Below, piece after piece: positions 1 to 64,000 of a stretch of DNA of 64,000 nt. Source of the DNA: Akkermansia muciniphila (GTDB lineage: Bacteria; Verrucomicrobiota; Verrucomicrobiia; Limisphaerales; F1-80-MAGS106); contig CAMBEJ010000005.1 in assembly GCA_945865375.1 (NCBI GenBank), positions 16,727 through 80,726 of the forward strand, in the 5' to 3' direction. The notes below the pieces were generated by a model. It worked only from the letters and a program-made list of their open reading frames with translations, was not told the origin of the DNA and made no database searches. The position numbers and the translations under genes were made by a program. The stretch's first letter is position 1. Each line of letters opens with the position of its first letter.

Positions 1-1
1 T

Positions 2-1510
2 TACGGCAGCAGCTACTCTTTGGGATGGGTCAGCGAACGCGTGGTGAACGATTTGAGAGTCGAAGTTCTTCGCAAGCTCAGCAGCCTTTCGTTGGACTTT
101 TTCAATCGATCGACCATGGGGGATCTCATCACCCATGTGAACGGCGATACCGCGTCCCTGCAGCGCTGTTTGAGCCTCGGGGTCTCCGATCTGATCAAGG
201 AGCCCGTCACAATCTTTGGCATGGTCGTGATGCTTTGCTTGATCGATTGGCAGATGACGCTCGGAGCGCTGGTCTTTTTTCCGGTCTGCGTGGTGCCCAT
301 CATTGTTCTGGGCAAAAAAGTGCGGCGCGCCAGCAAGGCAGGCCTCCATGTGAACATCACACAATCGAGTCTGCTTGTTGAGATGCTTTCTGGAATCCGC
401 GTGGTGAAGGCCTTCGGGCTCGAGGAAACACAGGTTAAGCGGTTCCAAAAACTGTCCTCGGAACTGGTGCATCACGGCATGAAGGGGATTCGCGCCAAAG
501 AACTCATCAATCCCATCATCGAAACTGTCTCGATGGTGGGGTTCGGTTTGTTGATCGTCTACATCGCGGCAAAAGGAAGGGCGGTGGCGGAGATGGTCGC
601 GTTTCTGACAGGCCTGGTGTTTTTCTACACCCCCGTCAAAAAGCTCGCGGGGCTGCATGTGTTGTTCGAACAAACCACCGCGGGCGTCGGGCGCCTGATG
701 AAGATCCTCTCTGAACGTCCCACCGTGGAAGAGAAGGCCGGATCGATGCGCCTCGAAAAGTTTGAGAAGGAAATCCGGCTCGAGGGATTGCGATTTTCGT
801 ATTCAGGTCAACCGGTCCTCCACGGGATCGATCTGGTGATCCCACGGGGAGCTCGTGTGGGCATTGCTGGGGAAAGCGGATCGGGCAAGAGCACCCTGGT
901 GAACTTGTTGTTCCGGTTCTACGATCCCACAGGGGGCGCGATTTTAGTGGATGGGATCAACTTGCGCGACGTGGCCCTCGGGGATCTACGCGGATTAATG
1001 GCCTTGGTAAGCCAGGAAATCGTGTTGTTCGACCTGACCGTGGCGGAAAACATCGCCTGCGGCAAGACGGGTGCCACCCGCGACGCCATCGAGTCCGCTG
1101 CCAAGGCCGCGCAGGCCCACGAGTTTATCATTCAACTGCCATCGGGTTACGAGACACGCATAGGCGAACGTGGCGTCACGCTTTCTGGAGGGCAACGCCA
1201 GCGGCTGGCGATCGCGCGCGCCTTCGTTCGCGATGCTCCGGTCCTCGTTTTGGACGAGGCCACCGCCTCGCTCGATTCCCAATCGGAAGCCGAGGTCCAG
1301 TCAGCCATCGACCGACTTTCCGAAAACCGGACCGTGATCACGGTGGCGCACCGGCTTTCGACGCTGGCGGTCTCGGACTTGATTGTGGTGTTGAACCAAG
1401 GATCGATTGTGGAGCAAGGACGATTCGACGAATTGCTCAAGAAAGAGGGCTGGTTTGCGGCGATGGCCCGCAAACAGGGGATTACTCCGCAAACTTCAGT
1501 GCTTTTTTGA
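2..1510 (+). CDS. ABC transporter, permease + ATP-binding (MsbA-like), 5' end outside window
   Basis: Half-size ABC exporter: a transmembrane domain followed by a nucleotide-binding domain, so it would act as a dimer in the inner membrane. The reading frame is open to the window edge and codons before the tracked TTG (Y-G-S-S-Y-S) continue the family pattern, so the N-terminus lies upstream. The last transmembrane helices occupy about residues 60-210 of the tracked ORF. The ATPase domain follows with Walker A GESGSGKST (about 284), signature LSGGQRQR (about 388), Walker B VLVLDEATASLD (about 410) and the H-loop in TVAHRLST (about 445). Domain order and motifs fit the MsbA/ABCB-type lipid flippase group, but the substrate cannot be read from the sequence. 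The gene ends 11 bases before the inverted repeat of a RAYT element. Confidence 0.93.
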   Translation, partial: YGSSYSLGWVSERVVNDLRVEVLRKLSSLSLDFFNRSTMGDLITHVNGDTASLQRCLSLGVSDLIKEPVTIFGMVVMLCLIDWQMTLGALVFFPVCVVPIIVLGKKVRRASKAGLHVNITQSSLLVEMLSGIRVVKAFGLEETQVKRFQKLSSELVHHGMKGIRAKELINPIIETVSMVGFGLLIVYIAAKGRAVAEMVAFLTGLVFFYTPVKKLAGLHVLFEQTTAGVGRLMKILSERPTVEEKAGSMRLEKFEKEIRLEGLRFSYSGQPVLHGIDLVIPRGARVGIAGESGSGKSTLVNLLFRFYDPTGGAILVDGINLRDVALGDLRGLMALVSQEIVLFDLTVAENIACGKTGATRDAIESAAKAAQAHEFIIQLPSGYETRIGERGVTLSGGQRQRLAIARAFVRDAPVLVLDEATASLDSQSEAEVQSAIDRLSENRTVITVAHRLSTLAVSDLIVVLNQGSIVEQGRFDELLKKEGWFAAMARKQGITPQTSVLF

Positions 1511-1520
1511 GCAAAAGGGA

Positions 1521-2559
1521 AAGGGGTCAGTTCCTAACTTGTTGAATTGTGCGTCTCTTCCTCCACTTTTCGTTGTTCATACAGCCGCCGATTCAAGTGA
1601 GTCTACGCACCCATAGCCAACCGTTCGCTGATCCATTTCAGCGTCACAGTCGTCTCCTGGCGGAGCCGCGTGGCCATAACCATTTTCACGGCGTCGCCTT
1701 TGGGCCGCTCGCCCAAATCAGCTTCTGTCCATCTGGCACGAGCCAGTTCCTCCCGCACGATCCTCGCGGCCTCTGCTTCCGCGCTTTCAGCCCGGTCCTC
1801 GCCATAATGGTTTTCGCCCCACTGCCCTCCCATTTGCGCCAGCAATTCCTGCCGGAACGCGTCCCCGCCCAGGCACCAACCCCGCCGCACCGCCTTCCAA
1901 TCCGTTCGAGAGTCCTGGCGTCGCCGGTCTTCCATCTGCAGTTCAAACTGCTTCCGCCCAGCCGCAGTGTCCTGTGAGATGCCCATCTCTCCGAACAATC
2001 GCCACACGTCCAACCATACAGGCCGCTTCTCCGGTGCCAGCAAATACCCGCCGTAACTGCTCCAGGGGTAGGCCAGCAAAGTCGGTTCTTCCGCCAGCAG
2101 GTGCGCCCTTACTGGATTCAGGTGGACGTAATCGCACACCGTGCGCAGGTAGCCGTTACCACTGCCCTCCACCACCAGAGCCTTGTAACGACCGCTGAAC
2201 AAGTGGCCGAAGAGCTTATGCCGGCGGTTGAACCGGCCGGTGTAGGTGCCGAGAAGCCATTTCATCCCCGCCACGAGGTTCGCTTGAGGTGTCTCGACGA
2301 CCGAGTGAAAATGGTTGCCCAAGAGACAATAAGCATGCACCCGTCAACCGGTCTTGGCGCAGACCTCCTCAAGGGTTTCGAGGAAACGGCGGCGGTCGAA
2401 GTCGTCCTTGAAGATGGGTTCACGTCGATCCCCTCGGCTCATGACGTGATAAATGGCGCTTGAGTATTCGATGCGGAGCTTGCGGGCCATTCTGGGAGGC
2501 TACAATGGCAAACCGCTTCGTCAAGTGGGAAAGTTTAAGAAGTTAGGAACTGACCCCTT
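1521..2559. mobile_element. RAYT (REP-associated transposase) element bounded by 20-bp perfect inverted repeats
   Basis: The left end at 1521-1540 reads AAGGGGTCAGTTCCTAACTT, and the exact reverse complement lies at 2540-2559. Only a decayed Y1-type transposase gene lies between them. Inverted terminal motifs flanking a single-domain HUH transposase are the usual arrangement for REP-associated elements. A related pair of ends flanks the second RAYT near 6.5-7.2 kb. I see no obvious target-site duplication. Confidence 0.75.
1603..2490 (-). pseudogene. REP-associated tyrosine (Y1/HUH) transposase with in-frame TGA
   Basis: Members of this family cut and rejoin single-stranded DNA at REP hairpins. 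The full frame runs from an ATG at 2490 (MARKLRIEYSSAIYHVMSRG) through the HUH motif HFH in LLGNHFH and the regions KLFGHLFSGRYKAL and DYVHLNPVRAHL. At codon 49 (2344-2346) there is a TGA where relatives usually carry Trp, in the context KTG-stop-RVHAYC. The ORF track therefore starts at a GTG just after the stop. The rest of the frame is clean over about 245 residues, so this looks like a recent nonsense mutation. Translation from the internal GTG would lack the N-terminal strand of the catalytic fold. Confidence 0.82.
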
Positions 2560-2623
2560 GGCCCGGATGGAGAGGGGACACCTCCAAATTTTAGACGTGA
2601 ATCGAGGCCATGAACCGATCAGT

Positions 2624-2650
2624 AACGCTCAACTTTGAATGTTGAGCGTT
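2624..2650. repeat. Perfect hairpin, 10-bp stem with 7-nt loop
   Basis: AACGCTCAAC and GTTGAGCGTT are separated by TTTGAAT, between the RAYT element and the amidase gene. No T-run follows on either strand, so an intrinsic terminator is not supported. A loosely similar sequence with CAACGTTCAA lies near 6353-6376. Confidence 0.6.
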
Positions 2651-2727
2651 AGACGTGGAAAGAGTTGCAATTTGGTTGAAGGGAGCTTTTTTCGAAACCA
2701 TCATGTCAATAAACCTAATTTCAAGAC

Positions 2728-4350
2728 ATGAATCGCCGAGACTTTTTGCAAACCACGGGCCAGGGCGGTGCCCAGATGATCCTCGCTGTGGCTGCCTTGG
2801 GTGGATCATCCGGCGCCGTCCATGCCGCCCCCAGGCCCCTGCGCATCGATTCGTTCGAATACGAAGAAGCTGGGATTCTGCAGCTCCAGTCTGCCATGAG
2901 TTCGGGAAAGGAAACGGCGGTGTCGCTTGCAAAGAAATACCTGCGCCGCATCGAGGAAGTGGACCGGAGCGGACCCAGATTGAACTCGGTCATCGAGGTC
3001 AATCCGGACGCGTTGGCGATGGCCCGCGGGCTGGATCGTGAACGCAAACAAAAGGGCCCCCGGAGCTCCATGCATGGCATTCCCATCCTCATCAAAGACA
3101 ACATCGACACCCACGATCGGATGATGACGACGGCCGGTTCGCTTGCCTTGGTGGGTTCGGTGCCGCCGCGCGATTCGTTTGTGGCACAGAAGCTCCGGGA
3201 AGCGGGCGCGGTCATCCTGGGGAAGACCAACCTGAGCGAGTGGGCGAATTTTCGTGGGGAACGCTCGACCAGCGGTTGGAGCGGCAGGGGAGGACAGACG
3301 AAGAATCCGTATGTGCTGGACCGCAATCCCTCCGGCTCCAGTGCCGGTTCCGGCGCCGCGGTCTCCGCCAATCTCTGCTCCGCTGCCATCGGGACGGAGA
3401 CGAACGGATCCATCGTTTCGCCTTCCTGTTACTGCGGGATCGTTGGCCTCAAACCGACGGTCGGACTCATCAGCCGTTCCGGGATCATTCCTATTTCCCA
3501 CAGCCAGGACACAGCGGGCCCTATGACTCGAAGTGTGACGGACGCGGCGATTTTGTTGAGCGCGCTTGTTGGCGTGGACCCGCGCGACGCGGCGACCCGG
3601 ATCCACGCCGACCGAGTGCCGCCTGACTACATGCGTTTCCTCGATCCAAACGGACTTCGAGGCGCGCGCATCGGGATTGTCAGGAAGTTGTTTCGACGGG
3701 AGAACCGGGCGGCCAAGGTCATGGAAGCAGCCTTCGAAGTTCTGAGGTCCGCGGGAGCCATCCTGGTGGATCCAGCCGATTTGCCTTCGCTGGGAAAGGA
3801 AGGCGATTCCGAGGACCAGATCTTGCATTACGAATTCAAGGCGGATCTGAACGCTTACTTGGCCAGCCTGGGTTCTAAGGCGCCGGTTCGCACGCTGAAG
3901 GACATCATCGAGTTCAACGAACGAAACAAGGAAAAGGAGCTCCAGTTCTTCGGCCAGGAAACATTCATCAAAGCGGAGGCGAAAGGCCCGCTGACGGACA
4001 AGGTCTACCTCGAAGCCTTGGAGAAGGGCCAGCGACTGGCGCGCGAGGAAGGTATTGACGCCGTGATGGCCGAGCACCGGCTCGACGCCATGGTCGGTCC
4101 GAGCGGGGGACCCGCCCACGCCACCGATTATGTGCTTGGAGACCGGGGTTCTGGCGGCAGTTCCTCACCGGCCGCGATCGCCGGTTATCCGAACATCACA
4201 GTTCCGGCGGGCGAAGTGATGGGGTTGCCGGTCGGCCTTTCGTTTTTCGGACGCGCCTGGAGTGAGCCGACCCTGTTGAAGCTGGCCTTCGCTTTCGAGC
4301 AAGCCACCCGCGCGCGGAAAGTGCCACGATTCCTGCCGACACTCGGTTGA
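2728..4350 (+). CDS. Amidase signature (AS) family amidase with Tat-type signal
   Basis: Hydrolyses amide bonds using a Ser-cisSer-Lys triad; the family includes GatA and fatty-acid or peptide amidases. The N-terminus MNRRDFLQTTGQGG followed by a hydrophobic stretch is a twin-arginine signal, so the protein is probably exported. Amidase landmarks are the Lys in ILIKDNIDT (about 122), the Gly/Ser-rich core NPSGSSAGSGAAVSANL (about 202-218), TETNGSIVSP with the nucleophile Ser (about 225-232), and GLKPTVGLISRSG. The length of 540 aa is normal. The Tat signal and lack of gatB/gatC neighbours argue against a glutamyl-tRNA amidotransferase subunit. The substrate is unknown. Confidence 0.92.
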   Translation: MNRRDFLQTTGQGGAQMILAVAALGGSSGAVHAAPRPLRIDSFEYEEAGILQLQSAMSSGKETAVSLAKKYLRRIEEVDRSGPRLNSVIEVNPDALAMARGLDRERKQKGPRSSMHGIPILIKDNIDTHDRMMTTAGSLALVGSVPPRDSFVAQKLREAGAVILGKTNLSEWANFRGERSTSGWSGRGGQTKNPYVLDRNPSGSSAGSGAAVSANLCSAAIGTETNGSIVSPSCYCGIVGLKPTVGLISRSGIIPISHSQDTAGPMTRSVTDAAILLSALVGVDPRDAATRIHADRVPPDYMRFLDPNGLRGARIGIVRKLFRRENRAAKVMEAAFEVLRSAGAILVDPADLPSLGKEGDSEDQILHYEFKADLNAYLASLGSKAPVRTLKDIIEFNERNKEKELQFFGQETFIKAEAKGPLTDKVYLEALEKGQRLAREEGIDAVMAEHRLDAMVGPSGGPAHATDYVLGDRGSGGSSSPAAIAGYPNITVPAGEVMGLPVGLSFFGRAWSEPTLLKLAFAFEQATRARKVPRFLPTLG

Positions 4351-4406
4351 TTTCCTTTCCCACTCCTTCTCACGCTCTCACTGCTCACGCTCTCACGTTC
4401 TTGTTT

Positions 4407-4769
4407 TCACTCAGTAAGCACGGTATCGGCGTGTTCGTAAGCGGGCGCGCAGCAGCAGAGGAGCGTGAGAACCGCGTCGCCGGTGTTCCAGAGCTTGTGG
4501 CGAGCTCCCGGCGGGATCGCGATGGCGTCCCCTTGCTTGACTTCCCGAGTTTCGCCGTCGATCCGAATGCGTCCGACTCCTTGGGTGATGAAATAAATCT
4601 CCTCCGACAAGACATGATAATGCTCCTGAGTCGAGCTTCCCACGGCGACCCGGGCTTCGGCGAGGCTTTGGTTCTTGATAGCCGAGTTGCGATGCGCCAG
4701 GAGTTCGCGGATCTCGGATTCGTCCTTGGTCGTGAAGGGGATGGTGTTTTCGATGGCGACAATGTTCAT
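4407..4769 (-). CDS. Small single-domain cupin protein
   Basis: A 120-residue cupin beta-barrel that probably binds a metal. The tracked ORF extends upstream, but the conserved part starts at MNIVAIEN, with ATG at 4767-4769. The upstream 62 residues include a frame of the palindrome at 4929 and look non-coding. Cupin motif 1 is seen as STQEHYHVLSEEIYFITQG and motif 2 as KQGDAIAIPPGARHKLWNTG; the two His and the Glu of motif 1 plus the His of motif 2 would form the metal site. The C-terminus has an unusual run of three Cys (LLCCCAP). The enzymatic role cannot be stated: stand-alone cupins include isomerases, dioxygenases and sugar-binding proteins. It converges on the amidase gene. Confidence 0.85.
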   Translation of the reverse strand: MNIVAIENTIPFTTKDESEIRELLAHRNSAIKNQSLAEARVAVGSSTQEHYHVLSEEIYFITQGVGRIRIDGETREVKQGDAIAIPPGARHKLWNTGDAVLTLLCCCAPAYEHADTVLTE

Positions 4770-4928
4770 ATCCGGAAAGCATTTTTGAACAGGAGGAAAG
4801 GAAGGAAACGGAGGCTGATGGATAGGACTTTCCTTTCGCAGCGTTTCGAGGATAGATCTTGGAGATGGATTGGAGCAAGAAAGAACGCTGGATAAACGAT
4901 GAGAAACGGAGTTTGACGCCTTGGTAAG

Positions 4929-4962
4929 CCCCTCTGTGGGCCGTCGACGGCCCACAGAGGGG
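4929..4962. repeat. 34-bp perfect palindrome
   Basis: The sequence is self-complementary over 34 bases, centred on GTCGAC, with arms of the form CCCCTCTGTGGGCCGTC. It has no loop and no flanking T-run. Its core resembles the GTGGGCGGCCG stem of the larger hairpin near 16.55-16.62 kb, which suggests one mobile hairpin family. Confidence 0.8.
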
Positions 4963-5865
4963 TTCGATCCTCACATGATCGACGTTGAAAGGTGGATTCA
5001 GAGGGGAATTCCCACCTTTTGCCGTGTTTGCAGACAAAGGGGAGCATCCAGAGGTGTCCGCAACGCTTCACCGATGTTGCTGCGGCCACTGTGGGCTTGC
5101 CGCCCGATCTCAAATTTGAGATTTCAGATCTGAAATTGGGCGCAGGCCCCGATCGGATTCCTCTTTCCACAGCCCGCAATGCTTCAGAATCTTTTCCAGA
5201 CCGCTTTCTGTCTTCCCTCGACCTGCCTGCCGGCAGGCAGGTGAAGGCGACGATCCACCTTCGGCAAGGCTTCGGCGGGCAGGCCAGTTTATAAAACGGC
5301 GTCTCTTGCGGTTGCCGGGGACGATAAACACCGACCGCCTCCTTGGCCTCACACACCACAACCCACCTCCCTGAGGAGGCAGTTATCCTGGCTCACACAC
5401 AGTGCGAGCTCCAAATAACCGAAGGAGGACGTCGCGTGAATCGACGCGTCAAGTCTCAGAACTCCTGACCAAAGGCGCTGCACGAAGCGCCGCCGCGCCC
5501 GGGCGTGCGCGCGGTGCGGACGATGCTGAGGAATGTGCTGAATCTGGTTGACCGCGTTGGCGGCAATCCCGGATTGCTGTCCGCTTCGCATTGGAACAGG
5601 TGTCCGCTTTCATCGGAATCCGCAATCAACCGCAGCTCGCTCCCCGGTTCTTGCAAAGATTTGCTTTTCTTTTCCGTTTTCCGGAGCGTTCCACCAGACA
5701 CTTTAAATCGTGCATGCGTGGTGGCACCCGAGGTATTCCCCCTGGCGAAACCTCAGCGAGATCCGGCAAATTCCTTCGACCCTGGATGGAGTCGCGGAAA
5801 CGGGGACATTGTTCGACTTGGATATTCGACTTGTTATACGTGTACAGCGATGCCAGATTCCAATC
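4963..5865. other. Repeat-rich region without a convincing gene
   Basis: Frames here are short and none resembles a known family. Two repeats stand out. An AT-rich repeat at about 5107-5138 contains GATTTCAGATCTGAAATT and is related to the insert in the hsdM relic at 8229-8254. A 22-bp perfect palindrome lies at 5221-5242 (core CCTGCCGGCAGG). The last 60 bases probably carry the promoter of the RHH/RelE pair. Confidence 0.55.
5832..5846. promoter_or_regulatory. Possible operator/-10 region of the RHH-RelE pair
   Basis: TGTTATACGTGTACA is an imperfect palindrome centred on ACGT, about 20 bases before the antitoxin ATG. TTATAC within it could be a -10 box, with the weak candidate TTCGAC 16 bases upstream. 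RHH antitoxins usually repress their own operon from such sites, so the placement is sensible. The motif match itself is weak. Confidence 0.25.
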
Positions 5866-6072
5866 ATGCTTGCCATCCGCCTCGACACCGACACTGAGAA
5901 CCGCCTAGACCTCTTGGCCAAAAGGACTGGGCGCACGAAGACTTTTTACGCCCGCGAGGCGATCCTCCAACATCTGGAGGATCTGGAAGACACTTTCCTC
6001 GCCACACAGCGTCTTCGGAACCCGGCCAAAATCTACTCTGCCAAGGATGTAAAGCGTGAACTGGGTTTATAG
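5866..6072 (+). CDS. Ribbon-helix-helix antitoxin
   Basis: A 68-residue protein beginning MLAIRLDTDTENRLDLLAKR. An N-terminal beta strand (MLAIRLD) followed by helices is the ribbon-helix-helix DNA-binding fold, and FYAREAILQHLEDLED forms the second helix and dimer region. The C-terminus (KIYSAKDVKRELGL) would wrap the toxin. The start was chosen because the conserved fold begins at this ATG; the longer tracked ORF adds 52 residues of non-coding appearance. The gene overlaps the downstream toxin by 17 bases, which is typical of a coupled toxin-antitoxin operon. The pair looks intact, unlike most other TA genes in this window. Confidence 0.85.
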   Translation: MLAIRLDTDTENRLDLLAKRTGRTKTFYAREAILQHLEDLEDTFLATQRLRNPAKIYSAKDVKRELGL

Positions 6073-6322
6073 GTTCGATGCACGCGCCTTGAAGGAACTC
6101 AAGAAGCTTGACCACCAAGCCCAGCGGGACATCCTCGGCTATCTGGATGAACGTGTGGCGGGCACTGGCGACCCTCGACGCTTTGGTAAGGCTCTGACAG
6201 CAGACTTGGCAAGCTTGTGGCGTTACCGCGTCGAGGATTACCGCATTCTCTGCCAAATTCAGGACCGTGAATTGCTGGTCTTGGTGGTGGCACTCGGCCA
6301 TCGCAAGAACATTTACCAGTAG
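6056..6322 (+). CDS. RelE/ParE-type toxin
   Basis: An 88-residue basic protein from a GTG start inside the antitoxin's 3' end. The pattern YRFDARALKELKKLDHQAQRDILGYL, then RFGKAL...LWRYRVEDYRILCQI, then LLVLVVALGHRKNIY, is the RelE fold: a helical hairpin followed by a beta sheet carrying the RYRVxDYRI motif and a C-terminal HRKxxY tail. Relatives of this type cleave ribosome-bound mRNA. The Arg of RYRVEDYR and the terminal HRKNIY are present, so it may be active. It is a chromosomal type II toxin whose partner is the RHH protein upstream. Confidence 0.88.
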   Translation: MNWVYRFDARALKELKKLDHQAQRDILGYLDERVAGTGDPRRFGKALTADLASLWRYRVEDYRILCQIQDRELLVLVVALGHRKNIYQ

Positions 6323-6488
6323 CACGGCAAGTACCGGCGGCGGTGCAAACGTCCAACGTTCAACCCTCAACGTTCAGGTTCTTCGCTGTTTTGAGTGGAA
6401 TCTAAAGGTTTTGGAGTGGGGATGACACGAGCGGGTTGAAGGAACTTAGCCAGGGGCAAACGAGTCTGCGAGTGCCGCCCCTGTCTTC

Positions 6489-7162
6489 AGGGGTCATATC
6501 TTAACATTCAACAATTCTGAAGCACTCCTGTTCGACGGGGTCCCAGTCGCGAAGGGCTTCATATCGCTTTACAGCCATCGCCACCCCGGCGTATGCCGCC
6601 AAGCCTGATTCCCGCGCCAGTTCTTTCAACTTTAGTCCGCACATTCTGCGTCCCAGAAAGAGCACCAAGTCCCGCCCACGATCCCCGTGGCGGTCTCGAA
6701 ATGTCTCCCACGGTTCACACTTCACCTTCTGCACAGCCTGAATCACCACCGCCAGACTGGGTCGCGCTAGCGTCAAGCGCCGCGCCCCTCGCTGTTCCAA
6801 TGCTGAGGTCTCAGCGCTGCGATTCGTTCGTCGACTTGCGCGGATTCCGGTGCCGGCGACACTCCGGCGCGGACTCGCTGCTGATCCGATTTGCCCAGTC
6901 CTAACTTTCCCGTGCGCACCAGGTTCAAATGCACGTATCGGCTCAAAGCCAGCGCCCAATCGTCCCGGCTCACTGCCACCGATTTGAAGCGTCCCTGGAA
7001 CAAATGACCACTAGCGCCCGTGCCGGCGGTTGAACCCCATGCTGTAGCTCAGGTTCAGCCACTGGGGCGCCCGCCCGCTCGATGCGCAGGGGTCTGGACA
7101 CGAACACGACCGTGATGTGGCCAATTTCAAAATCAAGTGTTAAATGTTAAGATGTGACCCCT
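6489..7162. mobile_element. Second RAYT element, internally deleted, with near-perfect terminal inverted repeats
   Basis: The left end at 6489-6508 (AGGGGTCATATCTTAACATT) and right end at 7143-7162 are inverted repeats differing at one of 20 positions. Both resemble the ends of the first RAYT element in having GGGGTCA...TTAA. The stop codon of the enclosed transposase frame lies inside the left repeat. The interior is only about 635 bases, shorter than a full RAYT gene, because of a deletion. Confidence 0.65.
6501..7101 (-). pseudogene. RAYT transposase remnant (internal deletion and frameshift)
   Basis: From about 7101 the minus strand encodes SRPLRIERAGA, the usual N-terminus of RAYT proteins. 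It passes within a few codons into WLNLSYSMGFNRRHGR, a segment normally about 100 residues further in. The HUH catalytic motif is thus absent. A stop and frame change follow, and the frame resumes as FQGRFKSVAVSRDDWALALSRYVHLNLVR. A further shift joins the C-terminal helix-turn-helix-like segment (KELARESGLAAYAGVAMAVKRY), which runs to the stop at 6501. At least one deletion and two frame changes mean no functional product. Confidence 0.75.
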
Positions 7163-7221
7163 TGGACCTCTATCCAGGACGTTGCCCTGGGCTGGTATGT
7201 GCCGCACCGTTGGTGCTGAAA

Positions 7222-7596
7222 TCACTCGCCATAACCCAGCCCGCTCAGGTTTGCTTTGATGGCCTGCTCCAGTTTCGCGGACTCGGCATCCGGGAGTGCA
7301 GGGTTTTGTAGAATCTCAAATTTCGCGGCAATGATGCTGCGGAAGTTTTCCGAGATGGCGTGCCAGTCGATCACGTCAACGCGGATGGGCAGTTCAGATT
7401 CCGCGATCGCTTCGCGCAACGCGGCCAGCCGCCCGATGGGCAGACGAGCCGGGCCGAGCAGGACGATGTCGAGGTCGGAGTAAGGTTTGGCATTTCCCGT
7501 GACGCGGGAACCGAAGGCGCGGACTTCGCAATCCGGCACCTGCGCTGCAAGCAGGCGGCGCACGACGGCCAACTGTTCTGGCGCGAGATCAATCAT
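7222..7596 (-). CDS. MNT-type nucleotidyltransferase (HI0073-like) with HsdM-derived C-terminal tail
   Basis: A small nucleotidyltransferase with the minimal catalytic core GSRVTGNAKPYSDLDIVLLG (GSxxxG...SDLD). It partners with a HI0074-like protein, as in two-gene MNT toxin-antitoxin-like modules. The start MIDLAPEQ at 7596 overlaps the upstream HI0074-like gene by 8 bases. The last about 22 residues (ESAKLEQAIKANLSGLGYGE) are not typical of MNT proteins but match the usual C-terminus of HsdM, and 21 bases of DNA in this tail are identical to the end of the neighbouring hsdM relic. The MNT frame therefore seems to read into the original hsdM 3' end. The nucleotidyltransferase assignment is firm; the biological role is not. 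Confidence 0.85.
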   Translation of the reverse strand: MIDLAPEQLAVVRRLLAAQVPDCEVRAFGSRVTGNAKPYSDLDIVLLGPARLPIGRLAALREAIAESELPIRVDVIDWHAISENFRSIIAAKFEILQNPALPDAESAKLEQAIKANLSGLGYGE

Positions 7597-8005
7597 TGCG
7601 TGCGCGAAGTGATGCGAGGAGCGACTGAGCGGCGGCCACGAAGTGTTCAGCACTCTCACTCACCTCCTCTGCCGTGTCATTGTCATAGGTATGCGAGGTT
7701 TCGTTGCGTGCCGCATGAAAGGTCATCCAAAGATCCACATCATCAATCAGGCGATTCTCCGCAGCCTGTCGGAATAACTCGCGGCGGGTCACGCCATCGA
7801 CGGATTCAGCACTGATGTTCGTCTCAAGCCAACGCTTCATCATTTTCCAAGACAGCTCATACGCGACCTCGAAGTTCTGGATGATGCCACTGCGGACGGT
7901 CTCCTTAATCTCAGGAGGGAGAGTCGCTTCGAATGTGGTTGCCGCATTGATGGATCGTTCCAGCGAGGCCGCTGCCTTTTCTAGGCTAGTGAGTTCCAGT
8001 TTCAT
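7589..8005 (-). CDS. HI0074-family nucleotidyltransferase-binding protein
   Basis: A 138-residue all-helical protein of the HI0074/HepT-like superfamily. The conserved core is seen in RSGIIQNFEVAYELSWKMMKRWLE, RRELFRQAAENRLIDDVDLWMTFHAARNETSHTYD. The helix with RNETSHTY corresponds to the R-x4-H-x-Y type segment of HepT-like proteins. It forms the two-gene module with the MNT protein downstream. Its ATG overlaps the stop of the hsdM relic by four bases (ATGA), which makes the inserted module translationally coupled to that relic. It is intact. Whether the pair acts as a toxin-antitoxin system of the HepT/MntA kind is inference from family membership. Confidence 0.85.
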   Translation of the reverse strand: MKLELTSLEKAAASLERSINAATTFEATLPPEIKETVRSGIIQNFEVAYELSWKMMKRWLETNISAESVDGVTRRELFRQAAENRLIDDVDLWMTFHAARNETSHTYDNDTAEEVSESAEHFVAAAQSLLASLRARND

Positions 8006-8228
8006 GGCATTGGTTTTAGATTTAGGTTTTCCAAGTTGGCTTTGATTTGGTTCTCCAGTTTCGCGGACTCGGCGAACTGGGCGTGCAGTTCGGCGACGAG
8101 GCGTGGCATCTGTTGCTCGAAGGGATCACCGTCATCTGCGACTTCCTCGGCTCCAACGTAGCGGACGGGCGTGAGGACCTGGCCGTGCGGGGTGATTTCG
8201 GCGGTGGTGGCGGATTTGCAGAAGCCGG

Positions 8229-8254
8229 CAAATTGAAATCTGAGATTTGAAATT
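8229..8254. repeat. AT-rich palindromic repeat inside the hsdM relic
   Basis: The core AATTGAAATCTGAGATTTGA is imperfectly self-complementary and resembles the repeat at 5107-5138. On the minus strand it is translated in frame as PISNLRFQF, which is not expected between the conserved YHAWRGD and GFCKSAT blocks of HsdM. Confidence 0.6.
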
Positions 8255-8394
8255 GGCGGGGCGTCGCCACGCCATGCGTGATAGGGGGTGGTGATTTTCT
8301 GTAGGTCGGCGTCGGTCAATTCGTGGTGGACGCGGTCGATGAGGGTGCCGAGTTTGCGGGCGTCGATGAAGAGGGTCTGCTTGCGGCGGTCCCT

Positions 8395-8460
8395 CAAAGT
8401 GGAAGCGGCATCCTGCCGCTTGGCGGAAGCAGAACGCGGCGAGACGCCGCTTCCACTTTT
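8395..8460. repeat. Two-hairpin repeat with 14-bp inverted ends, inside the hsdM relic
   Basis: The ends AAAGTGGAAGCGGC (8396-8409) and their reverse complement (8446-8459) enclose two small hairpins, AAGCGGCATCCTGCCGCTT and GCGGCGAGACGCCGC. The same layout recurs at 34761-34820 and, more diverged, at 26191-26276. Within the relic it is translated in frame as GSGVSPRSASAKRQDAAS, between the HsdM blocks LWFLAKNK and RDRRKQTLFID. Confidence 0.7.
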
Positions 8461-8591
8461 GTTTTTCGCGAGGAACCACAAGCAGACGGGAATCTGCGTG
8501 CTGTAGAAGAGCTGGCCGGGGAGAGCGTAGTCCTTGGGGAGAACGCCTTTGAGGCGGGGGTTGTCGCGCTCGATGGCGGCCATGGCGTCAG

Positions 8592-8675
8592 GCCAAGTGT
8601 GAAGTGAGAATGAAGAAGTATGAAGTTGGGGGTGTGGTTCTTCCTTCTGCATTCTGACTTCTGCCTTCCTTTCGG
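8592..8675. repeat. Low-complexity repeat insert in the hsdM relic
   Basis: It is built of near-copies of GTGAAG/GAATGAAG and of CATTCTGACTTCTGCCTTC, with the second half partly complementary to the first. It is translated as PERKAEVRMQKEEPHPQLHTSSFSLHTW between the HsdM blocks SHLQASAKQ and DAMAAIERDNP. Family members have only a short linker there. Confidence 0.5.
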
Positions 8676-8990
8676 GCTGCTTGGCCGACGCCTGGAGATG
8701 GGACCACCGGCCCTCCTTGGGCACCCAAAAAACATTCTCGGCTTTATATTCGTCGGGGTCCTCGGGGTTCGCGCCTTCGTAGTCGCCTTTGCCCGCGACG
8801 AGTTTGGCGCGGTGTTCCTCGAAGGTGTCGGAAATATATTTAAGGAAGATGAGGCCGATGACGACGTGCTTGTATTCCGCCGCGTCCATGTTGTTGCGGA
8901 GCTTGTCGGCGGTGAGCCAGAGCTTGGCCTCGAAGCCGATGGTCGCGGAGGACTGGGCGGAGGAGTTTGTTTTAGTGCGAGCCATGGCGA

Positions 8991-9197
8991 TTAAAGTGTT
9001 GTGAAGAAGTTTTGCATCGTTGTTGCCATCGACTCGCAGCGATGTTCGAGGATTCCAACCTCACGGGCCGGGAACTTCCAAAGACGCCCGACCTTGTGCG
9101 CGGGCATACCATTCCGGGTGACCCCTTTGGAGATCGTATCCGGATTAACCCCGAGATGGGCTCCGATCTTGTCCACAAATAACCAGTGTTCGCTCAT
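8991..9197 (-). CDS. Excisionase-like helix-turn-helix protein
   Basis: A 68-residue DNA-binding protein of the excisionase/MerR-like HTH type: MSEHWLFVDKIGAHLGVNPDTISKGVTRNGMPAHKVGRLWKFPAREV. The recognition helix is followed by the typical VGRLWKF wing. The start at 9197 was chosen because of a strong GGAGG eight bases upstream; the longer tracked ORF adds non-conserved sequence. Genes of this type often sit directly upstream of hsdM in type I restriction loci, and here it precedes the hsdM relic by five bases on the same strand. It is probably the operon's small regulator or targeting protein, left over after the locus decayed. Confidence 0.75.
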   Translation of the reverse strand: MSEHWLFVDKIGAHLGVNPDTISKGVTRNGMPAHKVGRLWKFPAREVGILEHRCESMATTMQNFFTTL

Positions 9198-9444
9198 CAG
9201 TTCACCCTCCTGCCCCACATCCCAATTTCGCGGGAAGTGGCTGCTATCGTGAGCAGTTGACATGGAATCGTATTCAACCTGTCCAATTATACCATCGAAA
9301 AGCAACGCCAACCCGGAGCGCGGAGCGCATTCCACCATCAGCATCTGGCAACGGGTCGAACAGGGTGGTGTGGGGATCATGCGGTCGCGTTAAAGGTTTT
9401 CTCGAAATCCGCCGCTGCCGCCATCATTTGCTCGAAGGCTGGAG

Positions 9445-10090
9445 TTAGCGAGGCGGCACGACGAGAGGCCGGAGGAGGTCGGCAATCCAAGCGGGAGCAT
9501 GACGCAAATCCTTGAGTATGGTCGGGCGGTCTGGAGCGGTGATTTGACGGCGGAGCGTGGCGAGAACTTTGTCATCCACTTGTTTCTGGGCGAGATGGCG
9601 CAGGGCTTGGATCAGGGTGCCGCTCTTCCTCCTCCTGCCGCTTGTCTTCCTTACGACGACGCTCCTCCTCTTGGCGCTTCTCTTCCGCCTCACGAGCGGT
9701 GCGTTGGGTCTCCTTGTGTTCCCGCTCCTCCTTCTTTTCGTCCTGGAATTGGCTCCGCGTCCGCGCATAGCCCTCGGCGGTGAAAAAGTCGGCGTTTTCC
9801 GCCATCGCGTAGCTTCGGACGGGGTCTTTTCGCGCTGGTTGAGAATCGAGGCCATTTCCCTGGCGGAGTCGTTTCCCTCAAACAGAATTTGCGCGCGCCG
9901 GGTTTTCGCCTTTTCAGCATCCTGATGAGTCAAGGCATAGGCGAGCGCGATGGAAGGGCAGGATTTGACGGAACCTCCACGGCCTTGCCGTTGTCAAGAA
10001 GCACGCGGATTTGGACCGAGTTGATATTGGTTGGAAGAGCGCACCACGGGGCTCCATCACCGTAAGCAAAAACAAAATAACCATGAAAAG
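9445..10090 (-). pseudogene. Frameshifted remnant, DUF6088-like C-terminus with a charged coiled coil
   Basis: Three minus-strand frames each carry part of what looks like one or more genes. First is VQIRVLLDNGKAVEVPSNP, then after a shift AYALTHQDAEKAKTRRAQILFEGND. Next comes an extremely charged Lys/Glu/Arg helix (EKRQEEERRRKEDKRQEEEE), and finally LIQALRHLAQKQVDDKVLATLRRQITAPDRPTIL...WIADLLRPL. The last segment resembles the C-terminus of DUF6088/AbiEi-like proteins. The upstream part is not recognised. At least two frameshifts are needed to join them, so no intact product is likely. Confidence 0.45.
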
Positions 10091-10098
10091 TTAAATTG

Positions 10099-12684
10099 TT
10101 ATAGTTTGATCCCTTGAATCGATCCAACGGGTCCGATCCTGCACAGCCTGAGCACCGGCGCTGCTTTTTGCTTTGAGGCCTCCAGGTCTGCTTCGATCTC
10201 AACGACCCAGTCGTTCTTGCTTTCGGGATCAACCAGCACTTGTTCAACTCGCCAGAAGCCCGGCTTTTGATTTGGAGATGGATTTACGTAGGTGTGCCGC
10301 CTGTTTCTCGCCTCCGGATCGAGGCACAGCCGCCGGTGCGAGCCATAGTACTCCTCGAAAGAACGGCGCAGGGAATCCGGACTGAAGCAATCGGCTTCCC
10401 GTTGCCCCCCCGTAACAAATTCCGAAAGCGCCAGTTCATAATCGCGGTTCTGGAGGTTCCGGAGGAATGAAAACAGGACGACGCGGATCTGGCCGACAAA
10501 TTCTTTATGATCCCGAGTGATGTCCTTCAGGGCGGCATCTGCGCCGGGAGGGCGCGCCTCAGACTTGTCGGAGGGTGCCCTGTAATCCGGGTTCCGCATG
10601 CGTTCCCATTCCTCGATGAGGCTGGAATCGACCTGCCGGATCATCGCGGCGAGGTACGCCTCCATTTCGCGCACCGTCTCGTTCTTGGCGGCTTCGGGGA
10701 TGGTCTGGAGCATCACCTTATGCACGCTGGACAGGTGGCGCAATAGCACTCCTTCCGCGCGCTGCAGCTCGTAATCCTTGATATAGTCGGAGAATGATCG
10801 GAATTCTTCGAACATTTCGCGGACGATGGATTTGGGACGAATGTTCTCCTGTCCCACCCATGGATGTTTATCCGCAAAGGCATTAAAGGTGGCGTAGACA
10901 AACTCCCGTTTCGGTTTGGGATGCTCCAGCTTTTCCAACTCATCGATCCTTTGTTGGTACTCCATCCCCTGCTGTTTCAATTCCGCCATTTTCTCGGTCT
11001 TCAGACGATCCAGTTGTTTTCGGAGGACGATTTCGGGATTTTCAAGAATCGATTCCACGAGCGTCACCAAATCCAGGGGATAATCGGGAGCGGACGGATC
11101 GAGAAGATGAATGGTATCCAGCAAGTACAGTGACAGGGTTTGGTCCAGCGAGAAATCGTCTTGAAGCGCGGCGTTCACGCGCAACGAGCCAGACGGTTCT
11201 CCGGCTGGCGGAAACTCGATGATTTTTCGATCTAGGAGGGATCGGAACAGAACCCAGGCGCGTTTGACGTGATTTTTCTTTGCCTTCGGTGTTTCGTGAG
11301 AACGAGAGATAATTCGACGCATGGCCGCGCAACCGTCACCTGTGCGGCTGAGCACATTCATGAGCATGGAATGCGTGACAGTGAAGCGGGAACCCAAGGG
11401 TTCAGGAGGGGCCCCCATGAGTCGTGCAAAGGTATTCCTGTCCCAGGCAACGAAGTTTTTTTCCGGAGGCTTTCTTTTCACGACCTTCTTCCCGTCGCGC
11501 GCGGCCTTTTCGTCGAGCTTCAAGTTCTCGACGACATGTTCAGGAGCTTGCGCGATTACCCAACCGAGATCATCGAAGCCCTTGCGGCCCGCGCGGCCTG
11601 CGATCTGGTGAAAATCACGGGCGCTTAGAATTCCGGTCTTTTGACCGTCGAACTTGCAAAGGCGCGTGAATAGGACGGTGCGGATGGGAACGTTGATGCC
11701 CATGCCCAGGGTGTCGGTTCCACAAATCACCTTGAGGAGGCCTTTCTGGGCGAGCTGTTCGACGAGAACACGATATTTTGGCAACAGGCCTGCATGGTGC
11801 AACCCAATGCCGTGTCGCAACCAGCGTTTTATATCCGGTCCGTACGGGCTGTTAAACTTGAAGCCTTCCAGAGCGGACGCGAGGGCGGCCTTCTCCTCTT
11901 TGGAGCAAACGTTGATGCTGGTGAAGTTCTGGGCGCTTTCGGCGGCGTCGTTCTGGGTAAAGTGGACCACATAAACCGGGATCTTATTCTCGCCGACGAG
12001 AGTTTCGAGTGTTTGGGCAAGAGGTGTTTCCGCGTAGGAATAATCGAGAGGCACCGGGCGAGTTTTGGAGGAGACCACGGCGGTTTCCCGACCATTCAAC
12101 CGGGTCAGCTCCTGTTCGAAAAAGGTCGTATCGCCCAGCGTGGCGGACATCAGCAGGAACCGGGTCTGGGGGAGTGTGATCAAGGGCACCTGCCAGGCCA
12201 CGCCGCGGTCCCGGTCGGAGTAGTAGTGAAACTCATCCATCACCACATCGGACACGGTTGACGAAGGGCCTTCCCGGAGCGCCATGTTTGCGAGGATTTC
12301 GGCCGTGCAGCAAAGGATGGGGGCGTTGCGGTTTACGGACGCGTCACCGGTGCTCAGGCCGACGTTCTCGGGGCCGAACTCGCGGCACAACGCCATCCAT
12401 TTCTCGTTCACAAGGGCCTTGATGGGGCAGGTGTAGACGGAGCGACGGCCCTGGGCGAGCGCCATGAAATGGAGGGCGCTGGCGACGAGGGACTTGCCGG
12501 AACCGGTAGGGGTGTTGAGGATCACGTTTTTCTCCTCGAACAATTCCAGGATTGCGTTCTCTTGAGCAGGGTAGAGCTGCATCTGCTTGTGTTGAACGGA
12601 GTCAAGGAAACGGCCAAGAAGAACGTCATTCGAGGGCGTTTGGTCGCCCGGCTTTGGAAGCAGATCGTAGAGAGTGAAGGCCAC
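10099..12684 (-). CDS. Ski2-like DEAD/DEAH-box helicase (DUF3516-type)
   Basis: A superfamily 2 helicase of 861 aa that probably unwinds RNA or structured nucleic acid. Motifs in order: Q-motif region LYPAQENAI (about 37), Walker A TPTGSGKS (about 58-65), Ia [11 protein letters not shown], motif II as [13 protein letters not shown] (about 148), motif [11 protein letters not shown] (about 178), then [33 protein letters not shown] and motif [16 protein letters not shown] long C-terminal helical region (about 420-800) follows, as in the DUF3516 group. This family is usually annotated without a defined substrate. The last codons (IQGIKL-stop) lie inside a repeat-like sequence shared with 61.1 kb, so the 3' end may have been altered by an insertion. 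Confidence 0.88.
10103..10119. repeat. REP-like end sequence at the helicase stop codon
   Basis: AGTTTGATCCCTTGAAT matches the reverse complement of 61103-61119 (AGTTTGACCCCTTGAAT) at 16 of 17 positions. It also resembles the GACCCCTT ends of the RAYT elements. It encodes the last residues of the helicase. Confidence 0.5.
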
Positions 12685-12758
12685 AGGGAAGCGAGGGTAA
12701 CGGCCAGATTCGGGGTTGAGAAGCGAGAACGACTGACCAGTTCAGAAAAATCTCCTTC

Positions 12759-12787
12759 TTGACCCTGCGAAAAGCAATGGCTAGTTT
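12759..12787 (+). promoter_or_regulatory. Candidate sigma-70 promoter for ilvB
   Basis: TTGACC (12759-12764) and TAGTTT (12782-12787) are separated by 17 bases in the divergent region between the helicase and ilvB. Spacing is ideal and the -35 box is strong, but the -10 box matches only moderately. Transcription would start near 12793-12795, just before the putative leader peptide. Confidence 0.4.
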
Positions 12788-12797
12788 TGGAGCCAGC

Positions 12798-12881
12798 ATG
12801 TCCAAAATGAAACGACAAGTTTATCCGGTAAGAATTGCGGTCGTCGTAGGCGACGACGCCGGGGATCTTTGTCGCTACTGA
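12798..12881 (+). CDS. Putative ilv leader peptide
   Basis: A 27-codon ORF, or 24 codons from the second in-frame ATG at 12807, reads [27 protein letters not shown]. It contains Ile and a run of three consecutive Val codons followed by a Gly, and lies directly upstream of the acetolactate synthase gene. The Val codons fall in the left arm of a 7-bp hairpin (12840-12857, GTCGTCG/CGACGAC). A rho-independent terminator follows after the stop. This is the classical layout of amino-acid-controlled transcription attenuation, with the ribosome sensing charged tRNA-Val/Ile. It is too short for the ORF track and no homology is claimed. Confidence 0.55.
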
Positions 12882-12895
12882 TCGCGCTTTCGACA

Positions 12896-12930
12896 AAAAC
12901 CCACGGCTGGCAACGGTCGTGGGTTTTTTG
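12896..12930 (+). terminator. Intrinsic terminator/attenuator upstream of ilvB
   Basis: AACCCACG pairs with CGTGGGTT and is followed by TTTTTTG, giving a stem with a 12-nt loop and a T-run. It lies between the leader peptide stop (12881) and the ilvB start (12967), on the same strand. Here it can only serve as an attenuator, since nothing else ends there. Confidence 0.7.
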
Positions 12931-12966
12931 TTAGCCCCACCGGCCTGCCGAAAACACCAAACAAAA

Positions 12967-14841
12967 ATGAGCCAGAGCACAAGAAAAGCGGATGCCAAAC
13001 CCAGAGCCAAGAGCCGAGATGTCGAGGCGGCCTCGCCCATGCTGGGCAGCGACATCCTCGTGGTGAGCCTCGAACGCGAGGGGGTCGATACGATCTTTGC
13101 CTATCCGGGGGGGGCAAGCATGGAGATACACCAAGCGCTGACGAGGTCGAAGAAGATCCGGACGGTGTTGCCGCGGCACGAGCAAGGCGGAGCCTTCGCG
13201 GCCGAGGGGTATGCGCGCGCCTCGGGCAAGGCCGGTGTCTGCATGGCCACAAGCGGTCCTGGGGCTACCAATCTGGTCACGGGAATTGCCGACGCGTACA
13301 TGGATTCAATTCCCTTGGTGGCCATCACAGGACAAGTGCCGCAGGCGATGATTGGCCGGGGTGCGTTTCAGGAAACAGATTTTTTCGGGCTTACATTGCC
13401 GATCGTCAAACACAGTTATTTGATCACGAACATCAACGATATCCCCCGGATCGTGAAGGAGGCGTTTCATGTCGCCACCACAGGGCGCCCTGGGCCTGTC
13501 GTCATCGATCTCCCGAAGAATATTCAGCAACAGCGAAGCGTGCCTGTGTTTACGGATGAACTCAACATTCGAGGCTATCCGGACGATCCCAAGGCGGATG
13601 ACAGCAGCTTGGAGCTGATCCTGGATCTGATTGAAAAGTCGGAGCGACCCGTATTGTATGTCGGAGGGGGTGTCATCAGCGCCAATGCTTCTGATGAACT
13701 GCGGCGCTTTGTGGAGGCCACGAAAATTCCAGTCACGACGACGATCATGGGGTGTGGCGCCTTTCCGGAAACGCATCCGCTCTCGCTCCGCTGGCTGGGA
13801 ATGCACGGAACCGCGTACGCCAACTGGGCGGTCAGCGGGGAGCAGCGCAAGGAAACGGAGGGCGGCGAAACCCGCGCCGTCATGGTGGCCCCGGGAGCGG
13901 ATCTGCTCCTGGCATTCGGGGTCCGGTTTGACGACCGCGTGACGGGCAAGGTCGAAAAGTTCTGCGAACATGGAACGATCGTCCACATCGACATCGACCA
14001 GTCGGAGCTCAACAAGAACAGAATCGTCCAGCATCCCATAGTCTCAGAAATCAAGCACGCCCTCCGGCGGCTCAACAGCTTGGTGAAGTCGAGGCCGATC
14101 AAGAAAACATTCACCGCGTGGCACGAGAAAATAGGAGAGTGGAAAAAGCGCGCGCCCTTGCGATATCAGGTGAACGACGAGGTGATTCGCTCGCAACACA
14201 TGCGGGATCATCTTTCGGGGCTGGAGAGTGAAGTGATTCTTCCCCAAATGGCGATCGAGATGCTTTATGAACTGACAAAGGGAGATGCGATTATCACGAC
14301 CGGAGTGGGACAACATCAGATGTGGGCCGGGCAATACTACAAGTTTCGGTTCCCTCGGCAGTTCTTGACGAGCGCTGGCTTGGGTGCCATGGGATACGGT
14401 TATCCTGCTGCGCTGGGTGCCAAGGTGGCGTGTCCAGACAAACAGGTTGTGGATATCGACGGCGACGGATCTTTTTTGATGAACATCCAGGAACTGGCAA
14501 CGGCGCACATCGAGCAGATAGCGGCGAAGGCGATTGTCCTAAACAATCAGCATCTGGGCATGGTGGTTCAATGGGAAGACACGTTCTTCGCGGGAAACCG
14601 CGGGCACACTTATCTGGGCGACCCAAAGAATATGAAGCAAATTTATCCGGATTACATCACGATGGCGAAGAGCTTCAATGTTCCTTGTGAGAGGGTGATA
14701 TTCAAGCGCGATCTCCGCGCCGCGATGCAGCGCATGTTGGATTCCGATCAACCGTATGTGCTGGACGTCATTGTGCCTTACACAGAACACGTGTTGCCCT
14801 TTATTCCAGCCAACAAAACGGTTGCGGAGATGATTTATTGA
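12967..14841 (+). CDS. ilvB: Acetolactate synthase, large (catalytic) subunit
   Basis: Condenses two pyruvates, or pyruvate and 2-oxobutyrate, in the first common step of valine, leucine and isoleucine synthesis, using ThDP and FAD. The ATG at 12967 gives 625 aa; the tracked upstream start would lie inside the terminator. Seen: [15 protein letters not shown], the ThDP-activating Glu in [20 protein letters not shown] (about 55), central FAD domain, and the ThDP-Mg motif [15 protein letters not shown]...LNNQHLGMV (about 500-530). An unstructured basic N-terminal extension of about 30 residues precedes the fold. No ilvN regulatory subunit follows: the next gene is convergent and only 8 bases away. 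Expression is probably controlled by the upstream leader and terminator. Confidence 0.95.
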
Positions 14842-14849
14842 CGTCTGGA

Positions 14850-16403
14850 TCAGGGCTCGACCGAGCCTCGCCCTACCCGCGCTTGGCGCAATTCCTGGTG
14901 GCCCAGCCTTTTCTGTCTGCGCTGCATCCACCAGGCCACGGCGTACCCGATAGCCAACGTTCCGCCGAGGATCAGGAAAGAAACCCAGCGACTGTGATCC
15001 CAATAGGCCTTGAATCCTAGAAGCAGAAAAGCCACAGCAGCGATCGCTGTGAGGGATCGTAGGGGCCAATCGGCGCGAAAATCCCGCGGCATGAATCGGT
15101 GCTCGACCCAAAGGTTCGAGGCGCAAACAATTCCGCAGGCAAGGACACCGGTAAAAAGATTGGCGGGTGTGAGTAGGGCCACTAGGCCGGGGGGATTCTG
15201 CGCGCCGCCAAACGTTGCGATGAGTAGCGACCACGCAAGAATCGCCAAACCACCCAAGCCGCACCATCCGACAGCTAGGCGACGCAGTCGATTCGTTTTG
15301 GAAGGATCGCTTTTGAAACCCAGCGCGAGCGCCATCTCTCGAAGGATTGCGGGGGCGACCTCGATGGTTCCGTAGAGTGTTCCAAACATCGTGAGAAACG
15401 CCCCAACAAAATACAGAGGCTTCAACCAGGGGTAAGAGTCACCGACAAACTGGGCTTGCAGGGCAAGCAGGTTGGCACCTGCGGGAATCTGATGCGCGGG
15501 ACGGAGCAGCATGGAGCCGCAAACGACAAACACGCCACTAAAAACCAGCACGATGATGAAACTCAAGGTGCAGTCCACCAGTGGCGCCCGAAGCCATCGG
15601 CGCAAAAGAAGACGCCTCGAATCATCCTCACGGAGGTGGTGAATCGTGTCCACACCATCGGCGGCACCCCATTGTTTTTCACGCAAATAGGCCCCATAGG
15701 CAAGATAGTCATACCCCGAGCCACCGATGACGCCGACATAAGTCATGACCTCGACCCAGACAGGGCGATCGGAGAATTCCTTAAGACTGACAATCCAATC
15801 TGGATAAGCGAGAGGCCGGGGGATCAGGAGTCCCACGACGATGTCCCACCAGTCTGGTTTGAGGAGGAATAGCGAAACAACCACGGAGAAGAGCATGCAG
15901 ATGACAATGGCCAATTGGAGTTTCTCCAAACGTTCATAGCCGCCCTTGGAAATGAGCCATAAGACGAGAATCAATAAGCCACTACCCCAGGCGTAATGAG
16001 CGGCTCCGTTGAACGCCCCCGAGGTGCCGGTGATTCCAGCGAGCAGCGTGCCGGCTGTGCCTGCGTGGAAGGCAACCCAGATAGGGAAGGACACGATCGC
16101 GAGAATGAGGAACACCACGCAAAACCAGCCGTGGGGGCCGGGAATCGACATCCAACGTTGGAAAGGGTGTTGTCCAGTCAGGATGATTTGCCGGGCTACA
16201 CCGTAAACCAGCACCCACTTACAAAGCAGCACGAGCACAAAGTACCAAAGCAGTCGGAGGCCAAAAATAGATCCACCACGGGAGGAGAAGATCAGCTCGC
16301 CGGCACCGATGGTGAGCGAGGCGATGACAGCGCCGGGCCCGAAAAGGCCTAGCCATGTGATAGGATTTCTGGAGCACAACGCTTTGGGCAACTGAGTATT
16401 CAT
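14850..16403 (-). CDS. Nramp (SLC11)-like membrane transporter
   Basis: A 517-residue integral membrane protein with about 11-12 hydrophobic helices, related to the Nramp divalent-metal transporter superfamily. The first helix carries GPGAVIASLTIGAGE where canonical Nramps have a DPGN metal-binding motif, so the Asp and Asn ligands are replaced by Gly and Glu. GVIGGSGYDYLAYGAYLREKQW lies in the helix 6-like segment in place of the usual MPH region. A substrate other than Mn2+/Fe2+ is therefore possible. The related planctomycete/verrucomicrobial proteins are generally annotated only as Nramp-like. It converges with ilvB with almost no gap, so the two mRNAs may overlap. Confidence 0.75.
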   Translation of the reverse strand: MNTQLPKALCSRNPITWLGLFGPGAVIASLTIGAGELIFSSRGGSIFGLRLLWYFVLVLLCKWVLVYGVARQIILTGQHPFQRWMSIPGPHGWFCVVFLILAIVSFPIWVAFHAGTAGTLLAGITGTSGAFNGAAHYAWGSGLLILVLWLISKGGYERLEKLQLAIVICMLFSVVVSLFLLKPDWWDIVVGLLIPRPLAYPDWIVSLKEFSDRPVWVEVMTYVGVIGGSGYDYLAYGAYLREKQWGAADGVDTIHHLREDDSRRLLLRRWLRAPLVDCTLSFIIVLVFSGVFVVCGSMLLRPAHQIPAGANLLALQAQFVGDSYPWLKPLYFVGAFLTMFGTLYGTIEVAPAILREMALALGFKSDPSKTNRLRRLAVGWCGLGGLAILAWSLLIATFGGAQNPPGLVALLTPANLFTGVLACGIVCASNLWVEHRFMPRDFRADWPLRSLTAIAAVAFLLLGFKAYWDHSRWVSFLILGGTLAIGYAVAWWMQRRQKRLGHQELRQARVGRGSVEP

Positions 16404-16766
16404 GCGGGAACCGTCAAAAACCTACTCGCTTGGGATTCGCGGCACAATCGACAAACACGCCGGCCCGGCCCCCTGATGGGTACGGAGGCATTTGCGAGGT
16501 GTCGATGCAAGTAAACCAGGAGTGGTAAACCATGTGGCGAATGAGCGCGGCCATCGGGGATGGCCGCCCACAGGACCGCGACGCGTTCCGCTCTTGTGGG
16601 CGGCCGTCCCCGACGGCCGCGGAGAAGGTTCCGTCGCCACCGACAACTTCGGGACGCTCCACGGCGGATGCTCGGAACCGGTGTTGTGTTGTCGCGGTGT
16701 TGTGCTTGACGGTTTGTGTGGAATCGCCGAGGGTGCGCGTCTCGCGCCCGAAAATCGGGCGCTTCG
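16404..16766. other. Intergenic region with hairpin repeat
   Basis: Divergent spacer between the Nramp-like gene and the FKBP gene. Apart from the long hairpin at 16547-16620, no frame is convincing; the short ORFs on both strands are readings of the hairpin and its GC-rich flanks. Confidence 0.5.
16547..16620. repeat. Long imperfect hairpin, 26-bp stem
   Basis: Arms 16547-16572 and 16595-16620 pair at 24 of 26 positions; the two differences are A/G changes that still allow G-U pairs in RNA. The loop is 22 bases. Each arm itself contains a smaller palindrome (GCGGCCATC...GATGGCCGC). The GTGGGC/GGCCG core resembles the 34-bp palindrome at 4929. Confidence 0.75.
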
Positions 16767-17480
16767 ATGAAACAATTGAAAACAATGATCTCCTCCATCA
16801 TGCCCTCAATAGCCGCCGTGGGACTCCTCATGGCTGTGACTGTGAACGCCCAGGAAAAGCTGGATCTCAAGGATCCAAAGCAGCGTTCTAGCTACGCTAT
16901 TGGCACGGATATCGGCGCGAATTTCAAACGCCAGGAGATCGAAGTCGATCCCAAAGCGCTGGCTGCAGGGTTGGCCGATGCGTTAAGCGGAAAGACGGCG
17001 ATGACCGAGGCCGAGATCAAGCAAACCTTGAGCGATCTCACCGTGGAGCTGAGGAGCAAGGGAGAGATCAAGCAGAAAGCCGCCGGCGAGAAGAACGTCA
17101 AGGATGGCGAGGCGTTCGTTGTGGCGAACTCCAAGAAAGAAGGGGTCAAGGCCACGGCGAGCGGCCTCCAGTACAAAATCCTGAAGACGGGCACAGGGAA
17201 GTCCCCAAAAGCAACCGACAAAGTGAAAGTACACTACCACGGAACCTTGATCGATGGCAGCGTTTTCGACAGCTCGGTCGAGCGGAGTGAGCCTGCCACA
17301 TTTGGCGTGAACCAGGTGATACCCGGTTGGACGGAAGCCTTGCAGTTGATGAAGGAAGGCGACAAATGGCAGATCGTGCTGCCTTCGAAGATCGCTTATG
17401 GCGAGCAAGGCGCGGGCGGCAAGATCGGCCCGAACAGCACGCTCATCTTCGAAGTGGAACTGCTCTCGATCGAAAAGTGA
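16767..17480 (+). CDS. FKBP-type peptidyl-prolyl isomerase, exported
   Basis: A folding catalyst that isomerises X-Pro bonds outside the cytoplasmic membrane. The start MKQLKTMISS (16767) gives 237 aa with a signal peptide (hydrophobic IAAVGLLMAVTVNA). The N-terminal FKBP_N dimerisation domain is at about 30-120 (SYAIGTDIGANFKRQ...VDPKALAAGLADAL). The FKBP domain is at about 140-235 with VKVHYHGTLIDGSVFDSS, FGVNQVIPGWTEALQLMKEGDKW, PSKIAYGEQGAGGKIGPNSTLIFEVELL. The layout matches FkpA/Mip proteins. It is followed by two hairpins and then the convergent rho gene. Cleavage after the NAQ region suggests a periplasmic, not lipoprotein, location. Confidence 0.93.
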   Translation: MKQLKTMISSIMPSIAAVGLLMAVTVNAQEKLDLKDPKQRSSYAIGTDIGANFKRQEIEVDPKALAAGLADALSGKTAMTEAEIKQTLSDLTVELRSKGEIKQKAAGEKNVKDGEAFVVANSKKEGVKATASGLQYKILKTGTGKSPKATDKVKVHYHGTLIDGSVFDSSVERSEPATFGVNQVIPGWTEALQLMKEGDKWQIVLPSKIAYGEQGAGGKIGPNSTLIFEVELLSIEK

Positions 17481-17484
17481 CGAG

Positions 17485-17555
17485 CGGTTCGAGCCTCCCT
17501 CGAACCGTCGCATTGATCCAGGGTCGCAACGCGCGCCGGAAAGCGGGTTGCGACC
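17485..17555. terminator. Two hairpins between convergent fkp and rho genes
   Basis: CGGTTCGAG/CTCGAACCG (17485-17507, 5-nt loop) and GGTCGCAAC/GTTGCGACC (17522-17555) lie in the 90-base convergent spacer. Neither has a clear T-run, so they may stop 3' exonucleases or act in Rho-dependent termination; the intrinsic-terminator call is weak. Confidence 0.4.
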
Positions 17556-17569
17556 TCATTCCAACCGCA

Positions 17570-19522
17570 TCAGGAAGGAATAGCCATCGAGAGCAGGAAC
17601 TCGATGTTGTGCCGGGTTTTCTTGAGTTTGTTCAGAAGGAGCTCCATGGCCTCGACCGGAGGCACTCCGGTAAGGGCTCGGCGGAGCATCACCACTCGGG
17701 TGTATTCGTCGGGATGGTACAGAAGCTCCTCTTTTCGCGTGCCCGACAGCTCGATGTTGATGGATGGGAAGATTCGTCGGTCGACAAGATGCCGGTCCAG
17801 GCTCACTTCCATGTTGCCGGTGCCTTTGAATTCTTCGAAGATGACTTCGTCCATGCGTGATCCCGTGTCGACCAGCGCCGTGGCAATGATGGTCAGCGAC
17901 CCGCCTTCCTCGATATTGCGAGCCGCACCAAAAAACCGTTTAGGTTTGTGCAGGGCGTTGGCGTCCACACCGCCCGAGAGAATTTTGCCCGAATGCGGTT
18001 GGATGGTGTTGTAGGCCCGGGCTAGGCGCGTGATCGAGTCAAGCAGGATCATCACATCCTTTTTGTGCTCCACCATGCGCCGCGCCTTTTCTATCACCAT
18101 TTCGGCCACCTGCACATGCCGCTCCGGCGGCTCGTCGAATGTGGACGCAATAACCTCTGCGGGTTTGCATGAGCGCTCCATGTCAGTCACTTCCTCTGGA
18201 CGTTCGTCTATGAGGAGGATGAACAAGTAGGTTTCGGGATTGTTTTTGAGAACCGCATTCGCGAGCTTCTGCATCAGCACGGTCTTGCCAGTCCTAGGCG
18301 GCGCGACGATCAGTCCTCGGCTCCCTTTCCCGATGGGGCAAACCAGATCCAACACGCGAGTGGACAACTCGTCCTGTGCGGTTTCCAGAATGAAACGTTT
18401 GTTCGGAAACAGAGGTGTTAGGTTGTCAAAGTGGACCTTGTCCTTCGCTTTCTCCGGATCCTCCTTGTCCACTGCCTCCACCTTGAGGAGGGCAAAGAAG
18501 CGTTCTTTTTCCTTGGGCGGCCGAATTTGTCCCGCCACAAGATCGCCTGTCTGAAGATCGAACCGGCGGATCTGTGAAGGGGAAACGTAGACGTCCTCAG
18601 GACAGGGCAGGTAGTTAAAACTTTGCGAGCGCAGGAAGCCGAAGCCCTCGGGAAGGATTTCGAGGACACCTTCCGCGAACATGATGCCGTTGCGCTCGGA
18701 GTTTTTTTGAAGCACCTGAAAGATCACCTCTTGCTTCTTCATGGTACCGACATTCTCAATCCCCATCTCACGCGCCTTCGTGTTCAGTTGGCTCATCGAC
18801 ATCGCCTGGAGCTCGCTGATCTTGATGGCTGGGGGCTGGGGGCCGGAAGCGACCGTGGGAGACGGAATATAGACCTCCTCGGCAAGCTCCGGTAGGGGCG
18901 GCCTGTTGGGCTTGCCATGCCTCGGGCGCAGGGGGTCATTTTTTGGGCGCGACGGGCCAGAGTTCTGGGGGGGGCGATTACGCAGGGAACTCCCTGGCTT
19001 TTGGTGATGCCCATGCTGCGGGCGATGCGGCGGATTGTGTTGTGGCTTCTTTCCGCTGTTCCCCTGAGTGGGTCTGGAACCCCCGGAAGAAGGCGTTGCT
19101 TCCCGACCTGCAGGAGCCAGAGCACCTGCCGGAGGCATCGCCGTGGGCGAAGGCCCGGGTGTATTTTCAGCCTCGGATGACACTCGTTCTGACCTCGGGG
19201 GAAGCGCGGGCTCGACTCCAGATGTCACGGGTGCCACGGTTTCCGCATGGGCCTCTACAATCGGGGACGCGGGGGTGGCGGCCCTCCCGCGTGGAGACGC
19301 TTGGGTCCCGGCACGTGCCTCGCGGGCGGAGGATGGGCCGTTGGCAATTTCCTCAACCCTTGGCTCCGGGGATGAGAGCACCTCCTTGGCGGGCTGCTCA
19401 CGCGCCGGTGCTTCTAAACTTGCGGAGGTATCAAACAGTTCCGGTGATGCGGCATCCGGGCCTTTTGATTTGGAACGAATCGCCCTCGGTTTCGAGGCTG
19501 GTTTTTTTACAGGTGTAGGCAT
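17570..19522 (-). CDS. rho: Transcription termination factor Rho with long disordered N-terminal extension
   Basis: Hexameric RNA-dependent ATPase that ends transcription. The start [11 protein letters not shown] at 19522 gives 650 aa against about 420 in E. coli. Residues 1 to about 230 are low-complexity, rich in Pro, Ala, Ser, His and basic residues ([20 protein letters not shown]). Then come the Rho N helical domain ([17 protein letters not shown]), the cold-shock RNA-binding domain ([30 protein letters not shown]), Walker A APPRTGKT (about 407-414), Walker [18 protein letters not shown], and the Q/R loops ([31 protein letters not shown]). The core is complete. Such extensions occur in other phyla and can affect RNA binding or phase separation, but the role here is unknown. 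Confidence 0.96.
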
Positions 19523-19664
19523 AACAAAATCAAAACCAATAGGTCGCCGGAGGAGAGTGGCAGTCCCTGTAGGGAACCTCTTCTTAAAAGTCAAGAAGGT
19601 TAGCGAACAATCATAGGTTCTCGAGTCAGCGCTGCCAGTGCAACGCCCCTGTGCGGAAAGTTTT

Positions 19665-21830
19665 TCAGTAGGGCAAGGGGAACTTCGCGGTCAACTCCCT
19701 GACACGGTGGCGCACATGGTGCGCTGCGTCAACATTTTTGATGTCCATCAACACTTCACTGATCATATCCGCGATCGCGGCCATCTCCTGTTCCTTCATG
19801 CCGCGCGTCGTGACTGCGGGGGTGCCGAGTCGGATGCCGCTCGCCTGAAATGGGGACCGAGTTTCGAACGGGATGGTATTCTTGTTCACAGTGATTCCTG
19901 CCTCATCGAGGGCAAGTTGACACTCTTTGCCGGTCACGCCACGCGCGCCCACGTCGACGAGCATCAGGTGGTTCGCGGTGCCGCCGCTCACAAGCCGGTA
20001 CCCATTTTGCTGGAGTCCTCCCGCCAACGCCAGGGCATTCTTGACGATTTGTTCCTGATAATCCTTGAAAGACGGCAACAGAGCTTCCGCGAGGCAGACC
20101 GCTTTAGCGGCAATGACATGCATCAAGGGACCTCCTTGAATCCCAGGAAAAATCTGCGAATCGATCTCTTTCGCATACTTTGCCTTGCACAGGACAAGCC
20201 CTCCCCTGGGGCCCCTCAGCGTTTTGTGGGTGGTGGTGGTGACGAAATCCGCGTGAGCCACTGGGCTCGGATGGATCCCCGCCGCCACCAAGCCAGCGAT
20301 GTGGGCGATGTCCGCAAGCAAATAGGCCCCAGTTTCACGCGCGATTTCTCCGAGCTTCGAAAAATCGATGACCTGGGAGTAGGCGCTGGCACCCACCGTG
20401 ATCATCCGTGGGCGGTGCTGCCGCGCAAGATCAGCAATGATATCGTAATCAAGTTTTTCGTCGTCCTTGCGAACTCCATAGTGAACGACGTCAAAGAATT
20501 TTCCGGAAAAGTTCGCTTTGTTGCCATGAGTCAAGTGGCCGCCGTGCGTGAGATCCATCGTCAAGATCTTGTCCCCAGGCTTCAGGAAGGCGAAATAAAC
20601 CGCCATGTTAGCGGAACTCCCAGAGTGCGGCTGAACATTTGCGTGCTCCGCTCCGAACAACCGCCGCGCGCGGTCAATGGCCACCTGTTCCACTCCGTCC
20701 ACAAACTCGCAGCCACCATACCATCGTTTGCCCGGATAGCCCTCAGCATATTTGTTCGTGAGAACAGACCCTTGCGCCGCCATCACTGCGGGGCTCGTGA
20801 AATTCTCGCTCGCGATTAACTCCACATTGTCCTGCTGCCGCTGCTTCTCCTTCTGGATCGCCGCCGCAATCTCAGGATCCACCACCTCCAGGAGCAGCGC
20901 TGGGTTCGCAAAACCTTGCTCGAGCTTTGAGACACGTCTTTGATGCCGGTCCTCCAAAGGCACCGCTGCCCCAAATGCATCCACCATCTCCATCGCCTTT
21001 TCCGTAACGGTGAAACGGGCACCCAGGCAAAGGATGTTAGCATGGTTGTGTTCGCGGGCGAGTTTCGCAATTTCAACCTCGAAAGCGACTGCGGCGCGAA
21101 CGCCCAGAACTTTGTTGGCCGCGATGGCCATCCCGGTTCCAGTCCCACACACCAGAACACCCCACGCGGCCGCGCCGTCGGAAACTTTTCTCCCGACAGC
21201 GTGCGCGAACTCGGGGTAGTCGGCAGGATCCTTCGATGACACACCCAGGTCCTCGACGCGGAACCCCTTGGATTCAAGGTGATTCTTAAGGGCGTTCTTA
21301 AGTTCGAAACCGGCGTGGTCTGAGGCAATGGCAATCATGGCTTTATGGCTTACAGTGTTCGGAAACGCGCTCTCGTTCAATTCGATGAACTCCAGCATGG
21401 TTCGCACACCCCGCTCGATGCGGTCACGGCAGTGGACATAAATCGAATAGGAGCTCCCAATCGGGTCAGGAACCTCACGCTCGTAATCCTTCAAATTCCG
21501 CTCGAAATCGCCCAGCAGATAGGTTTTTTCGGCCGCTTCAGGAAACATCATATAGATAGCTTCCACATGGCTTTCGGTCATCCCCAGAATATAGTCCGCC
21601 TGCCGAACGAGGTCTGCGGTGACCATCTGACTGCGCTGGTGGGAGATGTCGATTCCGATCTCTTTCATCGCCCGTGTGGAGTGGGACGTGGCGGGCAGGC
21701 CGTCGATCGCCCCGACTCCTGCCGACATCACACGGTATTTGCCAAGACGCGAAGTGGCTTCGCGGCATAGTCCCTCTGCCATGGGGCTTCTGCATAGATT
21801 GCCTGTGCAAACGAACAACAACGTCTTCAT
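19665..21830 (-). CDS. glyA: Three-domain fusion: low-MW phosphatase - RpiB-like isomerase - serine hydroxymethyltransferase
   Basis: One uninterrupted 721-codon frame from ATG 21830 encodes three enzymes. Residues 1 to about 160 are a low-molecular-weight phosphatase (P-loop [13 protein letters not shown], general-acid Asp in VPDPIG). Residues about 165-310 are ribose-5-phosphate isomerase B ([17 protein letters not shown], catalytic Cys in [42 protein letters not shown]). Residues about 312-721 are complete GlyA ([32 protein letters not shown] Lys in [14 protein letters not shown]), converting Ser + THF to Gly + methylene-THF. Linkers are short and contain no stop. The order equals the B. 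subtilis ywlE-ywlF-(ywlG)-glyA cluster. The P-loop has Leu where the arginine phosphatase YwlE has Thr, so phosphotyrosine specificity is more likely. Internal translation starts at each domain cannot be excluded. Confidence 0.92.
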
Positions 21831-22176
21831 GACTCTATAATCAGCATGCCACACCTCTCCCGAGACCACGATGCGAATCAGAGGCGTCAGAGACTTGCCT
21901 CTCCTAGAGGGCACCAGCGGGCGACAAACGCGGGCTCAAATTGCAGTTGCATGCGCAAATCGTCAACCGTGAAAATGCAGCGGCCGGAGCTTCAATGAAC
22001 CCGAATCCGGTAAGGCGGCGGCGCTACGCAGCCTTCAATTTCTAGGTGCGAGCCTCACACGCGGCGAACTAAATGGGCCGATCCACCATGCCGCCGGGAT
22101 CGGGAATAAGGAGTGCTCCGGTCAAGTTTCAGAGCTCATCCAATGAAGTTCACCAACGGCACAATCCCCCACGGGA
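21831..22176. other. Intergenic spacer, nothing recognised
   Basis: The 346 bases between the phosphatase-RpiB-GlyA gene and the 3' end of the S41-like gene hold no convincing ORF. I could not recognise a glycine riboswitch or other structured leader for glyA; the promoter of the fusion gene should lie here. Confidence 0.4.
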
Positions 22177-23274
22177 TCAGTCCGGCCGACTGATTTGCCC
22201 CCGTAGAATCGCGATGCCTTGCAGCACATCCAAGGCACGGGCAAGAGTTGGGTCGCGCAGCTCAGGTGCCTTCAGTTTTTCGATGGATGCCGTGCGCTCG
22301 CCACCCGGATCTCCGTCGACTGAATTCGCCTGCTCCTCCCGTTGGCGCTTTACCAGAGTCGCTTCGTTGAGTTTTGGGACGGGTGTCACGGCTGCCTTGG
22401 AGGAGACGCTCTTATGGGGCGCTGCGGGGCCGGGTTCGGAAGCGGGTTTCGAGTAAGGATCCTCCCACAACCTTCGCTCATCGAGTGCGTTGACGGCCAC
22501 CTGAATATCTGGCCGGATCTGGACCCCGGCAACACTGTTGCCCCCGGCTGTCTTGATGTCCCCGGTGAGGAGCCTCAACCGATCTCCGTTGCTGAGAGTA
22601 AATTCCTGATAAACGCCGGCCGAGCCCGCAGTTTCAGACCCCAAGACAACGCTGGCGCGCTCCTGGCGCAAGATGGCCGTCAACGCCTCGGCGGCACCTC
22701 GTGTCTGCCCGTTGACGAGGATCACGAGCGGGATCTCAAAGAAGGGCTTGAGTGCTTTTGGATTCACCGCTGTGAGCGGCTTTCCCCCCAGGGTGAGCAA
22801 GGGCTGTTCGCCAGGGACAAACACGCGGGCCGCGCGCACCGACGCTTCGTAATCCGACCCGTCCGCGTACCGCAGGTCCAGGACCATGCCCTTGAGTTTG
22901 TTCGAGTTGTTCACGCCCGACCACTCGGATTGAATGGTTTCCGGCAGGGATTGGTCCACGCGGGTGATGCGCACGTAGCCAAAGCCCGAATCGAAAACCC
23001 GCCCCGTTGCCGTGGGTCCCTCGTACGCACCAGAAGGAGCCAAACTGGCCGAGTTGGTCTCCCAATGGATGCGGTTGGGGTGTTTCGCAAGGAGTTGTTC
23101 CACCGCAGCCTGGTTGAGCTCTGATTCCGTCGAAAGACGGAGGTTCGAACGGATCAGTTCGTAGACCTCCTTCCACGGCTTCTGAGGGACGGAGATGTCG
23201 GCCCATGAAAAGCCAGGGACGAGCCCCAGGACCACCAAAGCTGTGTTCCGAAAACGGACTGCCAGATGCCTCAT
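22177..23274 (-). CDS. S41 (C-terminal processing protease)-like protein, probably inactive
   Basis: An exported protein with a signal peptide (MRHLAVRFRNTALVVLGLVPGFSWA) and the S41 peptidase core: GMVLDLRYADGSDYEASVRAARVFV, IPLVILVNGQTRGAAEALTAIL, VVLGSETAGSAGVYQEFTLSNG. In active CtpA enzymes the nucleophile Ser lies in the VNxxSAS segment and the general-base Lys in FGKG. Here the equivalent positions read QTRGAAE and GSAG, so neither Ser nor Lys is present. No PDZ domain is visible. The C-terminal about 100 residues are charged and Pro-rich. It may be a scaffold or pseudoprotease. It is followed by purD on the same strand, 15 bases or more away depending on the start. Confidence 0.72.
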   Translation of the reverse strand: MRHLAVRFRNTALVVLGLVPGFSWADISVPQKPWKEVYELIRSNLRLSTESELNQAAVEQLLAKHPNRIHWETNSASLAPSGAYEGPTATGRVFDSGFGYVRITRVDQSLPETIQSEWSGVNNSNKLKGMVLDLRYADGSDYEASVRAARVFVPGEQPLLTLGGKPLTAVNPKALKPFFEIPLVILVNGQTRGAAEALTAILRQERASVVLGSETAGSAGVYQEFTLSNGDRLRLLTGDIKTAGGNSVAGVQIRPDIQVAVNALDERRLWEDPYSKPASEPGPAAPHKSVSSKAAVTPVPKLNEATLVKRQREEQANSVDGDPGGERTASIEKLKAPELRDPTLARALDVLQGIAILRGQISRPD

Positions 23275-23310
23275 AGTTCGAGAGTGTTGAGCCAATACAA
23301 ACCCTTGATA

Positions 23311-24630
23311 TCACTCCTTCGACTGTTTTTCACGGAGAATGTTCAAGCCTTTTGAACCAATATCCCGTCGGTAGTGCATGCCGTCAAACTGGATTCTCTG
23401 GATTGCTGAGTACGCCTGATCTCGAGCCTTCCCCAGATCCGAACCCCAAGCGGTCACACCCAGCACGCGCCCGCCGTGTGTCACCACTCTGCCATCTTCC
23501 GATCTCGTGCCCGCGTGGAACACTTTCACATTGTCCATTTTGCCCACCTCGGTCAAGCCATCGATGGGTTTGCCCTTGGAATAGGCCCCAGGGTAACCCC
23601 CGGATGCTAACACGACGCAAACGGAAACGTGCGGAGCCCAGCTCAGAACGCTATCGCTCAGGGTGCCATCCAGACAGGCCTCGACTAGGTCGACCAAGTC
23701 GTTGTCGAGCCTCGTGAGGTAGACCTGGGTCTCGGGATCGCCAAAACGTGCATTGTACTCGAGCACCTTCGGCCCCTCCTTTGTCAGCATGATTCCGGGA
23801 TACAAAATCCCGCGGTAATCGATCCCCTCGGCAGCACAGCCAGAAACCCACGGTTCCAGGATGGTTCTCTGAATCGAACGAATTTCTTCCTCCGAAACAA
23901 AAGGCGTGGGTGAGTAAGCGCCCATACCCCCAGTGTTGGGGCCCTTATCCCGATCGAACGCCTGCTTATGATCCTGCGACGTCGGGAAAAGCAATGCGGT
24001 CCTGCCGTCGCAAAGAGCGTGCAGAGAGACCTCGACGCCCTCCAAAAACTCCTGAATCACAAGGCGTCGGCCCGCTTCGCCAAAAGCCTTTTTGACCATG
24101 ATCTCCTTGATCGCTCCGACCGCTTCACGCTCATTCGAGCACAGGACCACTCCTTTCCCGAGAGCCAGTCCATCCGCCTTGACAGCACACCGTCCACCCA
24201 TCGAAAGGATGAACGCGACCGCGGAATCGGGGTCCTCGAATGCGCCGGAGCGAGCGGTCGGAATTCCGTGACGGCTCATAAACTCCAGTGAGAAAACTTT
24301 CGACGCCTCAAACTGAGCCGCCTTTTGGTTGGGGCCCCATATTCTGAGCCCCCGGTTTTGAAAAAGGTCGACCACACCGAGCGCCAGTGGGCTGTCAGGG
24401 CCCACCACTGTGAGGTCGACCCTTTCGCGGAGTGCAAATTCGAGGAGTCCGTGGATGTCGTCCGCGCTGGTTGGAACCAACACAACAGGGTTGCCTGAGC
24501 GGGCCACGACTTCGCCGGAGATTCCAGCGTTCCCGGGGGCGCAAAAAATCTCTTCAACGCGGCTCGACTGGGCAAGTTTCCACACCAGCGCGTGCTCTCT
24601 TCCACCTGAACCAATGACGAGTAACTTCAT
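23311..24630 (-). CDS. purD: Phosphoribosylamine-glycine ligase (GAR synthetase)
   Basis: Second step of purine synthesis: ATP + phosphoribosylamine + glycine gives GAR. The 439 aa length is standard. N-terminal pre-ATP-grasp fold with MKLLVIGSGGREHALVWKLAQS and FCAPGNAGI; ATP-grasp landmarks CAVKADGLALGKGVVLC, VIQEFLEGVEVSLHALCDG, TSQDHKQAFDRDKGPNTGGMGAYSPTPF, LEYNARFGDPETQVYLTRL. The C-terminal domain ends FDGMHYRRDIGSKGL. All metal and ATP ligands visible in the family appear present. The gene sits between the S41-like gene and a DUF1501 gene on the same strand. Other purine genes (purE, purK) are about 10 kb away, so the pathway is scattered. Confidence 0.96.
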   Translation of the reverse strand: MKLLVIGSGGREHALVWKLAQSSRVEEIFCAPGNAGISGEVVARSGNPVVLVPTSADDIHGLLEFALRERVDLTVVGPDSPLALGVVDLFQNRGLRIWGPNQKAAQFEASKVFSLEFMSRHGIPTARSGAFEDPDSAVAFILSMGGRCAVKADGLALGKGVVLCSNEREAVGAIKEIMVKKAFGEAGRRLVIQEFLEGVEVSLHALCDGRTALLFPTSQDHKQAFDRDKGPNTGGMGAYSPTPFVSEEEIRSIQRTILEPWVSGCAAEGIDYRGILYPGIMLTKEGPKVLEYNARFGDPETQVYLTRLDNDLVDLVEACLDGTLSDSVLSWAPHVSVCVVLASGGYPGAYSKGKPIDGLTEVGKMDNVKVFHAGTRSEDGRVVTHGGRVLGVTAWGSDLGKARDQAYSAIQRIQFDGMHYRRDIGSKGLNILREKQSKE

Positions 24631-24707
24631 GTTGGCGGCTATCCAACCAGGGACGTGGCAAGGTGGAAAGAACGGGAACGGCGGCCCTGCCCTGGAATGG
24701 ATGCCAA

Positions 24708-26165
24708 TTAGACGAGGAGCTCCTTAACCACCCGGGCTTCTTCATCGACGCCGGTGAGCTTGTTGTCGAGACCCTGATATTTGAAAGTGAACTTGTCGTG
24801 TTTGATGCCCATGAGGTGGAGGAGGGTGGCGTGGAAATCGCGGACATGCACCGGGTTTTCGACGATGTTATAACTGAACTCGTCTGTCTGACCGTAGATC
24901 ACTCCCCCTTTGATACCGCCTCCGGCCATCCACATCGTAAAGCAGCGAGGGTGATGGTCGCGCCCATAGTTTTCCTTCGTGAGTCCGCCCTGGCTGTAGA
25001 TGGTGCGGCCAAACTCTCCCCCCCAGATGATGAGGGTGTCTTCAAACATGCCCCGCGCCTTCAAATCCTGGATCAACCCGTGAGTGGGTTGGTCCACATC
25101 CCGGCACTGCGAAGGCATGCGACCCGAAACGTTCGCGTGATGGTCCCAGTTGTTGTGGTATATCTGGACAAAACGCACGCCGCGCTCGGCCAACCGGCGG
25201 GCGAGCAACGCGGTGTAAGCGAAGGTGCCGGGCTTGCGAGCTTCCTCGCCGTACAGTTTGTAGGTGGACTCCGGCTCATTTTTGACTTCGGTGAGTTCCG
25301 GAACGCTTGACTGCATCTTGAAAGCCATCTCGAACTGTTGAATCCGAGTGTGGGTTTCGGGGTCGCCCACGGCTTTGTAATTGATTTCGTTCAACCGTTT
25401 TAGCCCGTCCAACTGCATCCGGCGCAACCCAGGGCTGACTCCGGGAGGATTGTTGATGAAAAGAATGGGATCACCCTGCGAACGGAAGGAAACTCCGGCA
25501 TGTTCTCCGGAGATATAGCCGCTCGACCACAAGCGTCCGCTGATGGCCTGAAGTTGCTCCTTGTTTGTGGGTTCAGCGACCAGAACCACAAAGGTGGGCA
25601 GGTTTTCGTTGAGGGAACCCAGGCCGTAGCTGACCCAGGATCCAATGCACGGACGGCCTTGTGTCTGGTTGCCGGTTTGAATATGGCAGATGGCTGGCTC
25701 ATGGTTGATGGCTTCCGTGTACATGGATCGAACAAACGCCATGTCATCCACACATTTGGCGGTCCAAGGAAGCACTTCGCTGACCCACATGCCGCTCTTG
25801 CCGTGCCTCGCAAACTGGTACTTTGATGGAGCGATAGGGAACCGCTTTTGACCGCTGGTCATGGTCGTGAGGCGCTGCCCCATCCGGATGGATTCGGGAA
25901 GATCCTTATCATACCATTCCCCCATCACCGGTTTGTAGTCGTAGAGATCCATTTGGGACGGCCCCCCCACCATGTGCAGATAAATCACCCGCTTCGCTTT
26001 GGGCGGGAAATGAGGCAGACCCAAGTCCTGCGGCGTGCCTTCCGCCCAAAGTTTCAGGTTGTTCCCTGCCAACGATGTGAGCGCGGCATAACCCAGTGCG
26101 TTCTTGCCCCGGGCAAAAAACTGCCGGCGAGTCTCAAGCTTGGCGTATTCGTTAAAAACATTCAT
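24708..26165 (-). CDS. DUF1501 family secreted protein
   Basis: A 485-residue member of DUF1501, an alkaline-phosphatase/sulfatase-like fold family expanded in Planctomycetota and Verrucomicrobiota. N-terminal Tat-type signal with TRRQFFARGKNALGYAAL. Typical segments: KRVIYLHMVGGPSQMDLYDYKP, GMWVSEVLPWTAKCVDDMAFVRSMYTEAINHEPA, GRPCIGSWVSYGLGS, RFVQIYHNNWDHHANV, DTLIIWGGEFGRTIYSQGG, DHHPRCFTMWMAGGGIKGG. It lies directly downstream of the DUF1549/DUF1553 haem gene on the same strand, the standard pair in this group. The function is uncharacterised; a role with the partner in polysaccharide or sulfated glycan turnover is an inference from genome context in these phyla. Confidence 0.9.
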   Translation of the reverse strand: MNVFNEYAKLETRRQFFARGKNALGYAALTSLAGNNLKLWAEGTPQDLGLPHFPPKAKRVIYLHMVGGPSQMDLYDYKPVMGEWYDKDLPESIRMGQRLTTMTSGQKRFPIAPSKYQFARHGKSGMWVSEVLPWTAKCVDDMAFVRSMYTEAINHEPAICHIQTGNQTQGRPCIGSWVSYGLGSLNENLPTFVVLVAEPTNKEQLQAISGRLWSSGYISGEHAGVSFRSQGDPILFINNPPGVSPGLRRMQLDGLKRLNEINYKAVGDPETHTRIQQFEMAFKMQSSVPELTEVKNEPESTYKLYGEEARKPGTFAYTALLARRLAERGVRFVQIYHNNWDHHANVSGRMPSQCRDVDQPTHGLIQDLKARGMFEDTLIIWGGEFGRTIYSQGGLTKENYGRDHHPRCFTMWMAGGGIKGGVIYGQTDEFSYNIVENPVHVRDFHATLLHLMGIKHDKFTFKYQGLDNKLTGVDEEARVVKELLV

Positions 26166-26190
26166 GCGTCGATCCTTGCGTTACTGGCAC

Positions 26191-26276
26191 AGTGGAAAGT
26201 GGCAGAGGCGTCCCGCCTCTGTTCCGTCGATCTCAGCGGCGCCACTCCCTACTTTCCACTCTCCACTTTCCACTTT
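26191..26276. repeat. Diverged copy of the GTGGCAG two-hairpin repeat
   Basis: GAAAGTGGCAGAGGCG with its hairpin (CAGAGGCGTCCCGCCTCTG) is followed by GTTCCGTCGATCTCAGCGGCG and several copies of CACTTTCCAC. The arrangement parallels the repeats at 8395-8460 and 34761-34820. It fills the spacer between the DUF1553 stop and the DUF1501 start. Confidence 0.6.
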
Positions 26277-26283
26277 GTTGAGC

Positions 26284-29200
26284 CTACTTGGTAAGGGCTT
26301 CATCGAGGTTCAAGATTTGATTCGCCATCATGGTCAAGGCGGCGAGTTGTGGCGTTCGAATCGTTGAGCTAGACGGCGACTCACCAATCTTGACGAGCTT
26401 CCCGGCTTCCTCTGGATGGGCCTCATAAAACGCAACAAGCCGCGAGAGCGTACCATTCAGGATCGCAAATTCGTCGGAACGCAGATCGCGGGCCAGAACC
26501 CTCCTGGCCATGAAAGCCACGGCTTTCTTGTTATCACCCCTGCCTTGTGCCAACGCTGTCTCGGCCAATTTTCGGGCGGCCTCGACAAACTGCGGATCAT
26601 TCATCGTCGCCAACGCTTGCAAAGGTGTGTTCGTTCGCTCCCGCCTCACGGTGCACGTCTCCCGGCTGGGCGCGTTAAAAATATCCATCAGCGCCGGGGG
26701 GGCAGCCCGTTTCCAGAAGGTGTAGAGACTCCGCCGATAAAGCGATTCCCCTGAATCCTGCTGATAACGTCGAGTGTTGCTCTCGGGCATTGCCACGGCC
26801 TCCCAAACGCCCTCGGGTTGGTAAGGTCTGACACTGGGTCCGCCGATCCTGGAGACGAGAAGACCGCCGGTGGCCATGGCATAGTCACGAATCACTTCGG
26901 CATCCATGCGGAACCTGGGGCCTCGGCTTAGAAATCTGTTGGCGGGGTCCTTCTCCAGCTTTTCAGGAGTCGTGTTGGCGCTCTGCCGGTAGGCGGCGGA
27001 AGACACCATGAGGGTGAACAGTTTCTTCACATCCCACCCGCTTTCAAGGAATTCGACGGCAAGCCAGTCGAGCAGCGCCTGGTTGGATGGGTGCTCCCCT
27101 GTGGCACCAAAATCTTCGACGGTCTTAACCAAGCCCGTCCCAAACACTTCCTGCCAAAATCGGTTGACCGTCACCCGCGCCGTCAGGGGGTTCTCAGGGG
27201 CTGTGAGCCACTTCGCCAACCCCAGCCTGTTGCGCGGTTCCCCGCTAGGAAGCTTGTGCAGCACCGCCACGACCTCCGCTCCCACCTTGTCCCTCGGCTT
27301 GTCATACTGTCCTCGGAACAACACAGCAGCCACCGGTTCGGAATTCTGCTTCTCCGTTTGCACATGCGTCACTGGATACTTCATGCGGATCCCTTGTTTC
27401 TCTTGGTCCAGCGAAGCCAGGAGCTTTTGCGAGTCCCGAAAAGGTTGGAACCGCGTCGAGAGAAAATAATTCAACAACTGCTGCTTCGCGTCGGGTTTCC
27501 ACTCCTCCAGAGGCCTGCCCAAAAACTCGGTGAGAACGGCGGCATTTGCCAGAGCGGCGACCTCGGAACCACTCAAGAAGCGTGAGTAAATGCGCACATC
27601 CTGCAAAGCCACACCGTCGAAATGAGCCCCGTTGCTGCGCTGCGCGAGCTTAAAGGGGACCCCGGTCCGAATCGTGCCCGTGACTCCAGCGCCGTTCTCG
27701 GTTTCGAGAGCCGCAGCCACACCATCGACGTAGATCTTCAATCCCTCGGCTTTTCCCGAACCATCGTAGGTGGCCATGACGTGCTGCCATTGCCCCTTTT
27801 TCGCGAGGTGTTTGGTTGTTCGAACCTTGATCGCGTTGTCCGGCCATTTGTGGGCAATGTGCGACGCGAATTGACTCTTCTCAATCCAAAGATCCCAGCC
27901 GCGATAGTCGTTCCCTTCATCCATGCGCGAAAGAATGGCGGCGACGCCGCTGTAGTTTTCCGGTACATACACCCAGGAGCCAAATGAGAATGCCTCTTGA
28001 CGATCGTAGTCGCCGACGTCGGCAAAGGCGGCCGTGGCGTCTTTGCCGAATCGTGGAGCAGGCCCGGTTTTGCCATCGTCCTTGATTTTCAACTCGCCCT
28101 TGGGTGCCACCTTCCCCTCAGCGCTCCCGGCACGAAACAGAATTTGGTCCGTTTTCCCGTCGTTGAGGGGCGCGTGAAAAGCCAGCTTCTCACCGCTCAG
28201 TTCACGGTCCAGGTCCTCTTTGCGCAGACCGCCAACCCACTTGGCAAACTCTGGCTCCGCGTCATGCTTGGATTTTTCAACCCCTCGCTTGGCCGCTTCG
28301 ATCTCGCCCGGAAGCGCTTTCCACCGCCTCTGATCCATCGCGTCCGTCACCACGGTGATGCTGGGGTTGGAATCCTTCACGTTGCCGTCAAGGCCGGTCT
28401 GGGTTGTGTTCCGGAAAAAAGCGGCCATCGAGTAAAAATCGCGCGCCGAAACAGGGTCGAACTTATGATCATGACACGCCGCGCAGTTCAACGTCAGCCC
28501 CAGGAAAACCCAACCGGTCGTGGTCACACGGTCGTTGGCGTAATTCACCAGATTTTCTTCCTCGATAGTCCCCCCCTCGTTGGTGGTCATGTTGCACCGG
28601 TGAAACCCCGTGGCCACGATCTGGTCCTGGGTGGGCTCAGGCAGGAGATCCCCAGCTATCTGCTCGATGATGAAGCGATCGAAGGATTCATTTGAGTTAA
28701 AGGCCCGGATCACCCAATCGCGGTAAGGCCACATCTCGCGGTAGTTATCGAAATGCATTCCATGAGTGTCCGCATAGCGAGCAGCATCCAGCCAATAGCG
28801 GGCGCGATGCTCACCCCAACTCTCGGAGTCTGTCAGCTTCTTGACAAATTTTTCGTAATAATTCGCCGAACGATCGGCAACAAAAGCCTCGAGTTCCTCC
28901 GGGTTTGGTGGCAGACCAGTCAAATCAAGCGCCAACCGCCTGCCGAGCATCCGTCGGTCCGCCTCCGGTGCCGGCGACAGCCCTTGCTCCCCAAGTTTTG
29001 ACAACACAAAGGCGTCGATAGAATTGCGAACCCACCGGGGATTTTTAACCTTAGGCAGCGGAGCACGCTCAGGCTTGATGAACGACCAGTGCGACTGCCA
29101 CGCCGCCCCATCGGCGATCCAGAGTTTCAAAGTCTCCCTCTGCTCCGGCGTCAGGCGCTTGTGAGAGTCTGGCGGCGGCATCATCTCGTCTTTATCCGTG

Positions 29201-29493
29201 CTCGTGACTCTTTTCCAGAGCGCGCTCCTGTCTAGAGCTGCGGGCGTGATGACGAGCCCTTCCTCTTTCGTCTTTCCGTAAAGCCCTTCCTTGGTGTCAA
29301 GGCGCAAACTCGCCTTCCTCTTCGCTGAATCAGGCCCGTGGCAGGCGAGGCAGTTATCCAGCAAGATGGGGCGAATGTCCCGGTTGAATTGAATCTTGCC
29401 GGACGCAGCCTGGGTCCGTGCGGACAGAAGACAAACGACAGCGGCCAGACAAATAGCGGCGTGCTGCCTGAACCGATGGCAATTTCCATTCAT
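26284..29493 (-). CDS. PSCyt1-DUF1549-LamG-DUF1553 haem protein
   Basis: A secreted multi-domain protein of 1069 aa from MNGNCHRFRQ (29493), with a signal peptide ending near ARTQAA. Order: planctomycete cytochrome C domain with CLACHGPDS (CxxCH haem site, about 50), DUF1549 (SIDAFVLSKLGEQGLSPAPEADRR...WGEHRARYWLDAARYADTHG), a second CxxCH in CAACHDHKFDP (about 335), a LamG-like concanavalin domain (about 430-640, FSFGSWVYVPENYSG), and DUF1553 at the C-terminus (NPLTARVTVNRFWQEVFGTGLVKTVEDFG...RRSLYTFWKRAAPP). It is cotranscribed with the DUF1501 gene. The cytochrome domains suggest electron transfer, but no substrate has been proved for the family. The inserted LamG domain could bind carbohydrate. 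Confidence 0.9.
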   Translation of the reverse strand: MNGNCHRFRQHAAICLAAVVCLLSARTQAASGKIQFNRDIRPILLDNCLACHGPDSAKRKASLRLDTKEGLYGKTKEEGLVITPAALDRSALWKRVTSTDKDEMMPPPDSHKRLTPEQRETLKLWIADGAAWQSHWSFIKPERAPLPKVKNPRWVRNSIDAFVLSKLGEQGLSPAPEADRRMLGRRLALDLTGLPPNPEELEAFVADRSANYYEKFVKKLTDSESWGEHRARYWLDAARYADTHGMHFDNYREMWPYRDWVIRAFNSNESFDRFIIEQIAGDLLPEPTQDQIVATGFHRCNMTTNEGGTIEEENLVNYANDRVTTTGWVFLGLTLNCAACHDHKFDPVSARDFYSMAAFFRNTTQTGLDGNVKDSNPSITVVTDAMDQRRWKALPGEIEAAKRGVEKSKHDAEPEFAKWVGGLRKEDLDRELSGEKLAFHAPLNDGKTDQILFRAGSAEGKVAPKGELKIKDDGKTGPAPRFGKDATAAFADVGDYDRQEAFSFGSWVYVPENYSGVAAILSRMDEGNDYRGWDLWIEKSQFASHIAHKWPDNAIKVRTTKHLAKKGQWQHVMATYDGSGKAEGLKIYVDGVAAALETENGAGVTGTIRTGVPFKLAQRSNGAHFDGVALQDVRIYSRFLSGSEVAALANAAVLTEFLGRPLEEWKPDAKQQLLNYFLSTRFQPFRDSQKLLASLDQEKQGIRMKYPVTHVQTEKQNSEPVAAVLFRGQYDKPRDKVGAEVVAVLHKLPSGEPRNRLGLAKWLTAPENPLTARVTVNRFWQEVFGTGLVKTVEDFGATGEHPSNQALLDWLAVEFLESGWDVKKLFTLMVSSAAYRQSANTTPEKLEKDPANRFLSRGPRFRMDAEVIRDYAMATGGLLVSRIGGPSVRPYQPEGVWEAVAMPESNTRRYQQDSGESLYRRSLYTFWKRAAPPALMDIFNAPSRETCTVRRERTNTPLQALATMNDPQFVEAARKLAETALAQGRGDNKKAVAFMARRVLARDLRSDEFAILNGTLSRLVAFYEAHPEEAGKLVKIGESPSSSTIRTPQLAALTMMANQILNLDEALTK

Positions 29494-30141
29494 AATCATT
29501 AACGACGGCTGAACATACATCGGATCCCGGTTCTGGGTAGTCAAAAAGTGAGCCATTTATTGCTGTGGCCACGCATTCGATGAGTTATCCTGTTCAGCTC
29601 TTTTCGTGCCCCTCCCTTCGCTTCTCACAGGCATCGGGACGATGATCGCAGACCCCAGTAAAAGCGGTTGGATCAGACTCAACGGGCTCGTTTTACTGAG
29701 CTCATCCCACCTTCGCCATCAACGCGCACGCGACCGCACTGGGACGACGCAGGAATTCACACCCATTCAGCCGGCGCACACCTAAAAAAAGCAGTTGAGA
29801 AACCACTAATTATCGCTAATCCTCACTAATACAAAGAGATGCGAAAGAACCAATCCGGGGAACGTTCCACCGCGAGGGTGAGATCCTCTATCAACGTAAC
29901 TGGTTCACCATTAGCGTCGATTAGCGAAATTAGTGGTTCAACCTCCATTTTTAGGTTCAACTGCATCACCCGAAATTGAAGTCGCAACACCCCCAAGTCG
30001 CGAAAACCAACCCCAGAAACGTCTGGCTCCGAACAGGCTGAGCTGTGCAAAATTCTAAAACATTCTTCTGAAGGGTTCACTCATTCAGCGAGCAATCTGG
30101 CAAACCCTGTCAACTCTTTTTGAGTTCTGTCCGGGTTTTAA
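29494..30141. other. Repeat-bearing intergenic region
   Basis: No supported gene in this 650-base stretch. It includes the inverted repeat at 29801-29938 and presumably the promoter of the leftward DUF1553/DUF1501 operon. The tracked minus-strand ORF of 84 codons at 29826-30080 is a reading through the repeat and has no family resemblance. Confidence 0.5.
29801..29938. repeat. 138-bp element with about 30-bp imperfect inverted ends
   Basis: AACCACTAATTATCGCTAAT (29801-29820) is the reverse complement, with a one-base gap, of the sequence ending at 29938, and the pairing extends inward through ACTAAT/ATTAG units to about 30 bases. The ends are built of a repeated ATTAGCG/ATTAGTG unit. The size and structure are MITE-like. 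I see no clear target duplication. Confidence 0.6.
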
Positions 30142-30312
30142 GATTTTCTGAGGATTTATTACGACGCCGACAAACTCGAAACTCACCTCTCCCGCCTTGC
30201 TCCCGAGGCCATCGAACGGGATTACGTTATTTCCGCGCTTGAAAAAAACCGGGCTGCTCCTATCGATCTACGAGTACGCTTTCTTCTCGATGACTGGGAA
30301 AACTGTTCGGAT

Positions 30313-31071
30313 TTGCACAACAGAATTGACATTCTCAGAGGCTTGGTCGAGGAACGCGGAGCGCCTGAGGATTGGGTGTGGCTCGTGTTTAGTTTATATG
30401 AACAACAAGACTTCGCAGCAATCGTGGAGCACGTTGGGCAGGCGATAAACTCTACTGTCATTATGATCCCCAAGCCTGTGCTCTTTGGTGTCAGGGCCGC
30501 TGCATTGTTGGAGCTTGGACGCAGCGAAGAAGCCATTGCGGATTATTCGACAGTCTGCGAAATGAGCTCGACGCCCAAGTTTGCGAAGGCTGATGCGCTA
30601 TCTGATTGGGCGCTGATTTTGCTTCAACAGGGCGAATGGAATCACGCAATAGACAAGCTCGAAAACGCCTTGGATCTGAGTTCGGAACTTGAACAAACCT
30701 GTCCAAACTGCGCTCACGATTACATTGATGCCATCGCACGGGCATCCACTCGCGAGGAAGCGTGGAAACCCGTCGTTGACCAACTTCTTGCGGTTTATGC
30801 CAAACAAAACGTTCTCAGTCTTTTGGGAGAAGGGCTCGTCCGCAGCCTTGGCAGTTTACGCCGGGCATTGTTCAACGAGCAGGGGCTGCGAGCATGGCAT
30901 CGCACCTGGGTGACCGCCGGCAAACCTTTCGAACAACTGAAGATCCCTCTTCGCATCTTTTCCGTGGGAATTGAGTTCCTGATAAAATCAGACGCCAACG
31001 TCCTTCTGGATCTCGCCAAGGAAGAACGCCAGATTCTCCGGGACGTGCTCGGACTTGACGTTCAAAAATAG
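30313..31071 (+). CDS. TPR-like helical protein, start uncertain
   Basis: An all-helical protein with tetratricopeptide-like pairs: FGVRAAALLELGRSEEAIADYSTV, then ADALSDWALILLQQGEWNHAIDKLENAL. The tracked start is a TTG. Upstream, the same frame stays open to the TAA at 30139 and looks coding (YYDADKLETHLSRLAPEAIERDYVISALEKN), yet holds no ATG, GTG or TTG. Only CTG (30148) or ATT (30154, after GAGG) is available. Either a rare start is used or the original 5' end was lost. The stop abuts the stop of the convergent IrrE-like gene with no spacer. The function is unknown; TPR proteins mediate protein contacts. Confidence 0.6.
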   Translation: MHNRIDILRGLVEERGAPEDWVWLVFSLYEQQDFAAIVEHVGQAINSTVIMIPKPVLFGVRAAALLELGRSEEAIADYSTVCEMSSTPKFAKADALSDWALILLQQGEWNHAIDKLENALDLSSELEQTCPNCAHDYIDAIARASTREEAWKPVVDQLLAVYAKQNVLSLLGEGLVRSLGSLRRALFNEQGLRAWHRTWVTAGKPFEQLKIPLRIFSVGIEFLIKSDANVLLDLAKEERQILRDVLGLDVQK

Positions 31072-32682
31072 CTAGGCGAAATCCCTCAACCTTCTCACCT
31101 TTCTGGTCCACGCCTGACGGTTGACCAGTTGAGCCAGCAGAACGTCACGGGTTGCCTCACTGATCAGGTTGCAGTTCGCGAGATGGTGCGCAAGGGCGTC
31201 CGTGCTGACGTGGAGGCGTTTTGCAAGAACTAACAAACCCTCAAATTCGAGGTCGTCATCACTGTGCAATCCTTTCTTGAGCAATTCCGGTGGCATCAGC
31301 AGTGCCGCGGCAAAGGCATTGGCCCGCTTCTCAAGGTCTCGCGGCGCCCAAGGGCCGGAGATCATTGCAAGGTTGCGCCCGTGAGCGCGGTCATGCAGAA
31401 GATGGCAAAGCTCATGAGCGAGGATAAACCGCTTGCCTGATGGAAATTCACAACACGGATTTCGCCGGTTCACGAAAATATGCGGCGCGCCTTGTTCCGG
31501 CTGGACAGCCAGACCTGCAGTCGTGGCCTCGTCTAACTCAATATCCTCAAAAGTCACACCGAGGCTTTCGAGATGCTCCTCAACATCCACGGCCCCGTCG
31601 CGTTTGTGCCGCATACCCGCCTTGGCTCTCCACTCCTGCGCCAGTCGATAGCCATCCGTCCAAGGCGATTCACCGGCTTGGAGCGGTTGCGGCTCGTTCG
31701 CCAACGCCGTCCACTTTGTGGGAGGCTTCTTGCCCGATGACCTCACCAAGCGGGTTGCAATCAACAGAACATCGCTCTCGGTAAGTGTGGGAGATGCTGA
31801 GCCGAACATGACCGCCGCTTCGCAACTGCCCGCGACACACAACCTGTTGCCTTCCTCCGGCTCAAACCACCGTTTGATTGATTCCTTGTAACCGGAGCAT
31901 TCAGTCTCAAGTTTATTGCGAAGTTTTTGCCAGCGATTTAGCCAATTCCCGGGAGTCGCTCCAAGGCCGGCCAGGACGGCAGTTCGGCTGATTTGGCGGT
32001 CGGCGCTGGCGATGCCTGCAACTTGCTGGCGCAGGGCCAGCAGACGGTTTGATTGCGGCTGCTGCTCAACCAGCGCCTCGACTGCCTGGCGCAGAACATC
32101 GAAAAGCGGACCCGCCACAGCGTCGGGTGTCACGCGAGTCGTTCCTGAACCGTGCAGGAAGCGAAATCCATCGGGTGCGCCAACCTGCGGGGCTTCCCCC
32201 CAGGAGAATTCCACTTCATCCCGCAAACGTCGAACCACCACGTCGGGGAACAGGCCGCCAAACCGGCTCGCACGCAGGCAATGACGGGAGGTCCACAAGG
32301 TGTGCGCCTCGTCCGCAGCCGTATCCCAGTTGCCGGCCCGCTCGAATCGTTTAGGACGATTCGTCTCCGACAGAGACTGCCAGGCAGACTCGCCGGCATT
32401 CGACACGGGCGGTCGTTGTTCATGGAGCAGCAAGTCCCAGGACTCCGTCAGCCACTCCATCACGGGCAGGAGATACCACTCCACTGCCTTCCTCACTTCG
32501 CTGCGATCCACGTGTTCGCAGAGATTCCGACCCGCAACCCAGATTTGCATCCGACCCCAGGAAAGATCTTCCTCTGGCGTGGCGAATCCAGAATCCAGAT
32601 TCGGAACAAATTCCATCCGGACCGCGAATTGATTCGGGTCGCCCGACTCCAGCGCCGGGCGTTGATGGAGCTTCAGACTCAC
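31072..32682 (-). CDS. ImmA/IrrE-family metallopeptidase with large uncharacterised N-terminal region
   Basis: The 536-aa protein from the GTG at 32682 has a zinc peptidase domain near the C-terminus: RFILAHELCHLLHDRAHG (HExxH at about 415) and downstream helix EKRANAFAAALLMPPELL. IrrE/ImmA proteases cleave repressor proteins and often switch on phage, mobile-element or stress genes. The first about 300 residues (WGRMQIWVAGRNLCEHVDRSEVRKAVEWYLLPVMEWLTESWD) are not a domain I can name. The tracked 653-codon ORF extends over the upstream gene in another frame and is rejected. The start overlaps the stop of the small upstream gene (GTGA), so the two are coupled. The longer-than-usual size and pairing suggest a sensor-effector module. 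Confidence 0.8.
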   Translation of the reverse strand: MSLKLHQRPALESGDPNQFAVRMEFVPNLDSGFATPEEDLSWGRMQIWVAGRNLCEHVDRSEVRKAVEWYLLPVMEWLTESWDLLLHEQRPPVSNAGESAWQSLSETNRPKRFERAGNWDTAADEAHTLWTSRHCLRASRFGGLFPDVVVRRLRDEVEFSWGEAPQVGAPDGFRFLHGSGTTRVTPDAVAGPLFDVLRQAVEALVEQQPQSNRLLALRQQVAGIASADRQISRTAVLAGLGATPGNWLNRWQKLRNKLETECSGYKESIKRWFEPEEGNRLCVAGSCEAAVMFGSASPTLTESDVLLIATRLVRSSGKKPPTKWTALANEPQPLQAGESPWTDGYRLAQEWRAKAGMRHKRDGAVDVEEHLESLGVTFEDIELDEATTAGLAVQPEQGAPHIFVNRRNPCCEFPSGKRFILAHELCHLLHDRAHGRNLAMISGPWAPRDLEKRANAFAAALLMPPELLKKGLHSDDDLEFEGLLVLAKRLHVSTDALAHHLANCNLISEATRDVLLAQLVNRQAWTRKVRRLRDFA

Positions 32683-33008
32683 TGCGCTCCCTCCCAATAC
32701 CGCTTGATTTCGCGGGCCGCCACCGCGCCAGTTTTCAACAACTGCGTGCGAACCGAGAGCGGCACTTCCTTCCATGCCACCGGATACCCGTGCCACCGGT
32801 TCTTTGCCGTGTCGTGGATGCGAGCGCAGAAGGCCCGGCCTTTGTCGGCGGCAAACCGCATCTTCCCCTCTTCGACGCTCGACTGGAGAAGCTCCCACGC
32901 ACGCTCGATGCTGACATCCGCTGGGCAAAGCGATCCCTTGCGCCCCGGCTGCCAGGGCGCCTTGTGTTTCGGATTGCCTTCGTAAACAGGGTTCATATCC
33001 ACTCGCAT
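32679..33008 (-). CDS. Small conserved-looking protein coupled to the IrrE-like peptidase
   Basis: A 109-residue hydrophilic protein: MNPVYEGNPKHKAPWQPGRKGSLCPADVS at the N-terminus, then KMRFAADKGRAFCARIHDTAKNRWHGYPVAWKEVPLSVR, ending AAREIKRYWEGAQ. The pattern of Gly-Asn-Pro-Lys-His-Lys, a single Cys-Pro, and WHGYPVAWKEVP looks like a conserved small domain, but I cannot attach an established function. The stop overlaps the GTG of the IrrE-like gene by four bases, indicating an operon. It could be the substrate or inhibitor of the peptidase, or an unrelated fold such as a ligand sensor; these are guesses. The in-frame ATG at 32996 is an alternative start. Confidence 0.65.
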   Translation of the reverse strand: MRVDMNPVYEGNPKHKAPWQPGRKGSLCPADVSIERAWELLQSSVEEGKMRFAADKGRAFCARIHDTAKNRWHGYPVAWKEVPLSVRTQLLKTGAVAAREIKRYWEGAQ

Positions 33009-33110
33009 AATAGCAAAACCGCCGCCATTTCAAACAGACAAATCATTTTGTGGTCCGAGGAAACCAAAGCATGGATCGGGGGCGGGGACGGCCAGGTCCT
33101 GGGAGGCCAA

Positions 33111-33131
33111 GTGGGGACGAGCCGTCCCCAC
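33111..33131. repeat. Perfect 9-bp stem hairpin
   Basis: GTGGGGACG and CGTCCCCAC separated by AGC, upstream of the small-protein/IrrE operon and downstream of the ISAs1 remnant. No T-run follows. It resembles the GGGGACGGCC arm of the 16.55-kb hairpin. Confidence 0.55.
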
Positions 33132-33218
33132 CCCGACTCATGGGAACTAAAGAGGACTCTCACCCAATTCGCGGTGCCCGCAACTCGGGCCTGCGGCTGG
33201 AAGCCACGGCTTTTTGTT

Positions 33219-34087
33219 TCACAAGCGGAAGTTGCGTTGTTTGAGCCAAGTAAGGGCCAGTTCCAAATGGTCGGCGACGTTTTCGAAAATGACTGGGAGG
33301 GGTTGTTTGACTGTCCGTCGCAGCAGCGCTTGAAGTCCGGTTCGGATGAGGGCCAGGGCGCACGCCGCGTTGGGGTTGCGGATCAAGCATTTGTCTTCGC
33401 GCCACTGGACGTCGCGTTCCCAGTGGCGGGTTTCGCAGCTCCAATGGGAGCGAATGATCGCCGCCAGGCGCTTCGGGCCCGCTTCGGATTCTCCCAATCT
33501 GCTGACGATCGTTAACAACGACGCTGAGTTGCCGAAGATCCAGGCGTCCGTGGCCGCTTTCGGGTGAAGAAAAAAAGGGGGAGCCTCTGCCAATTGATTC
33601 CTACATATAGGGCAGTCGCAGTCGACGACGCTGGTCCTGGGAAAGTTTCTGAGCGGAGCGAACGAGGGTGCTCAAGTGAACGGCGCCCCGCAGCAACCCC
33701 AAGGCCACCAGCGTCAGCACGGCACCGATGGGGAAGGCCCGAGCACAGCGGGAGCGGGGGTCAGGCACTTTCTGAAAGGCCTCGAAGAGCGAACTCAGTT
33801 GAGGGGCTTTGAGGGCCGAACGTTCCGCCACTTGGGCTGCCAGACCTGCCCGATAGGCCTCGGGCAGTGGATCCGAACAGAGCAGCCTTGGCCTGGGGAT
33901 GCAGGGCTTTGAGATGCCAGATGGCACCGGTCCAGAGCACCAGTCCGACCCACTCCTCGCCCCGACAGACCACCTGATAGAGCGAGCGGCCCTTGGTTTC
34001 CGACAAAGGGGCCGGGACGGGTCTGGGCCCGCCACCAAAATGTCCAAACTCCAGCGCGGGCCGCAGGGCGGCCCGCCCACACACCAC
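33219..34087 (-). pseudogene. ISAs1-family transposase remnant with DruA/DUF4338-like N-terminal part
   Basis: Minus-strand fragments in family order. First a DUF4338-like piece (RSLYQVVCRGEEWVGLVLWTGAIWHLK), then after a frame change an ISAs1 N-terminus (LSSLFEAFQKVPDPRSRCARAFPIGAVLTLVALGLLRGAVHLSTL). That ends at a stop at 33601, and the C-terminus (IIRSHWSCETRHWERDVQWREDKCLIRNPNAACALALIR) follows at once. About 200 residues holding most of the DDE catalytic core are missing between the last two pieces. DUF4338 is the domain of DruA in Druantia defence and also occurs fused to ISAs1 transposases; the second reading fits better here. It is non-functional. Confidence 0.65.
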
Positions 34088-34089
34088 GC

Positions 34090-34551
34090 TCACGTGAGAT
34101 CTGTTGACTGTCCACCGGCCCCGGTCTCCAAGTCTCCGTGTCCCGCAGTCTCACGGTCTCCTGGTCCCAGAGCCACAGGGTCGTTCCGCAACACGGCGAG
34201 CTTAGGCGCGAGCACTTCGCCGAATTCGGTGAGCGAGACGGTGAGTTCGGGCGGCAGCGGTTGCGTGGAGTCGAGGCCGTGGATGAGTTCGGGCTGCCAG
34301 GCGAGAAACTCCGTGAATAGCCGCGGGAGATTGTTGATGCCGGGCTGGGTGTCGGCGGTGTCGCTCTCGGCAACAGGCAAATCGGAGACATATTCGAGGA
34401 ATCGACGCTGGAGATCACCGAGTTGGGCGCGGTCAATGATGGCCTGTGCATCCACCAACGCGGGGGCGGAGACCACGAGACCCTCAGGCTGGACGTAACC
34501 CAGCCAAGCGAGGTGGTCGGCGAGCGCGGGGTCTTTGGTTGGGGTGGGCAT
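34090..34551 (-). pseudogene. Truncated N-terminus, possibly of a large Eco57I-like restriction-modification protein
   Basis: From MPTPTKDPALADHLAWLGYVQPEGLVVSAPALVDAQ through NNLPRLFTEFLAWQPELI to LTEFGEVLAPKLAVL, the sequence resembles the N-terminal domain of very large restriction-modification methylase-type proteins, as far as I can judge from memory. After about residue 125 the frame runs into a GTCTCC/GGTCTC-rich simple repeat and ends. The protein is cut off where the ISAs1 remnant begins, so a transposon insertion followed by deletion is the likely cause. If the resemblance is wrong, it is simply an unknown truncated ORF. Confidence 0.4.
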
Positions 34552-34585
34552 TTTTACGCGCGACTTTGAGGCGATGGGACTAATC

Positions 34586-34729
34586 ATGAATAAGAATCTG
34601 CGTTCCTGTTCCTATTCCTCGGCACATTCTCGGTGCCATTCGGGGTTCACCCTGATCGAACTCCTGGTCGTCAGTGCGATCATTGCCATTTTGGCGGGAA
34701 TGCTGTTGCCCGCGCTTTCAAAGGCGTAG
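34586..34729 (+). pseudogene. Prepilin-like N-terminal fragment
   Basis: A 47-codon frame with the type IV prepilin/type II secretion pseudopilin signature: a short leader, then GFTLIELLVVSAIIAILAGMLLPALSKA, where G|FTLIE is the prepilin peptidase site with Glu at +5. Verrucomicrobial relatives continue for 150-250 residues after ALSKAK; here a TAG follows SKA directly and the downstream sequence is a repeat (34761-34820). The gene has therefore lost its globular domain. The start MNKNLRSCS was chosen as the ATG closest to the leader. Confidence 0.65.
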
Positions 34730-34760
34730 ACGATCCCCCTTGCATCCCAAAATTGCCGGT

Positions 34761-34820
34761 AAGGTGGCAGAGCCGTCTCGGCTCTGCCCGGAACAGCGAC
34801 GGGACGCCGCTGCCACTTTA
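34761..34820. repeat. Two-hairpin GTGGCAG repeat
   Basis: AAGGTGGCAGAGCCG... and its end ...GCTGCCACTTTA flank two hairpins (GCAGAGCCGTCTCGGCTCTGC and GCGACGGGACGCCGC). The core CGGAACAGCGACGGGACGCC matches the copy in hsdM at 8395-8460 in layout and partly in sequence. Confidence 0.65.
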
Positions 34821-34841
34821 GGAGCGTCACAACGGGTTGAT

Positions 34842-36032
34842 TCAGGTCCTGCTTCGCAACCGATTACCTTGAGAGGCATCGGACAACCTTGCCCGCGCTT
34901 CGACCACCCGATGGACTGCCTCGGATGCTGTGGATCCCGTGGCGGTCAGGTGCCCCATTTTTCGCCCCGATCGGGCCTCCCGCTTGCCATACAGATGCAG
35001 TTTGACAGCAGGATTCTCAAGTGCTGCTACCCAGTCCGGCTCCCCGTTTTCCCACAGATCTCCGAGAAGGTTGCTCATGGCTGCTGGTCGAAGCAAGGTG
35101 GTCGAGCCAAGAGGGAGTCCACAAACCGCTCGCACCTGCTGCTCAAACTGGCTGGTGATGCAGGCATCGAGGGTCAGATGGCCGGAGTTATGGACCCTTG
35201 GCGCCAGTTCGTTAATCAGAATACGATTGTCCGAGGTGAGGAACATTTCAACAGTCAACACGCCCACGACTCCGAGAGCATCCAGGATCTGCTCGGCTAA
35301 GTGGCGCGCGTCACGTTCCACGGTTGCATCCACCCGCGCCGGAGCTACGGAGATGTCCAAAATGTGGCGAGTGTGTGTGTTTTCGAAAACCGGAAATGCT
35401 TCGAAATGACCGTCTGCCGTGCGTGCTCCGATTACGGAAATTTCCTTAGCGAAGGGCACAAACCGTTCGTAAATGGCTGGGGCTCCCGAGATGGAATCCC
35501 ACGCCGGTTCGAGCTCCGCCTCGTTCAAAAGCTTGAACTGTCCCTTCCCGTCGTAGCCGAAGTTCGCGGTTTTCATCACGCATGGAAGCCCCAGATCCGC
35601 CGCCGCCCGCTTGAGATCGTCAAGGCAGTGAACCGGACGAAAAGGCGTGACTGGAAAGCCCCGGCTTTGGAGAAAACCTTTCTCTCGAAGCCGGTTCTGA
35701 GTGATGCTGAGCACGCTGCCGCTGGGCCGGACGGGAACGTGCTGCGCGGCGGTCGAGGTGGCTTCCGAAGAAATATTTTCAAACTCAAATGTCACCACAT
35801 CAACGCCGCGCGCGAATGATCGGATCGCTTCCAAATCCTGGTAAGAAGCCACGAATTCTTTGTCAGAAACCGAGGCGGCGGGCGCGTCGGCTTCTGGAGA
35901 AAAGACATGGACACGATACCCTAACGAACGGGCTGCAAGCGCCAGCATGCGACCGAGTTGTCCGCTTCCAAGGATGCCTATGGTGGAGCCGGGTAGGATG
36001 GCAGGCTCGCGTGCGGGGACTAGAGAAGACAT
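34842..36032 (-). CDS. purK: N5-carboxyaminoimidazole ribonucleotide synthase
   Basis: ATP-dependent carboxylation of AIR to N5-CAIR in purine synthesis. The start MSSLVPAREP at 36032 gives 396 aa; the tracked ORF extends into the purE region in another frame. Seen: TIGILGSGQLGRMLALAARSLGYRVHVF (nucleotide-binding start), DVVTFEFENIS, ATP-grasp elements PCVMKTANFGYDGKGQFKL, YERFVPFAKEISVIGAR, VGVLTVEMFLTSDNRILINELAPRVHNSGH, and GHLTATG near the end. It is complete. It follows purE by 13 bases on the same strand, the usual purEK operon in which PurE rearranges the product to CAIR. Confidence 0.95.
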   Translation of the reverse strand: MSSLVPAREPAILPGSTIGILGSGQLGRMLALAARSLGYRVHVFSPEADAPAASVSDKEFVASYQDLEAIRSFARGVDVVTFEFENISSEATSTAAQHVPVRPSGSVLSITQNRLREKGFLQSRGFPVTPFRPVHCLDDLKRAAADLGLPCVMKTANFGYDGKGQFKLLNEAELEPAWDSISGAPAIYERFVPFAKEISVIGARTADGHFEAFPVFENTHTRHILDISVAPARVDATVERDARHLAEQILDALGVVGVLTVEMFLTSDNRILINELAPRVHNSGHLTLDACITSQFEQQVRAVCGLPLGSTTLLRPAAMSNLLGDLWENGEPDWVAALENPAVKLHLYGKREARSGRKMGHLTATGSTASEAVHRVVEARARLSDASQGNRLRSRT

Positions 36033-36045
36033 TGCTGGATGTTCC

Positions 36046-36546
36046 TTATTGGCCTGGAGACGGGATCGAGAGCACCCTGTCTGTCTGAGCGTTTCGGAAC
36101 GTTCCGTAAGCTTTCCGGTATTCAGGATATTTGCTCCCCAGCATCGCGGTCGCCAGAAGCGCGGCATTGATGGCACCGGCTTTGCCAATCGCCATGGCAC
36201 CGACGGGAACGCCTCCTGGCATCTGCACGATCGATAGCAAAGAATCCATCCCGTGAAGCGCCTTGGATTCCACAGGCACTCCGAGGACCGGCAAAATGGT
36301 TTTTGCAGCGGTCATTCCTGGGAGATGCGCGGCCCCTCCGGCACCGGCGATGATGATCTCCAAGCCGCGAGAGCAGGCCGTCGCCGCGTATTCAAACAGC
36401 AGATCCGGAGTGCGATGGGCGGAGACGACTCGGGTTTCGAACGGCACCCCCAATTCCCGAAGTTGCGCCGCCGCGTGCTGCATGGTTTCCCAGTCCGATT
36501 GGCTTCCCATGATAATTCCCACCAGCGGATTGGCTTCGTTTCCCAT
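36046..36546 (-). CDS. purE: N5-CAIR mutase
   Basis: Converts N5-CAIR to CAIR, coupling to PurK encoded immediately downstream. The length of 166 aa is typical of class I PurE. Motifs: [32 protein letters not shown] (active-site His), [57 protein letters not shown]. Start [10 protein letters not shown]. Upstream on the same strand lies a small membrane protein gene ending 16 bases away, so a three-gene transcript is possible. Confidence 0.96.
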
Positions 36547-36562
36547 ATTTTCAGACTCTTTT

Positions 36563-36925
36563 TTACGGCCCTGTGGGGTGGACGTCCAGCTTTGCGTTCA
36601 ACCCCTTTCGTTGGTCAAGAGATTCTGAGGACCTGAAATGCGGCTTCCGAGGATGCCGCCGCATGATCCCATAGGCTGCGAGGTGGAAAAGCGCCGAGAA
36701 CAGAGCTGTGGGAGCCATGATGATCGCCAGCGACCGTGGGAGCAAAAGCCCATGGCTTGCTGCCAGCAAGAAGTAGAGTGCGCACAATCCTGCCGCGATA
36801 GGAGGGAGGCTCCGCACAACGACCAAGTCCAGACCTCTCCTGATCTCATCCGCCGTCACGGTTCTCTCCGCGCGCGGCTCTTCCAGCAGCGCAGTGGGGG
36901 GTTCGATGTCCTCGGTATCGGGCAT
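36563..36925 (-). CDS. Small two-helix membrane protein, unknown
   Basis: A 120-residue protein from [21 protein letters not shown]: an acidic, soluble N-terminus of about 35 residues, then two hydrophobic helices ([22 protein letters not shown] and [23 protein letters not shown]), then a basic tail. This could be the membrane anchor of a larger sensor that lost its output domain, or a genuine small membrane protein. No family is recognised. It is in line with purE-purK. The tracked start 15 codons upstream is less likely because the preceding residues (MLVIPNKLQRTIGDA) do not fit the acidic N-terminus. Confidence 0.5.
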
Positions 36926-37093
36926 GGCGTCGCCAATAGTTCGTTGAAGCTTGTTCGGAATGACTAGCAAAAGCGACCCTGATTTGGTGGCACCAGGGCC
37001 ACGGCCGCGCGGTTCTCCCGCGAGTTCTCATTGTCACTCATGCTATGATATGGGGTGTTGAGCCCGACGACCGAGTGTGTAACATGAATCGCA

Positions 37094-38488
37094 ATGGAAG
37101 CAAATAAATCAACGCACACCCGCCGTGTTGCCGCGTTCTCCGGGGCGGACGGGTATGGCGATCGCGCCTCCGTGGATGCCCTCGTGAAGACGGCCCTCAA
37201 AGCTCTGGCCCTTCCCGAAGGGTATATCAGACCGGGAGATCGCGTGGTGTTGAAGCCTAACTGGGTCAAGGAACATGACGAGCGCAACCCCGGAAGCCAG
37301 AACTGGGAGCATGTCGTCACCCACCCTTCGGTGATCGAAAGTGTCGCGCGGTGGGTTGCCCCATTCCTGCAGGGTTCTGGATCCATCACCGTGTGCGATG
37401 CCCCTCAAACCGATTCTTCTTTCGGCCTGATACGGTCCTATTGCCAGTTGGACGCCATGATCGCCCGTCTGCGGCAAGAGTTCGATGGAGTTCGCTTCGA
37501 ACTGCTTGACCTGCGCCCGGAAGAATGGCACGCGGTTGACGGGGTAACGGTCTCCAAACGCTCCCTTCCCGGCGATCCTCTGGGCAGCACTTTGGTCTGT
37601 TTGAACGATGCGAGCGAATTCGTTGGATTTTCGGGGTTGGGCCGCCTGTATGGAGCTTCTTTCGACATGGCTGAAACCAACACGCGACACGAGGGGCTAC
37701 ACCATGAATACATGCTCTGCCGCACACCCATGGAGGCGGATGTGTTCATCAACCTGCCCAAACTGAAAACTCATAAGAAAGTGGGTATCACGTGCGCCCT
37801 CAAGAATTTGGTGGGTATCAATGCCAATAAAAATTGGCTGCCGCACCACACCGAAGGAACGCCCGAAGCGGGCGGTGACCAGTTCCCCGTCGCCACGGTC
37901 AAGTCGCGTTTGGAACATTCCTGGATGGGCGTCGCAAAGCGCTGGCTGAAGCATAGGCCATCCCTCTCAAGGGTGTTTGTTCCAGTCAAGAAATTAGCTC
38001 GCCTCTACTTCGGCGACACACAGTCCGTTGTGCGCTCAGGCAACTGGCATGGAAACGATACCTGTTGGCGCATGGTTTTGGACCTCAACAAATGCCTTTT
38101 CTCCTTCGGTGGCGACGGTTTGCCCCGAACGACTCCCGTTCGCTATTTGGCCGTGGTGGACGGAATCGTGGGCGGCGAGGGCAATGGCCCCATGTCACCG
38201 GACCCCGTCGCGTCCGGCATCATCATTGCCGGGGTGGATCCGGCGTCCGTCGATTGTGTGGCCGCCGAAGTCATGGGGTTCGATTGGCGCAAGGTCCGCC
38301 TTCTCAAAGGGGCTTTCGAGATCCAACACTTGAACTTCGCGCGCTTTCCTCCCGATGAAATTCGTGTCATCTCGAATAATCCCTCTTGGGACGGACCTCT
38401 GGGAAAGATGTCGAACACGTTTCATTTCAAGCCCCATTTTGGGTGGACAGGCGCTATCGAAAAGCAAACCAGGAGTTTTGTCGCGTGA
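37094..38488 (+). CDS. DUF362 domain protein
   Basis: A 464-residue DUF362 protein. The family signature is seen as GDRVVLKPNWVKEHD (about 50), EHVVTHPSVIESVARWV, GSITVCDAPQTDSSF, and the central block ADVFINLPKLKTHKKVGITCALKNLVGINANKNWLPHHTEGTPEAGGDQFP. The C-terminal part has VVDGIVGGEGNGPMSPDPVASGIIIAGVDPASVDCVAAEVMGFD. The ferredoxin-like CxxCxxC domain found in some relatives is absent. The downstream PaaK/CapK-like gene overlaps by four bases (GTGA). DUF362 proteins of this type recur in polysaccharide or glycan gene clusters, so a role in activating or modifying a glycan precursor is plausible but unproved. Confidence 0.88.
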   Translation: MEANKSTHTRRVAAFSGADGYGDRASVDALVKTALKALALPEGYIRPGDRVVLKPNWVKEHDERNPGSQNWEHVVTHPSVIESVARWVAPFLQGSGSITVCDAPQTDSSFGLIRSYCQLDAMIARLRQEFDGVRFELLDLRPEEWHAVDGVTVSKRSLPGDPLGSTLVCLNDASEFVGFSGLGRLYGASFDMAETNTRHEGLHHEYMLCRTPMEADVFINLPKLKTHKKVGITCALKNLVGINANKNWLPHHTEGTPEAGGDQFPVATVKSRLEHSWMGVAKRWLKHRPSLSRVFVPVKKLARLYFGDTQSVVRSGNWHGNDTCWRMVLDLNKCLFSFGGDGLPRTTPVRYLAVVDGIVGGEGNGPMSPDPVASGIIIAGVDPASVDCVAAEVMGFDWRKVRLLKGAFEIQHLNFARFPPDEIRVISNNPSWDGPLGKMSNTFHFKPHFGWTGAIEKQTRSFVA

Positions 38489-39882
38489 GCTTGGAGGACT
38501 CACTTTATCCGCTTCTCGGTGTTTACGAGAAGCTCCCACTGCCGTTGAAGCGCGGCGCGGGCAGGCTCTACAGGATGCTCCCGCAGGGATTTCGATTGGG
38601 ACGCCATTACGCCGATTTTGTCGCGCTCACCGAATCCGGGAATTGCGGGACCCCCGAGGAGCTCTGGGATCACCAACTGATCGAGTTGCGCCGGGTTCTA
38701 CAACACGCCGGCCTGTCCTGCCCTTTCTACAAGAAACGGTTCGAGACCTCTGGATTTGATCCCAAGCGCCTGGATTCACCCGAGGACCTGCGCCGATGTC
38801 CCTTGCTGGAAAAGCAGGATCTTGTCGGTTTTCGGGAGGACCTCGTTTCCACCCGCATCCCAACGTCGCAACGGTTGTACATGACGACAGGAGGATCGAC
38901 GGGCGTCCCCGTGGGATTCTATCTGCACCACGGCATCAGCCGACCCAAGGAGCAGGCCTTTCTCGAGGCCCTGTGGGGGCGGGCGGGATATACCCCAGGG
39001 GCGCGTTTGGTGGTCATCCGAGGGCACGTCGTCAATCCCCGGTCGCAGGGGCGCATCGCTTCCTACGACGCCACACGGGATTGGTTGATGTTGTCCTCCT
39101 ACCACCTTACTGAAAACCGGCTTCCCGAGTATCTGGATGAAATCGAGCGGTTCCGACCCGATTTCCTGCACGCCTACCCTTCAGCCGCGCTGCAATTGGC
39201 AGAATACTTGGAGCGGTCGGGCCAATGTTGGAGAACCCCAATCAAAGCGATTCTCTGCGGGTCGGAGCGTTTGACGATTCCTCAGAAACGCCTCCTCGAA
39301 AGGGTGTTTCGCTGCCGAATCTATCGCTGGTACGGTCACTCGGAGCGCGTCGTCCTGGCCGGGGAAGGAAGAATAAGCGAATCGTTTTATTTCTGGCCCC
39401 AATATGGGTATGTGGAGTTTGGTCCGCCCGACAAGGAAGGGCTGCGGGAGGTGATCGGAACTTCATTCCATAACCTGGCGATGCCTCTCATCCGTTACCG
39501 TACGGGCGACTACGTGCGGGTTGCCGATCCCGGGCTTGATGGACCCGCCGAGTTTCCATGGCCTGCGGCTACCGAAATTGCCGGACGCGAGCAGGAATTT
39601 CTGGTCAGTGCCGCTGGTAGAAAAATCTCTTTGACCGCGTTCAACATGCACGACGCCATCTTTGACCATCTTTATGCCGTTCAATTTTTTCAGGAGCAAC
39701 CCGGCGTTGCGGAGTTTCGTTATGTGCCCAGCCCCGCTTTCCACAAATCGCGATTGGTTTCCATAGAGGCGGGCATCCGCCGAAAGCTGGGGGATGATTT
39801 TAAGATAGCTTTGCGCGAAGTCGGAGAGACCGAAAAAACCGCACGGGGCAAACACCGATGGCTTGTCAGTCGGTTGGGCTAG
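38485..39882 (+). CDS. PaaK/CapK-like AMP-binding protein
   Basis: A 465-residue adenylate-forming enzyme relative, related to phenylacetate-CoA ligase and to CapK of capsule clusters. The start is the GTG overlapping the DUF362 stop (VSLEDSLYPLLGVYEKL); the longer tracked ORF runs back over that gene. ATP-binding loop YMTTGGSTGVPVGFY (about 130), then FLHAYPSAALQLAEYLE, CGSERLTIPQKRLLERVF, RWYGHSERVVLAGEG, and MPLIRYRTGDYVRVADPG (the Asp that binds ribose). The C-terminal subdomain ends TARGKHRWLVSRLG with the catalytic-type Lys. CapK-like members are thought to activate or transfer acyl groups in surface polysaccharide assembly; the substrate is unknown. Confidence 0.87.
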   Translation: MSLEDSLYPLLGVYEKLPLPLKRGAGRLYRMLPQGFRLGRHYADFVALTESGNCGTPEELWDHQLIELRRVLQHAGLSCPFYKKRFETSGFDPKRLDSPEDLRRCPLLEKQDLVGFREDLVSTRIPTSQRLYMTTGGSTGVPVGFYLHHGISRPKEQAFLEALWGRAGYTPGARLVVIRGHVVNPRSQGRIASYDATRDWLMLSSYHLTENRLPEYLDEIERFRPDFLHAYPSAALQLAEYLERSGQCWRTPIKAILCGSERLTIPQKRLLERVFRCRIYRWYGHSERVVLAGEGRISESFYFWPQYGYVEFGPPDKEGLREVIGTSFHNLAMPLIRYRTGDYVRVADPGLDGPAEFPWPAATEIAGREQEFLVSAAGRKISLTAFNMHDAIFDHLYAVQFFQEQPGVAEFRYVPSPAFHKSRLVSIEAGIRRKLGDDFKIALREVGETEKTARGKHRWLVSRLG

Positions 39883-40145
39883 CACCTTTACTGAGGGCTG
39901 AAGTTCCTCAGAGCCCCTCGGGTCCATCCCCAATCCGAAACTTTTGGATTCCACTCAAAACAGAGAGTAACCCGAACGGTTCGCCCCAGCAGTTCTCATG
40001 ACGTCAATCGGCCTACAAAATGGTCGTTTTCCGGGAGTGGAGGCAGGGCCTTCACTCGGCTGGCGTCGCAGGAACCACAATAAGAATTGCTCTTCCATCT
40101 TGGCGACGACTTGACCCGCTGCCTTTATTACCGAATACTGCCCTC

Positions 40146-41354
40146 ATGATCACCAAGTCACTGACTATCCTGACATCGTTCGCTCTCATCCTGTCCGCCT
40201 CCGCCGAAGACGCGGTCAAATTCAAGAAAATCAAGCTCACCGACCAGTTCCTCAGCGAAGGCGCGCACGCCGGTGATTTCAACAAAGACGGCAAGATGGA
40301 CATCGTCGCGGGCTGGCAATGGTTTGCCGGGCCCGACTTCAAGCAGGCCCACGAGTTCACCCCGCCGCCCGCGAAACCTTACGACGGCGCAAAAAGTTAC
40401 TCCGACTACTTCCTCACCTTCGTTCACGACTTCAACGGCGATAAATGGGATGACATCCTGGTGTTCAGTTGGCCCGGGAAGGAGGCTGCATGGTACGAAA
40501 ACCCTCAGAAGCCCAGCGGCCATTGGTCCAAGCACGTGCTTCTCGACGAGGCCGACAACGAATCGCCGCAGCTCGGCGACATGAACGGCGACGGCAAGCC
40601 CGAGTTAATCTGCCACACAGGGGGCCGTTTCGGTTTCGGGGAAATCGATTGGAAGAACCCCACGTCGCCCGCGAAATTCTGGCCTGTTTCCCCTGAGGAC
40701 AAGAAGAACATCTTCCGCTACACCCACGGGTACGGCTACGGCGACATCAACGGCGACGGCAAGCCCGACATTCTCGAAAAGAACGGCTGGTGGGAGCAGC
40801 CAGGGAACTATCGCGCGGGCGGTGAGTGGAGGTTCCACAAAACGCCGTTCGCGCCCGCAGGCCTGCGCGGCGGCGCGCAGATGCTTGTGATGGACGTGAA
40901 TGGCGACGGACGGAGGGATGTGATCACGAGCTGGGACGCTCACGGCTATGGCATCGCCTGGTATGAGCAGCAAATCGATGGCGAATTCAAAGAACACATT
41001 CTCGTGAACACCAAGCCCGGCGACAATCAATACGGTGTGCAGTTCACCCAACCTCATGCCATGGTCCTTGCCGACATCAACGGCGACGGGCTGATGGATT
41101 TTGTGACGGGCAAACGCTTCTGGGCGCACGGGCCTGCGGCGGACGCCGAACCGGGCGCACCCGCCGTGCTCTACTGGTTCGAGTTGAAACGCGGTCCCAA
41201 CAAGACTGCTGAGTATATCCCCCACAAAATCGACGACGACTCCGGCGTCGGAACTCAGATTACTGCCGCAGACCTCAATGGCGATGGCAAACTCGACATT
41301 ATTTCGGCAAACAAGAAGGGCCTCTCCTTTTTCATACAAGAACACACGAAATAG
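40146..41354 (+). CDS. Secreted FG-GAP/VCBS repeat protein
   Basis: An exported beta-propeller-like protein of 402 aa. Start MITKSLTILTSFALILSASAED gives a clean signal peptide; the tracked ORF's extra 42 residues are rejected. At least seven Asp-rich calcium-binding repeats are visible: DFNKDGKMDIV, DFNGDKWDDIL, DMNGDGKPELI, DINGDGKPDIL, DVNGDGRRDVI, DINGDGLMDFV, DLNGDGKLDII. Such proteins bind calcium and serve as adhesins or as carriers in extracellular degradation systems in Planctomycetota/Verrucomicrobiota. It is followed 38 bases later by the large haem/dehydrogenase gene and then a sugar isomerase-like gene, which suggests one transcript for extracellular substrate use. Confidence 0.88.
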   Translation: MITKSLTILTSFALILSASAEDAVKFKKIKLTDQFLSEGAHAGDFNKDGKMDIVAGWQWFAGPDFKQAHEFTPPPAKPYDGAKSYSDYFLTFVHDFNGDKWDDILVFSWPGKEAAWYENPQKPSGHWSKHVLLDEADNESPQLGDMNGDGKPELICHTGGRFGFGEIDWKNPTSPAKFWPVSPEDKKNIFRYTHGYGYGDINGDGKPDILEKNGWWEQPGNYRAGGEWRFHKTPFAPAGLRGGAQMLVMDVNGDGRRDVITSWDAHGYGIAWYEQQIDGEFKEHILVNTKPGDNQYGVQFTQPHAMVLADINGDGLMDFVTGKRFWAHGPAADAEPGAPAVLYWFELKRGPNKTAEYIPHKIDDDSGVGTQITAADLNGDGKLDIISANKKGLSFFIQEHTK

Positions 41355-41392
41355 CCGGTCACGCTCTCTCACAACCTCACGTCATCGATCGT

Positions 41393-44300
41393 ATGAATCC
41401 TCCTCCTCTTTCTATCGCCTCCGTTTTCTTCGCGCTCTCCCTCTGCTTCAGTGTTGGAGGCTTGCTGGCCCAGAATGCGGACGCCTTCGATTTGCGGGAC
41501 GGAGACCGCGTGGTCTTCCTGGGAGATACGCTGATAGAAAGAGAGCGGACCGAAGGCTACATCGAGTACGTCGCCACCACGAGTTTTCCTGATCGCCAGG
41601 TCACCTTTCGCAACCTTGGTTGGAGCGCCGACACGCCACAAGGGCAGTCCCGCGTGGGGTTCGACCACGCCAAATCTCCCGATGTCTGGCTCGAGCAACT
41701 GACTAATTCGATAGCTTTGGTCAAGCCAACGGTGGTGTTTCTGGGTTACGGCATGGCCAATTCGTTCCAGGGCGAAGCGGCGTTGCCAAAATTCATCGCG
41801 CAGCTCGGGACGCTCATGGACGCTGTGCAGCATCACTCGGCTGCAGCCATTCGTTGGGTCATTCTGAGTCCCATTGCCCACGAGAAATTGCCCGCGCCGC
41901 TTCCCGATCCAACAGCTCATAATCTTCAACTCTCCGCCTATGTCAAAGCCTTGAAGGAATTTGCTGCCAGGCGAAACACGCACTTCGTGAATCTCTTCGA
42001 AACCCTGGCTCCAGACTCCTCGACTCCTGCATCACCCTCGTTAACCGATGATGGCTTGCACCTGACCGCCTACGGCTATCGTCGCGCTGCCGGAGCCATC
42101 CGCTCGAGCCTCCAGTGGCCTTCGCCCTCTGGGGATGTCGACATCCTCCCTAAGAAGGGACCGCAGGCTGATCAGGCGGAAGACCTTCGCCAGGTCATTC
42201 TAAAGAAAAACGAGCTCTTCTTTCACCGATGGCGCCCCCAAAACAACACGTACCTCTTCCTCTTTCGAAAAAATGAGCAAGGCCAGAACGCGAGAGAAAT
42301 TCCACAGTTCGATCCGCTCATCGAAGAACAGGAGAAAAAAATCGCTGCACTGCGCAAACCGCGGCCGCACACCGTCGAGATCGAGGCCGGTTCGTTGGAG
42401 GCGAAGCCTGCCGCAAAGCGATCGAAGAAGGAGTCCATTCTCGCCCCAATCCAACCGCTGCCTCCTCCTCAGTTCGATCTCGATCCCAATCTCGAGATCA
42501 CCCTCTACGCCGAGAACCCCCTGCTCGCGAAACCGATTCACATGAACTTCGACGCCCAAGGACGCCTGTGGGTGGCCAGCAGCGAAGTCTATCCCCAGAT
42601 CAAACCAGGCCAGGAAGCCGCGGACAAAATCATCATTCTCGAAGACACCGACGGCGACGGCAAGGCTGAGAAGTCCACGGTCTTTGCGGAAGGCCTGCTG
42701 ATTCCCACTGGCGTCCTTCCGGGTGATGGCGGCGTCTATGTCGGCGCGAGCACTGAGCTGCTGCACTTGAAGGACACCGATGGTGACGGCAAAGCCGATC
42801 AACGCCGCGTCGTGCTCAGCAGCTTCGGCACGGAAGATACACACCACATCCTGCACACGCTGCGATGGGGTCACGACGGCCAGCTCTACATGAACCAGAG
42901 CATTTACATCCATACCCATGCCGAAACCCCACACGGTGTCATCCGCCTGAACAGCGGCGGCATCTTGAATCTACGAGTTCCCACAATGGAGGTCGGCATT
43001 CACATGAAGGGGCTGGTGAATTCCTGGGGCCACGCCATCGACAACTTCGGCCAAAGCTTCGCCACCGACGGCGCGAGCAGCGCGGACATCGGACAAGGGG
43101 GTCTCTTTCACGTGATTCCCCAGGCAATGTATCTCACCTACGCCGGTGCCCGGCGCATCCACACCAGTGCCAGCCCTGGGTCCTATCCCAAATTCGCCGG
43201 GCTCGAGTATGTCCGCAGCCCGCACTTCCCTGATGACTGGCAGGGCAACTTCGTCACTTGCGACTTTCGGGCCCATCGCGTGGTTCGCTTCGCCATGGAG
43301 GAAAAAGACTCCTCTTTCGTCACCCGTGAAATGCCCGACCTTGTCCGCACGAAGGACGTCGCGTTCCGGCCCATCGACATCAAGATCGGTCCCGACGGGG
43401 CGCTCTACATTGCCGATTGGTCGAACCCGATCATCCAGCACGGAGAAGTCGATTTCCGCGATCCACGCCGCGACCACGAGCACGGACGCATCTGGCGGCT
43501 GAGTTACAAAGGCCGCAAACCGGCCCCGAAGCAGGACCTCACGAAAGCCAGCACCGCGGAGCTCTTCGCCAATCTTCTGAGTTCAAATCTATTCTCCAAA
43601 GAACACAGCCGCAGGCTCCTGACCGAGCGCGGCTGGGCCCTCGAAAAAGAACTCGCCGCCTGGGCCAAAGCCCAAGCCTCCGAACAGGGCCGCCTCGAAG
43701 CGCTTTGGATGTATCAGGCCATCGACATCGTCGAATCCAAGCTCCTCGAACAACTCCTGGGAGCCCAAGACGGCCGTGTCCGAGCGGCCGCCGTGCGGGT
43801 GCTCGCTTTCTGGCAGCAACGCCTCCCGGCCGACCCAGTGCGTGTCGCCTCCGCCGGTCAAGGGTGGTCCCCTGCCCCTCTCCCGCTGGCTCGTGCTGAA
43901 CTGCCCTCAACCAAAGCCCTCGAACTCCTCTCAGCCCGCGTGACGGATCAGAACCCGCTCGTCCGCCTGGAAGCTTTGCGCGCTCTCGCTCGCATCCCCA
44001 CGGCACGCGCCGCGGAACTCGCTCTCAGTGTCCTGGATCAACCGATGGACAAGTCCCTTGATTACGCTCTCTGGCTCACCCTCAACGACCTATCTGAACC
44101 GTGGCTTGCCGCTCTCAAGTCCGGGGCCTGGAATATCGACGGACGGTCGAAGCAACTTGAGTACGGCCTCAAAGCCATCGAACCCACCCAAGCCAGCGCG
44201 GTTCTTGGTCGGCTCATCGGGGACAAGCCGTTTCCGAAGGACGGGTCCGGTCCATGGATCGAGCTCATCGGTCAAGCCGGCACCGCGAAGGAACTTCGGC

Positions 44301-45856
44301 GACTCTTCGATCAAGTGCTGGCGGCGGGCTTCGACGAGCCGGCGACTGCTCGCGCCCTCTCCTCTCTCAATCAAGCGGTCCGGCTCCGTAATGTAAAACC
44401 CACGGGAAGCACCCTCGAGCTCGGTGCCCTGTTCACTCACGCCAACGAGTCGGTCCGCGTCGAATCTGTGCGCCTCGCAGGCGGATGGAGGAACCTCGGC
44501 AAATACTTCGCTGAACTCGGCGTCATCGCCCGCAACAAAGACTCCGCACCGGCGCTTCGAGACGCCGCTTTTGGCGCTCTCCGCGATATCGGCGGCCAGG
44601 GGGCGATCGATATGCTGACACCGCTGACCGCCGGAACGACCGACCAAAACATTCGCCGCGCCGCCGTCCTTGCTCTCGCCGCGCTGAATCTCGACAAAGC
44701 CGTTCCCGCCGCCGTCGAGATCCTGGCGAGCACGGCTACCGAAGCGGATGCGCTCGCTTTGTGGCGTGCTCTCCTGAGCATCAAAGGAGCGGCGCCCGCG
44801 CTCGCCAGAGCCTTGCCCAAAGCTGGCATCTCCGTAGCCGTTGCCAAGGCTGGCCTGCGCGCCGCTCGCGAAGGAGGTCGCAGCGAGCCTAATCTCGTCC
44901 TCGCCATCACACGGGGCAGCAGCCTGGATGAAGGCGATGTGATCCTGAGCGAAACGGAATTGAAGCAACTTGCCATCGATGTCATCGCCAACGGGGATCC
45001 CGTCCGTGGCGAGTTCGTGTATCACCGCAAGGATCTCTCCTGCGTCGCCTGTCACGCCATTGGTGGCGCCGGTGGAAAGGTGGGACCCGACATGACCAGC
45101 ATCGGGGCCAGCGCGCCGTTGGATTATCTTCTTGAATCCGTCTGGTTCCCCAACAGGAAAATCAAGGAAGGCTACCATGCCGTCACCGTGGAGACGAAGG
45201 ACGGCCAGGAGTTCTCCGGCATCCTCGTGCGTGAGAACACGGAGCAAATCATCCTGCGGGATGCCACGGGCAAGGAGCTCGCCATCGCGAAAACCAACGT
45301 GTCCGAGCGCCGAATCGGCTCTCTCTCACTCATGCCGGCAGGATTGATCGACAGCCTCACCCAGCAGGAGAGGATAGACCTCTTCCGTTTCGTGAGTGAG
45401 CTCGGAAAACCCGGGCCCTTTGACGCCACCAAAGGCCACATCGCCCGCGTCTGGAAAGTGCGTCCTGGAATCCATACCCTCGAACAATTCGGCGAGGAGG
45501 GGTTCGTGACGAGCGACCTCAACAGCAGGGATTGGACCCCCCTCTACACGAACGTGGACGGACACCTCCCAGCCAACCGCATCACCGAAGGCGCCGTGCC
45601 AGGCAAGTATTTGGGCTTGATCGGCCTCTACGCCGCCGCTCAGCTCCAAATCGCCAACTCCGGCCCCGTGACCCTCAGGTTCACCGGGGCAGCGGGGGCC
45701 ACAATCTGGATCGATGGCAAGCCTCAAGAATCGCGCGCTGAGCTGAGAGTAGAGCTCGCCAGCGGCATACACCCCATCGTCGTGCGTCTCGATCCGAAGA
45801 AGCTTCCAAGCTCACTCCGGCTCGATTCCAGTGAGGGGACTTTCATCACAAACTAG
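41393..45856 (+). CDS. PVC-type CxxCH haem protein with SGNH-like, membrane-bound dehydrogenase and HEAT-like domains
   Basis: A 1487-residue secreted protein. Signal peptide MNPPPLSIASVFFALSLCFSVGGLLA. Residues about 30-250 form an SGNH/GDSL-like domain (RVVFLGDTLIERERTEGYIEYV, with Thr where GDS hydrolases have Ser; catalytic-type end LTDDGLHLTAYGYRRAA). Residues about 360-700 are a seven-bladed dehydrogenase-like domain (MNFDAQGRLWVASSEVYPQIKPG, DTDGDGKAEKSTVFAEGLLIPTG, DVAFRPIDIKIGPDGALYIADW). HEAT-like repeats follow (about 720-1190). A cytochrome c domain has CVACHAIGGAGGKVGPDM (about 1220), and the end resembles a PA14-like or carbohydrate-binding module. The architecture is typical of Planctomycetota/Verrucomicrobiota. 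The substrate is unknown; sugar oxidation outside the cytoplasm is the usual guess. Confidence 0.88.
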   Translation: MNPPPLSIASVFFALSLCFSVGGLLAQNADAFDLRDGDRVVFLGDTLIERERTEGYIEYVATTSFPDRQVTFRNLGWSADTPQGQSRVGFDHAKSPDVWLEQLTNSIALVKPTVVFLGYGMANSFQGEAALPKFIAQLGTLMDAVQHHSAAAIRWVILSPIAHEKLPAPLPDPTAHNLQLSAYVKALKEFAARRNTHFVNLFETLAPDSSTPASPSLTDDGLHLTAYGYRRAAGAIRSSLQWPSPSGDVDILPKKGPQADQAEDLRQVILKKNELFFHRWRPQNNTYLFLFRKNEQGQNAREIPQFDPLIEEQEKKIAALRKPRPHTVEIEAGSLEAKPAAKRSKKESILAPIQPLPPPQFDLDPNLEITLYAENPLLAKPIHMNFDAQGRLWVASSEVYPQIKPGQEAADKIIILEDTDGDGKAEKSTVFAEGLLIPTGVLPGDGGVYVGASTELLHLKDTDGDGKADQRRVVLSSFGTEDTHHILHTLRWGHDGQLYMNQSIYIHTHAETPHGVIRLNSGGILNLRVPTMEVGIHMKGLVNSWGHAIDNFGQSFATDGASSADIGQGGLFHVIPQAMYLTYAGARRIHTSASPGSYPKFAGLEYVRSPHFPDDWQGNFVTCDFRAHRVVRFAMEEKDSSFVTREMPDLVRTKDVAFRPIDIKIGPDGALYIADWSNPIIQHGEVDFRDPRRDHEHGRIWRLSYKGRKPAPKQDLTKASTAELFANLLSSNLFSKEHSRRLLTERGWALEKELAAWAKAQASEQGRLEALWMYQAIDIVESKLLEQLLGAQDGRVRAAAVRVLAFWQQRLPADPVRVASAGQGWSPAPLPLARAELPSTKALELLSARVTDQNPLVRLEALRALARIPTARAAELALSVLDQPMDKSLDYALWLTLNDLSEPWLAALKSGAWNIDGRSKQLEYGLKAIEPTQASAVLGRLIGDKPFPKDGSGPWIELIGQAGTAKELRRLFDQVLAAGFDEPATARALSSLNQAVRLRNVKPTGSTLELGALFTHANESVRVESVRLAGGWRNLGKYFAELGVIARNKDSAPALRDAAFGALRDIGGQGAIDMLTPLTAGTTDQNIRRAAVLALAALNLDKAVPAAVEILASTATEADALALWRALLSIKGAAPALARALPKAGISVAVAKAGLRAAREGGRSEPNLVLAITRGSSLDEGDVILSETELKQLAIDVIANGDPVRGEFVYHRKDLSCVACHAIGGAGGKVGPDMTSIGASAPLDYLLESVWFPNRKIKEGYHAVTVETKDGQEFSGILVRENTEQIILRDATGKELAIAKTNVSERRIGSLSLMPAGLIDSLTQQERIDLFRFVSELGKPGPFDATKGHIARVWKVRPGIHTLEQFGEEGFVTSDLNSRDWTPLYTNVDGHLPANRITEGAVPGKYLGLIGLYAAAQLQIANSGPVTLRFTGAAGATIWIDGKPQESRAELRVELASGIHPIVVRLDPKKLPSSLRLDSSEGTFITN

Positions 45857-45885
45857 AAGCCAGTGTTCAGATCATTCTATTCCTT

Positions 45886-46746
45886 ATGAAATTTGTTCTC
45901 CTCGCAGTTTGGGCCATGGCCGCCAGTGCTCTCGCGGTTGATTTATCAGGGGATTTCAAAGGACCCCTTGGAATTCAGCTCTACAGCCTGCGTGAATCCT
46001 TCAAGCGGGATGTCGCAGGCACTCTCGATCGGGTCAAGGGGTTAGGCTTCGCGGAAATCGAAGGCGGGGGCGATTACGGCCTTGGTATCGAAAAATACAA
46101 GGCCCTGCTCAAAGAGCGTGGGATCAAATTGGTGAGCGCCGGATTCGGATACAAGAATTTGCAAGAGAACCTCGCCGGGTCGGTGGAGCGGGCGCGGGAC
46201 CTCGGGGTGAAATTCGCGATGTGCGCGTGGATCAACCACGATTCCAAGGCAGGTTTCACGGAGGCCGACGTGAGGCGGGCCGCATCGGATTTCAACAAGT
46301 GGGGCGAGGCGTTCAAGCAGGCGGGTATCACCTTCGCGTACCACCCGCATGGCTATGAATTCCGCCCGCTCAAAGAGAAGAGCGATCGAACACACTTCGA
46401 TCTGCTCGTTGAGCTGACAACGCCGGAATTCGTCAGTTTCGAGATGGATGTTTTTTGGGTCACGCATCCAGGTCAGGATCCCGCAAAACTGCTCGCGAAA
46501 TATCCCAACCGCTGGGCGCTGATGCACATCAAGGATCTTCGCAAGGGCGCTCCCACGGGGATCCACACTGGCCAGGCCCCGCCAACCGACGATGTGCCGA
46601 TCGGCACGGGGCAGGTCGACTGGCCTGCCGTGTTGAAGCAGGCCGCTGCCGTCGGAGTAAAACACTACTTCATCGAGGACGAGTCCCTGACCGTGCTGGA
46701 AGCCCTGCCATTGAGTGTGAAATACCTTCAAACCGTGAAGTTTTGA
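45886..46746 (+). CDS. Exported sugar phosphate isomerase/epimerase-like TIM-barrel protein
   Basis: A 286-residue xylose-isomerase-like TIM barrel (AP_endonuc_2 superfamily). It begins with a probable signal peptide (MKFVLLAVWAMAASALA), so it is likely periplasmic. Family elements: GIQLYSLRESFKRDVAGTLDRVKGLGFAEIEGGG, then GITFAYHPHGYEFRP, FVSFEMDVFWVTHPGQDPAKLLAKYPNRWALMHIKDL, and KHYFIEDE at the C-terminus, which provide the His/Glu/Asp metal ligands. It lies 29 bases after the haem/dehydrogenase gene in the same direction, which supports a joint role in sugar oxidation or epimerisation. Secreted members of this group act in verrucomicrobial and planctomycete glycan use, but the exact reaction is not known. 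Confidence 0.87.
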   Translation: MKFVLLAVWAMAASALAVDLSGDFKGPLGIQLYSLRESFKRDVAGTLDRVKGLGFAEIEGGGDYGLGIEKYKALLKERGIKLVSAGFGYKNLQENLAGSVERARDLGVKFAMCAWINHDSKAGFTEADVRRAASDFNKWGEAFKQAGITFAYHPHGYEFRPLKEKSDRTHFDLLVELTTPEFVSFEMDVFWVTHPGQDPAKLLAKYPNRWALMHIKDLRKGAPTGIHTGQAPPTDDVPIGTGQVDWPAVLKQAAAVGVKHYFIEDESLTVLEALPLSVKYLQTVKF

Positions 46747-46835
46747 GGTTCCGAGATCGCGCGCAAGGAACGCCACGTTGTTGCCGGTTCATCGGGTTGG
46801 ATCGTTAGGTTAGGGACAGCGAGCCCGGCGATCCG

Positions 46836-47528
46836 CTACCCCGTAGCGTTGGGCAAACGCAAGTTCGCCAGCCGCGTTTTCAGCATCGGATCCGCCACGC
46901 GGTATTCCCGCTCCGCCCGTTCCAAAGCGGGGCGAATAATGCGCGCGCGCACGTCGATGTCCCGGCCCCAAAGTGTCTGCCAAAGAATCCTGGTGTTCAT
47001 CATCATGTCGCCACGCGCGGATTCTTCGTCGAACTTCGGGCGGTAGAGATCGACGGCGAGTTGCAGGTGCCGCGCGAACTCGTCCTCGGTGGGATGCCCG
47101 GTTTTTCCGACGACCAGGCGGAACGCGTTCAAATCCTTTTCCTCCAGCCGCTGCAGTTTGCTCACGAGCACGTCCCACGGATGCACGAAGACCAATAAAT
47201 GCCCATGACGCTCGACTTCAATGGCGCGGCCGCGCCAGTCGATGGTGCTCTTGAATGCTAGCGGGTCGCAAACTTGGATGTAGAGATCTGTTTCACCTTT
47301 GTTCCACTTGTTCTCGGCCACGAATTGTTCCAGAAATGCAGTGGTCGCTTCACTTCCAAAAAGATCTATGTCTTCGCTGATGAATGACGGCTCTATGAAC
47401 AATTGGAGCGGAGCTGAACCGAAGACGGTCATCTCCAGCTGCGGCGGCGATGGCAGACATCGCGCGAATTCATCAAGCCTTTGCCCGGATTTTCCGATCC
47501 AATCGAGATTTTCGGCCGAGAATTCCAT
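46836..47528 (-). CDS. Nucleotidyltransferase-fold protein (AbiEii-like)
   Basis: A 230-residue protein with a nucleotidyltransferase-type core: VFGSAPLQLFIEPSFISEDIDLFGS, i.e. GSxxL...S-x-DIDLF, near residue 36, followed by helices with FVHPWDVLVSKLQRLEEKDLNAFRLVV. The arrangement is like AbiEii/DUF6036 toxins, which transfer nucleotides to tRNA. The upstream 75-codon ORF overlaps its start by 56 bases on the same strand and could be its partner, though it does not look like an AbiEi antitoxin. The Gly-Ser and the Asp-x-Asp are present, so it may be active. Assignment to a TA system is inference. Confidence 0.62.
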   Translation of the reverse strand: MEFSAENLDWIGKSGQRLDEFARCLPSPPQLEMTVFGSAPLQLFIEPSFISEDIDLFGSEATTAFLEQFVAENKWNKGETDLYIQVCDPLAFKSTIDWRGRAIEVERHGHLLVFVHPWDVLVSKLQRLEEKDLNAFRLVVGKTGHPTEDEFARHLQLAVDLYRPKFDEESARGDMMMNTRILWQTLWGRDIDVRARIIRPALERAEREYRVADPMLKTRLANLRLPNATG

Positions 47529-47700
47529 AGATTGCTTGATCTATTAGCCGCACCGTCACGCCGTTGTCGTGCGCGAGCATGTGCCCGATGCGCACGTCGC
47601 GCGCGGTGAGGCGTCCGTTTTCCTCACGTAACAAAATGCGCGCGGCGATGCGGGCTTTCCGCCAGCACCGGTCGAGTCGTTCGCGTGAATCGGTCACCAT
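47473..47700 (-). CDS. Small basic protein overlapping the nucleotidyltransferase gene
   Basis: A 75-residue frame: MVTDSRERLDRCWRKARIAARILLREENGRLTARDVRIGHMLAHDNGVTVRLIDQAIYGILGRK. It is predicted helical, with a possible small DNA-binding unit, and no family is recognised. It ends 56 bases inside the downstream gene. It is called because of the tight, same-strand arrangement typical of TA pairs, but it could be a chance ORF. Confidence 0.4.
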   Translation of the reverse strand: MVTDSRERLDRCWRKARIAARILLREENGRLTARDVRIGHMLAHDNGVTVRLIDQAIYGILGRKSRLDRKIRAKA

Positions 47701-47806
47701 GCCCTGTTTATATCATCAACCACCCTGAAGTCAAAGAGAGGATCTGAATCACAAATTGAGCTTCTCATTGTCGGAATAGGCTCGTACGCTTTACCCTAAA
47801 TCCACC

Positions 47807-50800
47807 ATGCGACTGCCCTGCAACATCCGAAGCCGCCTAATCCGGCTCATCTCCTTGGTTGGCTTCCTGGCGCTGGGGACGACGGGGCTGACGGGGGCGG
47901 TGGGAGCGACTGATCCCAGCACGGTTCCGATTGTCATCCAGAAATTGGATCCAACCGACGCGACAACCAGCAGCCATTGGGCGTTCCAAAAGCCGGTGTT
48001 GCCACCGATCCCGAGCGTCAAGGACAAGAGCTGGATCCAAACACCCATCGATGCGTTTGTCCTCGCCAGATTGGAAGGGAAAGGACTGGGGCCATCGTCC
48101 AGGATCAACCGGCGCGCGTTCATTCGCCGAGCCACATTCGATCTCACGGGGCTGCCGCCCACAAAACAGGAAGTCGAGTCCTTCATCGCCGACCCTTCGC
48201 CAGACTCCTGGGGGAGGCTTATCGATCGTTTGCTGACGTCGCCGCGTTACGGCGAGCGCTGGGGCCGCATCTGGCTCGATGTCGCCCGGTATGCGGATAC
48301 GAAGGGCTACGTCTATTCGGATCGGGAGGAAGGGCGGTTCGTGCATGCCCACGTTTATCGCGACTGGGTGATCAAGGCTTTTAACGACGGACTGCCTTAT
48401 GATCAGTTTTTGCAAAGCCAGCTTGCGGCCGATCAACTCGAAGTTGCACCCGAGGATCCTTCGTTGGCGGCGCTCGGGTTTCTCACACTTGGACGGCGTT
48501 TCCTTGGGGTGGTACATGATATCATCGATGACCGCATCGATGTGGTGATGCGAGGAACACTGGGCCTGACTGTGGGGTGTGCACGTTGCCACGACCACAA
48601 ATTCGATCCGATTCCGACGAAGGATTACTATTCTTTGTACGGCGTTTTCAACGGTGCCTTTGAAAAGCTGGTGCCGCTTCGTCCGCCGGGTTCGGCTGCG
48701 GACAAATTGTCCGGCACCCTGGAGTTCGAAGTCGGATTGCAGGAACGACAAGCGAAGTTGGAAACCACTTTCGGAAGAAGGCGCGATGCACTGCAAGAGC
48801 GATTGCGCTCCAAGACGACTGATTATCTCATCGCCGCGCTGGCTGCTGACAAGCTGCCTAACGAGGAATTCTACGCGTTTGTCGGGCCTGAGGATCTCAA
48901 CCCCACATTCGTCAGGCAATGGGCGGCGTACCTCTTCAACGCGGCCAAGGGGTTCCATCCTGTGTGGGCACCCTGGCACGCTGTCGCGGAGTTGAACACA
49001 AATCAATTCGCTGCCAGCGCGCCGGGGATTTTGGACCGGCTGCTGAGGGAATCCGGCAAGGGATTGAACCCTGCTGTGGCCGAAGCATTGCGTCTCAATC
49101 GGCCGGCCTCAATGCGCGATTTGGCGAGTGTTTACGGAGGATTATTGACCGGAGTCCATCACAAGTGGAGCCTCCGATTCTCGACCAACCAAGCGGTGGT
49201 GGCATCCGCGCCAGAACTGACGCCGTCCGAGGAGCCGTTGAAGCAAGTGCTCTACGGCCCCGATTCGCCCGCCAACATCCCACCGGGTGCCCTGGTCGAT
49301 CTCGAATGGTTTTTTGACGAGAGCACGCGTGTCGAACTCGGCAAGTTGCAATCAGAGATCGATAGGTGGATCATCCAGTCGCCTTCCGCCGCGCCTTACT
49401 CAGTGATTCTCGAGGATCGGCCTAAGCAGATAAACGGTCGCGTGTTCAAACGTGGCAATCCCGCAAGCAAAGGAGAAGAAGCGCCGCGCCAATTCCTGCA
49501 AGTCCTGGCGGGTCCGAATCGGAAGCCATTTGAACATGGCAGCGGACGCTTGGATCTCGCCCGCGCCATCGGCAGCCATGACAATCCCCTCACAGCCCGC
49601 GTGTTTGTGAATCGCGTGTGGCAAAACCATTTCGGATTTGGTCTTGTGCGGACGCCGAGTGATTTTGGAATCCGCTCCGATCCTCCCACCCATCCCGAGT
49701 TGTTAGATTGGCTTGCAGTTCGATTCATGGAGGAGGGTTGGTCGATCAAGCAGCTTCATCGCATGATCATGTTGTCCAGCGTGTATCAGCAAGAGAGCGC
49801 CGTCGAAGGTTCCGGACGGACTGTCGGCTCGCGGAGGGCAGAGCGCCCATGGTCCCTATCGCAATCCACGTCCGAAACGATCGATCCTCAGAACAGGCTC
49901 TTGTGGAGGATGAACGACCGACGTCTCGACTTTGAAGCTTTGAGAGATTCGATGCTTTTTGTGTCGGGAGAGCTGAACCTTCGCATCGGCGGGAAATCTG
50001 AGGACCTGTTTAAGCCGCCCTCCAGCAGGCGGAGAACGATCTACGGCGCGATTGACCGGCAGTTTCTACCGGGCGTGTATCGCGTGTTTGATTTCGCCAA
50101 CCCCGACATGCACAGCCCGCAGCGGTCCGACACCACGGTCCCGCAGCAGGCGCTCTTCTTCATGAACAGTCCGTTCGTCGTGGATCAGGCCAAGGCGCTG
50201 GTGGCCCGTCGCGAAATCGTGGGGATCAGGGATCCACGGGAGCGGATTCGGCTCCTGAGCAATCTCGTTTTTCAGCGCCACGCGACGGCGCGTGAAATCG
50301 ATGTGGCGCTGCACTCCATCCGTGGATGGGAGCGGGAGCCCGCGACGGTGCCGCCCAAACCCTCGGCGTCGGTGTGGCGCTACGGTTATGGCGAGTATGA
50401 CGTGGACGCAAAGCGGGTTAAGTCGTTTGAGAACCTCTCGCACTTCACGGATGCGGCCTGGCAGGGAGGGGAACAATGGCCCGATGCGAAGCTCGGCTGG
50501 GTGCGATTGACAGCGGATGGCGGCCATGCAGGCAACGATCTCCAACACGCGGCCATCCGCCGATGGGTGGCGCCTGTCGATGCGACCGTAAGCCTCAGCG
50601 GTGCGATTCAGCACAAGGAAAAATCGGGGGACGGCATCCGAGCATTTGTGGTCTCGAGCCGCGGCGGCGAACTGGGCCGATGGACGCTTCACAATCGCAA
50701 GGAGGAGATCAAACTGGAGGCGGTGGAGATCAGGAGAGGAGAGACGCTCGATTTTATTGTCGATTTCAATGCGAGCCTGAACAGCGATGACTTTTTATGG

Positions 50801-50974
50801 GCACCTCTCATCAAAGCGGTCGCGACGCCGTCTGCGGCGAGTGATTTGCCCGAGGACTGGAGCGCGAAACGGGAGTTCGCTGGGAATCCTCCTCTCCCTC
50901 CGCTCCCTCTAAACGCCTGGGAACGTTATGCGCAGGTGCTGCTGCTGGCCAATGAGTTTGTGTTTGTGGATTGA
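47807..50974 (+). CDS. DUF1549/DUF1553 haem protein (second copy)
   Basis: A 1055-residue secreted protein with signal peptide (RLISLVGFLALGTTGLTGAVGA). DUF1549 at about 75-290 (TPIDAFVLARLEGKGLGPSSRINRRAFIRRATFDLTGLPPT, RYGERWGRIWLDVARYADTKG) with a CxxCH in CARCHDHKFDPIPT (about 265). DUF1553 at about 580-830 (NPLTARVFVNRVWQNHFGFGLVRTPSDFGIRSDPPTHPELLDW, RRRTIYGAIDRQFLPGVYRVFDFANPDMHSPQR). Unlike the copy at 26-29 kb it has no N-terminal PSCyt1 domain and no LamG insert between the domains; instead a C-terminal jelly-roll-like region follows. A DUF1501 gene lies 18 bases downstream. The pair is thus duplicated in the window with different accessory domains. Confidence 0.9.
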   Translation: MRLPCNIRSRLIRLISLVGFLALGTTGLTGAVGATDPSTVPIVIQKLDPTDATTSSHWAFQKPVLPPIPSVKDKSWIQTPIDAFVLARLEGKGLGPSSRINRRAFIRRATFDLTGLPPTKQEVESFIADPSPDSWGRLIDRLLTSPRYGERWGRIWLDVARYADTKGYVYSDREEGRFVHAHVYRDWVIKAFNDGLPYDQFLQSQLAADQLEVAPEDPSLAALGFLTLGRRFLGVVHDIIDDRIDVVMRGTLGLTVGCARCHDHKFDPIPTKDYYSLYGVFNGAFEKLVPLRPPGSAADKLSGTLEFEVGLQERQAKLETTFGRRRDALQERLRSKTTDYLIAALAADKLPNEEFYAFVGPEDLNPTFVRQWAAYLFNAAKGFHPVWAPWHAVAELNTNQFAASAPGILDRLLRESGKGLNPAVAEALRLNRPASMRDLASVYGGLLTGVHHKWSLRFSTNQAVVASAPELTPSEEPLKQVLYGPDSPANIPPGALVDLEWFFDESTRVELGKLQSEIDRWIIQSPSAAPYSVILEDRPKQINGRVFKRGNPASKGEEAPRQFLQVLAGPNRKPFEHGSGRLDLARAIGSHDNPLTARVFVNRVWQNHFGFGLVRTPSDFGIRSDPPTHPELLDWLAVRFMEEGWSIKQLHRMIMLSSVYQQESAVEGSGRTVGSRRAERPWSLSQSTSETIDPQNRLLWRMNDRRLDFEALRDSMLFVSGELNLRIGGKSEDLFKPPSSRRRTIYGAIDRQFLPGVYRVFDFANPDMHSPQRSDTTVPQQALFFMNSPFVVDQAKALVARREIVGIRDPRERIRLLSNLVFQRHATAREIDVALHSIRGWEREPATVPPKPSASVWRYGYGEYDVDAKRVKSFENLSHFTDAAWQGGEQWPDAKLGWVRLTADGGHAGNDLQHAAIRRWVAPVDATVSLSGAIQHKEKSGDGIRAFVVSSRGGELGRWTLHNRKEEIKLEAVEIRRGETLDFIVDFNASLNSDDFLWAPLIKAVATPSAASDLPEDWSAKREFAGNPPLPPLPLNAWERYAQVLLLANEFVFVD

Positions 50975-50992
50975 TTCTGTTAAGGAATGGAA

Positions 50993-52423
50993 ATGTCACA
51001 CCACGCGCCAAGTCCCGCTGATGCCTTCCTGACAAAGCGCGATTTTTTGCACCGATGCGGGATGGGCATGGGCGGCATAGGGCTGGCCGGTTTGATGAGC
51101 GAGACTGGACTCCTCGCGGCTGGCGACTCCATTCAGCCCCTGGCCCCGAAACAGCCGCCCCTGCCTGGCAAGGCCAAGCGCGTCATTCATTTCTTCCTTA
51201 ATGGGGGTCCGTCGCATGTCGACACCTTCGATCCCAAGCCCGCTCTCGCCCGTTACGCTGGGAAATCGCTCCCGATCGACTACATCAAGACCGAGCGCAA
51301 GACGGGCACGGCGCTCCCGTCGCAATGGGCTTTTCGAAAATACGGACGGAGCGGAATCGAGGTCAGCGATTTGTTCCCCATGATTGGGCAATGCGCGGAT
51401 GATCTGGCAGTCATTCGGTCCATGCAAGCCGAGCTGCCAAATCATGAGCCGTCGTTGATGCTCATGAATTGTGGCGACGCCGTGCAAAGCCGTCCCAGCA
51501 TGGGGTCGTGGGTCACTTATGGGTTGGGCACGGAAAACCAGAATCTGCCTGGTTTTGTCGCGATGTGTCCGGGCGGATACCCGATCAAGGAGGCGGAGAA
51601 CTGGCAGAGCGGTTTTCTGCCTGGTGTTTTCCAAGGAACATTCATCGATTCGCAGCACACGCGCGTGGAGAAATTGATCGAGCACATTCGCAACGATTAC
51701 ACCTCGCCGAAAACACAGCGACAGCAGCTTGACCTCCTGCGGCAAATGAATGTCCAGCATCAGAAGCGTCGCCAGCAGGACGCCCGGCTGGAAGCCCGCA
51801 TCCAATCCTTTGAACTGGCCTATCGCATGCAGATGGACGCCGCCGATGCGTTCGATGTGACCAGGGAGCCGGTCGCGATCCGCGAGATGTATGGAACGAG
51901 TGTGCATGGGCGGCAGACGTTGATCGCGCGGCGTTTACTGGAGCGCGGCGTGCGTTTTGTCCAGCTCTGGCACGGGGCCAGCCAGCCCTGGGATCACCAC
52001 GCCAACATCGCTGACCACGCCAAACTGGCGAAGGACCTCGATCAGCCCGTCGCGGCCTTGATCAAGGATCTGAAGCAACGCGGGATGTTCGAGGACACTT
52101 TGATCATTTTTGGCGGCGAGTTTGGACGAACCCCGACAGTCGAGTTGAACGATTCAGGCAAAGAAACCAAGGGGCGCGATCACAATCCTTTCGGTTTTTC
52201 GATGTGGCTAGCGGGCGGCGGGGTGAAGGGCGGAACGGTTCACGGCGCCACCGACGAGTTCGGGTTCAAGGCCGTGGAGAACAAGGTCCACGTCCACGAC
52301 CTGCACGCCACCGTGTTGCATCTGCTCGGCTTCAATCACGAAACATTTACCTATCGCTATGCGGGCCGGGATTTTCGGCTCACCGATGTTTACGGCAATG
52401 TGGTCAGAGAGATTCTGGCCTGA
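50993..52423 (+). CDS. DUF1501 family secreted protein (second copy)
   Basis: A 476-residue DUF1501 protein partnering the haem protein upstream. Twin-arginine-like N-terminus in which Lys replaces one Arg (TKRDFLHRCGMGMGGIGLAGLM). Family blocks: KRVIHFFLNGGPSHVDTFDPKPALARYAGK, SDLFPMIGQCADDLAVIRSMQAELPNHEPSLMLMNCG, RPSMGSWVTYGLGTENQNLPGFVAMCPGG, RFVQLWHGASQPWDHHANI, DTLIIFGGEFGRTPTVELND, GRDHNPFGFSMWLAGGGVKGG. The start at 50993 was preferred over 50987 because AAGGA sits six bases before it. DUF1501 proteins share a phosphatase/sulfatase-like fold, but their activity has not been shown. Confidence 0.9.
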   Translation: MSHHAPSPADAFLTKRDFLHRCGMGMGGIGLAGLMSETGLLAAGDSIQPLAPKQPPLPGKAKRVIHFFLNGGPSHVDTFDPKPALARYAGKSLPIDYIKTERKTGTALPSQWAFRKYGRSGIEVSDLFPMIGQCADDLAVIRSMQAELPNHEPSLMLMNCGDAVQSRPSMGSWVTYGLGTENQNLPGFVAMCPGGYPIKEAENWQSGFLPGVFQGTFIDSQHTRVEKLIEHIRNDYTSPKTQRQQLDLLRQMNVQHQKRRQQDARLEARIQSFELAYRMQMDAADAFDVTREPVAIREMYGTSVHGRQTLIARRLLERGVRFVQLWHGASQPWDHHANIADHAKLAKDLDQPVAALIKDLKQRGMFEDTLIIFGGEFGRTPTVELNDSGKETKGRDHNPFGFSMWLAGGGVKGGTVHGATDEFGFKAVENKVHVHDLHATVLHLLGFNHETFTYRYAGRDFRLTDVYGNVVREILA

Positions 52424-52560
52424 AAGGGACCCTTCATTGGCAACGCTCCCGTTGGCTTTCGCTCCGCTACCTTTCGGCACCACGGCATTTGTTTTGACCG
52501 CATACCGTTCCGGTGCTTCCCTTCTGATGTGCGGCACTTGCATTCTGGAGCTGGAAAAGA

Positions 52561-53274
52561 ATGACTGAACCTCGCCCATCCAGGTATTGGCCATCTTGTC
52601 TCGCCGGGTTTATCTCCTGGCCTTGTGCCCTGTGGTTCACCGGATGCTCCTGTTTGTTCTTTCTCATCGCTGCCGACGTCCGTTATCATGGTTCTATAGC
52701 CCGGTGGGACCAACAGTTCACCACTTACCTCCACAGCCTCGAAACCCACAAAATCCTCTTCTTCAGTTGGGTCACAGAGTTCGGGACGGGCGGCGCTCAG
52801 AAGCTCCTCTGGGCCTTGACGCTGCCGCTTGCCTTCTCCAAATGTTGGTATCAAGTCCCCGGCCTCTTCCTCGCGGTCTTCTTGGGCGGAGATATCAACT
52901 CCAAAATGCAACACTTTTTCGGAAGACACCGCCCCACATTCGATGACCTTCCTCTTCTCACCCATCCAGGGTTCCCCAGCGGCCACACGGCCAATGCCTG
53001 TCTCTTCTTTGGCTACGCCGCCCTGATCCTCTGGGTCGAATTCGGCTCCACAAAACTCTTCAAAGCCAGCGTGGCAGTGATTAGCTCGGCCGTCATTCTC
53101 TCGGTCGCAGCCAGTCGTGCAGCCTTGTTGGTTCATTACACGAGTGATGTCATCGGTTCACTCCTCTGGTGTACGGCTTGGATCATCGTCTGTTACAGCG
53201 TCAACCGGGCTGCCCTCCAAGCCTCCGCCCAGCGAATGAACATTTGGCTCAAAGGAGGGTGCAACTCAACGTAG
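52561..53274 (+). CDS. PAP2-family membrane phosphatase
   Basis: A 237-residue integral membrane phosphatase with about six helices. All three catalytic motifs are present: KMQHFFGRHRPTF (K-x6-RP, about 120), FPSGHTANA (PSGH, about 140) and SRAALLVHYTSDVIG (SR-x5-H-x3-D, about 183-196). Family members remove phosphate from lipid carriers such as undecaprenyl pyrophosphate or phosphatidic acid, with the active site facing the periplasm. Start ATG 52561. It stands alone between the DUF1501 gene and the decayed 53-kb region; the substrate cannot be assigned. Confidence 0.92.
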   Translation: MTEPRPSRYWPSCLAGFISWPCALWFTGCSCLFFLIAADVRYHGSIARWDQQFTTYLHSLETHKILFFSWVTEFGTGGAQKLLWALTLPLAFSKCWYQVPGLFLAVFLGGDINSKMQHFFGRHRPTFDDLPLLTHPGFPSGHTANACLFFGYAALILWVEFGSTKLFKASVAVISSAVILSVAASRAALLVHYTSDVIGSLLWCTAWIIVCYSVNRAALQASAQRMNIWLKGGCNST

Positions 53275-53410
53275 CCGCTGGAAAGGGCGGATAAACTGTC
53301 CATCCCCAGGAATTCCTGACAATTGATCTGCCCCACCTGAAGCAACCGTGAGTTCAGACCCCCAGCTTTCATGACGTCATCAACCCTGGAACGATCGTTG
53401 ATGCTCGATC

Positions 53411-53614
53411 AACTCCAATGAGGACAGTGCCTACATCGGCCACTGTCCCGATCTCTTCCCGTTCGGAGGCGTTTGTCATGGGGCCACGCCGGTCGAGGCC
53501 TTCACCAAACTTTGTGAGATTGTCGAGGACACGGTTCTCACTGCGAATCAACAGGGCATCCCTTTGCCATCTGCGAACACGCGTCCCATGCGCGAGCTTG
53601 AATCAGTGGCGTGA
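53411..53614 (+). pseudogene. HicB-like antitoxin fragment without start codon
   Basis: In the frame of 53411 the sequence reads SAYIGHCPDLFPFGGVCHGATPVEAFTKLCEIVEDTVLTANQQGIPLPSANTRPMRELESVA-stop. The GHCPDL...HGxTPxEA pattern is that of HicB-type partial RNase H fold antitoxins. No ATG, GTG or TTG precedes the conserved part before an upstream stop, so the first about ten residues are lost or frameshifted. No hicA is seen next to it. The ORF track lists only other frames here. Confidence 0.6.
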
Positions 53615-53740
53615 TCCAAGCGGTCAGCCGTGGCCCCCATTGGGTCTAACAATCGACAAGGGGTGAATCCTCATCCTATCCGGAGCGACTTGTGATGTAG
53701 CCCGTCTCCCCTTGTTTTGCCCAGCAGATGCGACACGTAG

Positions 53741-53863
53741 CTGGCGCTGCCTATCCCGAACCTGTTCTTCGTCGGCGGCTCGGTGAACCCCGGCGGCGGC
53801 ATGCCGAGGGTCGTGCTCTGCGGCCAGAACGTCGCCAACAAAGTCGTCGCCTGGGACAAGTGA
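53741..53863 (+). pseudogene. C-terminal fragment of a CrtI-like FAD oxidoreductase
   Basis: After a TAG at 53738-53740 the frame encodes [36 protein letters not shown]-stop. This is the conserved C-terminal FAD-binding segment of phytoene desaturase-like proteins ([16 protein letters not shown]). The other 450 or so residues are absent. It marks a deletion junction at the left side of the 54-61 kb cassette. Confidence 0.65.
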
Positions 53864-53946
53864 TCAACTCTCCGTCTGCCGGGCGATTTGCCGGATGAGC
53901 CGCTGAAGGTCAGGTGGTAAAGTGGATCAAGATTTCGGCGCGCAGT

Positions 53947-54846
53947 TCAATCCTTCATCATTACGCGTGCCTGGCTGGTGATCAGCGCCACGGCGGGATG
54001 CGCGATGCGGCGCTCGGCGGTGATGGCGTGGAACTGCACGCGGCATTTCTCGGTCCGGCCGATGGCCTGAAAACCGTAGTGCCCCAACGCGTCGTTCACC
54101 GCCACGCTGGGCAGGGCGATGAACCCGCGCCCTTCGGCGGCCATCACTTTCATGAGCGCGAGGTCTTCAAACTCCGCCACGATCCGTGGCCGGAGGTGTT
54201 GCTCGCGAAACCACGTTTGCAAGGCGCGGCGTAGGCTCGTGTTCTCCGTCGGCAACAGTGCGGGCGCGTCGTTAAGTGACTGGGGAAAATTACGCTTCAG
54301 TTTCTCGGCGAGTGTTTTCTCGGTGCAGAACGTCGTGCCGGTTTCGCCGAGCGAATGGTTGTAGGTCTTGAAGTTGGTGCTGCTGGACGCGGGTTCGTCG
54401 GCAAGGACGATGTCGAGCCGGTGCGCGGCGAGTTGCGCGAGCATGTCCTCCATCTTGCCCTCGCGGCAGATGACGTGCGCGGTCTGCGACATGGCGAAGA
54501 CAGGTTTCAGAATTTCGTTCGTCACGAGCTTGGGGAAGGAATCCGCCACGCCCACACAAAACCGCAATACCTTCGCGCCGGGACGCTGCTTGACGGCGTT
54601 CATCAGCTCGCGACCGAGCGCGAAGATTTCCTCGGCTTAGCCGAAGACGACGCGCCCGGCGGCGGTGAGTTTGTTGTTGCGGCCGTCGCGCTGGAAAAGC
54701 TTTTCACCGAACGCAGATTCCAGTTCGCGAATCTGTTCCGAGATCGAGGGCTGGGAGACGTGAAGCTTCTCGGCGGCGCGGGCAAGGCTGCCTTCCTTCG
54801 CCACGGTCCAGAAGTAACGCAGGTGGTGATAATTAAGGTATTCTAT
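53947..54846 (-). pseudogene. nhaR: NhaR-like LysR regulator with lost start codon and internal TAA
   Basis: The frame from 54846 reads EYLNYHHLRYFWTVAKEG, a LysR helix-turn-helix (AARAEKLHVSQPSISEQIRELE-like region) and a substrate domain (LRFCVGVADSFPKLVTNEILKPVF, LLPTENTSLRRALQTWF, PRIVAEFEDLALMKVMAAEGRGF). This closely follows NhaR, the Na+-responsive activator. The first codon is ATA where ATG is expected and no other start precedes it after the upstream TGA. Codon 70 (54637-54639) is TAA in VVFG-stop-AEEIF, where relatives have Tyr. The remaining 230 codons are clean. The tracked ORF from MNAVKQRPG keeps only the effector domain. It is oriented away from the membrane operon. Confidence 0.72.
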
Positions 54847-55002
54847 CGTCGCTCAAGGATGCTTCGGATTAACCTAATTGTCCATTCGGAAACGCGTATT
54901 AGTCGCCTGCCACCGCCGCGCCTATCGTTCACCGTTTGCGACCGGGCAGGCGCTGGCTCACGTGAGCAGCCTGGCGGCGGACGAGAAAACGAAAGGCAAA
55001 TT

Positions 55003-55328
55003 ATGATACGGATTTTGTTCATCGGCACGATGGCGCTCTCGCTTTGGGCGATGTGGCGGGTCAAGTCGGTTTACAAACGCTACAGCCAGGGCGTGGTCCG
55101 CTCCGGCCTGACCGCCGCACCAAGCTCATTCCGATCAGCTCCGGAGAGGCCATTGTGAATGTGATCCCCGAAAGCGTGGACGTGGAGCGAGTGCACTACG
55201 AACTCAAGGACCGCCCTCTGCATGTCACGCAGGCTAAAACGCACGGTCATGGCATCGCCGAATACTGCCGGGGCGTGGACGCGGTTCACCGCTGCACAAT
55301 TGAATTCGGAAACACCCTCACCTCATGA
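55003..55328 (+). pseudogene. Frameshifted small gene before the TerB-like gene
   Basis: MIRILFIGTMALSLWAMWRVKSVYKRYSQGV resembles the membrane-anchored N-terminus of neutral zinc metallopeptidases (PF04298 type). After about 40 codons the sense appears to move to another frame, which reads KLIPISSGEAIVNVIPESVDVERVHYELKDRPLHV and ends overlapping the TerB-like ATG (ATGA). The second part is not recognised and lacks the HExxH of the peptidase. It is either a hybrid relic or two small ORFs. Confidence 0.35.
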
Positions 55329-56263
55329 ATCCCACCGAAAAAGAATCCATCCTCACCGTGGCCCTGATGGCGGGCTTCGCCGACGGCGTGAAAAATGACG
55401 CTGAACGCGCGGAATTGAAGCGCATCACGCAAAGCCTCCCGCAGGACGGCGTGCAGCCCGCCGCGCTTTATCAACGTGTGTTGCTCAAACAGGTCACGCT
55501 GACGCAGGCCGCCGCGTCGCTGCAGGCACCGGAACTCCGTCAACTCGCCTACGAGATGGCCGTGTGCGTGTGCGATGCCGATGGCGCGAAGACGGACGCC
55601 GAGAAAAGTTTTCTGACCGACCTGCGCCGGGAGCTGCAACTCGATCCGGCGGCGACGGCTTTCTTTGAACGTTCCGCCGACGCACTGGCCGTCGAGCCGC
55701 TGGCCTCGGGCAGTGTTCGGGCGACCAGCGCCCCGCCCACCGACGCCGATGCCGAGGTGGACCGGATGATTTTGAACTATGCCATTCTCAACGGCGCGCT
55801 GGAATTGATGCCGGAATCACTCGCCACCATGGCCATCATTCCGCTGCAAATGAAGATGGTCTATCGCATCGGTAAACAACAGGGCCATGAACTCGACCGC
55901 GGCCACATCAAAGAACTCGCCGCCACCGCAGGTTTGGGCCTGACCTCACAGGTCGTCGAAGGTTACGCGCGCAAACTGCTCGGCGGGCTGTTGGGAGAAG
56001 TCGGTGGCGGCATGGGCAAGTCTGTTGGCAAACAAGTCGCGAGTTCCGCCATGTCCTTTGCCAGCACTTGGGCGCTTGGTAAAATGGCCGGGCAATACTA
56101 CTCGGGCGGTCGGAAACTCTCCGCCATCGAGATGCGTCAACTTTTCACCTCGCTCACGGATCAGGCGCGCGACTTGCATGCCAACTACGCGAGCGCCATC
56201 CACGATAAGGCCGGCTCCCTAAATCTTACCCAGCTTTTGCCAATCATTCGGGGGCAACAATGA
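55325..56263 (+). CDS. TerB-like / DUF697-like protein
   Basis: A 312-residue protein. The N-terminal about 115 residues are TerB-like helices with the acidic DAD/ND-E pattern (LMAGFADGVKNDAERAELKRI, VCVCDADGAKTDAEKSFLTDL). After an Ala/Pro linker comes a segment with hydrophobic helices (ILNYAILNGALELMPESLATMAIIPLQMKMVYRIGKQQG, AATAGLGLTSQVVEGYARKLLGGLLGEVGGGMG) like DUF697/YcjF, a family linked to membranes and GTPases. TerB binds calcium and works with TerC in tellurite/stress resistance. A TerC gene follows about 240 bases downstream, which supports the assignment. It is the first complete gene of the membrane cassette. Confidence 0.75.
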   Translation: MNPTEKESILTVALMAGFADGVKNDAERAELKRITQSLPQDGVQPAALYQRVLLKQVTLTQAAASLQAPELRQLAYEMAVCVCDADGAKTDAEKSFLTDLRRELQLDPAATAFFERSADALAVEPLASGSVRATSAPPTDADAEVDRMILNYAILNGALELMPESLATMAIIPLQMKMVYRIGKQQGHELDRGHIKELAATAGLGLTSQVVEGYARKLLGGLLGEVGGGMGKSVGKQVASSAMSFASTWALGKMAGQYYSGGRKLSAIEMRQLFTSLTDQARDLHANYASAIHDKAGSLNLTQLLPIIRGQQ

Positions 56264-56502
56264 GCGTTGGGCGAACCGCCAAGCCTCTTGCTGCTGAAGT
56301 GACGGAGCAACCGAACGCAGCCCTCAGCAACAATTTGGCGAGGGCTCACCGGGCCGAGTCGCCCACGCCCGCTTTTCGTGCCGGTCGGATCGCCGGCGAA
56401 CCGGCTCTCTGAAAACACTTCGGATTAAACTAACGGACGCTTCTAAACTACCGATTCGTCATCCGGCGCCCGGCTGCTAACTTGAGCGCGATTAACGAAT
56501 CT

Positions 56503-57477
56503 ATGACTGAATCAATCTGGCTTTGGGTCGGTTTCAATGTGTTCGTCCTCGCGATGCTCGCGCTGGACCTCGGCGTGTTTCATCGCAAGGCGCACGTCGT
56601 GTCGCTCAAGGAATCCCTCACCTGGACTTTCGTCTGGATCGGGCTGGCGCTGGTCTTCAACGGGGGCGTATGGCACTACGCCGGCTCGACAAAGGCGCTG
56701 GAGTTCTTCACCGGCTATCTCATCGAGAAATCGTTGAGCGTGGACAACGTGTTCGTCTTCGCGCTGTTGTTCTCGTATTTCGCCGTGCGACCGCTGTTTC
56801 AACACAAGGTGCTGTTCTGGGGCATCCTCGGCGCACTGATCATGCGGGCCATCATGATCGTCTTGGGCGCGGCGCTCATCGCCAAGTTCTCGTGGATCAT
56901 CTACGCGTTCGGCGGCTTCCTGATCCTCACCGGCATCAAGATGATCGTGAAGCGCGAGGAGGAGATTCATCCCGAGCGCAACCCGGTGGTCAAATGGTTC
57001 AAGCGGCTCATGCCCGTCACACCGGATTATCGCGGGGACAAATTCTTCGTGCGCGAAAACGGCATCCGCATGGCCACGCCGCTGTTCGTGGTGCTGTTGC
57101 TGGTGGAAATCTCGGACGTGATCTTCGCCGTGGACTCGATCCCGGCGATCTTCGCGGTTACGAAAGACCCGTTCATCGTCTATACCTCGAACGTGTTCGC
57201 GATCCTCGGGCTGCGCTCGCTCTACTTTGCGCTCGCCGGCGTGATGGACAAGTTCCATTACCTCAAGATCGGCCTGGGCGTGGTGCTGACGTTCGTGGGC
57301 GTAAAGATGATCCTCGCGCACACGGCGTGGAAGATTGACACGCTTGTGTCGCTCGGCGTGATCGTGCTGATCCTCGCGACATCCGTGGTTATGTCGCTGC
57401 TCCGGCCAAAGAAGGCAAAGCATGTCGTTCCCAGCCCCGGTCCGGGCGTGTTGAAAGTCGAACCTCGCGATCCATGA
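56503..57477 (+). CDS. TerC-family membrane protein
   Basis: A 325-residue integral membrane protein with seven or more helices. TerC hallmarks: FNVFVLAMLALDLGVFHRKAHVVSLKESL, FTGYLIEKSLSVDNVFVFALLFSYF and LLLVEISDVIFAVDSIPAIFAVTKDPFIVYTSNVFAILGLRSLYFAL; the conserved acidic residues in EKSLSVDN and EISDVIFAVDS are present. Members export Mn2+ or protect metalloproteins outside the membrane. Start MTESIW (56503) chosen over the TTG at 56482. The stop overlaps the start of the ion-channel gene (ATGA). I looked for a yybP-ykoY manganese riboswitch upstream and did not see one. Confidence 0.93.
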   Translation: MTESIWLWVGFNVFVLAMLALDLGVFHRKAHVVSLKESLTWTFVWIGLALVFNGGVWHYAGSTKALEFFTGYLIEKSLSVDNVFVFALLFSYFAVRPLFQHKVLFWGILGALIMRAIMIVLGAALIAKFSWIIYAFGGFLILTGIKMIVKREEEIHPERNPVVKWFKRLMPVTPDYRGDKFFVRENGIRMATPLFVVLLLVEISDVIFAVDSIPAIFAVTKDPFIVYTSNVFAILGLRSLYFALAGVMDKFHYLKIGLGVVLTFVGVKMILAHTAWKIDTLVSLGVIVLILATSVVMSLLRPKKAKHVVPSPGPGVLKVEPRDP

Positions 57478-58331
57478 GCGCGTTGATCAGACAAATCGTC
57501 GGGGCGAAACTGTTCCACCACTCCATCGTGGCGGTGATTTTACTCGCCGGGGTGGTGGCCGGCCTAGAGACCAGTCCGGCCATGCTGGAGCGGCACGGTA
57601 CGTTCCTGTTCGGGCTGGACAAGTTCATCCTCGGCGTGTTCATCGTCGAAGCGTTGCTCAAGATGGCCGCGCAGGGGCGTCAGCCCTGGCGCTACTTTGC
57701 CGACGGCTGGAACGTGTTCGACTTCCTGATCATCGTGATTTGTTTGTTTCCCGTGGGCGGGCCGTTCGCGGCGGTCCTGCGACTGGCGCGGGCGTTGCGC
57801 TTGCTGCGGCTCGTGAGCGCGTTGCCCAAACTGCAATTGCTGGTCGGTGCGCTGCTCAAAAGTTTGTCCGCGATGGGCTACGTGAGCCTGCTGCTCGCGT
57901 TGTTGTTCTATATTTACGCGGTGGTGGGCATTCAGTTCTTCGGGAAGACCGACCCGGCTCATTTCGGCTCGTTCGGCACCACATTCCTCACGCTGTTCCG
58001 GCTCGTGACCCTCGACAACTGGGCGGATATTCTCAATTTGCAGCTGGCGCAGTCCCCGGCGATCAAGGTCGCGATTTATTTTGTCTCCTTCATCGTGTTC
58101 GGCACGATGATCATCCTGAACCTGTTCATCGGTATCATTATGAACAGCATGGCCGAGGCGCACGCGGAGCAGGCGAACCAGACTGCTGAGAAAAACGCCG
58201 CGGGCTCCGACGCGTTCGCCCGCCTCGAGCAGGTCTCCAAAAGCCTGGCCGAACTTCAGTCCGCGCTGGCCGGCTTGCGGCACCAACTCGAAACCGACCG
58301 CCGCCCCTCAGCTCCCGAAAGCAAACCATGA
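57474..58331 (+). CDS. One-domain voltage-gated cation channel
   Basis: A 285-residue single-domain channel like bacterial NavBac proteins, which form tetramers. S1-S4 occupy residues 10-130; the voltage sensor is FAAVLRLARALRLLRLVSALPKL with four or five Arg spaced by three. S5 is LLKSLSAMGYVSLLLALLFYIYAVVGIQFF and the pore loop/filter is FLTLFRLVTLDNWADIL. NavBac filters have TLESW, so the Glu is replaced by Asp, which may alter Na+/Ca2+ selectivity. S6 is VSFIVFGTMIILNLFIGIIMNSM, followed by a C-terminal coiled coil (EQVSKSLAELQSALAGLRHQLE). Four-base overlaps couple it to terC and to the ExoD gene. Confidence 0.9.
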   Translation: MSALIRQIVGAKLFHHSIVAVILLAGVVAGLETSPAMLERHGTFLFGLDKFILGVFIVEALLKMAAQGRQPWRYFADGWNVFDFLIIVICLFPVGGPFAAVLRLARALRLLRLVSALPKLQLLVGALLKSLSAMGYVSLLLALLFYIYAVVGIQFFGKTDPAHFGSFGTTFLTLFRLVTLDNWADILNLQLAQSPAIKVAIYFVSFIVFGTMIILNLFIGIIMNSMAEAHAEQANQTAEKNAAGSDAFARLEQVSKSLAELQSALAGLRHQLETDRRPSAPESKP

Positions 58332-58999
58332 TGCCCCTCGAACCCGCCATCGCACCCAACCTCGCCACCGGCCTCGTTGACCTCCGCCCGCCGGTGATGA
58401 AGCGCACCCTCTCGAGCCAGCTTGCCCGGCTGGCCGCCGGCTTTGCGGACCGCCCGGTTCGGCTGGGGGAACTGATTGATGTGCTCCAACTCCGCGGCTA
58501 CGACGCGTTGTTGATCTTCCTCGCGTTCCCGTTCATCACGCCGGTGCCGCTGCCGGGCTTCTCCTCACTTTTCGGAACGATCATCGCCCTGTTGGGATTG
58601 CGCATGGCGCTGGCACAAAGGCCTTGGGTGCCGGAACGCATCAAGGCCCACGTCCTCCCCGCGCGTTTTCTGCCGAAGCTGCTGCTCGTCACGAGCCGGA
58701 TGTTTGGTCGCTTGGAAAAGCTGCTGAAGCCCCGCCTGTTCTATCCCGAATATCCGGCCACCTTTCAGCGCACGAGTGGGGTCATCATCTTTCTCTGCGG
58801 ATTGCTGCTCCTGCTGCCGCTGCCCGTGCCGTTCAGCAACGCCTTTCCGGCCCTCACCATCATCCTGCTCGCCGCCGCCGGTTTGGAACGCGACGGCGCG
58901 GTATTTATCGCCGGCTGCGTCCAGTTCGTGCTGTGCCTCGGCTTTTTCATCCTGTTGGGCTTGGGCGGTTCCGAAGTGTGGCAACGGTTCTTCAACTAG
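58328..58999 (+). CDS. ExoD family membrane protein
   Basis: A 223-residue ExoD-like protein with four to five hydrophobic helices. The N-terminal soluble part SSQLARLAAGFADRPVRLGELIDVLQLRGYDALLIFLAFPFITPVPLPGFSSLFGTIIALLGLRMAL contains the family pattern LGELxxxLxxRGxxxLLLxLxxPxxxPxP-G. The second half has FLCGLLLLLPLPVPFSNAFPALTIILLAAAGLERDG. ExoD affects exopolysaccharide synthesis and alkaline tolerance in rhizobia, so it fits with the cation-handling neighbours. It overlaps the channel gene by four bases; the DUF3311 gene follows after ten bases. Confidence 0.88.
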   Translation: MMPLEPAIAPNLATGLVDLRPPVMKRTLSSQLARLAAGFADRPVRLGELIDVLQLRGYDALLIFLAFPFITPVPLPGFSSLFGTIIALLGLRMALAQRPWVPERIKAHVLPARFLPKLLLVTSRMFGRLEKLLKPRLFYPEYPATFQRTSGVIIFLCGLLLLLPLPVPFSNAFPALTIILLAAAGLERDGAVFIAGCVQFVLCLGFFILLGLGGSEVWQRFFN

Positions 59000-59009
59000 A
59001 GGATTCTCC

Positions 59010-59255
59010 ATGAAAAAAACAATCCCCCTCACCCTCCTCGTGTTCGTTGTTTATGCGTTGCACCAGGATTTCTGGAACTGGAAGCAAGCCGAGCCACTGC
59101 TCTCCGGCTTCATGCCCATCGGTCTGGCGTATCACGCCGGCTATTCCGGCGTGGCCGCCCTGGTCATGGTCGTCTTCGTGAAGTTCGCCTGGCCCGCGCA
59201 TTTGGAAAATGTTGAACCGTATCGCGCGGACAACAAGACGGAGGCCAAACGATGA
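59010..59255 (+). CDS. DUF3311 small membrane protein
   Basis: An 81-residue protein with two helices (LTLLVFVVYALHQDFWNWKQAEPLLSGFMPIGLAYHAGYSGVAALVMVVFVKFAWP). PxxxxGFMPIGLAYHAGYS is the DUF3311 signature; these proteins are usually encoded next to a sodium:solute symporter and are thought to be its accessory subunit. The start MKKTIPLT has AGAGGA upstream. The stop overlaps the symporter ATG. The tracked ORF starts in another gene upstream and is not used. Confidence 0.85.
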   Translation: MKKTIPLTLLVFVVYALHQDFWNWKQAEPLLSGFMPIGLAYHAGYSGVAALVMVVFVKFAWPAHLENVEPYRADNKTEAKR

Positions 59256-60901
59256 TCCCGGCCCTCGTGGTCTTTGCCTACCTCGCCGTCATTCTCTACA
59301 TCGGCATCTTTGCCTTCCGCAAGGGCAAGGCCACGAGCGAAGATTACTTCGTCGCCAGCCGCTCGCTCGGGCCTTACGTCTTCCTGCTCTCGCTCTTTGG
59401 CACCAACATGACGGCCTTCGCCATTCTCGGCAGCTCGGGCCTCGCCTACCAACGCGGCATTGGTGTTTACGGACTGATGGCCTCGGCGTCGGGACTCGTC
59501 ATTCCGCTGAGCATCTTTTTCATCGGCACGCGGCTGTGGGCCTTGGGCAAACGCTTCGGGCACATGACGCAAGTGCAGTTCTTTCGTGATCGTTGGGAAT
59601 GTTCTTTCATCGGCACCGTCCTCTTTGCGCTGACGGCTGTGATGCTCGTGCCCTACATCATCATCGGGATGATGGGCGGGGGCCATACGCTCGAAACCCT
59701 GACGACGGTGAATGATGCCGCAAGCAACTCCGTGATGATCGAGGTGCTGCGGAACGGACAGACGATCCTCGAACCCAAGCATTGGATCAGCTACGAGCTG
59801 GGCAGCGCCATCGTGGCCGTGGTGGTGATGAGTTACGTCTTCTTCGGCGGCATGCGCGGCACGGCCTGGGTGAATGCATTTCAAACCGTGATGTTCCTCA
59901 CTTTCGGCACGCTCGCCTTTGTGCTCATCGCAAAAAATCTCGGCGGGTTCGACCACATCGTCGAACGGCTCGCGGCCAATCCGAAGACCGAGGGCCTGCT
60001 CACGCGCGCCCGCATTTCGCAGCAGGAATTCTTCAGTTACACCTTCATCCCGCTCTCGGCCATCATGTTTCCGCACATCGCCATCATGTGCATGACGGCG
60101 GAGAAAGTGACCGCGTTCAAGAAGACCGTCATTTTTTACCCGCTCTGTATCGCCGCCATCTGGCTGCCGAGCGTCTTCCTCGGACTCGTGGCGGCGGATC
60201 AATTCCCCGGTCTCAAACCCGGCGAGTCGGATGATGTGATCCTCCGCCTGCTCACCGCGAACACCGGTGTCGTGGTGGCGGGCTTCCTTGGCGCGGCCAT
60301 CATGGCGTGCGTGATGGCGACCGACTCCCAAATCCTCGCCCTCGGCACGATGTTCACCAAGGACATCGTGTCCTATTACGCCGGCGCGGAACGCTTCAGC
60401 GAAGCGACGGTGGTGTGGACCGGACGCGCCTTCGTCGTGACCATCACGGTCGTCGCCTACTTCATCGCGCTGGCGCTGGAGGACAAGGCAGGCATCTTCG
60501 AACTCGCCATCCGCTTCGCCTTCTCGGGCTTCGCGGCGCTGGCGCCCGTCATGTTGGCGGCGCTCTTCTGGAAACGCAGCACCAAGTGGGGCGCGCTGGC
60601 GGCCGCGCTGTGGGTCGCCGGGACGATGGCCGGGTCGTGGTATCTCTATGAAATGTCCGCTGGCCTCGCGCCGAAACCCGGCCAGTCGTTCGTGCAAATC
60701 TTCCCGGTCCTGGGCGACCTGTTCCTGCGCAGCCCCGGCAACGTCCTGGTCTATGGTTTCCTGCCGGTGATGCCGATGGTGCTCGGCTCGGCGTTCTTCA
60801 TGGGCATCGTTTCGCTCCTAACCAAAGCCCCGAGTCGGGCGACGTTGGAGAAATATTTTCCGGCAAACGCCGACTCCCCGACCGCCCGGCAAACCAAATA
60901 A
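59252..60901 (+). CDS. Sodium:solute symporter (SSS/SLC5 family)
   Basis: A 549-residue transporter with about 13 helices. Family landmarks: FRKGKATSEDYFVASRSLGPYVFLLSLFGTNMTAFAILGSSGLAYQRGIGVYGL (helix 1-2), YVFFGGMRGTAWVNAFQTVMF (GGMRGTxWxxxxQ), AALALE and PVMLAALFWKRSTKWGALAAALWVAGTMAG. It uses the Na+ gradient to import a solute; pairing with DUF3311 is seen in monocarboxylate permease-like systems, so a small organic acid is a reasonable guess. It is the last gene of the operon and overlaps DUF3311 by four bases. No terminator was recognised before the MITE-like element at 61.1 kb. Confidence 0.92.
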   Translation: MIPALVVFAYLAVILYIGIFAFRKGKATSEDYFVASRSLGPYVFLLSLFGTNMTAFAILGSSGLAYQRGIGVYGLMASASGLVIPLSIFFIGTRLWALGKRFGHMTQVQFFRDRWECSFIGTVLFALTAVMLVPYIIIGMMGGGHTLETLTTVNDAASNSVMIEVLRNGQTILEPKHWISYELGSAIVAVVVMSYVFFGGMRGTAWVNAFQTVMFLTFGTLAFVLIAKNLGGFDHIVERLAANPKTEGLLTRARISQQEFFSYTFIPLSAIMFPHIAIMCMTAEKVTAFKKTVIFYPLCIAAIWLPSVFLGLVAADQFPGLKPGESDDVILRLLTANTGVVVAGFLGAAIMACVMATDSQILALGTMFTKDIVSYYAGAERFSEATVVWTGRAFVVTITVVAYFIALALEDKAGIFELAIRFAFSGFAALAPVMLAALFWKRSTKWGALAAALWVAGTMAGSWYLYEMSAGLAPKPGQSFVQIFPVLGDLFLRSPGNVLVYGFLPVMPMVLGSAFFMGIVSLLTKAPSRATLEKYFPANADSPTARQTK

Positions 60902-61317
60902 ACTGCGCCGGCCCCGCCTACACAGAGGGCAGGTTTGCTCATGCGAGCGCGGTCTATTTCGGGCACGGGGTTGCGGTCGTGGCCGGGTGAAAGTGACCAA
61001 CGTCCCGGTTCGTGATAAAACAGTCAATGCTTGAATACCCCATAGAATCAGGCATATGTGAACTGCATCGGCGGGGAAATCTGGCCGATTCCGACCCGCT
61101 AAATTCAAGGGGTCAAACTCAGGGTTGATTCAAGAAAACGGAGCGCCGGCTTCCAGCCGGCTTTGCTTCACGGATCCGCCGGTCGCGCTCCCAAGCCGAT
61201 TGGAAATCGGCGCTCCGTCCCGTCCGGCTGGGCGGCAGCTGTTTTCTTGAATCAGCCCTGGGTCAAACTAGAGTCCAGCCTTGACCGCTTGCCGTATTCC
61301 CATATCCTCACCCATAC
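60902..61317. other. Spacer with MITE-like element and TA promoter region
   Basis: No gene is supported. It holds the 141-bp element at 61120-61260 inserted into a REP-like end sequence, and the upstream region of the decayed VapBC pair. Confidence 0.5.
61120..61260. mobile_element. MITE-like element with 20-bp inverted ends and 9-bp target duplication
   Basis: The left end CAGGGTTGATTCAAGAAAAC (61120-61139) and the right end 61241-61260 are inverted repeats with one mismatch. GGTCAAACT immediately flanks both sides (61111-61119 and 61261-61269), a perfect 9-bp direct repeat as left by a transposase. The interior carries hairpins of the GGAGCGCCGGCTTCCAGCCGGC type and has no coding capacity. 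The target itself is a REP-like end (61103-61119) related to 10103-10119. Confidence 0.75.
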
Positions 61318-61577
61318 ATGAAGACCACCCTTGAATTGCCGGACAACCTGCTCCTCGAGGCCAAGGCGGTGGCGGCCCGCCGTCGCACCACGTTCAAAGC
61401 AATGATCGAGCACGCGTTGCGCCGGGAGATCGCGCCCGCCCCCCTTCCCAACTGAAGGCTGGCGACCTGCACGAGGCGGGACCGCTTGGCATCCTTTCCC
61501 TGAAGCGCCGGGGTGCCAAGGTCACATCCGAGTCGATTTACCGACGGCTGGAGGAGGAGGATTTGGAGCGGCCCTGA
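61318..61577 (+). pseudogene. VapB-type antitoxin with frameshift
   Basis: MKTTLELPDNLLLEAKAVAARRRTTFKAMIEHALRREIAP is the DNA-binding half of an RHH-type VapB antitoxin. The frame ends at TGA 61453-61455, but another frame continues the family's C-terminus: GILSLKRRGAKVTSESIYRRLEEEDLERP-stop. A frameshift near 61450 therefore separates the DNA-binding and toxin-binding parts. The 45-residue N-terminal product could still bind the operator. Confidence 0.65.
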
Positions 61578-61583
61578 TCCGCC

Positions 61584-61778
61584 ATGTTTCTGATCGACGC
61601 CCACATCCTCATTGCCCTCGGCGACGCCGACCATGTCCACCATGGCCGAGCCTTGCGCTTTTTTGAGAAGCATGCCGTCACCTTAGGCTGAGCCACCTGT
61701 CCGCTCACCGAAAATGCGTTCCTGCGCCTTCAGCAAAGTTGGACAGTCGCCCGGCGGTCTGTCATCCTCCAGCCATGA
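61584..61778 (+). pseudogene. VapC-type PIN toxin, nonsense mutation and truncation
   Basis: MFLIDAHILIALGDADHVHHGRALRFFEKHAVTLG is the start of a PIN-domain RNase (first acidic residue in LIDAH). TGA follows at codon 36 where the family has Trp, and the frame continues as ATCPLTENAFLRLQ, the next conserved block with its Glu. It then runs out after 28 codons, so the second half of the domain is missing. The toxin is dead, together with its frameshifted antitoxin. Confidence 0.65.
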
Positions 61779-62107
61779 GCGTCGCTGAACTGCCCCTCTG
61801 CCTTGACCGCGAGCGGATCGCCGAATTCTGCTGCCGCTGGGGGATCGCCCGGCTCGAAATCTTTGGCTCAGCTCTCCGTGACGATTTCGGCCCCGACAGC
61901 GACCTGGATTTCATGTTCACACCCGGTCCCGGATTCCAGCGCGCCAAGACGCGCGGCCCCTGGCTTCGCGCTCCCATGGCGGAGGAACTGGCCGAACTTC
62001 TCGGTCGCTCTGTCGATCTGCTGGAGCGCTCCCGTATCGAGCGGATGCAAAACTGGATCAAGCGCCGTCACATCCTGCAAACCGCCCGGCCCGTCTATGT
62101 GGACTGA
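61775..62107 (+). CDS. MNT-type nucleotidyltransferase (MntA-like antitoxin)
   Basis: A 110-residue minimal nucleotidyltransferase. Core IARLEIFGSALRDDFGPDSDLDFMFTPGP has GS-x3-R-DDF...SDLD, the MntA signature. Start MSVAELPLCLDRERI at 61775, overlapping the decayed VapC frame. MntA proteins neutralise HepT toxins by adding AMP to a HepT tyrosine; here the downstream HepT frame overlaps the stop by 11 bases but is truncated. The enzyme itself looks intact. It is the second MNT protein in the window; the other is at 7222-7596 with a HI0074 partner. Confidence 0.82.
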   Translation: MSVAELPLCLDRERIAEFCCRWGIARLEIFGSALRDDFGPDSDLDFMFTPGPGFQRAKTRGPWLRAPMAEELAELLGRSVDLLERSRIERMQNWIKRRHILQTARPVYVD

Positions 62108-62279
62108 CAACGGAAGCGCCCTGGACATCCTCAATGCCGCGCTTCGCATCCGCGAGTTCGTCGTCGGCCTGACCCGCGCACAATTCGATACCGACCTCCG
62201 CACGCAGTCGGCTGTCCTCCACCACATCATCATCCTTGGTGAAGCGGTGAAACGCCTTGCTATCCCGTCAATGTTTTGA
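62097..62279 (+). pseudogene. Truncated HepT-like RNase toxin
   Basis: MWTDNGSALDILNAALRIREFVVGLTRAQFDTDLRTQSAVLHHIIILGEAVKRL is the first half of a HepT (DUF86) protein. The frame then ends in AIPSMF-stop. The part carrying the catalytic R-x4-H-x-Y motif (normally RDxxxHxY) is absent. The break coincides with the 3' end of the antisense DUF4058 remnant, so recombination with that gene probably removed the toxin's active site. Confidence 0.7.
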
Positions 62280-62823
62280 GGCTGCCTTGAGCAACGCGTC
62301 GGCCCATTCCGCGTGTTCCGCCGTGAGTGGAGGAGATGGCGGTTGGGCATCATCGATGTCATCATAACGGCCGTTGCGGTAGCATTGGTCCACCAACGCC
62401 TGCAGATCAAGCGGGATGGGACGGTCCGTCTCACGTAACGGAACCGGTATGGCGGGAAGCCTGTCGCGCAGTGGCAAAGCGTAAAGCTTCTCGGGTGCGC
62501 TCAGACCAGGCGCAACGGACGCATACAAGGTAATCGCCGCGATACTGCGGCGGGATGCGGTGTTCGGGGAAAGCGATCACCTGTTGTCCCGAACGCAGGA
62601 AGTCGATCTCCACCAAGTTAGTGTTCGATTGCAGAATTTCGCGCTGTTTCCGAAGGTACTGCTTGGGGCCTTCGCCGCCGGCTTTGTTGGCCGGGCTGAG
62701 AAACTCAATGCCGGTAATGACCCTGCCGCCACCGTGTTCGCGAATTTCGATGTAGTTTTCCGTCACGGCCTCAGTAGTGATCGGCAGGGTATGTGCTTGG
62801 GCTCTACGCGGGAAGGGTATCAC
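62268..62823 (-). pseudogene. DUF4058 protein remnant, 5' truncated and frameshifted
   Basis: Two minus-strand frames join to a DUF4058 C-terminus. ENYIEIREHGGGRVITGIEFLSPANKAGGEGPKQYLRKQREILQSNTNLVEIDFLRSG...DYLVCVR lies in the first. PGLSAPEKLYALPLRDRLPAIPVPLRETDRPIPLDLQALVDQCY lies in the second. The switch is near 62515. The first about 100 residues of the family (PFPGMDPYLE region) are missing. DUF4058 is common in planctomycetes and cyanobacteria and has no known function. Confidence 0.68.
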
Positions 62824-62932
62824 TCCTTTCGAGAGGATCGCACGTCAAGAATTGAGGCCGCCATCAGAATGTGACGCCTCTGTCACACAATTGTAACTTG
62901 TACAAATTCGGTAGCTGTGGCCAACTCAGGGT

Positions 62933-64000
62933 ATGGCAGACGTCGCCATCCCGATCAAAAACAAACTCAGCGAAGGCCAGCTCAGAAACTGGAAACTGTT
63001 GAATGAGTTTCAACGTCGCCTTGAGTCTCACCTGGCCGATCGAAAGAAGTCCACCACCGAGCTGGATCCTCGTCGTCAGCTCCAAGCTGGCCAGTATCTG
63101 TCCTTAGTGCTGCTGGGCATGCTTAATCCGGCCATCCAGACTGCCCGTGCACTCTGTGGAGCCAGCCATTTTGAACGTGTGCAAGAGGAAACGGGGGGCC
63201 CGCCCGTCAGCCAGGCCAGCTTCTCAGAGATGCAGAGGGTGGTGGATCCCGAGCTGGTGGCGGGACTGTTGCGCGAAGTGGTGGCCGAGGCGCAGCCGAT
63301 CTACGGCGACGCGCAGCTCCGTGAGCATATCGTCGATCTCATCGCCAACGATGGCACGCTGTTGCCCGCGCTGCCCCGCATGGCCTGGGCGTTGTGGCAA
63401 AATCCGCAAAACCGCGCCGGCAAACTCCACCTGGAATTCTCCGTCTGGCGGCAGGTGCCGGTCGAATTCACCATCACCGACGCCAACACTTCCGAGCGGG
63501 CGATATGGAAAGCCAATCTGCGTCCAGGAGCGTTCTACGTCAACGACCGGAACTACAGCCACGATTACGGGCTGATCGGGGAAGTGCAAAAGGCGGGGGC
63601 CTCCTTTGTCCTGCGGCTGCACAATAACGCCGTGGTGACAGGGCTGGAACCGGCCCGCGCGCTCACCGAGGCCGACCGGCGGGCAGGCGTGGTGGAAGAC
63701 GTGCAGGTAGCGACTGGGCAGCGAACCGGACGGACCGGTGGGACGGCTCGTGCGAGTGGAGGCCGAGGGACACACCTTTTTGTTGTTCACCGACCGGCTG
63801 GACCTGGCGGCTGATCTGGTGGCCCTGATCTACCATTACCGCTGGCAGATCGAACTGTTTTTCAAGTGGATCAAGTGCATCCTGAAGTGTCGGCACTGGT
63901 TTGCTGAATCTCCCGAAGGCCTGACGATCCAAGTCTATTGCGCCTTGATCGCATCGGTGCTGCTGGTCTTGTGGACTGGCCGCAAGCCCACCAAGCGTCA
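62933..64000 (+). pseudogene. IS4-type transposase with one-base frameshift, runs past window end
   Basis: The N-terminal part reads LSEGQLRNWKLLNEFQRRLESHL..., with DDE residues in LIANDGTLLPAL and VNDRNYSHDYG. After about codon 259 the sense moves to another frame: LGSEPDGPVGRLVRVEAEGHTFLLFTDRLDLAADLVALIYHYRWQIELFFKWIKCILKC. YHYRWQIELFFKWIK is the Y-x2-R-x3-E-x6-K signature of IS4 transposases. Removing one A at about 63709 (GTAGCGA to GTGCGA) restores a continuous frame. The right end is outside the window. A sequencing error would give the same picture. Confidence 0.8.

Follow-up and report, generated by a model that had tools for sequence, protein, structure and literature searches.

A valine-codon leader with the features of a transcription attenuator upstream of ilvB in Limisphaerales (Verrucomicrobiota)

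The product of ilvB is the first enzyme that the valine and isoleucine pathways have in common. In the 64,000-nucleotide stretch of DNA analyzed here (the window; contig CAMBEJ010000005.1), this gene is preceded by a short open reading frame (ORF) with a run of valine codons and by an intrinsic terminator, and the question is whether these elements control ilvB and to which amino acid they respond. We propose that the ilvB leader is very probably a ribosome-mediated (leader-peptide) transcription attenuator through which valine supply would set ilvB transcription.

A valine-rich leader ORF and a terminator upstream of ilvB

The ilvB gene (Table 1) stands alone because the next gene, encoding an Nramp-type transporter, lies on the other strand. 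The gene upstream, which encodes a helicase-like protein, is divergent, and therefore neither the leader ORF nor the terminator is the end of another gene and the terminator cannot serve the helicase-like gene. The preliminary description of this locus had reported a 27-codon ORF with Ile-Ala-Val-Val-Val, which is present at 12798-12881, and a hairpin over the valine codons, for which its coordinates (12840-12857) were exact. The intrinsic terminator, which it had put at 12896-12930, is also there, with the stem and T run given in Table 1. The succession of leader ORF, valine hairpin, terminator and acetolactate synthase gene is kept across the order. The leader RNA folds at -59.7 kcal/mol, compared with -45.7 +/- 3.9 kcal/mol for dinucleotide shuffles (z -3.6), and 0 of 200 shuffles were as good. 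An automated promoter and terminator scan of the locus listed neither the leader promoter nor the terminator, the latter probably because stem and T tract overlap; the terminator was recovered by a separate scan and by the alignment of relatives.

Table 1. Features of the ilvB locus in the window, with the evidence for each
Feature	Coordinates	Strand	Evidence
-35 hexamer TTGACC of the predicted leader promoter	12759..12764	+	sequence; TTGAC position in relatives
-10 hexamer TAGTTT, 17-nt spacer	12782..12787	+	TA at spacer 16-18 in relatives
Leader peptide ORF, 27 aa (...R-I-A-V-V-V-G...), ATG 12798 to TGA 12879-12881	12798..12881	+	sequence; Val enriched in frame, 90 leaders
Segment 1, CGACAAG (codons Arg-Gln and first base of Val), pairs with 12868-12874	12813..12819	+	85.2% of alignment cells paired
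Val-codon hairpin GTCGTCGTAGGCGACGAC, nested in the 1:2 structure	12840..12857	+	82.5% of cells paired; both-side changes in 5/7 pairs
Segment 2, GCCGGGGATCTTTGTCG, in the last leader codons; pairs with segment 1 or segment 3	12858..12874	+	duplex energies, pair counts
Segment 3, CGACAAAAACCCACGGC, antiterminator partner; contains terminator 5' arm	12891..12907	+	antiterminator 78.3% of cells paired
Intrinsic terminator (segments 3:4), stem 12895-12928, six-T tract 12924-12929	12895..12929	+	96.6% of cells paired, 57 relatives; sequence almost identical throughout the order
ilvB, biosynthetic acetolactate synthase large subunit, predicted target gene; start codon ATG 12967	12967..14841	+	TIGR00118 (acolac_lg) E 3.4e-203, above cut-off
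Nramp-type transporter, next gene after ilvB	14850-16403	opposite to ilvB	NF037982
DExH helicase-like protein, 861 aa, divergent from ilvB	10099-12684	-	best matches Hel308-type helicases, far below NCBIfam cut-offs

To follow these elements in relatives we fetched ilvB loci from related genomes of the order (Limisphaerales/Pedosphaerales, Verrucomicrobiota subdivision 3). These genomes are MAGs whose labels include Limisphaerales, Pedosphaera and Verrucomicrobia subdivision 3. Among the 91 loci with a distinct upstream sequence, 90 had an ORF leader and a terminator at a near-constant distance from the end of the ORF, and nearly all of these leaders were rich in valine codons. As in attenuators of the trp/ivbL type, the intrinsic terminator, with its conserved T tract, lies between a short ORF rich in codons for a product amino acid of the downstream enzyme and the structural gene. 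Typical peptides among the relatives are MFGAIRQVVLLVVVVGGDAVGSCRS and MLNNNRQVVLAVVVVVGSDAVGACRC; the valine run was absent from 2 of the 90 leaders. In 64 of 90, the end of the run was separated from the stop codon by 8-11 codons, the spacing that the switch described below would need.

The codons of these ORFs point to a single amino acid. Across the 90 leaders, valine made up 25.7% of the residues in the reading frame, compared with 6.8% and 3.6% in the two alternative frames, while leucine was not enriched over the other frames and isoleucine only slightly; therefore the regulatory signal is predicted to be valine. All four third bases of the valine codons were used (GTC 228, GTA 180, GTT 102, GTG 70), which indicates selection on the amino acid, and the last codons of the run were also variable at this position. 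The peptide-coding part was otherwise variable apart from the pairing segments. The valine half of the valine/isoleucine leader that had been proposed for this locus was thus borne out, as was the expected conservation of valine codons in relatives, and its isoleucine half turned out to be minor: each peptide contains on average 6.4 Val and 0.8 Ile, and combined Val/Ile sensing was set aside on these numbers. The predicted regulatory residue is valine rather than valine plus isoleucine.

Mutually exclusive helices and the proposed switch

We counted pairings in an alignment of 57 leaders, using as controls the same helices slid by up to 3 columns. The paired fraction of the terminator, the antiterminator, the 1:2 helix and the valine hairpin was in each case above that of the slid versions, and changes on both sides of a pair were found in all four helices, although the nearly invariant terminator had just a single one. 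Segment 1 repeats the beginning of segment 3, the strand immediately ahead of the terminator, and its partner is the 3' half of segment 2. Pairing in this outer 1:2 helix fell to 36-45% when slid, and 4 of its 7 pairs showed both-side changes. The antiterminator (2:3) fell to 29-54% and had 18 cells with both-side changes versus 9.3 in shuffles; several of its middle pairs were often mismatched. In the hairpin over the valine codons, 11 cells had both-side changes versus 2.7 in shuffles, and this hairpin was still 73% paired when slid by +3 because of the GTC repeat. It is a probable pause or protector hairpin.

The clearest correlated change in the antiterminator converts TGTCG/CGACA into TGTTG/(T)AACA (pair 90-116 is CG in 42 leaders and UA in 7): leaders in which TGT CGN has become TGT TGA, which creates an earlier stop codon, carry AACA instead of GACA in segment 3. 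The duplex between segments 2 and 3 had a mean energy of -22.1 kcal/mol in the 90 leaders, compared with -11.7 kcal/mol when segment 2 was shuffled; in 75 leaders it was stronger than all 50 shuffles, and in the other 15 at least 1 of the 50 was as strong. With the ribosome represented by masking, the stalled state gave the antiterminator in 90 of 90 leaders and the stop-codon state gave the terminator in 88 of 90, and folding without a ribosome gave 1:2 and 3:4 each in 87 of 90. The stalled-state count is a weak test, in that 49 of the 90 leaders also reach its 8-pair threshold with a shuffled segment 2, and the duplex energy is the better one. Since segment 2 pairs with 1 or 3 and segment 3 with 2 or 4, segment 2 would choose between 1 and 3 and segment 3 between 2 and 4. 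The pairing that disrupts the terminator, on which the preliminary description had made its reading depend, is thus found between 12858-12874 and 12891-12907 and is conserved, and these exclusive helices together with the valine codons support the textbook attenuation architecture that it had proposed. On prediction and covariation, the antiterminator excludes the terminator and would be released by stalling, as in the trp/ivbL type.

In the proposed mechanism, RNA polymerase would initiate at the leader ATG or a few bases upstream of it, and a ribosome would load on the almost leaderless 5' end. With ample charged Val-tRNA, the ribosome would reach the stop codon (12879) and cover segment 2, leaving segment 3 free to pair with segment 4, and the resulting terminator would end transcription before ilvB. 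A shortage of Val-tRNA would make the ribosome stall at the valine codons (12840-12848) and disrupt 1:2; segment 2 would then pair with segment 3, no terminator would form, and the polymerase would read into ilvB. In the event of no translation, both 1:2 and 3:4 would form and transcription would stop.

Promoter position and competing explanations

Of 89 leaders, 86 had TTGAC 34-45 nt 5' of the start codon, and 84 of these 86 relatives also had a TA-type -10 with a spacer of 16-18 (17 in 66) versus 23% in shuffles; the distance from the end of the -10 to the start codon was 6-11 nt in 81 of 84. TTGAC guided the choice where several start codons were possible, and with the choice made before that it lay within 34-41 nt in 77 of 87 leaders. 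TTGAC was absent from that interval upstream of the first start in all 71 long ORFs of the window, a rough background that includes spurious and within-operon ORFs. With this near-universal geometry, transcription should begin approximately 0-4 nt before the start codon, and in the window it is predicted to begin at approximately 12794-12797, 1-4 nt 5' of the ATG. The leader mRNA is thus probably leaderless, and the promoter geometry predicts leaderless translation at a defined site.

The same attenuator could also be translated from a leadered mRNA, if the GGAG at 12789-12792, 5 nt before the window ATG, were a true Shine-Dalgarno sequence and transcription started further upstream. We regard this as unlikely, because this GGAG falls inside the predicted promoter, a Shine-Dalgarno core was found in only 5 of 90 leaders and is absent from two leaders of the same genus, and the spacing of TTGAC and TA is shared by almost all relatives. 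A leaderless valine leader with a terminator would also give rise to a small RNA and a peptide, as has been described for the trpL leader of Sinorhizobium meliloti (PMC7298713), and either product might act in trans like peTrpL/rnTrpL, with ilvB regulation being secondary. Such a role has a low probability: the peptide is not conserved outside the valine run and the pairing-constrained codons, and the conserved switch between 1:2 and 2:3 is what control in cis needs, although the two modes are not exclusive.

A strongly conserved structure with a terminator 5' of a branched-chain amino acid gene would also fit a riboswitch that binds a metabolite or ppGpp and whose aptamer happens to contain an open frame, and other bacteria do use ppGpp riboswitches to control genes of this kind (PMC10272879, PMC8632094). 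Conservation in the leader, however, tracks codons, with valine in frame and free third positions and the rest of the peptide-coding part variable outside the pairing segments, and the promoter, the valine codons or the three pairings account for every conserved block. Rfam 15 gave no family at the gathering threshold in the window or at the leaders of 12 ilvB and 3 ilvN loci, and thus no match to a riboswitch or other known aptamer model; a riboswitch is very improbable. There is next to no chance that the terminator belongs to another transcript and that the valine ORF arose by chance. The same genome does contain an unrelated, similar-looking bidirectional terminator (L113), but the gene upstream of the leader is divergent and the conservation of ORF and terminator in register across the order already refutes this explanation. 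Valine-responsive attenuation in cis is the reading that we retain for the ilvB leader.

Distribution, known systems and a second leader

When 74 genomes sampled from the order were searched with a covariance model of the leader, 70 had a match, in 68 cases with E < 1e-7. Elsewhere in the class the model matched 20 of 310 genomes of other orders, all weakly, and a phylum-wide sample of 289 genomes added almost nothing. Seven of the weak matches outside the order were inspected and consisted of 1 ilvB leader of the same design (G320, MNQVLVQLVTISVVVVSDSAAVELCA), 2 valine-type leaders before other genes, and 4 terminators only. In the sister order (around G330), no valine leader was found at the 29 readable ilvB loci (30 loci, one of them too short), and the terminators before ilvB come after an upstream gene. 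Another class of the phylum has different valine leaders before ilvB, such as VNIHRISVVVVLPRAAKAAPRG, which is accompanied by a terminator, and METGIFPEGRHVVVRGPAVSVAPRPG, for which no terminator is obvious. Almost all sampled genomes of this large and mostly uncultured order thus carry the leader, which predicts how these bacteria sense valine, and its alignment and covariance model could serve as the basis for a new Rfam family. A second match of the model in the window's own genome (G000:C106) was rejected as a leader because it is the bidirectional terminator mentioned above.

The regulatory codons of the ivbL-ilvBN attenuator of Escherichia coli are those for valine and leucine, whereas the Limisphaerales leader has valine only. 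Both systems combine a valine-rich leader peptide and an antiterminator/terminator switch with a gene for the acetolactate synthase large subunit; the Limisphaerales operon differs in the lack of ilvN and in its leaderless promoter geometry, and the sequences were compared through Rfam only. The E. coli attenuator is mentioned in PMC10272879. Known or predicted ilvB attenuators come from enterobacteria, Actinobacteria and Leptospira, and include the ilvB-OMG motif (PMC10272879, PMC1262725, PMC11857589, PMC13236596, PMC8632094). The Corynebacterium ilvB-II motif/ilvBNC attenuator (PMC10272879, PMC11857589) and the Mycobacterium and Streptomyces ilvB leaders (PMC1262725, PMC13236596) share an upstream ORF with branched-chain amino acid codons, an antiterminator and a terminator before ilvB, but have mixed Ile/Leu/Val codons and an ilvBNC operon; the ilvB1 leader of M. 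tuberculosis is, in addition, 166 nt long and not leaderless. The ilvB-OMG and Leptospira ilvB motifs are likewise RNA motifs before ilvB with upstream ORFs rich in branched-chain amino acid codons, at least three of them consecutive Val codons in Leptospira, and their function is also a prediction (PMC10272879, PMC8632094). The Limisphaerales leader differs from these two motifs in that it matched no Rfam family at gathering score, and ilvB-OMG was not among the weak matches. The S. meliloti leaderless trpL resembles the Limisphaerales leader, with its predicted transcription start, in that the 5' end of the leader mRNA is the ATG of the leader peptide, and differs in being a Trp leader of trpE(G) (PMC7298713). 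In a Streptomyces coelicolor ilvB leader, mutating the candidate regulatory codons reportedly had no effect (PMC1262725), and therefore such an architecture is no proof of valine sensing.

A survey from 2010 knew of leader-peptide attenuation, before its own finding in Firmicutes, only from Proteobacteria and Actinobacteria (PMC2965389). Searching the open-access literature, we found no description of it in Verrucomicrobiota, so that neither this literature nor Rfam 15 contradicts the initial impression that it was undocumented in this phylum. The predicted mechanism is ordinary and has strong comparative support; what is new is the putative attenuator as a family in Verrucomicrobiota.

Further support for the attenuator reading comes from the unlinked ilvN-ilvC operon. 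In the genome of the window, ilvN is on a different contig from ilvB, and in two single-contig genomes of the order the contig coordinates separate the two genes by approximately 2.5 Mb and 0.8 Mb. Of 34 ilvN-ilvC loci, 14 have a valine leader and a terminator upstream, and the promoter geometry there is that of the ilvB leader (TTGAC 36-39 nt before ATG or GTG). The peptides have 13-20 residues and contain valine, most of them being rich in it (e.g., MKPFASVLVVARVVVVG and MNLLISAVQVASVVVVD; MELSCNAWVVAVC in the window's genome, L218, G000:C123:9500-14500; others include L227, L229, L215, L235 and L240), and are accompanied by a long hairpin and a CCCGC...GCGGGTTTTT terminator. The ilvB covariance model does not detect this leader. 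In the genomes of these 14 loci, both enzyme subunits appear to be under valine attenuation from separate leaders. We consider it fairly likely that the order has a valine regulon built on two different leaderless attenuators, at ilvB and at the unlinked ilvN-ilvC, which would keep the subunits in step, and that the ilvB switch works because its Arg-Gln-Val codons copy the first seven bases of the strand before the terminator.

Several observations were made outside these two leaders. Two genomes of other orders carry valine-type leaders (MFGIAKAVVSVAVVAVIGAAVADARA in L225, approximately 880-1060, and VNLFVTVSILAKVSVLGDAVAFLGA in L220, approximately 940-1120) with a similar CCCACGGC terminator, and the gene that follows in L220 resembles a SAM methyltransferase. 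In another class (L188, L189, L194, L198, L209), conserved valine-run peptides and GC-rich hairpins lie 5' of ilvB with no obvious T tract, possibly reflecting translation attenuation or a Rho-dependent mechanism. Finally, an Acido-Lenti-1 RNA (RF01687) scored above the gathering threshold at 2142-2188 of L125 (G024), approximately 500 nt from the ilvB leader match.
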